Source of the DNA: a virus
Length of the DNA: 28,235 nucleotides
IMG/VR virus record: IMGVR_UViG_3300049740_002247
Location: 1 to 28,235 of that record
Direction: 5' to 3' (one strand)
The position numbers and the translations under genes were made by a program. A model generated the notes under the pieces. It ran no database searches, was not told the origin of the DNA, and was given only the letters and a program-made list of their open reading frames with translations. Shown piece by piece: positions 1 through 28,235 of this stretch. How positions within the stretch are numbered: position 1 is the stretch's first letter; each line of letters starts with the position of its first letter.

Positions 1-150
1 ATGAGCAAGTTAGTGACCAAACTCTGCATGGAGATCATACGGCTCAAAAGCCGTCCTGGATCCAAAATTCTAGTGCAGAAATTACAACAAAAACTGGATG
101 AAATCGAGCGACAAGCAAGTGACAAGCAAACGACAAGCACAACTATTTGA
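1..150 (+). CDS. Small hypothetical protein (49 aa)
   Basis: An ATG at the first base opens a 49-codon frame ending in TGA at 148-150. The product is basic (KLVTKLCMEIIRLKSR near the N-terminus), with a central Gln/Leu-rich segment and a Ser/Thr/Gln-rich tail. I do not recognise it. Because the ATG is the first base of the window, the true start could lie upstream. The tail is encoded by three 11-bp GACAAGCA-type tandem units. The following 118 bases up to the chaperonin gene hold no ORF. Confidence 0.45.
   Translation: MSKLVTKLCMEIIRLKSRPGSKILVQKLQQKLDEIERQASDKQTTSTTI
110..142 (+). repeat. Three 11-bp tandem units (GACAAGCAnnn)
   Basis: The octamer GACAAGCA recurs at 110-117, 121-128 and 132-139 with an exact 11-base period. 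It lies inside the end of the small ORF at 1-150. A period of 11 is close to one DNA helical turn and does not keep a codon frame, so it may be a protein-binding array or simple slippage. Nothing else in the sequence shows a function. Confidence 0.5.
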
Positions 151-192
151 CTGTCAGTCGATTAAACTCGTTTTTTCATACATACTGTCTAA

Positions 193-217
193 ATAGGCAC
201 AAAATCGACACGCCTAT
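193..217. promoter_or_regulatory. Small inverted repeat in the leader of the chaperonin gene
   Basis: ATAGGC (193-198) and GCCTAT (212-217) are perfect reverse complements separated by 13 bases, in the non-coding stretch between the small ORF and groEL. It could be an operator or a weak hairpin. A T-run at 171-176 precedes it. No TAnnTTTG box was found in 151-268, so the chaperonin promoter is not identified; the stretch is otherwise plain AT-rich sequence. Confidence 0.25.
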
Positions 218-268
218 ATAAAAAGAAGAGAAGAAGAGTAAGAATAATAATTAAATTAAATACAAATC

Positions 269-1876
269 ATGATTGAAAAAAGTGTGATTTTCGGCGATGA
301 TAGCCGGGAGAAACTTAAAAAGGGAATTGATATACTAGCAGAAGCAGTTTCATCTACCCTTGGTGCTTCTGGAAGAACTGTAATCATAGAAGACCAATTT
401 GGAACCCCCCACATTACTAAAGATGGGGTGACAGTAGCAAACAGTATTATACTATCAGATCCTGTTGAGAATCTTGGAGCAAGCATTTTAAAACAGGCGT
501 CACAAAAAACCGCCACAGAGGCAGGGGACGGAACAACGACCTCGTGCGTTTTAGCAAAGTCTATTATCGACAACTGTTTTATGAATATAGACAAGATCGA
601 TAATGTAACTCAAGCAAAAGAAGGGATAGAGACAGCAGCTAAAAATTTAGTGAGTATCCTGGAAAAAATGAAAAAGGAAGTTTCACCTGACACCCTTGAG
701 CAGGTAGCAACAATTTCTGCAAACGGCGACAACTACATTGGTAAAATGATTTCAGATGCCTATAACAAGGTTGGAGTAGACGGCGTTGTAACAATGGACG
801 AATCTCCCACAGGCGAAGACTATACTGAAATTACCAACGGAACCAAAATAAAAAGAGGGTACGGGACGCCATTTAGCGTGAACAACCTCCGCGCAAAGTC
901 AGTGGAGTACCAAAACCCACTTATAGTCGTTAGCGACACAAAGATAGACATGCATGAAAGACTTCACTTTGCCTTTGAGCAGTCAATCAAACAAAAACGA
1001 CCGCTTTTGATCATTTCTGATTTAGATGACAGGGTAAAGCTATTCATTGCACAGAATATAAATAAAAAAAATCTGACAGCAAACTTTATTCTACCTGAAG
1101 GTATAGGGATTAAAAAGTTTGAACTATTGGAGGATTTGTGCGTTATGACAGGAGCAAAGATGATATCAGAGATGTCAGGAGATGCAAAAGAGAACATTGA
1201 TGAGTCCTACCTTGGTACTTGTAGACAAATGATATCAAACTCTTCTGAAACCGTGCTTGTCTTTGATGACGAGCCAAACCAAAAGAAACAGGAGATCATT
1301 GAGTGGATTAGTAATGAGATCAAACTTGAGAAGAATAAGACTGAAAAGTGGCACCTGCAGGATAGACTGTCTAAGTTAGCTGGTGGGGTGGCTACTATTA
1401 AGCTTGCTGGTAACTCAGAAGTTGAGCTTAAAGAGAAAAAGGATCGTGTAGATGACTCCATCCACGCAACTAAAGCTGCCCTTGAGGAAGGGATTGTTGC
1501 TGGTGGAGGTATTGCCCTACTAGACGCTTTCCAAAAAATCGGCGGAAAAGCGCCCCGAGGCTCCTCCCCTTCATTTGCGTTAGGCTATAAAATGATGGTT
1601 TGGTCTATACCAACAGTATGGGATAAGATCATTTCGAACTCTGGGCAGGAAATCGACCCTCATAGTGAAAGGAAGATGAAGAACAGACGTAAAGGATATG
1701 GTATTGATGTTAAAACCAAAAAATTCGGTAATATGTTTAACATGGGCATTGTTGATCCATTTAAGGTTACAAAGAACGCAATACTAAATTCTGCATCTGT
1801 GGCCTCCACGATTCTAACGACATCATGTGTAATTTCTAATAAAAGAATAAAAAAGACAGATGAAAGCAGTGGGTAA
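269..1876 (+). CDS. groEL: Phage-encoded chaperonin GroEL (Hsp60)
   Basis: A 535-aa group I chaperonin, expected to form the ATP-driven folding ring. It is collinear with E. coli GroEL in both equatorial segments. The phosphate loop GDGTTT is at residues 86-91 and ITKDGV with Asp52 is present. The hinge motif RVDDSIHATKAALEEG carries Asp396, equivalent to the catalytic Asp398, followed by GIVAGGG. GNMFNMGIVDPFKVTK carries Asp496, equivalent to Asp495. The apical domain is much more divergent. The C-terminus ends in a Lys/Ser tail and lacks the usual Gly-Gly-Met repeats, so the ring cavity floor would differ. Its last 17 bases overlap the groES start, indicating coupled translation. It sits at the head of a virion gene region, so its clients are probably phage structural proteins (inference). 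The family assignment is secure. Confidence 0.96.
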   Translation: MIEKSVIFGDDSREKLKKGIDILAEAVSSTLGASGRTVIIEDQFGTPHITKDGVTVANSIILSDPVENLGASILKQASQKTATEAGDGTTTSCVLAKSIIDNCFMNIDKIDNVTQAKEGIETAAKNLVSILEKMKKEVSPDTLEQVATISANGDNYIGKMISDAYNKVGVDGVVTMDESPTGEDYTEITNGTKIKRGYGTPFSVNNLRAKSVEYQNPLIVVSDTKIDMHERLHFAFEQSIKQKRPLLIISDLDDRVKLFIAQNINKKNLTANFILPEGIGIKKFELLEDLCVMTGAKMISEMSGDAKENIDESYLGTCRQMISNSSETVLVFDDEPNQKKQEIIEWISNEIKLEKNKTEKWHLQDRLSKLAGGVATIKLAGNSEVELKEKKDRVDDSIHATKAALEEGIVAGGGIALLDAFQKIGGKAPRGSSPSFALGYKMMVWSIPTVWDKIISNSGQEIDPHSERKMKNRRKGYGIDVKTKKFGNMFNMGIVDPFKVTKNAILNSASVASTILTTSCVISNKRIKKTDESSG

Positions 1877-2138
1877 GTTTGTAATCGTCCAAGATGAGGA
1901 GGTTATACAAAAAAATGATTTAGGATTAATTATTACAGAGCAATCAGATCAGAACATTAGGTACATAATCGGTGAGGTTGTAAGTTGTGGTGATGATGTA
2001 AAAGAGGTAAAACCAGGTCAATACGTTTACTTTGATAAAGTGTCAGGCTCTGAGCTGCGCGTCAAAGGTAATAAGTACAAAGCCATCCGGGAGCAAGACG
2101 TGGTTGTAACTATGGATAATGTTGATTCCGTTATTTGA
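1860..2138 (+). CDS. groES: Phage-encoded co-chaperonin GroES (Cpn10)
   Basis: A 92-aa Cpn10-type beta-barrel expected to cap the phage or host GroEL ring. It starts with KFVIVQDEE, matching the first GroES strand. A mobile-loop region with hydrophobic LGLII (about residues 22-26) stands where GroES has GGIVL. It then shows GEVVSCGDDVKEVKPGQYVYF, the typical GEV...VK.GD.V.F pattern, and ends in the IREQDVVVTMD strand. The gene begins inside the groEL end and its own end overlaps the next start by 20 bases, so the three genes form one translationally coupled unit. The length (92 versus about 97 aa) and order are normal for Cpn10, but the sequence is divergent, fitting a partner co-evolved with the phage GroEL. 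Confidence 0.93.
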   Translation: MKAVGKFVIVQDEEVIQKNDLGLIITEQSDQNIRYIIGEVVSCGDDVKEVKPGQYVYFDKVSGSELRVKGNKYKAIREQDVVVTMDNVDSVI

Positions 2139-2865
2139 TTACGACAAGCATCGTGTCATAATGGAAACTTCATTTCGTTTTGAAGGTAAGGATTACCTTT
2201 ATTTTCCAGACGGGTGTAAGTTTTACTCTCTTTACCGGACAGAACGCAAGATAAATTCTTTCTCAGAGCTAGAATATATAACAGAAAAGTTTAACCACCT
2301 AAACCCAGAGTTTGATCCAGATTTAACTAAACGCCTGTTCTGTGAACTTGCAGACAGAGGATCTGGACACATAATAAGAACTTATGGAGAAGGCAGGGTT
2401 GAAGCTATGGTTGATAGAGTTTTGACTAAAAACAAAGAGCCATACTGCCCTAGACTGCGTAAAATTTTATTCAACTCTAACAAAATGCTATCTAGAACCC
2501 AGAAGATGCAGATAGTAGGATCACTTATAAGTGCAAAAGAAAAACCACAAGAAGAAGATATAGCAGCAGTGATTGAAGATATGTGGATTCAGCTTGAGAA
2601 AATAACCATTACAAAGGTAGCGCAAGAACTTAACACCACAAGACACCTTGTCAGGTGGTACTTTACAGACGAGATCATGAGCTCAGTTAGAAGTGCAAAT
2701 CAAGAAATCAGACAGAAAAAGATTATTGCTAAATGTATAGAGGCTATTGATATTTTAACTGAAGGGGGTAACAAGCTGAAAATGAGAGAGTTAAAGAAAT
2801 TAACTTCAGTCAGAGATTATTTTTTGCTAAAAAAATCTATAGTTTGCTATCAGGATCGGATTTAG
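2119..2865 (+). CDS. Helix-turn-helix protein of unknown role (248 aa)
   Basis: A 248-aa protein whose residues about 161-185 (ITITKVAQELNTTRHLVRWY) look like a helix-turn-helix unit, within a helical, charged C-terminal half. The N-terminal half (FEGKDYLYFPDGCKFYSLYR) is not recognised. The start at 2119 overlaps groES by 20 bases and gives a natural N-terminus (MLIPLFDY); ATG 2161 (METSFRF) is an alternative. The last 29 bases overlap the end of the convergent minus-strand regulator. It could be a transcription factor or a DNA-binding packaging protein. Its position away from TerL argues mildly against a small terminase, but does not exclude it. Confidence 0.75.
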   Translation: MLIPLFDYDKHRVIMETSFRFEGKDYLYFPDGCKFYSLYRTERKINSFSELEYITEKFNHLNPEFDPDLTKRLFCELADRGSGHIIRTYGEGRVEAMVDRVLTKNKEPYCPRLRKILFNSNKMLSRTQKMQIVGSLISAKEKPQEEDIAAVIEDMWIQLEKITITKVAQELNTTRHLVRWYFTDEIMSSVRSANQEIRQKKIIAKCIEAIDILTEGGNKLKMRELKKLTSVRDYFLLKKSIVCYQDRI

Positions 2866-3331
2866 TTCTATTCATTTTCTCAATGACTTTTTTGTAAATC
2901 TTGTCTGTGTAGTTAGATTTTTTAAATATTGGGTTAGATCTTGGTTCTTCAGATATTGGCTCTTCCATAAGAAGCTTTTTGTATGTTAAAGAGCATATAG
3001 TCTTTCCTTTGTGAGATAGTGTCCATAGTTTCGCTCTTGCAAATCTCTCACCACCCGGCCTCCACTCTTTGATAAGATCCTTCGAAACCATCTCGTAAAA
3101 CCTCTTTTTATCCCACGACATGGTGTTGCCGTAGTAATTGAAGTCATCTTTTCTAAAATGTGGCAGATCATAAAGATACAGAAGCATATCGAGCTCCATG
3201 GCCGATATATCGTACTTTCTCCTTATGTAATAACGAACAACTCTCCAGTACTTTAGAAAGTTGTGTTGACGCTCACGTGGTTGTGTTTTAACTGTCTTTC
3301 TACCACTTCTTTTATATAGTCTAACACTCAA
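2837..3331 (-). CDS. Winged-helix (MarR-like) transcriptional regulator, TTG start
   Basis: This is the only minus-strand gene. About 164 aa from TTG at 3331. The region FLKYWRVVRYYIRRKYDISA, then MELDMLLYLYDLPHF, SWDKKRFYEMVSKDLIKEW and LWTLSHKGK gives the helix-turn-helix plus wing order of MarR-type proteins; the tail is charged. The frame is open back to an ATG at 3481, but that start would overlap the divergent gene at 3399 by 83 bases, and the extra 50 residues do not look like part of a MarR-type domain. A -7 box (TATTTTTG on the minus strand, 3356-3349) lies 17 bases before TTG 3331, the same geometry as other promoters here. The 67-base divergent gap to the + gene at 3399 suggests it may regulate that operon or itself (inference). 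It overlaps the HTH gene tail-to-tail. Confidence 0.78.
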   Translation of the reverse strand: MSVRLYKRSGRKTVKTQPRERQHNFLKYWRVVRYYIRRKYDISAMELDMLLYLYDLPHFRKDDFNYYGNTMSWDKKRFYEMVSKDLIKEWRPGGERFARAKLWTLSHKGKTICSLTYKKLLMEEPISEEPRSNPIFKKSNYTDKIYKKVIEKMNRTKSDPDSKL

Positions 3332-3348
3332 TCTGTAAAAGTTTATCC

Positions 3349-3356
3349 CAAAAATA
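3349..3356 (-). promoter_or_regulatory. Putative -7 box of the minus-strand regulator
   Basis: On the minus strand this reads TATTTTTG, matching the Bacteroidetes TAnnTTTG -7 consensus, 17 bases before the TTG start at 3331. No convincing -33 TTTG is seen at the standard distance. Confidence 0.35.
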
Positions 3357-3373
3357 CGAAAAACATTTTTTGG

Positions 3374-3381
3374 TATCTTTG
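3374..3381 (+). promoter_or_regulatory. Putative -7 box for the small basic protein operon
   Basis: TATCTTTG followed by C matches the Bacteroidetes -7 consensus TAnnTTTG. It ends 17 bases before ATG 3399, giving a leader of roughly 10 bases. The same nine bases (TATCTTTGC) recur at 14552-14560 before a fibre gene. No clear -33 element was found. Confidence 0.5.
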
Positions 3382-3398
3382 CTAAAAATAAACAAGCT

Positions 3399-3986
3399 AT
3401 GCCAACAGGTAAATACAGAATGCGGAAATCTCTTCGTCCGTATGTTCGAAAAGACATCCCAATGACATTCTCACCAGACACAAAGCTAAAAAACGAAACA
3501 GCAGGGGGAATTAGATTCGACCTTATGCATCCTGAAGTATACAGAGACGCAAAAAAAGTAGAAAAAGGGATTGAAAGAAGCTATAGGCTTTTGCAAAAAG
3601 GTACTGCTAAATCTGAGATGCAAAGACTTCAATCGAAAGGAAAAGTAGCTAATATATATTTAAAAATTGAAGGCAACCCTGACATTAGTGATAAGCGTAA
3701 AGCTAGACTTAAAAAAAGAGCCCTTAAAATACAAAAAAGAGGAATAAGAAGATCTGCTAGAGCAAAGCATCGTTTGTACAAAAGAGCAGGGAAAATATAT
3801 CAAAGAAGTATAGAAGGCCAGAGAGGTGCTGTCGCAAGTTTAGGTAATTTAGGTAAACAACAGTTTGATGCGTTTGGATCTATGGCAACGCATTACAGAA
3901 AAACATCAGACCCTTACGGAAAGGAGAAAGATAAAAACAAGATGAGTGGGTATGACCTCCTCAAAGCTTATAGATCAGGTAAATAA
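3399..3986 (+). CDS. Basic, helix-rich hypothetical protein (195 aa)
   Basis: A 195-aa Lys/Arg-rich protein with a helical centre (for example RKARLKKRALKIQKRGIRRS around residues 107-126) and a C-terminus ending in LLKAYRSGK. There is no signal peptide or membrane segment. It is the first gene after the putative promoter at 3374-3381, and its stop overlaps the next start as TAATG. The function is unknown. Its strong positive charge and company of other basic proteins among virion genes suggest nucleic-acid binding or a packaged internal protein (inference). Confidence 0.82.
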   Translation: MPTGKYRMRKSLRPYVRKDIPMTFSPDTKLKNETAGGIRFDLMHPEVYRDAKKVEKGIERSYRLLQKGTAKSEMQRLQSKGKVANIYLKIEGNPDISDKRKARLKKRALKIQKRGIRRSARAKHRLYKRAGKIYQRSIEGQRGAVASLGNLGKQQFDAFGSMATHYRKTSDPYGKEKDKNKMSGYDLLKAYRSGK

Positions 3987-4150
3987 TGGCAAAGGAAAGA
4001 AAGAAAAAGGGTAATAAGATTTGTGCTTCAGGTATAGCCTGGGCAAAGCGTACTTTTGACCGTTACCCGTCAGCATATGCGAATATGGCTGCAAGTAAGT
4101 ATTGTAAAGACCCTAATTACGCTAAAGGAGCTAAAAAGAAAAAGAAATAG
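3986..4150 (+). CDS. Small basic protein with FDRYPSAYANMAASKYC motif (54 aa)
   Basis: A 54-aa protein starting at the ATG of a TAATG overlap. The central motif ICASGIAWAKRTFDRYPSAY then ANMAASKYCKDPNY has two cysteines, and the protein ends in a run of five lysines. I recall similar YPSAYAN...ASK small proteins in other phage and virus genomes, without known function. The motif is far too structured to be chance. Basic tails at both ends fit a DNA-contacting or virion-internal role (inference). Confidence 0.8.
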   Translation: MAKERKKKGNKICASGIAWAKRTFDRYPSAYANMAASKYCKDPNYAKGAKKKKK

Positions 4151-4152
4151 TT

Positions 4153-4377
4153 ATGCCAGGAAAAAAACCAAAACACATCAACGAGCAGCCAGTAAGCACA
4201 AACTACAACCCTTATCCAGGGGGTCCTATGACTGAACAGCAGTATAATGAGTTTGGCTTTAAAAATAAGGATGTAAATAGAATTTACAATCAGGAAAGTA
4301 TAAAAGTAAACAAAAAAGGAATGCCGTACAACGAAAGTTTTATGGCAAAAATTAAAAACCAAAAAATAAAAGCTTAA
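4153..4377 (+). CDS. Small hypothetical protein (74 aa)
   Basis: A 74-aa hydrophilic protein starting two bases after the preceding stop. It opens with a basic MPGKKPKHINEQP, continues through a Pro/Gly/Tyr-rich part (YNPYPGGPMTEQQYNEFGF), and ends in a lysine-rich tail. No domain is recognised. It belongs to the coupled run of small genes downstream of the 3374 promoter. The antisense frame over it is rejected as a shadow. Confidence 0.72.
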   Translation: MPGKKPKHINEQPVSTNYNPYPGGPMTEQQYNEFGFKNKDVNRIYNQESIKVNKKGMPYNESFMAKIKNQKIKA

Positions 4378-4380
4378 GTT

Positions 4381-4458
4381 ATGCCATACGGAGGAAAGAT
4401 CAAGTACACGCTAAAAAAGAAAAAGAAAACAGCTGCTAAGAAGAAAAAGAAAAAGTAA
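4381..4458 (+). CDS. 25-residue polylysine peptide
   Basis: ATG 4381 opens a 25-codon frame: MPYGGKIKYTL, five Lys, Thr-Ala-Ala, then six Lys. Thirteen of 25 residues are lysine. It starts three bases after the previous stop, and its TAA overlaps the next ATG as TAATG, exactly as in the neighbouring real genes, which is the main support for translation. Similar tiny MPYGGK-type peptides seem familiar from other phage genomes (memory). A protamine-like or counter-ion role is only a guess. Confidence 0.65.
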   Translation: MPYGGKIKYTLKKKKKTAAKKKKKK

Positions 4459-4817
4459 TGATTTTCAAAGATAAAGAGTTGCGAGGCTATATTGGAGCAG
4501 CAACAGTATTTGTCCTGGTTATGGGGCTTTTGCTGTTTTTAGCCTTTTTTGAGATTCCACAAACAAACAACGACATCTTCAAGGTGATCGTTGGTATGCT
4601 TGTTGGCTCTTTGTCTGTTGTTATCTACACCTTCATTGGTAAAAACCCTGAAGAAGTAGAATCCCTCAAGTCAAAGAACGAAGCTTTAGAAGATAAGGTG
4701 ATATCTATGGTTATCGAAAAAGATAAACTAGAAAAGCTTCTAAGAGACCTACAGACTGAAGTTATTGATAAGCTTGCCGTTTCAGGTGAGAACTTTAAGT
4801 TTGATACAAAAAAATAA
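4458..4817 (+). CDS. Two-TM protein with coiled-coil tail (holin- or spanin-like?)
   Basis: A 119-aa membrane protein. Hydrophobic segments at about residues 12-31 (IGAATVFVLVMGLLLFLAFF) and 41-60 (FKVIVGMLVGSLSVVIYTFI) are joined by a short polar turn. A heptad-like charged helix follows at 65-105 (EEVESLKSKNEALEDKVISM). The two-TM plus coiled-coil layout resembles small phage membrane proteins sometimes called holins or inner-membrane accessory proteins. Another, better holin is at 14026-14427 in the lysis cassette, so this one may have a different role. Both flanking junctions are TAATG overlaps. Confidence 0.8.
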   Translation: MIFKDKELRGYIGAATVFVLVMGLLLFLAFFEIPQTNNDIFKVIVGMLVGSLSVVIYTFIGKNPEEVESLKSKNEALEDKVISMVIEKDKLEKLLRDLQTEVIDKLAVSGENFKFDTKK

Positions 4818-5068
4818 TGGGAGAACTTAAAAAATGGCGTGAAGAAAAATGGGTGCGTATTGGTACGGACGGTTCAATCCTTGGGGCTTGTGGTACAAGC
4901 AAGAACAAGAAGAATCCAGACAGATGTCTTCCACTAAAGAAGGCTCAGAGCATGAGCAAGTCGGAAAGAGCTGCTACTGCAAAGAAAAAGAAAAGAGAGG
5001 GCAGAAACCGTCAGTTTGTTGCCAACACAAAAAAAGGCAAAGTAACTAAAAAGAATACTAAAAGATAA
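4817..5068 (+). CDS. Small basic protein, WVRIGTDGSILGACGTSK family (83 aa)
   Basis: An 83-aa protein with an aromatic N-terminal part (KKWREEKWVRIGTDGSI) and a conserved-looking core LGACGTSKNKKNPDRCLPL, then KAQSMSKSERAATAKKKKRE. The two cysteines and the Gly-Cys-Gly and Arg-Cys-Leu-Pro contexts match a widespread small uncharacterised family I remember from aquatic phage and virus genomes; I do not give an accession. The tail is Lys-rich. It starts at a TAATG overlap and ends three bases before the giant fibre gene. An overlapping +1 frame (4849-5049) is a shadow. Confidence 0.85.
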   Translation: MGELKKWREEKWVRIGTDGSILGACGTSKNKKNPDRCLPLKKAQSMSKSERAATAKKKKREGRNRQFVANTKKGKVTKKNTKR

Positions 5069-5071
5069 CAA

Positions 5072-8000
5072 ATGGCTAGAATACATACATATGATCTAGA
5101 CGGAACCATAGACCCAAACGATAGAATTATTGGTTCCGATGGAGCCGAAGGAGCAAACTTCGCAACTAAAAACTTTACAGTTAGTCAACTACAGTCATAT
5201 ATATCTGGTGGTTTGTCTAGCTTTTCTACAATTCAAGTTAACGGCCAGAGTGATGTGACAGCATCATCAGGATCAGCACTAAAGTTTGTTGCAGGAGCAA
5301 ACGTAACACTCTTGACAGACCCAAGCCAGAACTCTATTACCATAGCATCATCAGGTTCAGGAGGTAGTGGGGGAGGAACAGGAACAGTGACTTCAGTTAC
5401 GCCTGCAGACACTAATCTTTTGACGATCACAAACCAAACTACAAACCCTGAAATTGCAGTAGTAACGGCAGCTCCAGTTAGTGGAGGAACAGGTCTTGTT
5501 ACATCAGGAGATGTCTTCACTTATATTACCAATCAGTCTTTTACATCAAACGCAGGAACAGTAACTGAGATCACTGCAGGCACAGGTTTGACAGGAGGAT
5601 CTATCACGGACACTGGCACAATAGATTTAGCAGATACATCGGTGCAAGCAGGTGATTACACAAACGCTAACATCACAGTAGATGCACAAGGTCGTATTAC
5701 TGCAGCAGCAGATGGTACGGCTGGTTCTAGCGGCAGCTCAATGACTTTTACAGCATCATCACCCTTAACAGGAGGTGTTATAGGCGATGGAGAGGCTTTG
5801 GGCATAACACAAGCATCAGCAAATACAGATGGTTTTCTTTCCTCTGATGACTGGAACACCTTTAATAATAAGGTTAGCTATCCATCTGCTGACCAAACAA
5901 AATTAGCTGGTATTGAAAATGGAGCTGAGGTAAACGTAAAAGCGAACTGGAATGAGTCAAATTCAAACAGTGATGCGTTTATTCAAAACAAACCAACAAT
6001 CCCAACAAATAACAATGAACTCACAAATGGGGCTGGCTATACAACAAACACAGGTACTGTGACAAGTGTTCTTGGTGGTGCAGGTTTATCTGGGTCTGTA
6101 ACAACATCAGGAAGCTTAGCGATAGATTTAAATGACATTGCAGGTGATTCACTGGCTATATTGACAGACTCTATTGCATTTGTAAATTCTACTAACGCAA
6201 CAAGAAAGACAACTGTTAATTCGCTATTAACAAGTGTCGCGGGGTCAGGCCTTCAAGTAAACAGTACAACAGGTCAATTAGAGACTACAGGAACAGGAAG
6301 TGGATCTGTTACATCAGTTGGATTAAGTTTTGGAACAATACAAGCTTTTACAGTAAGTGGAAGTCCAATCACAGGTAGTGGAACATTGTCGGTTTCCATG
6401 GGAGGGGCTTCGTCACAAGTGGTGTTAGGAGATGGGTCTTTAGGTTCATATACTACGGGAACAGTAACATCTGTTGCTACGAGTGCACCATTGACCGGAA
6501 CAGTAACAACGACTGGTACAATTGGAATAACTCAAGCAAGCACTTCACAAGATGGGTATTTATCAGCATCTGATTTCCAAACTTTCAATAACAAAGGAAC
6601 AGGAACAGTAACAAGTGTAAGTGGCGGAACAGGTATTTCTGGAACAGTTACAGCTTCAGGAAGCTTAGATCTCGATCTAAACTCACTAGGCACTGAGGTG
6701 TCAGTCAAGGAAGACTTCTTTGTCTTTACTGATACAAGCGACTCAAACAATCCAAAAAAACAAGCGCTATCTGGATTTTTATCAGGTATAGCGGGATCCG
6801 GATTACAATATAATTCTACGTCGGGAGAACTCGAAGGCGTGTCTGGTGGTGGAGGGACTGTTACAAACGTAACTAGTGCCACAACCGGTCAGCTTACGGT
6901 TGCAAGCGGTAACTCAACACCTGCACTCTCAATTGTCACAGGCTCAGTTGTAGATTCAGGAACAGCTTTAGCGACAGGCGATCAAATCTATGATTTTGTA
7001 ACTACACAAGGATATACAACAAATACAGGTACGGTCACAAGTGTAAGTGGTGGTACTGGACTGTCAGGAACGGTGACAGCGTCAGGAAGCATAGATTTAG
7101 ATCTAAACGGATTATCACCTGTAGCTATAGATGTTGCAAACGACTTTATTGCTTTTGCAGACGCAAGCGACAGTGGAAATACCAGGAAGACAACAATTGC
7201 ACTACTTGCAACAGCTATGGCGGGATCAGGCATTAATGCTAACAATGGTGTGCTTAGTGCGGCATCTGCATCGGGCGTTACTAGTGTAACCGGAACATCG
7301 CCTATTGTTTCATCAGGAGGAACAACACCAGCAATATCCTTAGCGAACTCAGGTGTAACAGCAGGGGATTATACGAATGCAAATATTACTGTTGATGCAT
7401 TTGGACGTGTGACGGCTGCTGCAGATGGAACAGCTGGTAGTGGAAGTGGCGCGACAAGTCTTACAGGGCTATCTGATGCTAATGTAGAAAATGCATCACT
7501 TTATGTAGGTAACGACCCATCTGGAATTACTACACAAGCACTATATAACACAGTATTAGGTTTAACTGCAGGTGATACTTTAACAAGTGGAGACAGTAAC
7601 GTCTTTGTAGGGTATGATGCAGGTCTTACATACACAACGGGTGATAGGTCTGTTGCTGTTGGATATCAGGCAGGTTTAAATACAAATGCTAACGATGTTG
7701 TAGCTATAGGAACGGGTGCTGGTAAGAATGCGACAACTTCGTCCATTGCTATTGGTTCGAATGCGCTGTCAAACACCGGGCTTGTTGGGGCTAACAACAC
7801 GGCTATCGGATACGAAAGTATGTTAAACGCACAAGCATCTCACAGTAGTGTAGCTGTTGGATACAGATCTTTAAGACAGACTTCTGGTGGTATTAGAAAC
7901 ACCGGTGTCGGCCACAAAGCGTTGACAACACAAACAAGTGGTTCAGACAACGTTGCGGTTGGTTTTGAGGCTTTAGAATTTATAACGACTGGATTTAAGA

Positions 8001-9265
8001 ATACAGCTGTCGGATCTGATGCTGGTCAAAACATTACAACAGGATCAAACCTTACGACTATAGGATTTAATGCTCAGCCTAGCTCTGATATTGCACAGAA
8101 CGAAATTACCCTGGGAGATACGAATGTAACTAAGCTAAGGATCCCAGGTTTAGCAGACGCTGCAGCGGATGATGGTAAGGTTTTAACATACAGCAACTCA
8201 TCAGGGGCATTTGTTGCAACTAGCCCAACTGGGTCTTCGGTTAGCTCTTTCAATGACTTAACAGATGGACAAGCTAACTCAACAGATAAGTGGATATTCT
8301 TAGGTGATCACGCAACATGGACAAATAGTAACGCTAACGATAATATGATAGGTATTGGGTTTAACCAGCTCAACAACCTCACAACTATGGCGTATAACCA
8401 GGGCGGTTTGATAGCTATTGGTAACCAAGTATTTAATTCTATTTCAACATCGAACTTTTTTGGCGGTTTTGCCATTGGACACGGAGCGGGTGCAAATCAA
8501 GTATCGGGTCAGGGAATGTTTTATATAGGGGGTTCAGCAGGTGGAAACACAACTACGGGTAGTTACAATACATTTGTTGGTGGTGCTGCAGGAATGAATG
8601 TAGGATCAGGATCTTACAACACCACTTTAGGTAGAGCAACATTATCTTCCTCTGGCTTAAAAGACTGTGATTATAATATCGCTATCGGTGATAGTGTTCT
8701 AGGTGGCCCAGACCCGGGTGATCATAACATTGCAATGGGAACTCTTGCTTTAAACGCAATAGATAAGTCAGTAACCGGAGATAGCCAAAACAACATTGCT
8801 ATTGGTTCGAGATCATCTACAGACCTAACGAGAGGTTATGGAAACGTTGCAATGGGTGTTGATTCTGGTGGTAACATAACAACAGGATATAACAACACAG
8901 TTATTGGTCATGAAGCGGCATGGCAACCTACAGGATCAAACTTAACGACTGGAAACAACAATATCGTAATTGGGTATCAGGCTAAAACAAGGTTCCCTAG
9001 CTCTGACAACGAGATTATACTTGGAAATAATGATAATGACATCCTGAGAATACCAGGTCTGGCAAGACTAACTGGAGATGAAGATAAAGTTTTGGCTTAC
9101 AACCACGCAGCTGGAGGGTTCGTTGCTAATGATGATTTTGTAAAATCTTCTTCACCTAGTGGAACGCAGATTACAGAGATTGTCACGTTGTCGCAAACGG
9201 AGTACGACGCTTTATCCATAGGATCCAACACGCCTGATGCAGACAAATTATATATTATAGTGTAA
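5072..9265 (+). CDS. Giant tail fibre with YadA-like beta-roll modules (1397 aa)
   Basis: Probably a trimeric receptor-binding fibre. Residues 1-50 (MARIHTYDLDGTIDPNDRII to QLQSYISG) form a short head shared in pattern with the fibre at 14580, probably the virion anchor. Residues about 100-800 are Gly/Ser/Thr-rich beta repeats, with recurring GTVTSVSGGTGLSGTVTASG units. Residues about 840-1050 and 1090-1350 are two modules of left-handed beta-roll repeats like YadA/Hia heads (SVAVGYQAGL, SSIAIGSNAL, NTAIGYES). Each module ends in E-I-x-LG...LRIPGLA and then G/DKVLxY...FVA. The C-terminus TEIVTLSQTEYDAL...LYIIV is a typical fibre end. Repeat-driven recombination is likely. The TAATG overlap couples it to the next gene. 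Several antisense frames inside it are compositional artefacts. Confidence 0.92.
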   Translation: MARIHTYDLDGTIDPNDRIIGSDGAEGANFATKNFTVSQLQSYISGGLSSFSTIQVNGQSDVTASSGSALKFVAGANVTLLTDPSQNSITIASSGSGGSGGGTGTVTSVTPADTNLLTITNQTTNPEIAVVTAAPVSGGTGLVTSGDVFTYITNQSFTSNAGTVTEITAGTGLTGGSITDTGTIDLADTSVQAGDYTNANITVDAQGRITAAADGTAGSSGSSMTFTASSPLTGGVIGDGEALGITQASANTDGFLSSDDWNTFNNKVSYPSADQTKLAGIENGAEVNVKANWNESNSNSDAFIQNKPTIPTNNNELTNGAGYTTNTGTVTSVLGGAGLSGSVTTSGSLAIDLNDIAGDSLAILTDSIAFVNSTNATRKTTVNSLLTSVAGSGLQVNSTTGQLETTGTGSGSVTSVGLSFGTIQAFTVSGSPITGSGTLSVSMGGASSQVVLGDGSLGSYTTGTVTSVATSAPLTGTVTTTGTIGITQASTSQDGYLSASDFQTFNNKGTGTVTSVSGGTGISGTVTASGSLDLDLNSLGTEVSVKEDFFVFTDTSDSNNPKKQALSGFLSGIAGSGLQYNSTSGELEGVSGGGGTVTNVTSATTGQLTVASGNSTPALSIVTGSVVDSGTALATGDQIYDFVTTQGYTTNTGTVTSVSGGTGLSGTVTASGSIDLDLNGLSPVAIDVANDFIAFADASDSGNTRKTTIALLATAMAGSGINANNGVLSAASASGVTSVTGTSPIVSSGGTTPAISLANSGVTAGDYTNANITVDAFGRVTAAADGTAGSGSGATSLTGLSDANVENASLYVGNDPSGITTQALYNTVLGLTAGDTLTSGDSNVFVGYDAGLTYTTGDRSVAVGYQAGLNTNANDVVAIGTGAGKNATTSSIAIGSNALSNTGLVGANNTAIGYESMLNAQASHSSVAVGYRSLRQTSGGIRNTGVGHKALTTQTSGSDNVAVGFEALEFITTGFKNTAVGSDAGQNITTGSNLTTIGFNAQPSSDIAQNEITLGDTNVTKLRIPGLADAAADDGKVLTYSNSSGAFVATSPTGSSVSSFNDLTDGQANSTDKWIFLGDHATWTNSNANDNMIGIGFNQLNNLTTMAYNQGGLIAIGNQVFNSISTSNFFGGFAIGHGAGANQVSGQGMFYIGGSAGGNTTTGSYNTFVGGAAGMNVGSGSYNTTLGRATLSSSGLKDCDYNIAIGDSVLGGPDPGDHNIAMGTLALNAIDKSVTGDSQNNIAIGSRSSTDLTRGYGNVAMGVDSGGNITTGYNNTVIGHEAAWQPTGSNLTTGNNNIVIGYQAKTRFPSSDNEIILGNNDNDILRIPGLARLTGDEDKVLAYNHAAGGFVANDDFVKSSSPSGTQITEIVTLSQTEYDALSIGSNTPDADKLYIIV
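6047..7108 (+). repeat. Dispersed 87-bp (29-aa) repeats in the giant fibre
   Basis: Three copies of a 29-residue unit of the form [N/G]TGTVTSVsGGtGlSG then TVTASGSlDLDLN occur at 6047-6133, 6596-6682 and 7022-7108, with shorter GTVTSV echoes at about 5384 and 6458. They diverge mainly at synonymous sites, so the repeat is selected at protein level. Each precedes a segment of the form ...FiaFaD.sdSnn.rKtti..ll...AGSGl, so the true period includes more than the 29 residues. Confidence 0.75.
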
Positions 9266-10530
9266 TGGCAGATTTTAGAATTGGAGGAACACAAATTGCA
9301 AGCGGCAAAATAAAAGTCGGTGATTCTGATGTGTCTAAAATATACCAAGGATCGACTCTTGTGTGGCCTCCAGCTCCCTCTAATTGCGGGCCTGACACCA
9401 TTATTATTGGCGATCAGTGTTGGACAACAGAAAATGAAACATCTACAACAACACAAGGTAGCACATTCACCTTGAGCACAAGCGGAGTTTCATCAGGACA
9501 ACCAGCATCCAGTTATGCATATAACCCTAGTGTTGGCGGCACCATTGTTAATACAGTGGTATATGTAAATTTTGATGCTCCTAGTGTTGCTGCAAACTAT
9601 ACTGGTAGTGGATGTTTGATAGTTGGAAAAAAATATAAGATTACTTTTACTGATGGCACTACAACTTTTGATGGAGTGTGGGAATGGGAAGGCCACTTCA
9701 ATAATACTCGCAAAGGCGCCTTCACAACAGCACGAACTCCTGGTTATTATGAATGTTCAACGTCAAATGCAAACCCTTTAAGTAACGATGACCAATACTG
9801 GATTATCAGCTTTTTCGATGCAGACCTAAATGATAGAACAACTGATATGCGAGAGACATACGAATGCATGGATACAGGTTGTAACACTTCTAATCCAAAT
9901 TATAATGGCAACCAATGGACAGTTACAGTAGGAGATCTTAATGACACCTCCTATACCTACAGCACTGCTCCTGCATCTATTACAATAGCCACTACCCAAC
10001 AGCAATTACAAGATTATATTGACGATCAAGTGCCTGCAGCTTGCTATTGGGATTTTAACTCCAATAATAGTCATCGTGGACTATACTACAATGCGTATGC
10101 AGCAAGAATATTACAACCTCCTTCTTCTGATTATAGAATGCCATCTATAGGTGATTGGCATGACTTAAGAGACGAGGTTAATAATGCAACCTCTGGCGGA
10201 CAGTTTGGTAACTTTGAATGTACAGCATTGATTACAGACGACCAAAACTCTGGGTGGTCTTCGACTTGGTATAATTATTCTCACGCCGCCTCAAGCGGTT
10301 TTGATGCATATCCTTATGAATGGGTTCGTGCTGATGCTAATAGTCCTTTTCCATCAATTGACAATCAAGGAAGTTGGTGGAGGAAAGAGGCGACTGATCC
10401 TTTTGGTTCGAGTGCTGTTTTTGAATCTACAGTATCGATTATTACTTCTTCATTCGAAAACGGTGCACAAATGGGAACGCAAGGAAATAATAACAAATAT
10501 GCAACCGTGAGGTGGCTTAAAGATGTATAA
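9265..10530 (+). CDS. FISUMP (Fib_succ_major)-domain fibre or adhesin (421 aa)
   Basis: The N-terminus RIGGTQIASGKIKVGDSDVS then KIYQGSTLVWPPAPS is a short tail-protein head. IGDQCWTTEN (about residues 48-57), then a central insert, then CYWDFNSNN..GLYYNAYAAR (about 259-280), RMPSIGDWHDLRDE, and the end YATVRWLKDV follow the layout of the Fibrobacter succinogenes major paralogous domain (WTTEN ... CYYnd...YG.LYNwyA ... W+vPs.aeW..L ... SVRCVKD). That domain is common in Bacteroidetes secreted and surface proteins. The roughly 200-residue insert after WTTEN is unusual and beta-rich, with scattered cysteines. The probable role is receptor or glycan binding at the fibre tip (inference). It is coupled to the giant fibre by a TAATG overlap. 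Confidence 0.83.
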   Translation: MADFRIGGTQIASGKIKVGDSDVSKIYQGSTLVWPPAPSNCGPDTIIIGDQCWTTENETSTTTQGSTFTLSTSGVSSGQPASSYAYNPSVGGTIVNTVVYVNFDAPSVAANYTGSGCLIVGKKYKITFTDGTTTFDGVWEWEGHFNNTRKGAFTTARTPGYYECSTSNANPLSNDDQYWIISFFDADLNDRTTDMRETYECMDTGCNTSNPNYNGNQWTVTVGDLNDTSYTYSTAPASITIATTQQQLQDYIDDQVPAACYWDFNSNNSHRGLYYNAYAARILQPPSSDYRMPSIGDWHDLRDEVNNATSGGQFGNFECTALITDDQNSGWSSTWYNYSHAASSGFDAYPYEWVRADANSPFPSIDNQGSWWRKEATDPFGSSAVFESTVSIITSSFENGAQMGTQGNNNKYATVRWLKDV

Positions 10531-10532
10531 TT

Positions 10533-10823
10533 ATGGCGGATAAAAGTAAAATGGCTTGTAACAAGCCTCGGCCTTCTGACAGAGCTGGAAAGAAAAAAAT
10601 GGTCAAAGCATGCGAAGGTGGAAAGGAAAAACTAATCCACTTTGGAGCAAAAGGATATGGCCACAACTATTCAGACGCTGCCAGAAAATCATTCAAAGCA
10701 AGACACAAGTGCAAAACAGCTAAAAGTAAGCTTACAGCTCGCTATTGGGCTTGTAAGACTTTATGGGCTGGAAAAGGCGGCAGTAAGAAGAGTAGTCCGA
10801 AGTCAAAAAGAGGTAAATACTAA
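10533..10823 (+). CDS. Small basic protein, KLIHFGAKGYGHNYSDAARKSF family (96 aa)
   Basis: A 96-aa Lys-rich protein with five cysteines. Motifs in order: KMACNKPRPSDRAGKK, VKACEGGKEKLIHFGAKGYG, HNYSDAARKSFKARHKC, KTAKSKLTARYWACKTLWAG, and a GGSKKSSPKSKRGKY tail. I recognise this as a recurring uncharacterised family in aquatic phages, with distant similarity to small giant-virus proteins (memory, untested). The spaced Cys/His residues could bind metal. It starts two bases after the preceding stop. The overlapping frame at 10642-10908 is a shadow. Confidence 0.87.
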   Translation: MADKSKMACNKPRPSDRAGKKKMVKACEGGKEKLIHFGAKGYGHNYSDAARKSFKARHKCKTAKSKLTARYWACKTLWAGKGGSKKSSPKSKRGKY

Positions 10824-10826
10824 AAT

Positions 10827-11261
10827 ATGGCAAAGAAAAAACTTATTGGGGAAGATGTGCTTTTCATGCCTTCTTTGGCTAACGACAAGCAGAAACGGCA
10901 AGATATAAAAAACGTCAGAAGAAACAGGAGGTCTGCTATTAGAAACGCAGAGAGCCGCGAAGAAAAAAAAGAAATACGTCAGTCTGCAAGACAAGATATT
11001 AGAAACTTAAGAGGAGGTCAGACCCAGGTTTCTGAGATATTTGGTGATGTAAAGGATTTTAACAAACAGGTTAACCAACTGAAAGCCAATGTGATGAGCA
11101 CAACACTTGGAGGGATATATACTCTTGGAAAAGCTATCGTTGGCAACATAGCATCAGGTGATGTTCAGGGCTTAGCAGAGAATGCGATAAGCACTGTTAA
11201 TTTTGTTAAAACAGGACAAAATCCAAGAGCTAAAAAGAAATCAAACAATAACTGCCCTTAA
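10827..11261 (+). CDS. Basic protein with hydrophobic C-terminal half (144 aa)
   Basis: A 144-aa protein. The N-terminal half is a highly charged Arg/Lys/Glu helix (KQKRQDIKNVRRNRRSAIRN, REEKKEIRQSARQDIRNLRG). The C-terminal half has a small-residue-rich amphipathic region (TTLGGIYTLGKAIVGNIASG) that could associate with a membrane, followed by a Lys-rich end. Function unknown. It is the last gene before a 47-base gap containing a putative promoter. Confidence 0.78.
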   Translation: MAKKKLIGEDVLFMPSLANDKQKRQDIKNVRRNRRSAIRNAESREEKKEIRQSARQDIRNLRGGQTQVSEIFGDVKDFNKQVNQLKANVMSTTLGGIYTLGKAIVGNIASGDVQGLAENAISTVNFVKTGQNPRAKKKSNNNCP

Positions 11262-11282
11262 AATAACACTTTGTTTTTTTTG

Positions 11283-11290
11283 TAAATTTG
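11283..11290 (+). promoter_or_regulatory. Putative -7 box upstream of the 11309 gene
   Basis: TAAATTTG followed by C matches TAnnTTTG and ends 18 bases before ATG 11309, in a 47-base intergenic gap. A TTTG at 11270-11273 is too close to serve as a normal -33 element. It would drive the last two small basic genes and the lysis cassette. Confidence 0.42.
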
Positions 11291-11308
11291 CAGATATATA
11301 ACTGTAAT

Positions 11309-11461
11309 ATGGACAGGGGATTAGGAGATAGTGTTGAAAGAATAACAAAAGCTACCGGCATTAAGAAAGTAGCTGAAACTATTTCAAAGAAAATGGGTAA
11401 GCCGTGTGGGTGCTCTGAGAGACGAGATAGTTTGAACAGAATGTTTCCTTACAATAAATAA
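11309..11461 (+). CDS. Small CGC-motif protein (50 aa)
   Basis: A 50-aa protein: a helical GLGDSVERITKATGIKKVAE, then KKMGKPCGCSERRDSLNRMF and a PYNK end. The PCGCxxRRDxLNxxFPY ending is a recurring motif in small Bacteroidetes and marine phage proteins as I remember them, with the Cys pair possibly binding metal. It is too short for ordinary ORF thresholds. Support is the motif, the -7 box 18 bases upstream, and the TAATG junction with the following gene. Confidence 0.8.
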   Translation: MDRGLGDSVERITKATGIKKVAETISKKMGKPCGCSERRDSLNRMFPYNK

Positions 11462-11706
11462 TGCTCAGTAGAACGGCAAAATATTACAGGGAGAACCCTG
11501 AGGCTAGAAAAAAGCACAGAAAGACAAGCGCAAAAGCCCAGAAAAAAAAAGAAGCTGTTCGCAAAAGAGTCGAGTGTAATTCATTTAACAAGAAAAACAA
11601 AAAGTCTAAGAAAGGCGATAAAATGGATTGTTCACACAAGGGGAGTAGATTGGTATTAGAAAACCAAAAAGCAAACCGAGCAAGAGGTGGAGGAAAAAAG
11701 AAATAA
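11461..11706 (+). CDS. Small basic protein, RTAKYYRENPEARKKH family (81 aa)
   Basis: An 81-aa protein, about one third Lys/Arg. It begins MLSRTAKYYRENPEARKKHR, continues with a long basic helix, then a GDKMDCSHKGSRLVLENQKA segment, and ends NRARGGGKKK. The pattern of YYR.NPEARKK, then VRKRVE.N..N, then GD..D.SH, then NRARGG corresponds to a recurring phage family of unknown function (memory). The Asp-Cys-Ser-His stretch is the most conserved-looking part. Start at a TAATG overlap. Confidence 0.84.
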   Translation: MLSRTAKYYRENPEARKKHRKTSAKAQKKKEAVRKRVECNSFNKKNKKSKKGDKMDCSHKGSRLVLENQKANRARGGGKKK

Positions 11707-11707
11707 A

Positions 11708-12010
11708 ATGGCACAGGAGGTTTCAGAAAACACAAAGCTAACACTTGATCTAAAAACACTAGGCATGGTTGTCGGGTTTACTGTGAGCTTAGCAACTATG
11801 TATTTTACTTTAAAATCAGAAATAGCTTTAGCTATGGACGAACCAAAGCCTGCAGTGACATCTGTAGAGTTTGAATACAAAGACAAGCTTGTCAGGAGCA
11901 CAATAGAAAAGATTGACACAGACTTATCTTCAGTTAAGGGAGATGTGGAAGAGATTAAGGAACAACTCAACAAAATAGACGAGAGACTCTATGAGATAAG
12001 CCAGAGATGA
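11708..12010 (+). CDS. Single-TM coiled-coil protein, i-spanin-like candidate (100 aa)
   Basis: The frame is open from 11687, but ATG 11708 (MAQEVSENTK), two bases after the preceding stop, is the natural start. A hydrophobic helix at about residues 19-38 (TLGMVVGFTVSLATMYFTLK) is followed by a polar linker and a heptad-rich coiled coil (IEKIDTDLSSVKGDVEEIKE then QLNKIDERLYEI). The N-in, C-out TM plus periplasmic coiled coil is the layout of inner-membrane spanins, and it opens the lysis cassette. No lipoprotein partner was found, so this is a layout-based guess. Its stop overlaps the next gene as ATGA. Confidence 0.82.
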   Translation: MAQEVSENTKLTLDLKTLGMVVGFTVSLATMYFTLKSEIALAMDEPKPAVTSVEFEYKDKLVRSTIEKIDTDLSSVKGDVEEIKEQLNKIDERLYEISQR

Positions 12011-12351
12011 AAACTTATTTATTTACTGGAATATTAGCAATGCTTTCTTTTGCGTTGCAAGCACAGGATTACAAAAACAACATATCAGTAGTACAATTTA
12101 GCGCTTCATTTGTAGAAGAAAACGAAATATCTCTCAAAAAGTTTAGGGAGTATAATACATATACTTTTCGAATAGAAAACGACACAGACAAGTTTGTCAA
12201 AGAAGCTATTGAGTTTATACCAACACTTGTGTTGTATAATAACGGAAAAGAGATTGCTAGAATAGAAAGCGGCATTTCTTTGAAGTTGCCAGATGATTGT
12301 GAACAGATCGTCATGGAAAAAATTGAGGAAATCATAGAAAGCAAATTTTAG
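12007..12351 (+). CDS. Exported thioredoxin-like protein lacking the CXXC site (114 aa)
   Basis: A 114-aa protein with an N-terminal signal peptide (MKTYLFTGILAMLSFALQAQ, probable cleavage after residue 18 or 20), so the mature protein should be periplasmic. The mature part follows the thioredoxin fold: strand ISVVQFSASF where thioredoxin has VVDFWA, a middle strand TYTFRIENDT, helix FVKEAIEF, then IPTLVLYNNGKEIARIESG with the typical cis-Pro IPT loop (71-73). The active-site Cys-Gly-Pro-Cys is replaced by a Phe-Val-Glu-Glu region, and the only Cys is near the C-terminus (residue 98), so redox activity is unlikely. It lies between a spanin-like gene and an outer-membrane protein gene in the lysis cassette, suggesting a binding or scaffold role in the periplasm (inference). 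Confidence 0.84.
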   Translation: MKTYLFTGILAMLSFALQAQDYKNNISVVQFSASFVEENEISLKKFREYNTYTFRIENDTDKFVKEAIEFIPTLVLYNNGKEIARIESGISLKLPDDCEQIVMEKIEEIIESKF

Positions 12352-12353
12352 AT

Positions 12354-13529
12354 ATGAAAAAACACTTACTGCTATCAATTATAATGCTTGTTTCAACTCA
12401 GATTCAAGCACAATTTTTTAAGACCATATATGATGAGCTGTTTAAATATGGAACTCTTTATGTGGCTGGAGATGTAGAGAACGCAAGTGAAGCCTCTTAC
12501 CCAGAGTATTTTGTTAGAACAAATCCAGATAATCTTTATGATATACCAGAAGTAGTTGATCAAACTATTTATCATCCCTACGATTACAGGTACTCTGTAG
12601 GAATAAGAAGATTAGCTCGATTCGATTATGAAATCAAATCAAAAAATTACTATGACGGCACAGAAAACAACAAAGCTTTATCGGCACCAACAGCAGCTGT
12701 AAAAGGTTTTGAGTACTTAATACACTTTGAAAAAGAAAGAGAAAGAGGTAGAGAGTTTACAAACTCTAGGTTATTTTTAAGACACACCGGTAAATATCAT
12801 ATTGCTAAAATTGAACAAAGAGAAGAAGGAAATGTTGATTTTAAATACAAATCAGGTGAAATTCGTTTGCGCTTACCTATCGGTAAAAAACTATCTATAT
12901 CGGCTGGCGGAATTTACAGAACGCACGTTAAGGCTTATGGGTATAATCCAATAGAGTTATGGCTAAACGAGCAAGACGAAACAGGTATGGCAAAAAACCC
13001 GTGGTGGACTCTAGGATATCAGTACGGATACCAGGATGAGCTTGTGAGGCATACAAATGAAGCTACAGGAGAAGAAATGTGGCATTGGTGCTGGAGAGAC
13101 CCTCAGGGTAATGTTGTAGCATATACAGATGAAGAGTTTAGGGATAACATCTTCGGAGATCTAATGAATGACTTTAATAAACAAAAATGGAGTGAACTAG
13201 AGCCTTTTGCAGAAATAGCACCTATAGTCGGATTTGACTTTTATCACTACACACCTAATTTTTGGATGCATCTGTATGGAAACTGGATTTTACCACACCA
13301 CAAGTACGTTTCAGGTAACGTAGATTTTAGTTACCTCCACAGGGAAAGCTGGGGCAAAGGCGGTCATAACAACCTTCTAGGTGGAAAGCAATGGGAAGAC
13401 TATCAAGCTGGTTTAATGCTGGGCGTGAAACTGTCAAAAAGATTTGGTATATTTATTGAAGGAGAATACGTAAGGTTTTGGGATTCTGAGATTTACAACT
13501 CTTCTGTAGGTATAAACTTTAGATTATAA
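12354..13529 (+). CDS. Phage-encoded outer-membrane beta-barrel-like protein (391 aa)
   Basis: A 391-aa protein with a clear signal peptide (MKKHLLLSIIMLVSTQIQAQ). The mature chain is rich in aromatic residues and alternating hydrophobic/polar strands, for example IRLRLPIGKKLSISAGGIYR, FDFYHYTPNFWMHLYGNWIL, LMLGVKLSKRFGIFIEGEYV, ending in VGINFRL. Paired GxxL/GxxI strands in the last 60 residues are typical of outer-membrane barrels, although the C-terminal residue is Leu rather than Phe. No lipobox is present. I do not recognise a family. Phage-borne barrels are rare; candidate roles are outer-membrane disruption at lysis, masking of a receptor (superinfection exclusion), or a virion protein. 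Its place inside the lysis cassette favours the first (inference). Confidence 0.85.
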   Translation: MKKHLLLSIIMLVSTQIQAQFFKTIYDELFKYGTLYVAGDVENASEASYPEYFVRTNPDNLYDIPEVVDQTIYHPYDYRYSVGIRRLARFDYEIKSKNYYDGTENNKALSAPTAAVKGFEYLIHFEKERERGREFTNSRLFLRHTGKYHIAKIEQREEGNVDFKYKSGEIRLRLPIGKKLSISAGGIYRTHVKAYGYNPIELWLNEQDETGMAKNPWWTLGYQYGYQDELVRHTNEATGEEMWHWCWRDPQGNVVAYTDEEFRDNIFGDLMNDFNKQKWSELEPFAEIAPIVGFDFYHYTPNFWMHLYGNWILPHHKYVSGNVDFSYLHRESWGKGGHNNLLGGKQWEDYQAGLMLGVKLSKRFGIFIEGEYVRFWDSEIYNSSVGINFRL

Positions 13530-13531
13530 TT

Positions 13532-13567
13532 ATGTGTGAATTGTGTATATTTTGCGGTCTTTGCTAG
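13532..13567 (+). CDS. Candidate 11-aa peptide MCELCIFCGLC (CxxCxxCxxC)
   Basis: Between the barrel gene and the endolysin gene an ATG at 13532 opens an 11-codon frame ending TAG at 13565-13567, directly abutting ATG 13568. It encodes MCELCIFCGLC, with cysteines at 2, 5, 8 and 11, a perfect Cys-x2-Cys-x2-Cys-x2-Cys pattern. The spacer before the start (stop, TT, ATG) is the same as at 4153, 10533 and 24461. Four regularly spaced Cys in 11 codons is improbable by chance. Alternatively the 38 bases are simply a promoter or leader: TATATTTTG at 13546-13554 is a near miss to the -7 box. Translation is unproven. Confidence 0.35.
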   Translation: MCELCIFCGLC

Positions 13568-14029
13568 ATGGAAAAAATTAGTAAACACATCAGTTACTAC
13601 GAAGCAACAAGATCGACAACAGCAAAAAGACTAGGTATAGAAAACAAGCCTAACGAATATCAGTTGACTAACATGAATGTTGTTGCTGAAAACATATTTG
13701 AGCCCCTACGAAAGTGGGTTGGCGGGCCTATACGTATAAACTCATTCTTAAGGGTTCCTGAGTTGAATACAGCTGTTGGAGGAAGTAGATTATCGCAGCA
13801 CTGTGAAGGCAGAGCTATTGATTTGGATGATGCATACGGACACGCAACAAACAAAGAAATGTACCACTTAATAAAAGAAAACCTAGACTTTGATCAATTG
13901 ATTTGGGAGTTTGGTGATGACAATAACCCTGACTGGGTGCACGTTTCATATGTTTCTCCGGAAAGAAATAGAGCGAGATGCTTGCGAGCTGAAAGAATCA
14001 GAGGAAAAGTACAATATAGAGAAATATGA
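13568..14029 (+). CDS. Endolysin, M15-type peptidase (153 aa)
   Basis: A zinc metallopeptidase of the M15 (VanY/D-Ala-D-Ala carboxypeptidase-like, peptidase_M15_3) type, expected to cut peptidoglycan peptides. Zinc ligands are visible as SQHCEGRAIDLDD (His78, Asp85) and WVHVSY (His125). The IRINSFLRVPELNTAVGGS segment before the first ligand is the usual RxxxxNxxVGG region. The length (153 aa) is typical for phage single-domain M15 enzymes. No signal peptide is present, so release depends on the holin gene, which starts at an ATGA overlap with its stop. Confidence 0.94.
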   Translation: MEKISKHISYYEATRSTTAKRLGIENKPNEYQLTNMNVVAENIFEPLRKWVGGPIRINSFLRVPELNTAVGGSRLSQHCEGRAIDLDDAYGHATNKEMYHLIKENLDFDQLIWEFGDDNNPDWVHVSYVSPERNRARCLRAERIRGKVQYREI

Positions 14030-14427
14030 AAAAATTACTACAACTTATTACTGGGGGGCTAGTGAAAGACCTAGGCGATGTTATCGATAAGGTAACTACC
14101 ACAGATGAAGAGCGGCTTGCGGCCAAACATAAGATCCAAGAGTTATTAGAGAAAGCGGATCAGGATGCGCAGAGCCAGGTAACTGAACGATGGAAGTATG
14201 ATATGCAAAGCGATTCGTTCCTATCGAAAAACATCAGACCGCTTATTATGGTATTTCTTACGGCGATGTTTACCTTATTATCATTTACCGATGGGAACAT
14301 TGGAGAGTTCAAAATACAAAAAGAATATATCCCAATTTTTCAAACATTGCTCGTTACAGTGTACGGCGCTTATTTTGTTGGAAGAACTTGGGAAAAAGGC
14401 AAGAAAAATGGCAAAGGGGATATATAA
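14026..14427 (+). CDS. Holin of the 3TM/GTA-holin type (133 aa)
   Basis: A 133-aa protein. The amphipathic N-terminus ITGGLVKDLGDVIDKV is followed by a charged helix (EERLAAKHKIQELLEKADQD), then SFLSKNIRPLIMVFLTAMF (TM about 71-88) and YIPIFQTLLVTVYGAYFVGR (TM about 101-119), and a basic tail. The order 'GG..' amphipathic helix, D/E-rich helix, 'RP' before the TM, and 'YGAYFVGRTWEK' is characteristic of this holin superfamily in phages of Bacteroidetes and Proteobacteria. It is coupled to the endolysin by an ATGA overlap. It would form the inner-membrane lesion that lets the endolysin out. Confidence 0.9.
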   Translation: MKKLLQLITGGLVKDLGDVIDKVTTTDEERLAAKHKIQELLEKADQDAQSQVTERWKYDMQSDSFLSKNIRPLIMVFLTAMFTLLSFTDGNIGEFKIQKEYIPIFQTLLVTVYGAYFVGRTWEKGKKNGKGDI

Positions 14428-14533
14428 CGCACCTATTTTAAAGCATAAAACAAGAAGACCTGGCGTTCACTCAAAAAACGCGTCAAGAGGGCAAAGTGGC
14501 TACAAGAAGGTTTACAGGGGTCAGGGACGTTAA
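14408..14533 (+). CDS. Small basic protein, RRPGVHSKNxS...YRGQGR family (41 aa)
   Basis: A 41-aa protein starting at ATG 14408 inside the holin end (20-base overlap): MAKGIYNAPILKHK, then TRRPGVHSKNASRGQSGYKK, then VYRGQGR. The RRPGVHxK...Y+K.YRGQGR pattern is one I remember as a tiny recurring protein in Bacteroidetes phages; function unknown. The same frame is open upstream to 14198, but that part only shadows the holin in another frame, so the short version is the real gene. Confidence 0.82.
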   Translation: MAKGIYNAPILKHKTRRPGVHSKNASRGQSGYKKVYRGQGR

Positions 14534-14551
14534 ACACGTTCTTTAAAATCT

Positions 14552-14559
14552 TATCTTTG
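14552..14559 (+). promoter_or_regulatory. Putative -7 box for the second fibre operon
   Basis: TATCTTTG followed by CA fits the Bacteroidetes -7 consensus closely. It ends 20 bases before ATG 14580 in a 46-base gap. It is identical over nine bases to the box at 3374-3382. A GTTA lies at about the -33 distance, a poor match to TTTG. Confidence 0.52.
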
Positions 14560-14579
14560 CAATAATTATATACCCATAA

Positions 14580-15284
14580 ATGGCAAGAATAAGTTCATAC
14601 CCCATTGATCTGGTTGTAACAGCTAAAGATAAGTGGATTGGCACAGATGCTGCTGGCTCTATAACTAAGAATTTTTCCGCTGAAAAAGTTGCTGAGTTTC
14701 TTAATAACACAGGGGCTATAGACGCTACATGGACAAGGTATAAATTCAAAAACCAAGCTTCATTATCATCTGGCACATTTGCATTAAGCCCAGACTCAGG
14801 TGCTACACCTCTTTTTTCTGGTGTTCAAAATATACAAATACATCAGAATGATTCGTCTGATAAAAATGTATCAGAGCTTTATGGTGCTTTAGTGGGTTCT
14901 CAAGTATTACTTCAAAGTGCTGACGATCCTTCAAAGTTTGGTGTTTTTAAGTGGGAAACTAGTCAAATAACTAGCCCAGGATCAGAATTTTATACAATCT
15001 CTTTGTCTTTTGTTGGAGGTAACGGCACATTGCAAGTGGACTCTGATTATTTATTATCTTTGCTGTTGTATGATGTGTCATCATTAGGAGACAAACATCA
15101 CGAGCATCTCCAGGATCAAGCATCAGAAACGTGGACAATACAGCACGATTTAGGGAAGTTTCCAGCTGTGCATATTGTCTTGTCGACAGGGGACTATGGG
15201 TTTGGAGAAGTAACGTATAATGATAAAAACAACATAACAATATCGCTTGGCTATGCAGTTGCAGGCAGAGCATTCTTAAACTAA
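14580..15284 (+). CDS. Short tail fibre protein (234 aa)
   Basis: A 234-aa fibre-like protein. The N-terminal 45 residues (MARISSYPIDLVVTAKDKWI, GTDAAGSITKNFSAEKVAEF) match the pattern of the giant fibre's head at 5072 (MARI..Y..D......D..IG.D......KNF), implying a shared virion attachment. The centre is a beta-rich domain. The C-terminal 50 residues (TWTIQHDLGKFPAVHIVLST ... ITISLGYAVAGRAFLN) form a beta domain that recurs in the next gene. It is first in the fibre operon behind the -7 box at 14552. Confidence 0.84.
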   Translation: MARISSYPIDLVVTAKDKWIGTDAAGSITKNFSAEKVAEFLNNTGAIDATWTRYKFKNQASLSSGTFALSPDSGATPLFSGVQNIQIHQNDSSDKNVSELYGALVGSQVLLQSADDPSKFGVFKWETSQITSPGSEFYTISLSFVGGNGTLQVDSDYLLSLLLYDVSSLGDKHHEHLQDQASETWTIQHDLGKFPAVHIVLSTGDYGFGEVTYNDKNNITISLGYAVAGRAFLN

Positions 15285-15290
15285 AACAAA

Positions 15291-16718
15291 ATGGCTATTA
15301 AGTTTTTTAAAAGTATTGATCTTACAAACAATGAACTGCAGAATGCAAAGCTTCATTTAACTGGAACAGCACCATCTGCATTGGAAGGCGCTGTTTATTT
15401 TGACACATCTGATGACAAAGTTAAAATATATGTTGATGGTGGAGTTGGCTCACAAGCTTGGCAAAACATTGCTTTTGAAAGTTGGGCAACCAGTCAATTT
15501 CTAGAAGACAGCGAAGTTAGTACGTTTGCAAAAACAATCTTGGACGATACGAGTGCGGCCGCTGTCCGTACAACTATTGGAGCTGGAACATCTAGTTTAA
15601 CTTTAGGTACAACTTCTACAACGGCACTAGCAGGTAACACAACTACAATAACAACCTCTCAAGCAAATGCAATTACTGCAAACAGCGCCAAAACATCTTT
15701 CCCAGGATTCGGCACAACATCAGGCACAGCTTTAGAAGGTGATACCACAACAATAACCTCAGCACAAGCTTCGGCTATCACTGCCAACAGTGCGAAAACA
15801 AGTTTCCCGGGATTTGGAACAACCTCTGGAACTGCACTTGAGGGGGACACGGAATTACTACAGCTCGGAACAACTGCTACAACTGCTCTTGTTGGAAACA
15901 CCACAACAATAACAACAAGCCAGGCAAACGCAATTACTGCCAACTCTGCAAAGACATCGTTTCCAGGGTTCGGAACCACTTCAGGTAAAGCGCTTGAAGG
16001 AAATACAACAACGATATCTTCAAGTCAAGCAACTGCGATCACAGCAAACAGCGCAAAAGTTTCATTTCCAGGCTTTGGCACTACAGCAAGCACAGCATTA
16101 GCAGGAAACGCAGCATTGGACGATGTCAGTAATGCAAACTTATTAACCGCATTAGCAGGATTAGAGTCAACAAACGGATCAGGTGTTAACGAAAACATAA
16201 CTATAGGAGCTAGTGCAGGAGATACAATTGTTATCACAGGTAACTTAAAAGTTTCAGGAACAACGACTACGTTAAACACAGAGACAGTTACGATTGAGGA
16301 TAATATAATTCTTCTAAATAGCAATGTTGCAGGCTCAGGTAATGGTACTGATGCTGGTATTGAGGTTGAAAGAGGTGACGATACAAATGTTTCTTTATTC
16401 TGGGACGAAAGCGAATCAGCGTGGACAGTCACCAATACACAGGGAACATATGAAATTCTTCAATCAGTAGGAGGTACAACATTTAAAGTTGACTTAGATG
16501 ATTCAGAAAGCTCTGTAAGCAAATCATTAAATACATATACTGTAACACACAACTTAGGCACAAAAGATGTAATTGTACAGGTAGTTGATATATCAGGAAC
16601 TCCAACTTATGAAACTGTATTTACAGAAAATCAAAGGCCTACCACGGATACAGTAACAGTATCGTTTGCAAGCTCTGTAACAGATGGTGATTACAGGGTT
16701 CTTATTAGTCAAGTATAA
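15291..16718 (+). CDS. Repeat-containing tail fibre protein (475 aa)
   Basis: The N-terminus MAIKFFKSIDLTNNELQNAK, then GAVYFDTSDDKVKIYVDG, is a common phage fibre head. Residues about 112-268 hold four 35-residue repeats (ALxGNTTTITTSQANAITAN followed by SAKTSFPGFGTTSGT), which pattern like a trimeric beta-helical or coiled shaft. Then comes IVITGNLKVSGTTTTLNTET and TIEDNIILLNSN, a typical structural-protein segment, and a C-terminal domain (YTVTHNLGTKDVIVQVVD ... DTVTVSFASSVTDGDYRVLI) related to the end of the 14580 protein. It acts in adsorption with its neighbours (inference). Antisense frames through the repeats are artefacts. Confidence 0.9.
   Translation: MAIKFFKSIDLTNNELQNAKLHLTGTAPSALEGAVYFDTSDDKVKIYVDGGVGSQAWQNIAFESWATSQFLEDSEVSTFAKTILDDTSAAAVRTTIGAGTSSLTLGTTSTTALAGNTTTITTSQANAITANSAKTSFPGFGTTSGTALEGDTTTITSAQASAITANSAKTSFPGFGTTSGTALEGDTELLQLGTTATTALVGNTTTITTSQANAITANSAKTSFPGFGTTSGKALEGNTTTISSSQATAITANSAKVSFPGFGTTASTALAGNAALDDVSNANLLTALAGLESTNGSGVNENITIGASAGDTIVITGNLKVSGTTTTLNTETVTIEDNIILLNSNVAGSGNGTDAGIEVERGDDTNVSLFWDESESAWTVTNTQGTYEILQSVGGTTFKVDLDDSESSVSKSLNTYTVTHNLGTKDVIVQVVDISGTPTYETVFTENQRPTTDTVTVSFASSVTDGDYRVLISQV
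15624..16094 (+). repeat. Four 105-bp (35-aa) repeats in the fibre shaft
   Basis: Copies at 15624-15728, 15729-15833, 15885-15989 and 15990-16094, with a 51-base spacer (15834-15884) between copies 2 and 3. The protein consensus is ALxGxTTTITxxQAxAITAN followed by SAKTSFPGFGTTSGT. The nucleotide copies differ at many third positions, so they are old and kept by protein selection, though recombination could still change copy number. Confidence 0.85.
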
Positions 16719-16733
16719 TAAATTAAATAAAAT

Positions 16734-19700
16734 ATGCCAGAGCAAAAGTTTTTAACAAACTTAGACGTAGCCGGCACTGTTGATTTAAGCAACTTAACAA
16801 TCGACGGTGCTCAGGGTGCTGATGGTCAAGTATTAACTTCTACAAGCTTTGGTATTGCTTGGGAAGATGCTTCTGGAGGTGCTAGCCTTTCAGGTGGTGA
16901 AGCTAATAAAGTAGCCATATGGAGCGCTACTGATACTTTAACACATAATGACAACTTTCATTTTGATACTACAAATGTAAGGCTTGGCATAGGTACGTCA
17001 AGCCCATATGCTAAGCTTCACATTAAAGAAACAAGTAATTCCGGATCGGCAGGGTATCTTTTGCAAGTGCAAAGTGTAAACGGGGGAGGTGATTATTTTA
17101 ATACATCTGGTTTTCATAGAGACAGCAGCCAAAACATGCGTCTATCCCTTAATAGGAACACCCAGATCAACGGGAACACAGTGTTAATAAATTCTTCTGG
17201 CAATTCTTATTTAGTCGGAGGTGATTTAGGAATAGGAACGTATAGCCCCGGGGAAAAGCTGGATGTTAATGGAAATATACGGCTAGCTCAGTACGGATAT
17301 ATATACTTTGGATCTAATAGCAGTAATCAACTGAGTCTTTCAAATAGCTTATCAGGCTCTCAAATAACACAATCTGGATCTGGAAGTCTAGAACTGCAAT
17401 CTGCAAGTAATGATATACATCTTAAAGCCGGTGGTTTAACAAAAGCTGTAGTTCGCGCTAGCGGAAAAGTTGGTATTGGTACAACCACCCCCGACTCCAT
17501 GCTGCATTTAAAATCTACAGGCGACGTAAAACTAATTTTAGAAGCAGACTCAGATAACTCTGGCGAAAATGATAACCCTTTAATTGAATTAAAACAAGAT
17601 AATTCAGGTATAATAGGTAGACTTGGAATGGTTGGTGATGCCGGTCAATTGTTTACAAATTCAAGAACAAACTCAACAGGTTTAGGCACTGTTTATCAAC
17701 AAGACCTTATATTTTTTACAGAAAACTCAGCAAGGGTATACATTAAAGGCGAAAGTGGTTATCAAGGTAGGGTCGGTATTGGAACAGCAACCCCGTCGCA
17801 TCCACTTCACATTACGGGCACTGGGCTGGCTTCCTCTAGTTTTAGAGCTCCAATATTCTACGATTCAAATGATACTAATTATTATGTAGACCCTTCCAGT
17901 ACTAGCCAAGTAAATAACGTTACTATGAACGGTGAGCTAATTTTAGATAGTTACGGAGGTACTACTAAATTTATAGCAGGAAGTGGCGATGCCGCAAATT
18001 ACACTAATCAAAATGTTATTTTATCAGGTTGGAATGGTTTAGGATTTTATAATCCTACGTCGGGAGGAAGTTATACAAATCAAACGACGGCTTTTTATGA
18101 TTTTAGAAATGGCATATTTAGTGTAAAAGGCTCTCATAGAGCCCCTGTATTCTACGACTCAGATAACACTGATTACTACGTAAACCCCAGTGCTTCCGGT
18201 GTATCTTTACACATTAACGGAATAATTGATCAAGATTTTCAAGTAACAGATTTAAATTCAGCATGGACAGCTCCTGGAACAAGCAGGGATCAAGGTTTTA
18301 TAGTTGGTAGATATCAAGGTAATGCTTCAAATAGACCGCATCACAATGATAATGCTAACTGGTTTGCAAATATATATTCACACGCTTCTGGAGGTACAGC
18401 GTCATATGGTATACAATTAGCAGGATCAAATGCTGCTTCTGGTGAGAACTCATTATCTTTAAGAACTGTAAGCAACGGGAGTTTTAGCTCATGGAGAAAA
18501 GTTTTTCATGAAGGACACACCCCAACAGCAGCAGAAGTGGGTGCGGCAGCATCTTCACACAACCATGCGGCATCTGATATAACTTCAGGAACGTTTGCAA
18601 CAGCAAGGATCCCTAGTTTAGACGCTTCTAAAATAACTTCTGGAACGTTTAGTGATTTGTTTGCTAATAGCACTAGATATAATTTTGGGCTTATAGACGG
18701 AAACTCAAGCCAAACAAGAGATAAATTAAGAGTTTGGAACAGTAGTTCTTATACTATAGGTATGAAGAGCGGCTTTACTTTTGGACATTTAAATGACTAC
18801 GCTATGTCATTCCAAATGAACAATGATAATGATAGAGGCTGGTGGTGGGGAGATGATGCACACACGGATGCGCAAGGCGCAATGTCATTAACTACTAATG
18901 GTAAACTAACTGTTGCTACATCATTATCTATTGGGCAAGGGGAATCTATCACATCAGCATCAACAGTACCTTTATTTGTTGACGGTACTGCTGTTTTTGA
19001 CACAACCTCAAACACTGAGCCTGTGTGTATAAGTAGATCCGGCAGCACTTCTACAGAGGTTTTAAAAATAGGTGTAACTGACACTATTGCAACATTTAAT
19101 TATATAGAAGACACTTCGAGCGAAGGCACAGGTAATTTTGGAAGATACGATTTTATACTAGGAGGCAATTCTAGTGAAACGTCCGTTACACCATTAATAT
19201 TAGAAAAAACAAAAACCACATCAAACGCAGGTGCTTTTACGTTTGGTACGCCAGGGAATGGAAGTAATACATTAGGAAGATGGCTAAGTTTTGAAGGAAA
19301 TGCAGATAGCAGTGGTGAAGGTTCTGGTAGATTATTTTTCTCAGAACACAATAGCTCTACAACCGATATGGATGATTATGGTATGTCTATCGGTTATAGA
19401 GGTGGCAGCGCATCTGTAACAACAGCTGGTGGTAATACTTGGACAGGTTTATCAGCTATTGGTAATGGCCAGTGGGGAATGTGGGGCCATAATAATAGTC
19501 TTGCTGGTTCATTAATTATGTCCGGTGATAGAAACGCTACTTATGTCAATTTTAATGGTAATAATATTACAAATGTTGGCGATCTTACTGCTACAGGATT
19601 ATTTATAGGTGGAACTGGAGCGGCTAATGAATTAGACGATTACGAAGAAGGAACTTATAATTTGAAATGGAGTTTAGGAGGGAGTGCAACTTATGATGGT

Positions 19701-20135
19701 AATACCCAAAATTTTGGCTCCCTCTACCAAAATACATCAAAATATGTTAAAATAGGTAGGGTTGTACATATATTTTTAAAGTTTGAATTTAACTCTCATC
19801 CATCAAATTGGGCTAGCAGCGGTTCATATGTTTATTTAACAAATCTTCCATTTACACCGCTTTCGGGTTCAGTAGGTGGAAACTTCTCTATGCAGTGGAA
19901 CAGCGACATAAGTAGTAGCGAACAAATTAAGGATTATGGAGGCGCTGGGCACTTTGGGCACAACGGGAGCATTAGCACCAGCCTCATACAGTTAGGTGTA
20001 AGCGGAAGATACAGTTTTGGTTATTACAGCGGTTGGAGTAATAGTGGGTCTCTGCTAGCTAACGACTTTCCAGGAGCGTCGCCAGGTGGAGCGAATGCAA
20101 TGGTGGGGCATATAATGTATTATACAAATAGTTAA
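16734..20135 (+). CDS. Large tail fibre protein (1133 aa)
   Basis: The N-terminus MPEQKFLTNLDVAGTVDLSN then GADGQVLTSTSFGIAWEDAS is a typical fibre head. Residues about 84-365 carry four LGIGTxxPxxKLHI-type motifs (coding near 16983, 17229, 17469 and 17772), each followed by beta-rich spacers. Two copies of RAPxFYDSxxTxYYVxPS follow, at about 17847 and 18141. SSWRKVFHEGHTP, GAAASSHNHAASDI and TSGTFATARIP are classic fibre motifs. The C-terminal 170 residues begin LDDYEEGTYNLKWSLGG and contain YVKIGRVVHI, a known-looking distal domain, ending MVGHIMYYTNS. It is probably the main receptor-binding fibre of the second cluster. No intramolecular chaperone (endosialidase-type) domain is visible at its end. 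Confidence 0.9.
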   Translation: MPEQKFLTNLDVAGTVDLSNLTIDGAQGADGQVLTSTSFGIAWEDASGGASLSGGEANKVAIWSATDTLTHNDNFHFDTTNVRLGIGTSSPYAKLHIKETSNSGSAGYLLQVQSVNGGGDYFNTSGFHRDSSQNMRLSLNRNTQINGNTVLINSSGNSYLVGGDLGIGTYSPGEKLDVNGNIRLAQYGYIYFGSNSSNQLSLSNSLSGSQITQSGSGSLELQSASNDIHLKAGGLTKAVVRASGKVGIGTTTPDSMLHLKSTGDVKLILEADSDNSGENDNPLIELKQDNSGIIGRLGMVGDAGQLFTNSRTNSTGLGTVYQQDLIFFTENSARVYIKGESGYQGRVGIGTATPSHPLHITGTGLASSSFRAPIFYDSNDTNYYVDPSSTSQVNNVTMNGELILDSYGGTTKFIAGSGDAANYTNQNVILSGWNGLGFYNPTSGGSYTNQTTAFYDFRNGIFSVKGSHRAPVFYDSDNTDYYVNPSASGVSLHINGIIDQDFQVTDLNSAWTAPGTSRDQGFIVGRYQGNASNRPHHNDNANWFANIYSHASGGTASYGIQLAGSNAASGENSLSLRTVSNGSFSSWRKVFHEGHTPTAAEVGAAASSHNHAASDITSGTFATARIPSLDASKITSGTFSDLFANSTRYNFGLIDGNSSQTRDKLRVWNSSSYTIGMKSGFTFGHLNDYAMSFQMNNDNDRGWWWGDDAHTDAQGAMSLTTNGKLTVATSLSIGQGESITSASTVPLFVDGTAVFDTTSNTEPVCISRSGSTSTEVLKIGVTDTIATFNYIEDTSSEGTGNFGRYDFILGGNSSETSVTPLILEKTKTTSNAGAFTFGTPGNGSNTLGRWLSFEGNADSSGEGSGRLFFSEHNSSTTDMDDYGMSIGYRGGSASVTTAGGNTWTGLSAIGNGQWGMWGHNNSLAGSLIMSGDRNATYVNFNGNNITNVGDLTATGLFIGGTGAANELDDYEEGTYNLKWSLGGSATYDGNTQNFGSLYQNTSKYVKIGRVVHIFLKFEFNSHPSNWASSGSYVYLTNLPFTPLSGSVGGNFSMQWNSDISSSEQIKDYGGAGHFGHNGSISTSLIQLGVSGRYSFGYYSGWSNSGSLLANDFPGASPGGANAMVGHIMYYTNS

Positions 20136-20146
20136 AATTTAAAACA

Positions 20147-20413
20147 ATGAGTTTAACAAAAGAAAGAGCACTAGATAAAGTAGAGTTTGTCGGTGAATGG
20201 AAAGTTCTTCAAGTAAGGAATAAAACTGTAATAAAAGAAAACAGTGTCGTTCTTTCGGAAAGTTTTGATAGAGATAGCTACTATCCGGGTGATGAGCTGC
20301 CGGAAGATTTGCAGCCTTACGCAAATGGTGTATGGACAGAAACTTTGATTTCTGAATACGCTGCTCATTTGCAGGCTTTAGAAAAGGCTACGGAATATCT
20401 AGAAACAGAATAA
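20147..20413 (+). CDS. Fibre-associated small protein (88 aa)
   Basis: An 88-aa acidic protein directly downstream of the large fibre. ALDKVEFVGEWKVLQVRNKT, VIKENSVVLSESFDRDSYYP and GDELPEDLQP make a compact beta-rich unit, followed by a helical tail (EYAAHLQALEKATEYL). Small proteins of this outline often follow tail fibre genes in marine phages; a role as fibre chaperone or tip accessory is possible but not shown. It starts 11 bases after the preceding stop. Confidence 0.82.
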   Translation: MSLTKERALDKVEFVGEWKVLQVRNKTVIKENSVVLSESFDRDSYYPGDELPEDLQPYANGVWTETLISEYAAHLQALEKATEYLETE

Positions 20414-20445
20414 TAATTTTAGAAAATCAATAAAACAAGTGATTA

Positions 20446-20462
20446 TTTAACATATAGTTAAA
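20446..20462. promoter_or_regulatory. Small inverted repeat TTTAAC-ATATA-GTTAAA
   Basis: TTTAAC (20446-20451) and GTTAAA (20457-20462) are perfect complements around a 5-base loop in the 65-base gap between two + genes. The AT-rich stem is weak. It may be an operator or leader hairpin for the gene at 20479; no TAnnTTTG box is present in this gap. Confidence 0.25.
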
Positions 20463-20478
20463 CAATAAATTATAAATT

Positions 20479-20838
20479 ATGAATATGAGTTATGAGTGGA
20501 AGATTACGGCTTTAAAGCAAGCACCCACGTTAGACGGATTGTCGAATGTAATCACAAATATAAATTTCGAATATAAAGGAACAGATGCCGACTCAGGTGA
20601 ATCTGCTGTGTTTTATGGGGCTTGTCCTATAGGCGCACCTGATTCTGAAAACTTCACAGCTATAGGTGATCTTACCGAAGCAGATGTTATTGCTTGGGCA
20701 CAGGCTAATCATCCTACAGACCATATGGACGAAGTTATTCAAAAAGAAATAAGCGCAAAAATTACACCAACAAATGTAGAAGTAACGGGAGATGATGTTT
20801 CCTGGTTGGATTCAGAAGAATCTGAATCATCAGAATAA
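20479..20838 (+). CDS. Fibre-module small protein, YEWKITALKQAP type (119 aa)
   Basis: A 119-aa acidic protein. MSYEWKITALKQAPTLDGLS, then VITNINFEYKGTDADSGESA, matches the outline W.I..L.......G...VV..i.w...., and FTAIGDLTEADVIAWAQANH supplies the conserved-looking end of a small family I remember from marine phage fibre modules (DUF7936-like, from memory). The C-terminus is Ser/Glu-rich. ATG 20479 and ATG 20485 are both possible starts. It is the last gene before the head and packaging block. Confidence 0.84.
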   Translation: MNMSYEWKITALKQAPTLDGLSNVITNINFEYKGTDADSGESAVFYGACPIGAPDSENFTAIGDLTEADVIAWAQANHPTDHMDEVIQKEISAKITPTNVEVTGDDVSWLDSEESESSE

Positions 20839-20844
20839 CCATTA

Positions 20845-20881
20845 ACCACAATTAATTGTGCTATAGAAGATGTTCCGTGGT
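20845..20881. terminator. Palindrome and nested stem between tail and head modules
   Basis: A perfect 14-base palindrome CACAATTAATTGTG (20847-20860) follows the stop at 20838 by eight bases. ACCAC (20845-20849) and GTGGT (20877-20881) form a competing outer stem. There is no T-run afterwards on the + strand, so a standard intrinsic terminator is doubtful. The symmetry equally fits an operator for the promoter at 20898. It is the clearest symmetric element in the window's intergenic DNA. Confidence 0.35.
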
Positions 20882-20897
20882 GAGCAAAAAAAATTAG

Positions 20898-20905
20898 TAT
20901 ATTTG
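20898..20905 (+). promoter_or_regulatory. Putative -7 box of the head/packaging operon
   Basis: TATATTTG matches TAnnTTTG and ends 20 bases before ATG 20926, in an 87-base gap after the palindrome. It would start the transcript for the TerS candidate, TerL and portal genes. No -33 TTTG is evident. Confidence 0.48.
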
Positions 20906-20925
20906 TAAAAATATAATTTAGTAAA

Positions 20926-21192
20926 ATGGCAAAAAGTAAAAAACCAGAAGTGGTAAAACTTGATGATTCAGTTGTTGAAGAACTAAAACAGCTAAGAACA
21001 GAACAATCCAACACACAGCTTGATATTGGCGCACTGTCTACACAGCAACACATTTTGCAAAACAGAATGGTTGATCTTGGTCAGCAACTCCAAGGAAAGT
21101 TAAATGAATTAGAGAAAGAGCACGGACAGGGCTCTATCGACCTAGAAGCGGGTGAGCTTCATTTGGGTGCTCCAGACAATGGAAATTCGTAA
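20926..21192 (+). CDS. Coiled-coil protein, first gene of the packaging block (88 aa)
   Basis: An 88-aa hydrophilic protein with a basic start (MAKSKKPEVVKLD), a long heptad-rich helix (EELKQLRTEQSNTQLDIGAL, STQQHILQNRMVDLGQQLQG, KLNELEKEHG) and an acidic Gly end. No TM or signal is present. Similar small coiled-coil proteins sit just upstream of the terminase in several Bacteroidetes phages as I recall. It could be an oligomeric accessory or a structural protein. It overlaps the following start by 14 bases. Confidence 0.82.
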   Translation: MAKSKKPEVVKLDDSVVEELKQLRTEQSNTQLDIGALSTQQHILQNRMVDLGQQLQGKLNELEKEHGQGSIDLEAGELHLGAPDNGNS

Positions 21193-21403
21193 AATATCCA
21201 TAGGGTCTGATTACAAGGGCAGCGCCATGCATTACATCGTTAACCAAGATGTTTTGAATGGCGCTTATACCATACACCTCATTGACTTTGATGAGGACAA
21301 AATCTCTTTCCGTGTATATGTAGAAAAGAACAACGAAGTTTTTTTATGGAAAGAGTTCAATAAAAACATACCTGTATCTGTTGAGTACAATATAAACTTT
21401 TAG
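21179..21403 (+). CDS. Conserved-looking small protein MEIRKISIGSDYKGSAMHYIV (74 aa)
   Basis: The frame is open from 21152, but ATG 21179 (MEIRKISIGSDYK) gives the family-like start and a short 14-base overlap with the preceding gene. Motifs: IRKISIGSDYKGSAMHYIVN, then GAYTIHLIDFDEDKISFRVY, then EVFLWKEFNKNIPVSVEYNI. I remember closely similar proteins in crAss-like and other Bacteroidetes phage genomes near the terminase; none has a known function. It is mostly beta-strand with no TM segment. Confidence 0.86.
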   Translation: MEIRKISIGSDYKGSAMHYIVNQDVLNGAYTIHLIDFDEDKISFRVYVEKNNEVFLWKEFNKNIPVSVEYNINF

Positions 21404-21404
21404 G

Positions 21405-21959
21405 ATGAAATCTCCTTACTACTTCATTATCAAGCCGTTAGGCGACGAATACAATAATGAGGTGGAGATATCAGGGCAAAAGATCATAGTCAACTCTACG
21501 GTTGAGGATCATAAGCATGTAAATAGACTTGCGGAAGTTGTTTATGCTCCAAGCAGGAGTACAAAAGTCAAGTCTGGCGACATAATAGTCGTACATCACA
21601 ATATATTCAGGATATACTACGACATGAAAGGTAGGGCAAAGAAATCGCCCAACTACTTCAAAGATGGTATGTATTTTATAGATGAATATCAGTTTTATCT
21701 TTACAATGACGGAAAAGAGTGGAAGTCAGTTGGCAATTATTGCTTTGTCCAGCCAATAGATAAAGAAAATTCTTATCTTTATGAGGAGGGTACAGAGCTC
21801 AACACCGGGTATGTTGTATACGATAATGATTACCTAAACGACCTTGGTGTTAAATTAGGCGATAAAGTAAACTTTACTAAAAACAGTGAGTATGAGTTTA
21901 CTATAAACGACACTGTTTTGTACCGTATGAGAACTAACGATATATGTGCCTTGCTATGA
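21405..21959 (+). CDS. Tandem GroES-like fold protein (184 aa)
   Basis: The two halves each follow the GroES strand order. Half 1: YYFIIKPLGDE (5-15), LAEVVYAP (42-49), KVKSGDIIVVHHNIFRI (54-70), then YFIDEYQFYLY (90-100). Half 2: NYCFVQPIDKEN (111-122), GYVVYDND (135-142), GVKLGDKVNFTKNSEYEF (148-165), then TVLYRMRTNDICALL. These match GroES 'RVIVKR...', 'GEVLAVG', 'VKVGDIVIF' and 'EEVLIMSESDILAI'. No clear mobile loop is present in half 2. The bona fide GroES at 1860 is separate, so this is a second, duplicated Cpn10-like barrel placed with head genes. It could be a capsid-specific chaperone, cap or structural protein (inference). The fold call is by eye and untested. Confidence 0.75.
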   Translation: MKSPYYFIIKPLGDEYNNEVEISGQKIIVNSTVEDHKHVNRLAEVVYAPSRSTKVKSGDIIVVHHNIFRIYYDMKGRAKKSPNYFKDGMYFIDEYQFYLYNDGKEWKSVGNYCFVQPIDKENSYLYEEGTELNTGYVVYDNDYLNDLGVKLGDKVNFTKNSEYEFTINDTVLYRMRTNDICALL

Positions 21960-22234
21960 AAGATGTAAATGAAATAAAAGAAAGAATCATAAAGGCTGGG
22001 CATGAAGCTGTCAACCAGCTCATAAAGGTTGCGGAAGAGGAGATCATAAAACCAGATCCAGATGATGAGCTCGCTGCAGATAGGTTAAAAAATGCTGCAG
22101 CTACAAAAAAACTAGCGATATTCGATGCTTTTGAAATACTTAACAGAATTGAGAACGAAAAGAACTTGATAGAGAATCCAGAAGAGGAAAAAACAAATTT
22201 AACAGGTGGTTTTGCAGAACGAAGATCTAAATAA
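21956..22234 (+). CDS. Candidate small terminase or accessory protein (92 aa)
   Basis: ATG 21956 overlaps the preceding stop as ATGA; the upstream ATG 21944 in the same frame is less likely. The protein is helical and acidic: EIKERIIKAGHEAVNQLIKV, then DPDDELAADRLKNAAATKKL, then AIFDAFEILNRIENEKN. The ADxLKNAAATKKLAIFDAFEIL segment looks family-specific. Its size, all-helical build and position directly upstream of TerL (29-base overlap) make it the best small-terminase candidate in the window, but no DNA-binding motif is obvious. Confidence 0.83.
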   Translation: MKDVNEIKERIIKAGHEAVNQLIKVAEEEIIKPDPDDELAADRLKNAAATKKLAIFDAFEILNRIENEKNLIENPEEEKTNLTGGFAERRSK

Positions 22235-24458
22235 TTTAGGTGTTGTACTAAAGGACTTTATACCAAAAAAGATCTTAGATGACACAAACAAAAAAAAGGG
22301 GTTCCGTTATGGATACAATCCTGATATAGATGCTGTAGTTATATCCAAAGATGGTACGATAGGAGATGTAGTCAGAATTAATCATTTAAACATAGCTCTT
22401 CCAAAAAAACCTGCAGATATTCATAAAAGGGCAGTTAAACGGAAAGATCAGTTCTGGGAAGCATCTGAGTATCCGAAACAACTACGCCCATTACAGACCA
22501 TATTTCAGTGGAATGAAATGCCCCGTGATTTCAAAGAAACATGGGTTCCTTATATCGAAAAGGTGTTTAACTACAGAGAGAATGGTTATTGGTTTTACAA
22601 CAAAGGAACGCCAACGTACATTACAGGGAGTCATTATATGTACCTACAATGGACTAAAATTGATATAGGTAAGCCGGAGTACAGGGAGTCAAATAGAATA
22701 TTTTTTATATTCTGGGAAGCGTGTAAAGCAGATTCTAGGTGTTATGGAATGTGTTACTTAAAGAACAGGAGATCTGGGTTTTCATTTATGTCATCAGCTG
22801 AAGCCGTCAATCAAGCCACCATAACATCAGATGCTAGGTTTGGGATATTGTCAAAGACGGGTGCTGATGCAAAAAAAATGTTTACAGATAAAGTTGTACC
22901 TATATCTGTTAACTACCCATTTTTTTTCAAACCAATTCAGGATGGTATGGATAGGCCGAAGTCTGAGTTAGCCTATAGAGTTCCTGCATCAAAACTCACA
23001 AGAAAATCAATAGCTAACACAAACATTATTAGTGACTTACAGGGACTAGATACCACAATAGATTGGAAGAATACAGGGGACAACAGTTACGATGGTGAAA
23101 AACTTGCACTTCTTGTTCACGATGAAAGTGGTAAGTGGGAAAAGCCAGATAACATACTAAACAATTGGAGGGTTACCAAAACATGTTTGAGGCTTGGTAG
23201 TAGGGTTATCGGTAAGTGCATGATGGGATCAACAAGTAATGCTTTAGATAAAGGTGGAAACAACTTTAAAAAACTGTTTTATGACTCTGACCCCACAACA
23301 CGCAACTCAAACGGACAAACCAAAAGTGGCATGTATAGCTTGTTTATTCCTATGGAGTGGAACATGGAGGGGTTTATAGATAAGTATGGGCAACCTGTTT
23401 TAGAGACACCAGATTCGCCAATAACCAGCGTAAATGGTGATGACATTCACCAAAGCGCATTACAATATTGGCAAAACGAAGTGGATAGTCTCAAAAATGA
23501 TCCAGATGCATTAAATGAATTTTACCGTCAATTCCCACGTACTGAGTCACATGCGTTTAGAGACGAGTCAAAGAACACCTTATTTAATTTGACAAGAATA
23601 TATGAGCAGATAGATTACAACGATTCATTTGCTATCAAATCAAGTGTAAGTAGGGGAAACTTTTACTGGAAGAATGGTCAAAGGGATACAGAAGTTGTGT
23701 TTTCTCCTGATAGAAAAGGTCGGTTTTTTTTAAGTTGGATACCATCCAAAGAAATGATGAACAATGTAGAGGAAAGAAACGGACGTAAGTTCCCTGGTAA
23801 CGCTCATATAGGAGCCTTTGGTTGTGACTCATATGATATATCGGGAACAGTTGGTGGTGGTGGATCAAAAGGATCTTTGCATGGAATGACTAAATTTCAC
23901 ATGGATGACGCTCCAACTAATATGTTTTTCCTAGAATACATATCCAGACCTCCAACAGCAGAGATATTTTATGAAGATGTGTTAATGGCTTTACATTTTT
24001 ATGGCATGCCAATTCTTGTCGAAAACAACAAACCTAGATTACTATATTATCTCAAGGACAGGGGTTACAGGCCTTTTTCTATAAATAGACCAGATAAACA
24101 TAAAAACATACTGTCAAGAGCAGAAAAAGAGCTCGGTGGCATACCTTCATCTCAATCCGTAATTTCTGTACATGCAGAAGGTATAGAAAGCTTTATTCAA
24201 ACTCATGTTGGTGTGATAAAAGACGAAAGAGATACGGACTTTGGAAGTTGTGGAAATATGTTTTTTAATAGAACTTTGTTGGATTGGGCAAACTATGATA
24301 TAAATAACAGAACCAGGTTTGATGCCACAGTAAGTTCGGGTTTTGCGATTATGGCAAATCAAACGACAAAGAATAACAGACAAGAAAAACGTAATCAAAT
24401 AAATCTTAACTTTGCAAAATACAGTAACAAAGGTTTTGTTAGTGAAATTATTAGGTGA
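22206..24458 (+). CDS. terL: Terminase large subunit (750 aa)
   Basis: The packaging motor ATPase and headful nuclease. GTG start at 22206, overlapping the preceding gene by 29 bases. NGYWFYNKGTPTYITGSHYM (about 129-148) is the N-terminal signature shared with crAss-like and related TerL. A deviant Walker A KNRRSGFS at 186-193 has the lysine at the start. Walker B is LALLVHDE with Asp306-Glu307, and the coupling motif is MMGSTSN at 339-345. The RNase H-like nuclease acids are Asp541 (FGCDSYD), Glu606 (ILVENN) and Asp706 (TRFDATVSSG). The length is in the large class typical of Bacteroidetes phages. The portal gene follows, with its ATG two bases after this stop. Confidence 0.94.
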   Translation: MVLQNEDLNNLGVVLKDFIPKKILDDTNKKKGFRYGYNPDIDAVVISKDGTIGDVVRINHLNIALPKKPADIHKRAVKRKDQFWEASEYPKQLRPLQTIFQWNEMPRDFKETWVPYIEKVFNYRENGYWFYNKGTPTYITGSHYMYLQWTKIDIGKPEYRESNRIFFIFWEACKADSRCYGMCYLKNRRSGFSFMSSAEAVNQATITSDARFGILSKTGADAKKMFTDKVVPISVNYPFFFKPIQDGMDRPKSELAYRVPASKLTRKSIANTNIISDLQGLDTTIDWKNTGDNSYDGEKLALLVHDESGKWEKPDNILNNWRVTKTCLRLGSRVIGKCMMGSTSNALDKGGNNFKKLFYDSDPTTRNSNGQTKSGMYSLFIPMEWNMEGFIDKYGQPVLETPDSPITSVNGDDIHQSALQYWQNEVDSLKNDPDALNEFYRQFPRTESHAFRDESKNTLFNLTRIYEQIDYNDSFAIKSSVSRGNFYWKNGQRDTEVVFSPDRKGRFFLSWIPSKEMMNNVEERNGRKFPGNAHIGAFGCDSYDISGTVGGGGSKGSLHGMTKFHMDDAPTNMFFLEYISRPPTAEIFYEDVLMALHFYGMPILVENNKPRLLYYLKDRGYRPFSINRPDKHKNILSRAEKELGGIPSSQSVISVHAEGIESFIQTHVGVIKDERDTDFGSCGNMFFNRTLLDWANYDINNRTRFDATVSSGFAIMANQTTKNNRQEKRNQINLNFAKYSNKGFVSEIIR

Positions 24459-24460
24459 TT

Positions 24461-26902
24461 ATGATAAATAAGCCGAAGTTCATTTCAGGCAGTGGTTTTC
24501 CTAATCAATTTGTGTCAGACATAGAGAAGGATACGTATGAGTATGGTCTCCGTGTTGGGCATGCTATTGAGTCCGAATGGTTCGCAAGAGACCACGGTAG
24601 TAGTATATATGGGGAAATAAGATCTGAATATTTAACTAGAAGATTGTACGCTAGAGGGCAGCAGCCTGTTGATAAGTACAAAAACGAATTATCCGTCAAT
24701 GGCGATCTTTCTTATTTAAACCTTGATTGGACACCCGTCCCTATCATTCCTAAGTTTGTAGATGTTGTAGTCAATGGCATATCTAATAGGCTATTAGATG
24801 TTAAAGTTGAAGCAGTAGATGATTTGTCTTCTATGAAAAGGGAGATGTTTAAAAGGGATATGCAATCAGATATGTCAGCAAAACCTGTGCTGTCTATGAT
24901 AAAGCAAAATACAGGAGTTGATGCATTTTTATTTCCACAAGAAGAAATACCAGAGACTGATGAGGAATTAGGGCTGTATATGGATCTTAAGTATAAGCAA
25001 GGCGTGGAGGTTGCTGAAGAGGCAGCTATTAAAACCATTTTAGAGCTTAACGAATACGACGAGCTAAAAAGAAGAATAGACGAAGATAATGTTGTTCTTG
25101 GTATTTCAGCTATGAAACACTCTTTTGACCCTCACCACGGTGTTCGTCTAGAGTATGTTGATCCTGTAAATTTTGTATACTCACCAACTGAAGACCCAAA
25201 TTTTAGAGATTGTTATTACTTCGGAGAGGTAAAATCTGTACATGTTACAGAGATAAAAAAAATAAATCCAAGTCTTACACAGGAAGAAATAGAGGAAATA
25301 TCAAAACTTGCAAGTAGGTTTGATGGTTACAGAAGCACACAGAACCTTCAGAGTCAGAGTGGTTTAGATAAATCTAACGTTAGTCTTCTTTACTTTTGCT
25401 ACAAAACAGATCGTGAAGTTGTATACAAGGTTAAGCAAAACCAAAACGGTGGCGAAAAGCCGTTAAAAAAAGACGGTAACTTTAACCCTCCTAAGACAGA
25501 ACAAGCTAGATTTACAAGGGTAGCAAGAAGGATAGACGTATGGTATGAAGGTGTGCTTGTTTTAGGAACAAATCATTTATTAAAGTGGGGAGTAATGAGT
25601 AATATGGTTAGGCCAAAATCGGCTTTTCAAAAAGCTCTACCCCCATATATTGCATCTGCCATAAAAATGTCAAAAGGTAATGTAGATTCTTTAGTCAAAA
25701 GAATGATCCCTTTTGCTGACCAAATACAATTAACACACCTAAAACTACAACAGGTCGTTGCGAAAATGATACCAGATGGTGTGTTTATTGATGCTGATGG
25801 TTTAAATAGTGTAGACCTTGGTAATGGGGCGTCTTATAACCCTTCTGAAGCCCTATCTATGTATTTCCAAACAGGTAGTGTTATCGGTAGAAGTTACACG
25901 GAGGACGGTGACTTTAACAACGCTCGAGTTCCTATCCAAGAGTTAACTAGCAGTGGATCAAATGCTAAGATCGCAAGTCTTATTAATATGTACAACTACC
26001 AGCTCAACATGATTAGAGCTGTAACGGGCATCAATGAGGCGAGAGACGGAAGCAACCCTGATCAATATGCTCTTGTAGGTTTACAAAAACTAGCTGCCTT
26101 AAATAGTAATACAGCAACAAGACACGTTATTCAGTCTGGTATATTCCTAACAAAAAGGCTTGCAGAAGCTATATCTTACAGAATATCCGATATACTAGAG
26201 TATGCTGATTTCTCTGAAGACTTTGCGAAGATGATAGGGAAAAATAATTTTGAAATTGTTCAAGAAGTAAAATCACTTCATCTACATGACTTTGGTATAT
26301 TCATTGAAATTGAGCCTGATGAAGAAGAAAGACAAATGTTGGAGCAAAATATTCAGCAATCGATTCAATCAGGACAGATAGGCTTAGAGGATGCTATTGA
26401 TATTCGCAGCATAAAAGATATTACTCTTGCAAACAGTTTACTGAAGATACGTAAGGTAAGAAAAGAGAAGAAAGAGATGGAAAAGCAACAAGCAGCCATC
26501 CAGATGCAGACTCAATCAAATACTCAATCTGCTCAAGCTGCTTCTCAATCAAGAATGCAGGAAGAACAATTTAAAACTCAATCTGAATCTCAGATGGAGC
26601 AAATGAAAGCGGAGTTAGAGTTGCAACGTATGCAAGCAAAACAGCAACTTGACGCAGAGATGTTAAAACTTAAGCATCAATTCGACCTAGAACTAAAACA
26701 AGCGGAAGCTAATATTTTTAAGGGCAGAGAGGAGTATAAAGAGAATCGTAAAGATAACAGAACAGACAAGCAAGCCTCTCAACAGAGTAAATTAATTAGA
26801 CAACGCAAAGATAACACGCCTCCTGTTGATTTCGAAAAGGAAGGTGAAAACTCTGATGTTTTAGCTAACTTTAGAAATATGATGGGTCAAGAAAACGCAT
26901 AG
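24461..26902 (+). CDS. Portal protein (813 aa)
   Basis: The dodecameric DNA gateway. ATG 24461 (MINKPKF), two bases after the terL stop, is preferred to GTG 24455. The N-terminal half (EYLTRRLYARGQQPVDKYKN, SYLNLDWTPVPIIPKFVDVV, VNGISNRLLDVKVEAVD) is typical of the large portals of crAss-like and related phages. A central part (KMSKGNVDSLVKRMIPFADQ, INEARDGSNPDQYALVGLQK) corresponds to the portal stem and crown. The last 150 residues are a Gln-rich coiled coil (MQEEQFKTQSESQMEQMKAE) and a charged tail, a common portal ending. The position between terL and the scaffold/capsid genes confirms the call. Confidence 0.92.
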   Translation: MINKPKFISGSGFPNQFVSDIEKDTYEYGLRVGHAIESEWFARDHGSSIYGEIRSEYLTRRLYARGQQPVDKYKNELSVNGDLSYLNLDWTPVPIIPKFVDVVVNGISNRLLDVKVEAVDDLSSMKREMFKRDMQSDMSAKPVLSMIKQNTGVDAFLFPQEEIPETDEELGLYMDLKYKQGVEVAEEAAIKTILELNEYDELKRRIDEDNVVLGISAMKHSFDPHHGVRLEYVDPVNFVYSPTEDPNFRDCYYFGEVKSVHVTEIKKINPSLTQEEIEEISKLASRFDGYRSTQNLQSQSGLDKSNVSLLYFCYKTDREVVYKVKQNQNGGEKPLKKDGNFNPPKTEQARFTRVARRIDVWYEGVLVLGTNHLLKWGVMSNMVRPKSAFQKALPPYIASAIKMSKGNVDSLVKRMIPFADQIQLTHLKLQQVVAKMIPDGVFIDADGLNSVDLGNGASYNPSEALSMYFQTGSVIGRSYTEDGDFNNARVPIQELTSSGSNAKIASLINMYNYQLNMIRAVTGINEARDGSNPDQYALVGLQKLAALNSNTATRHVIQSGIFLTKRLAEAISYRISDILEYADFSEDFAKMIGKNNFEIVQEVKSLHLHDFGIFIEIEPDEEERQMLEQNIQQSIQSGQIGLEDAIDIRSIKDITLANSLLKIRKVRKEKKEMEKQQAAIQMQTQSNTQSAQAASQSRMQEEQFKTQSESQMEQMKAELELQRMQAKQQLDAEMLKLKHQFDLELKQAEANIFKGREEYKENRKDNRTDKQASQQSKLIRQRKDNTPPVDFEKEGENSDVLANFRNMMGQENA

Positions 26903-26912
26903 TTTTTTTTAA

Positions 26913-26920
26913 TAATTTTG
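26913..26920 (+). promoter_or_regulatory. Putative -7 box upstream of scaffold and capsid genes
   Basis: TAATTTTG followed by TA fits TAnnTTTG and lies 27 bases before ATG 26948 in a 45-base gap that starts with a T-run (26903-26910). A separate strong promoter for scaffold and capsid would make sense, but the spacing is longer than at the other boxes and no -33 element is visible. Confidence 0.33.
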
Positions 26921-26947
26921 TACCATAAAATTTAATATAATATTATT

Positions 26948-28105
26948 ATGAGTGATGTAAATCAGGACGTTGATTTTAAAGTCGATTTGTCTAAACCTCC
27001 TGTAAAAGAGGAGGAGGCAAAAGTCCAAGAACCAGAGACAACTGAAGCAGAGCCTCAAAAGGAGGAAGTTGCTGATGTGAAGGAAGAAAATACAGTTGAG
27101 CAAAAAGAAGAGGAGGTTGTAGAAGAACAACAGCCCGAAGCAACTGAGACAGAGCCAAAGGAAGGAAAGCCACAGGAGCTCAAAAAAGAAGACATTGTAA
27201 ATGATTATCTAACAGATAGATATCAGATTAATGCAAAAGAATTAGAAGACGTTCTTTCAAATAATGAAGAAGTACTAGACCTTCCAGAGGAAGTTGAAAA
27301 GTACCTGCAATACAAGGAACAAACCAATCGTGGTTTGAAGGATTTTGTTAAAGCTAACGAAGATGTTAGTGAGTATGAAGATCAAGCTTTGTTGCGTGAG
27401 TACTACATGCAAACTAACCCAGAGCTAGATGACAATGATATTAGCTATCTAATCAACGAAAAATATGAAGTTGATGAAAATGTCGATACAGAAAGCGATA
27501 GGAAAAGGAAGAGTTTAGAGAAAAAGCAAGAGCTGCATAGAGCAAAAGAGTATTTTAACAATATAAAGGAAAAATACAAAGCACCACTTGAGTCAAGTAT
27601 GGATGCTTTTCCTGACGATGTTAAAAATGCTGTTGAGTTCTACCAGCAATATAATGATGAGGCTGCAAACAAAGAAAAACTGTCTAATGAGCAAAGAAAA
27701 ATATTTGAGCAGAAGACATCAAGTTTTTTTAATGATAAATTCAAAGGTTTTGAATATAATCTCGGCGAGAAAACTGTGACCTACAAGCCAAAAAGCGTTA
27801 ACGAAGTTGCCAAAAATCAATCAGATTTGAACAACTTCATACAACGTTTTGTGGATGAAAAAGGTTTCTTGAAGGACGCTAATAAATATCATCAATCTTT
27901 ACACATGGCTATGAACCCAGAGTCTTATGCTAAGTTCTTTTATGAGCAAGGTAAAGCCGATGCGGTTAATGAAGTGGTCAAGGATGGAAAGAATATTGAT
28001 ATGAATGTGCGCACAAACGTTGATTCATCGAAACCTGGATCTAAATTTAAGGTTGTAGATAGCAGCCAAGGGTTTGGATCTGGACTTAAGATAAAAAAAA
28101 GATAA
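26948..28105 (+). CDS. Probable scaffolding/head assembly protein (385 aa)
   Basis: A soluble, very acidic protein. Residues 1-80 are a Glu/Pro-rich disordered stretch (VKEEEAKVQEPETTEAEPQK). The rest is charged alpha-helix: EKYLQYKEQTNRGLKDFVKA, DQALLREYYMQTNPELDDND, ISYLINEKYEVDEN, RKSLEKKQELHRAKEYFNNI. The short basic C-terminus SSQGFGSGLKIKKR could bind capsid, as in other scaffolds. An acidic helical protein between portal and capsid is the standard place for a scaffold. I recall 'YLxYKExTxRGLxDFxKxN' in crAss-like relatives. The function is inferred from order and composition. Confidence 0.84.
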   Translation: MSDVNQDVDFKVDLSKPPVKEEEAKVQEPETTEAEPQKEEVADVKEENTVEQKEEEVVEEQQPEATETEPKEGKPQELKKEDIVNDYLTDRYQINAKELEDVLSNNEEVLDLPEEVEKYLQYKEQTNRGLKDFVKANEDVSEYEDQALLREYYMQTNPELDDNDISYLINEKYEVDENVDTESDRKRKSLEKKQELHRAKEYFNNIKEKYKAPLESSMDAFPDDVKNAVEFYQQYNDEAANKEKLSNEQRKIFEQKTSSFFNDKFKGFEYNLGEKTVTYKPKSVNEVAKNQSDLNNFIQRFVDEKGFLKDANKYHQSLHMAMNPESYAKFFYEQGKADAVNEVVKDGKNIDMNVRTNVDSSKPGSKFKVVDSSQGFGSGLKIKKR

Positions 28106-28131
28106 TTAAAAACCTTAAAACACATTAAAAA

Positions 28132-28235
28132 ATGGCACAATCTATTACTTTTAATGGAAGTGGAGCTGTCGCAGGATCTACTTCATTAACACCCGCTCCA
28201 GGGAAGTCGTTATCCAATGATAACTACCTTTCTAA
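28132..28235 (+). CDS. Probable major capsid protein, 5' end only
   Basis: ATG 28132, 26 bases after the scaffold-like gene, opens a frame that runs off the window after 34 codons (MAQSITFNGSGAVAGSTSLT then PAPGKSLSNDNYLS). The Gly/Ser/Thr-rich start resembles the N-arm of a capsid protein, and the position after terL, portal and scaffold is where the major capsid gene belongs. There is too little sequence to confirm a fold. Confidence 0.6.
   Translation, partial: MAQSITFNGSGAVAGSTSLTPAPGKSLSNDNYLS

What the first reader, a model, noticed from the sequence alone, without database searches (positions are those of the whole stretch)
269..2138. Complete phage GroEL/GroES pair in a virion gene region
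Both chaperonin partners are present and overlap by 17 bases. The GroEL keeps the ATP-site residues (Asp52, GDGTTT, Asp396, Asp496), so it should be active, but its apical domain is divergent and the Gly-Gly-Met tail is missing. Phages with a GroEL are known but uncommon; a matched, coupled pair with structural genes suggests a private folding machine for capsid or the giant fibres.
Basis: partly seen in the sequence, partly recalled or inferred. Interest (0 to 1): 0.7.

Follow-up and report, generated by a model that had tools for sequence, protein, structure and literature searches.

The report
Phage chaperonin with two lids
This marine Bacteroidota phage carries its own version of the GroEL/GroES folding machine, as a large group of related phages does, plus a second, double-length lid protein next to its DNA-packaging gene, probably used to fold its capsid protein.

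Summary
In detail: window 269-1876 encodes an intact GroEL and 1860-2138 a GroES, overlapping by 17 nt, with the ATP-site residues kept, a divergent apical domain and no GGM tail. The pair is not a rarity. It belongs to a large, phage-only GroEL clade of marine Bacteroidota phages; GroEL homologues in such phages were already reported (PMC5332604) and are annotated in Elemovirus, phi38:1 and MW202828.

ORF 21405-21959 (184 aa), one gene upstream of terminase, matches the phage GroES family phrog_13932. Its C half is Cpn10 by sequence. Its AlphaFold model best matches chloroplast Cpn20, a tandem Cpn10. All 22 long contigs chosen only for their GroEL also carry it. The system is therefore GroEL + GroES + a Cpn20-like lid.

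In 79 of 80 phage loci GroES lies downstream of GroEL, against 72 of 72 upstream in bacteria. The GroES roof segment is the shortest form, as expected for a T4 gp31-like lid. Canonical apical binding residues are replaced. The capsid protein (50.5 kDa) is the likeliest client; fibres (120-139 kDa) are too large and vary independently. Client identity and ring state are inferred.

The parts
269..1876 (+). GroEL (535 aa, 58.5 kDa), group I chaperonin of a phage-specific clade; ATP site intact, apical binding face remodelled, no GGM tail
   Evidence: PF00118 1.8e-60, phrog_5725 1.6e-131, residue table, trees
1860..2138 (+). GroES1 (92 aa), single Cpn10 lid with hydrophobic mobile-loop motif GLIIT (residues 22-26) and the shortest roof segment class; start codon inside groEL
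   Evidence: PF00166 1e-10, roof segment 8 aa against 12 or 16-17 aa in most bacteria, AlphaFold model pLDDT 83.6, PDB matches to GroES and T4 gp31
21405..21959 (+). GroES2 (184 aa, 21.6 kDa), double-length co-chaperonin resembling plastid Cpn20; mobile-loop-like motif (GQKIIVN, residues 25-31) only in the first half
   Evidence: phrog_13932 1.8e-23, C half PF00166 below cut-off and HHalign probability 96%, AlphaFold model, best PDB match 7ekq_R Cpn20 at 8.4e-5
2119..2865 (+). 248-aa ORF overlapping the end of GroES1 by 20 nt; third gene of the cassette in this subclade, function unknown
   Evidence: conserved beside GroES1 in L004-L009; no Pfam, PHROG or NCBIfam match below 0.01
21944..22234 (+). 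96-aa ORF between GroES2 and terminase (small conserved gene of the packaging block)
   Evidence: 84-100% identical in near relatives
22206..24458 (+). terminase large subunit (landmark beside GroES2)
   Evidence: phrog_6681 4e-177
24455..26902 (+). portal protein
   Evidence: phrog_6547 2.1e-156
28132..28235 (+). start of the putative major capsid protein (cut by the window end); proposed main client
   Evidence: the same N-terminus in the overlapping contig G008, full protein 468 aa, 50.5 kDa; phrog_13704 virion structural protein for its MW202828 homologue

Best explanation
The window encodes a phage-lineage group I chaperonin system with three parts: a GroEL ring, a short-roofed GroES1 made from the same message (overlapping start), and a double-length, Cpn20-like GroES2 encoded in the packaging/head block. 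Proposed mechanism: late in infection the phage GroEL binds a phage structural protein through a remodelled apical face. ATP then drives capping by GroES1, GroES2 or a mixed ring of both. The reduced roof gives a roomier or more open cage, in the way T4 gp31 does, so that a capsid protein of about 50 kDa can fold. Shown: the genes, the intact ATP site, phage-only ancestry, the conserved order GroEL then GroES, the short roof, the joint presence of all three genes, and replacement of canonical apical residues. Inferred: activity, the N half of GroES2 being a Cpn10 domain (from a predicted fold), lid composition, the capsid protein as main client, and ring number.
For: Families and intact frames. 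Phage-only GroEL group, 100/98 support; window 97% to one contig and 73-82% to five more. GroES downstream and same strand in 79 of 80 phage loci against upstream in 72 of 72 bacterial loci. Roof segment 8 aa in 77 of 79 phage GroES; bacteria mostly 12 or 16-17. GroES2 best PDB match is Chlamydomonas Cpn20 over the full length. All 22 contigs picked for GroEL also hold GroES2, and in 24 of 24 contigs with both located it lies 267-886 nt upstream of the terminase match. Pairwise distances of GroES1 and GroES2 follow those of the capsid protein after terminase and portal are taken out (r 0.42-0.49, p 0.001). Capsid 50.5 kDa fits a cage; terminase, portal and large fibres (86-139 kDa) do not. In the relative phi38:1, phage GroEL was found by mass spectrometry in infected cells, and in free-virion samples it and the putative capsid protein were the two methylated phage proteins reported (PMC13288928).
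Against: No biochemistry exists for this clade, as far as the searched library shows. Partial Mantel tests are prone to false positives; for GroEL itself the residual link to capsid vanishes in the full set (r 0.06) and it links better to portal (r 0.50). A contig with 96% identical terminase (its available 254 residues) carries a GroEL only 41% identical, so one packaging module tolerates very different GroELs. The N half of GroES2 is not recognised as Cpn10 by sequence (HHalign probability 5-8%). The hydrophobic mobile loop has to bind an apical face with L234->H, L259->K and V264->Q, which is unexplained. phi38:1 has the opposite gene order.
Confidence: 0.55

Rival explanations
1. General folding aid: the phage GroEL and lids replace or supplement host GroEL/GroES for many phage proteins, without a main client, as described for the phiEL chaperonin.
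For: phiEL chaperonin is listed as promiscuous (PMC5934643). GroEL can be 41% identical behind a 96% identical terminase. GroEL distances also follow portal and terminase.
Against: Apical binding residues that are uniform in bacteria are replaced by other, clade-uniform residues (L234->Q in 78 of 80, V264->M in 74 of 80; H, K and Q in the window subclade), which suggests a narrowed client set. One lid gene is fixed beside the terminase.
Confidence: 0.25
2. The co-chaperonins act chiefly on host GroEL, as T4 gp31 does, and the phage GroEL is an optional addition.
For: Complete phi19:3 has both GroES1 and GroES2 but no GroEL. Window GroES1 keeps the hydrophobic mobile-loop motif.
Against: In the window's own clade GroEL and GroES1 overlap and change together (partial r 0.48; both swapped in G001), and all long contigs examined keep all three.
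Confidence: 0.12
3. Dedicated folding of the giant fibres.
For: The cassette lies upstream of the fibre genes; G002 shares both GroEL (97%) and the 1397-aa spike (91%) with the window.
Against: G014, G005 and G006 have 74-83% identical GroEL but largely unrelated spikes. Spikes are 120-139 kDa, above the usual GroEL cage limit. The fibre of a close relative (L015:5493-9029) carries its own intramolecular chaperone, PF13884.
Confidence: 0.05
4. Recent capture of a host groESL operon with no special role, or a decaying copy.
For: Two other phages do group among bacteria: Bacteroides DAC23 and Vibrio phiKT1024, so such captures happen.
Against: Window GroEL is deep in a phage-only group; gene order is reversed relative to every bacterial locus examined; active-site residues are intact in all 7 subclade members.
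Confidence: 0.03

Closest known systems
GroEL/GroES of marine Bacteroidota phages (Elemovirus, Cellulophaga phi38:1 and phi40:1, MW202828, Maribacter phage Panino; environmental genomes of Nishimura et al., PMC5332604)
   Same: GroEL plus Cpn10, a 180-195 aa second Cpn10 beside the terminase in the records compared, head module and portal related; same lineage (PMC11590407)
   Different: Window subclade has its own apical residues and a long stem; GroEL only 34-42% identical to the others; phi38:1 has GroES upstream and a more divergent GroES1
T4 gp31 co-chaperonin
   Same: Phage Cpn10-type lid without a full roof loop, found by structure comparison; gp31 is needed to fold capsid protein gp23 and enlarges the cage (PMC6318259)
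   Different: gp31 works with host GroEL; here the phage also brings GroEL and a second lid. The roof is short here but was not shown to be open
Chloroplast/apicoplast Cpn20 (tandem Cpn10)
   Same: Double-length co-chaperonin next to a single Cpn10 in one system; best PDB match of the GroES2 model
   Different: Plastid-type Cpn20 keeps mobile loop and roof in both halves (PMC3542282, stated for the apicomplexan protein); phage GroES2 seems to keep a loop only in the first half. No relatedness shown, convergence likely
Giant-phage chaperonins phiEL, OBP, AR9
   Same: GroEL-related chaperonins encoded by phages
   Different: Those work without a co-chaperonin, OBP and AR9 as single rings (PMC5934643, PMC9598537); the window's GroEL is closer to bacterial GroEL and comes with two lids

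Membership tests
Group I chaperonin (GroEL/Cpn60) | Cpn60 domain over the full length | tested here: met
   PF00118 205.5 bits against cut-off 34.3, model 1-489 of 490
Group I chaperonin (GroEL/Cpn60) | ATP-binding and hydrolysis residues (D52, GDGTTT, D398, D495) | tested here: met
   all present in window and in 80 of 80 phage relatives
Group I chaperonin (GroEL/Cpn60) | Hydrophobic apical substrate/GroES-binding residues (Y199, Y203, F204, L234, L237, L259, V263, V264); typical of bacterial GroEL rather than required for the family | tested here: not met
   window Y, F, S, H, F, K, A, Q; bacteria near-uniform for the canonical set. So: a group I chaperonin by domain and ATP site, but not a typical bacterial GroEL
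Group I chaperonin (GroEL/Cpn60) | Curated NCBIfam equivalog score for bacterial GroEL (TIGR02348) | tested here: not met
   447 bits against cut-off 582; two broader NCBIfam GroEL subfamily models are passed
Group I chaperonin (GroEL/Cpn60) | Works with a Cpn10 lid | tested here: inconclusive
   overlapping GroES gene present and co-varying; binding not testable
Group I chaperonin (GroEL/Cpn60) | Double heptameric ring | not testable with these tools
   inter-ring residues R452, A109, K105 not conserved, which is only suggestive
GroES/Cpn10 (GroES1) | Cpn10 domain, mobile loop with hydrophobic tripeptide | tested here: met
   PF00166 41.9 bits against 21.1; loop LGLIIT in window, hydrophobic in relatives
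T4 gp31-type lid | No roof hairpin | tested here: inconclusive
   roof segment 8 aa in 77 of 79 phage GroES against 12 (many Bacteroidota) and 16-17; gp31 itself was not aligned by sequence
Cpn20 (tandem Cpn10) | Two Cpn10 domains in one chain | tested here: inconclusive
   C half Cpn10 by sequence; N half only by predicted fold, whole-chain match to 7ekq_R at 8.4e-5, TM 0.56/0.54, rmsd 7.2
Cpn20 (tandem Cpn10) | Mobile loop in both halves | tested here: not met
   hydrophobic loop motif (KIIVN, KIVIN, ELIVS) only in the first half in most members; so 'Cpn20-like', not a member
Giant-phage (phiEL/OBP/AR9) chaperonins | No co-chaperonin | tested here: not met
   two co-chaperonin genes present

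The most novel reading that the evidence does not exclude
A widespread family of marine Bacteroidota phages runs a three-part chaperonin in which a tandem-domain lid (GroES2) and a single-domain lid (GroES1) form mixed or alternative caps on a phage GroEL with a re-engineered binding face, specialised for capsid protein: a viral counterpart of the plastid Cpn60/Cpn10/Cpn20 system, evolved independently.
Probability: 0.3. Interest if true: 0.75.

Novelty: new variant of a known kind. Interest (0 to 1): 0.5.

Why it matters
It would show that a complete chaperonin machine, including a second double-length lid, is a standard tool of a common group of ocean phages. It offers natural variants with changed substrate-binding faces and small roofs for testing how GroEL chooses clients and how cage size matters, and a second case of a tandem lid on a seven-fold ring outside plastids. 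It also makes the question 'which phage protein needs its own GroEL' testable in culturable relatives such as phi38:1 and Elemovirus.

Tried and rejected
Host capture: rejected by the tree and by gene order.

Fibre client: the fibre genes are replaced while GroEL stays, and they are too large.

A replication-gene baseline for the co-divergence test failed: the MW202828 VirE-like gene is found in only 3 of 27 genomes. A second structural gene was too divergent to use, so only terminase and portal serve as controls.

Single-ring prediction from inter-ring residues: R452, A109 and K105 are lost in the window, but bacteria themselves vary at E434 and N467 and no structure was modelled; left open.

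Roof loss as a sharp phage trait: softened, because many bacterial GroES in the set, Bacteroidota among them, already have a shortened 12-aa segment.

N half of GroES2 by profile comparison: no significant match; the claim rests on the predicted fold.

'Acinetobacter phage MD-2021a' as a GroEL-bearing phage: rejected, its GroEL sits among ordinary bacterial genes.

Full report
What is there. The window is a whole 28,235-base IMG/VR virus fragment. ORF 269-1876 is a full GroEL and ORF 1860-2138 a GroES; they overlap by 17 nt. Family matches are unambiguous. A third gene, 2119-2865 (248 aa, no family), overlaps the end of GroES by 20 nt and keeps its place in the nearest relatives. The rest of the window is fibre-like proteins, an M15 endolysin, a holin, terminase, portal and the first 104 bases of a capsid gene.

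A second co-chaperonin. ORF 21405-21959, one small gene upstream of terminase, matches the PHROG family 'co-chaperonin GroES' of 200 aa (1.8e-23). Pfam Cpn10 sees only its last 46 residues, just under the cut-off; 11 of 15 relatives give a Cpn10 match. Profile comparison confirms the C half (probability 96%) and is silent on the N half. An AlphaFold model from 15 natural homologues (pLDDT 79, pTM 0.77) has two successive strand sets of the GroES pattern. Its only PDB match below 0.001 is 7ekq_R, named the Cpn20 co-chaperonin subunit in the sequence search, a tandem Cpn10, over the whole chain; single Cpn10s and T4 gp31 follow. I call it Cpn20-like. A hydrophobic mobile-loop-like motif appears only in the first half. 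RefSeq labels the homologues in phi38:1, Elemovirus and phi19:3 'co-chaperonin GroES'. I found no paper in the searched library that describes the double architecture in phages, which is a limited search.

How widespread. Of the 80 best loci, 79 have GroES downstream on the same strand, nearly all overlapping or touching; all 72 bacterial loci with a detected groES have it upstream. The 80 were selected by similarity, so this describes the clade, not all phages. Every one of 22 long contigs chosen only by GroEL also holds GroES2. In 24 contigs where both were located GroES2 lies 267-886 nt before the terminase match. Complete phi19:3 has both lids but no GroEL; Gundel has none of the three. 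Prior literature: GroEL homologues in 36 genomes of a marine Bacteroidetes phage group related to Cellulophaga phages (PMC5332604), cpn10 as a core protein of Pervagoviridae (PMC8776804), GroEL and GroES in Panino (PMC11590407). The pair itself is therefore known.

Ancestry. In a careful tree of 52 sequences the 28 rows of this phage lineage are split from all 21 bacterial rows (100/98); DAC23 and phiKT1024 fall among bacteria, and immuto falls on the bacterial side of that branch. The window forms a tight subclade of seven with a long stem. A contig with 96% identical terminase and 99% identical GroES2 carries a GroEL from another branch of the phage clade (41% identical) with its own GroES (31%); DNA similarity resumes at window position 20417. 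So GroEL and GroES1 are exchanged as a unit, while GroES2 stays with the packaging block.

Mechanistic clues. ATP-site residues are intact apart from P33->A, which is shared by 74 of 80 relatives. The canonical binding residues of helices H and I are replaced: window L234->H, L237->F, L259->K, V263->A, V264->Q, Y203->F, F204->S; the large sister group uses a different set (Q234, M264, mostly H203). The inter-ring residues K105, A109 and R452 are not kept. GroES1 has the short roof class (8 aa; bacteria mostly 12 or 16-17). T4 gp31 lacks roof loops and gives a larger, more open cage for gp23 (PMC6318259), so a similar role is a reasonable inference.

Client. Sizes: capsid 50.5 kDa, terminase 86, portal 93, large fibres 139 and 120. 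That a GroEL cage takes proteins up to roughly 60 kDa is established knowledge. Pairwise distances over 28 genomes: GroES1 and GroES2 retain a correlation with capsid after terminase and portal are removed (0.43 and 0.42; 0.49 for both within 20 marine contigs); GroEL does so only within the marine set (0.40), not over all (0.06). Such tests overstate significance. In phi38:1 the phage GroEL is made during infection, and in free-virion samples GroEL and the putative capsid protein were the two phage proteins reported as methylated (PMC13288928); carry-over from lysate is not excluded. Together this favours capsid, at about even odds or slightly better, and disfavours fibres.

Verdict. Observation confirmed; interpretation half right. 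The pair is an ordinary member of an under-appreciated phage chaperonin clade. The interesting part is the third component and the fixed changes in the binding face, which make this a new variant of a known kind. Activity, ring form, lid composition and client remain untested.

Noticed in passing
window 2119-2865: 248-aa basic ORF overlapping groES by 20 nt, conserved next to groES in six relatives; no Pfam, PHROG or NCBIfam match. Possible third member of the cassette.
   Followed up: partly
window about 20417; L072 10517: Sharp mosaic boundary: downstream the window and contig IMGVR_UViG_3300049225_000447 are 96% identical, while upstream the chaperonin, lysis and fibre block is largely different.
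   Followed up: partly
window 12007-12351 and 12354-13529: Two neighbouring ORFs begin with signal-peptide-like sequences; the 391-aa one looks by eye like an outer-membrane beta-barrel. Odd for a phage lysis/fibre region.
   Followed up: no
window 2837-3481 (minus strand): 214-aa phrog_17028 protein on the opposite strand to its neighbours; in L015 a homologue follows groES on the same strand, so this small block was inverted in one lineage.
   Followed up: no
window 9265-10530: Fibre-like protein with a Fib_succ_major domain (PF09603, 2.1e-8), a domain named after Fibrobacter surface proteins, possibly at a receptor-binding end.
   Followed up: no
L005, L007, L008, L009: In these relatives GroEL and GroES are separated by about 200-450 nt instead of overlapping.
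   Followed up: no
L086 (CAKLQF020000019.1): A record labelled 'Acinetobacter phage MD-2021a' holds groES-groEL among ordinary bacterial genes (pckG, lipid kinase, acrB); it looks like host DNA misfiled as phage.
   Followed up: partly

Follow-up and report, generated by a model that had tools for sequence, protein, structure and literature searches.

One report regards co-chaperonins in which two GroES-like domains are joined head-to-tail as peculiar to plant-lineage eukaryotes (PMC3542282). The chloroplast/apicoplast Cpn20 is built in this way, with both domains keeping their mobile loops (PMC3542282), and exists beside a single-domain Cpn10 and a GroEL-type (group I) chaperonin. Cpn20 assembles with Cpn10 into mixed rings, and on the seven-fold chaperonin ring the chloroplast two-domain lids are accommodated either in this mixed form or as lids of six or eight domains that bind asymmetrically (PMC5780408). 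Among phages, the co-chaperonins T4 gp31 and RB49 CocO are single-domain proteins, and the phages that encode them use the host GroEL (PMC9598537).

A candidate phage counterpart of Cpn20, hereafter the tandem protein, is encoded in the stretch of viral DNA analyzed here (IMG/VR record IMGVR_UViG_3300049740_002247, 28,235 nucleotides, hereafter the window). The protein family and its GroES label are already known: PHROG 13932 and the RefSeq entries named “co-chaperonin GroES” include proteins of Cellulophaga, Maribacter and Flavobacterium phages (phi38:1 gp089, phi18:3 gp096, elemo gp30), and “chaperonin cpn10” is listed among the Pervagoviridae core genes (PMC8776804); the deposited phi38:1 and MW202828 records label the homologue hypothetical. 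The window protein shares with these entries both the family and the position ahead of the terminase large subunit (TerL), but the two-domain build is not stated in the PHROG and RefSeq phage records, and the literature searched contained no account of phage GroES proteins with a tandem or double build. Within that literature, the two-domain architecture and the combination of GroEL, single GroES and tandem GroES in one genome thus appear to be undescribed.

Genomic context of the tandem gene

The tandem gene lies among the genes for packaging and head proteins, about 19 kb from the chaperonin genes of the same phage. The relevant features of the window are the following:

269..1876, + strand: phage GroEL (Pfam Cpn60_TCP1, E 1.8e-60)
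1860..2138, + strand: phage single-domain GroES with the mobile-loop motif LGLIIT (Pfam Cpn10, E 1e-10, 41.9 bits)
21152..21403, + strand: small ORF upstream of the tandem gene, 83 aa if the listed GTG is the start
21405..21959, + strand: tandem GroES-type protein, 184 aa in the ORF list (PHROG 13932, E 1.8e-23 over residues 1-183; predicted structure below)
21956..22234, + strand: small TerS-like candidate, ~92 aa when read from the ATG overlapping the stop codon of the tandem gene, proposed from its sequence, with homologues in 126 loci
22206..24458, + strand: TerL (PHROG 6681, E 4e-177)
24455..26902, + strand: portal protein (PHROG 6547, E 2.1e-156)

The tandem gene begins one base past the stop codon of the preceding ORF; a small ORF occupies the same place in phi38:1, elemo, MW202828 and Panino. 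At the other end, the tandem stop overlaps the ATG of the TerS-like ORF (ATGA at 21956-21959), which in turn overlaps the TerL gene, and the stop codon of the TerL gene lies within the beginning of the portal gene. Because the genes overlap all the way from the tandem gene to the portal gene, the tandem gene is part of a tightly packed late operon. Around it, promoter-like sites were no more frequent than in shuffled sequences, and the terminator scan found no terminator-like site. The preliminary description of this DNA, which had been made from the sequence without database searches, placed the gene with head genes, beside a TerS candidate and far from groES, and this placement was borne out.

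The linkage to the terminase is not peculiar to the window: wherever a TerL match was found, in 127 loci, TerL lies downstream of the tandem gene; two further loci, one of them just 1.6 kb long, lack such a match. In 24 loci, the projected gap between the tandem stop and the TerL start is 350-1480 nt, compared with the usual ~250 nt, possibly because of an additional ORF or a more extended TerS-like part. The TerS-like candidate itself has no family match in Pfam or PHROG. Its end, ...GGFAERRSK, resembles (weakly, E 0.13) the N-terminal extension (...RGFAEKF) seen in phi38:1, elemo and Panino, whose TerL is longer (876-879 aa), and the sequences suggest a small terminase part that has been either split from TerL or fused to it. 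Elsewhere in the window, two very long Gly/Ser/Thr-rich ORFs (5072-9265 and 16734-20135; 1397 and 1133 aa) probably encode tail or fibre proteins.

Two predicted GroES-type barrels in one protein

The protein divides into two halves, for which the lines of evidence differ:

21405..21716, + strand: N-terminal GroES-like domain, residues 1-104
21717..21956, + strand: C-terminal GroES-like domain, residues 105-184

The preliminary description read the GroES order of motifs in each half. The motifs are present at the places given (IIKP, EVVYAP and VKSGD in the N-half; FVQP, YVVYDND, VKLGD and NDICALL in the C-half), but the final “D-I-xxL” strand is confined to the C-half, and the N-half terminates in DEYQFYLY instead.

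The sequence identifies the C-half as a GroES homologue. The window protein matches Pfam Cpn10 (PF00166) at residues 138-183 only, that is, in the C-half, with 19.6 bits, which is below the curated cut-off of 21.1 bits; this cut-off is passed by the homologues phi38:1 gp089 (24.1 bits) and phi18:3 gp096 (33.3 bits). When profiles built from 98 aligned relatives were compared with a GroES profile using hhalign, the C-half matched with E 1.5e-6 and a probability of 90% (E 2e-5 in control mode), and its control-mode score, 28.5-30.7, far exceeded the maximum of 9.2 among 60 column-shuffled controls. The N-half aligned in the GroES register, with the first strand, a glycine-rich loop carrying a hydrophobic triplet, an A-E-V strand and then K-x-GD, at E 0.0026 and a probability of 12%; its control-mode score of 13.7-15.4 surpassed the column-shuffled maximum of 12.9 by a small margin. 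With HMMER, the GroES profile scored the N-halves no better than shuffled sequences and, therefore, the claim for this half rests on the structure together with the weak profile alignment. Searched against the PDB as a single sequence, the tandem protein yielded no co-chaperonin match, and a profile search gave only marginal GroES matches (E ~0.8). Weak matches to Pseudomonas phages (E 0.08) were taken as chance.

The AlphaFold2 model of the full-length protein (mean pLDDT 81.5, pTM 0.79) had as its best Foldseek match in the PDB the chain 7ekq_R (E 3.5e-5, 202 columns, TM 0.51), which is named “Cpn20 co-chaperonin subunit” by the PDB and represents the chloroplast tandem co-chaperonin of the Chlamydomonas ClpP complex (PMC8889267). 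The next entries in the list are mycobacterial, Thermus, human and E. coli co-chaperonins, with T4 gp31 (1g31_A) at rank 24. Folded alone, the N-half was predicted with a mean pLDDT of 84.6, and its two best matches among 350,542 PDB chains were GroES, namely, 8wuw_a (probability 1.00, TM 0.52) and E. coli GroES 1aon_O (probability 0.96), with modest E-values of 0.012 and 0.034; the list for this half also includes the GroES-like domain of alcohol dehydrogenase-type enzymes. All the informative fold matches of the tandem protein are co-chaperonins. Both halves are accordingly predicted to be GroES-type barrels, the N-half mainly on the basis of its modelled structure and with less certainty than the C-half. 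The earlier proposal of two GroES-type folds in tandem is thus strongly supported for the C-half and, for the N-half, mainly through the predicted structure; no fold unrelated to the GroES barrel emerged for either half, and neither family nor fold searches produced a confident match to a head-tail connector or tail protein.

Several other assignments were considered and set aside. A recent internal duplication was rejected given that the N-half and the C-half share no detectable similarity (E 0.75). Matches to a “minor head protein” PHROG (E 0.11) and, for 2 of 49 members, to a “head-tail adaptor” (best E 0.055) were treated as noise.

Loops and conserved motifs

Three short regions of the tandem protein bear on its possible interactions:

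21438..21527, + strand: mobile-loop equivalent of the N-domain, residues 12-41
21591..21602, + strand: V-H-H-N motif, residues 63-66, delineated from the alignment
21759..21806, + strand: shortened, variable loop of the C-domain, about residues 119-134

In the N-domain loop, which hhalign aligned with the E. coli GroES loop GGIVLTGS, the hydrophobic triplet I27-I28-V29 is encoded at 21483-21491. Across the 98 aligned sequences, these positions are L/I/F, I/V and V/I in nearly all cases, with mostly G-G ahead of them and N/S-T/S-S/T behind. The usual loop motif (LGLIIT, SGLILS and similar) is present in the single-domain GroES proteins that these genomes encode. The N-half shares with bacterial GroES, and with the single GroES of the same phage, both the predicted fold and the mobile-loop triplet; these are one-domain proteins encoded next to groEL. 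The C-domain loop is little conserved and has low pLDDT at residues 121-130, so that, judging from the sequences, each tandem subunit may possess one clear GroEL-binding loop, located in its N-half. The V-H-H-N motif is of a different kind: H64, H65 and N66 are identical in 98 of 98 sequences, but the motif is replaced in the distant phi18:3 homologue and is not a feature of GroES. It might form a metal or substrate site.

Co-occurrence with GroEL and single-domain GroES

We searched for chaperonin partners in 36 records containing the tandem gene, of which 11 were at least 57 kb long (the near-identical phi38:1 and phi40:1 both count among the 11). Single-domain GroES was present in 11 of these 11 records and GroEL in 10; in the shorter contigs, GroEL and single GroES were either both found or both missing. 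The earlier count, with one GroEL beside two GroES-like products, is correct for the window and applies throughout the family. The exception is phi18:3, a complete genome of 71 kb with both the tandem and the single GroES, in which no GroEL gene was detected; in this phage, both co-chaperonins would have to use the host GroEL.

The phage GroEL retains the ATP-site aspartates D52, D87 and D398 (E. coli numbering) in 13 of 13 aligned phage sequences, whereas the apical groove is changed at E. coli positions L234, L237, L259, V263 and V264, which are H, F, K, A and Q in the window, and the C-terminal GGM tail of E. coli GroEL is absent. Such a residue pattern is consistent with a chaperonin that remains active and has partners of its own; it does not indicate a preference for either lid.

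Proposed function and alternative explanations

We consider it likely, with a probability of roughly 0.7, that the tandem protein is a Cpn20-type two-domain co-chaperonin that remains outside the virion and caps a GroEL ring, that of the phage or else that of the host, for the folding of late proteins. The protein would be made from the late head and packaging operon as a non-virion factor, and its N-half loop, in which the hydrophobic triplet is observed directly, would dock into the apical groove of GroEL. It would cap the phage's own ring where there is one, and otherwise the ring of the host, and late proteins, for instance, the capsid, portal or terminase, would fold inside. A mixed seven-domain lid, for example, three tandem subunits and one single subunit as in the chloroplast Cpn20/Cpn10 rings, seems the likeliest arrangement because every long record also encodes a single-domain GroES; a pure tandem ring would have one domain too many or too few. 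Several observations do not sit easily with a co-chaperonin: the N-half is weak by sequence, the window protein falls under the Pfam Cpn10 cut-off, the C-domain loop is short and variable, the gene is strictly linked to TerL rather than to groEL, the HHN motif is unlike GroES, and phi18:3 lacks a detectable GroEL.

The preliminary description had drawn its comparison with T4 gp31, which is indeed a phage co-chaperonin, as is RB49 CocO, and is among the structural matches; the closer architectural precedent is nevertheless chloroplast Cpn20, the best match over the full length. Also unlike the T4 and RB49 systems, the phage in the window carries its own GroEL along with a single GroES. The parallel with Cpn20 extends to the head-to-tail arrangement and to the coexistence with a single-domain co-chaperonin and a group I chaperonin, although in phi18:3 the chaperonin would be that of the host. 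The tandem protein differs from Cpn20 in being phage-encoded and linked to terminase genes, in its reduced C-domain mobile loop, and in its longer N-domain hairpin and HHN motif. Given only 14% identity in the structural alignment, convergence with the plastid protein is more likely than shared ancestry. A more far-reaching scenario, in which phages independently arrived at the chloroplast solution, with a viral GroEL and a mixed 3:1 lid of two- and one-domain subunits, and the late-made tandem subunit switches the chaperonin to head and terminase substrates, is put forward tentatively and strikes us as rather doubtful in its entirety.

The most serious competitor of the co-chaperonin interpretation, itself unlikely, is that the GroES fold has been reused for an assembly or packaging factor independent of GroEL, for instance, a ring or adaptor that acts together with TerL, the TerS-like protein or the portal and not as a lid. 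The invariable linkage to TerL with overlapping genes, the VHHN and SEYEF-type motifs that are invariant and absent from GroES, and the lack of GroEL in phi18:3 would all be compatible with such a role. However, the N-half keeps a GroES-type mobile loop, which would be needless in a structural barrel, the co-occurrence with single GroES and GroEL is near-perfect, and the C-half is a true GroES by sequence in a protein whose informative fold matches are co-chaperonins throughout.

That the tandem protein is a minor structural component of the head or the head-tail junction appears improbable. The location of its gene among head genes is in keeping with this possibility, but no connector or virion family was matched, and the MS/MS annotations of relatives point elsewhere. 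In the phi40:1 record, virion proteins labelled by MS/MS are gp77, 80, 87, 91-93, 95 and 97-101, with gp85 suggested by its note, and in phi18:3, they are gp085-087, 099, 104, 112-115, 120, 121 and 123. The portal and many neighbours are labelled in both records, whereas the tandem homologues (phi40:1 gp089 and phi18:3 gp096) are not, and neither is TerL (gp090) of phi40:1. This distribution fits a non-virion factor, although the evidence comes from relatives and is weak for a low-copy protein, which mass spectrometry can miss. The preliminary description had left the choice between a co-chaperonin cap and a structural part; the cap is now favoured since the homologue is absent from the MS/MS-labelled virion proteins of phi40:1 and phi18:3. 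The notes in the phi38:1 record (KC821614) cite structural proteins of “phi18:1” under gene numbers in agreement with phi40:1, which looks like a labelling error.

Finally, capping of another ring, such as host ClpP, which would shield phage proteins from proteolysis, is very improbable: binding of the Chlamydomonas chloroplast Cpn11/20/23 complex to ClpP has been reported (PMC8889267) and the best structural match comes from that ClpP-bound complex, but this match is explained by which tandem structure is available rather than by the partner, the sequence gave no evidence of binding to ClpP, and the co-occurrence with GroEL and GroES points to a chaperonin.

A co-chaperonin role would make this large phage family, in which the double-domain layout is always accompanied by a single GroES in the long records examined, a second system besides the plant lineages for studying why a chaperonin ring with an odd number of subunits would employ a lid subunit with an even number of domains, and whether substrates are selected by the lid. 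Cultured phages with their hosts (Cellulophaga phi38:1 and phi18:3, and the Flavobacterium elemo phages) make the tandem co-chaperonin directly testable.

Distribution of the family

In IMG/VR, the tandem family was represented by 47 loci in the first scan and by at least 589 stretches in the alignment scan. Named phages with members of the family belong to Pervagoviridae (phi38:1, phi40:1, Calle) and Elemovirus, or are Maribacter phage Panino and MW202828, and more distant homologues are encoded in Pachyviridae (phi18:3, phi13:2, phi19:3, phi46:3). Among the loci found in genome assemblies, 7 of 11 were titled Bacteroidota, and the remainder had Maricaulis or archaeal titles. From these relatives, we infer that the host of the phage in the window belongs to Bacteroidota. 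The contigs with the tandem gene that were placed in bins labelled Maricaulis, Pacearchaeota and Woesearchaeota (loci L151, L156, L158 and L161) probably represent binning errors.
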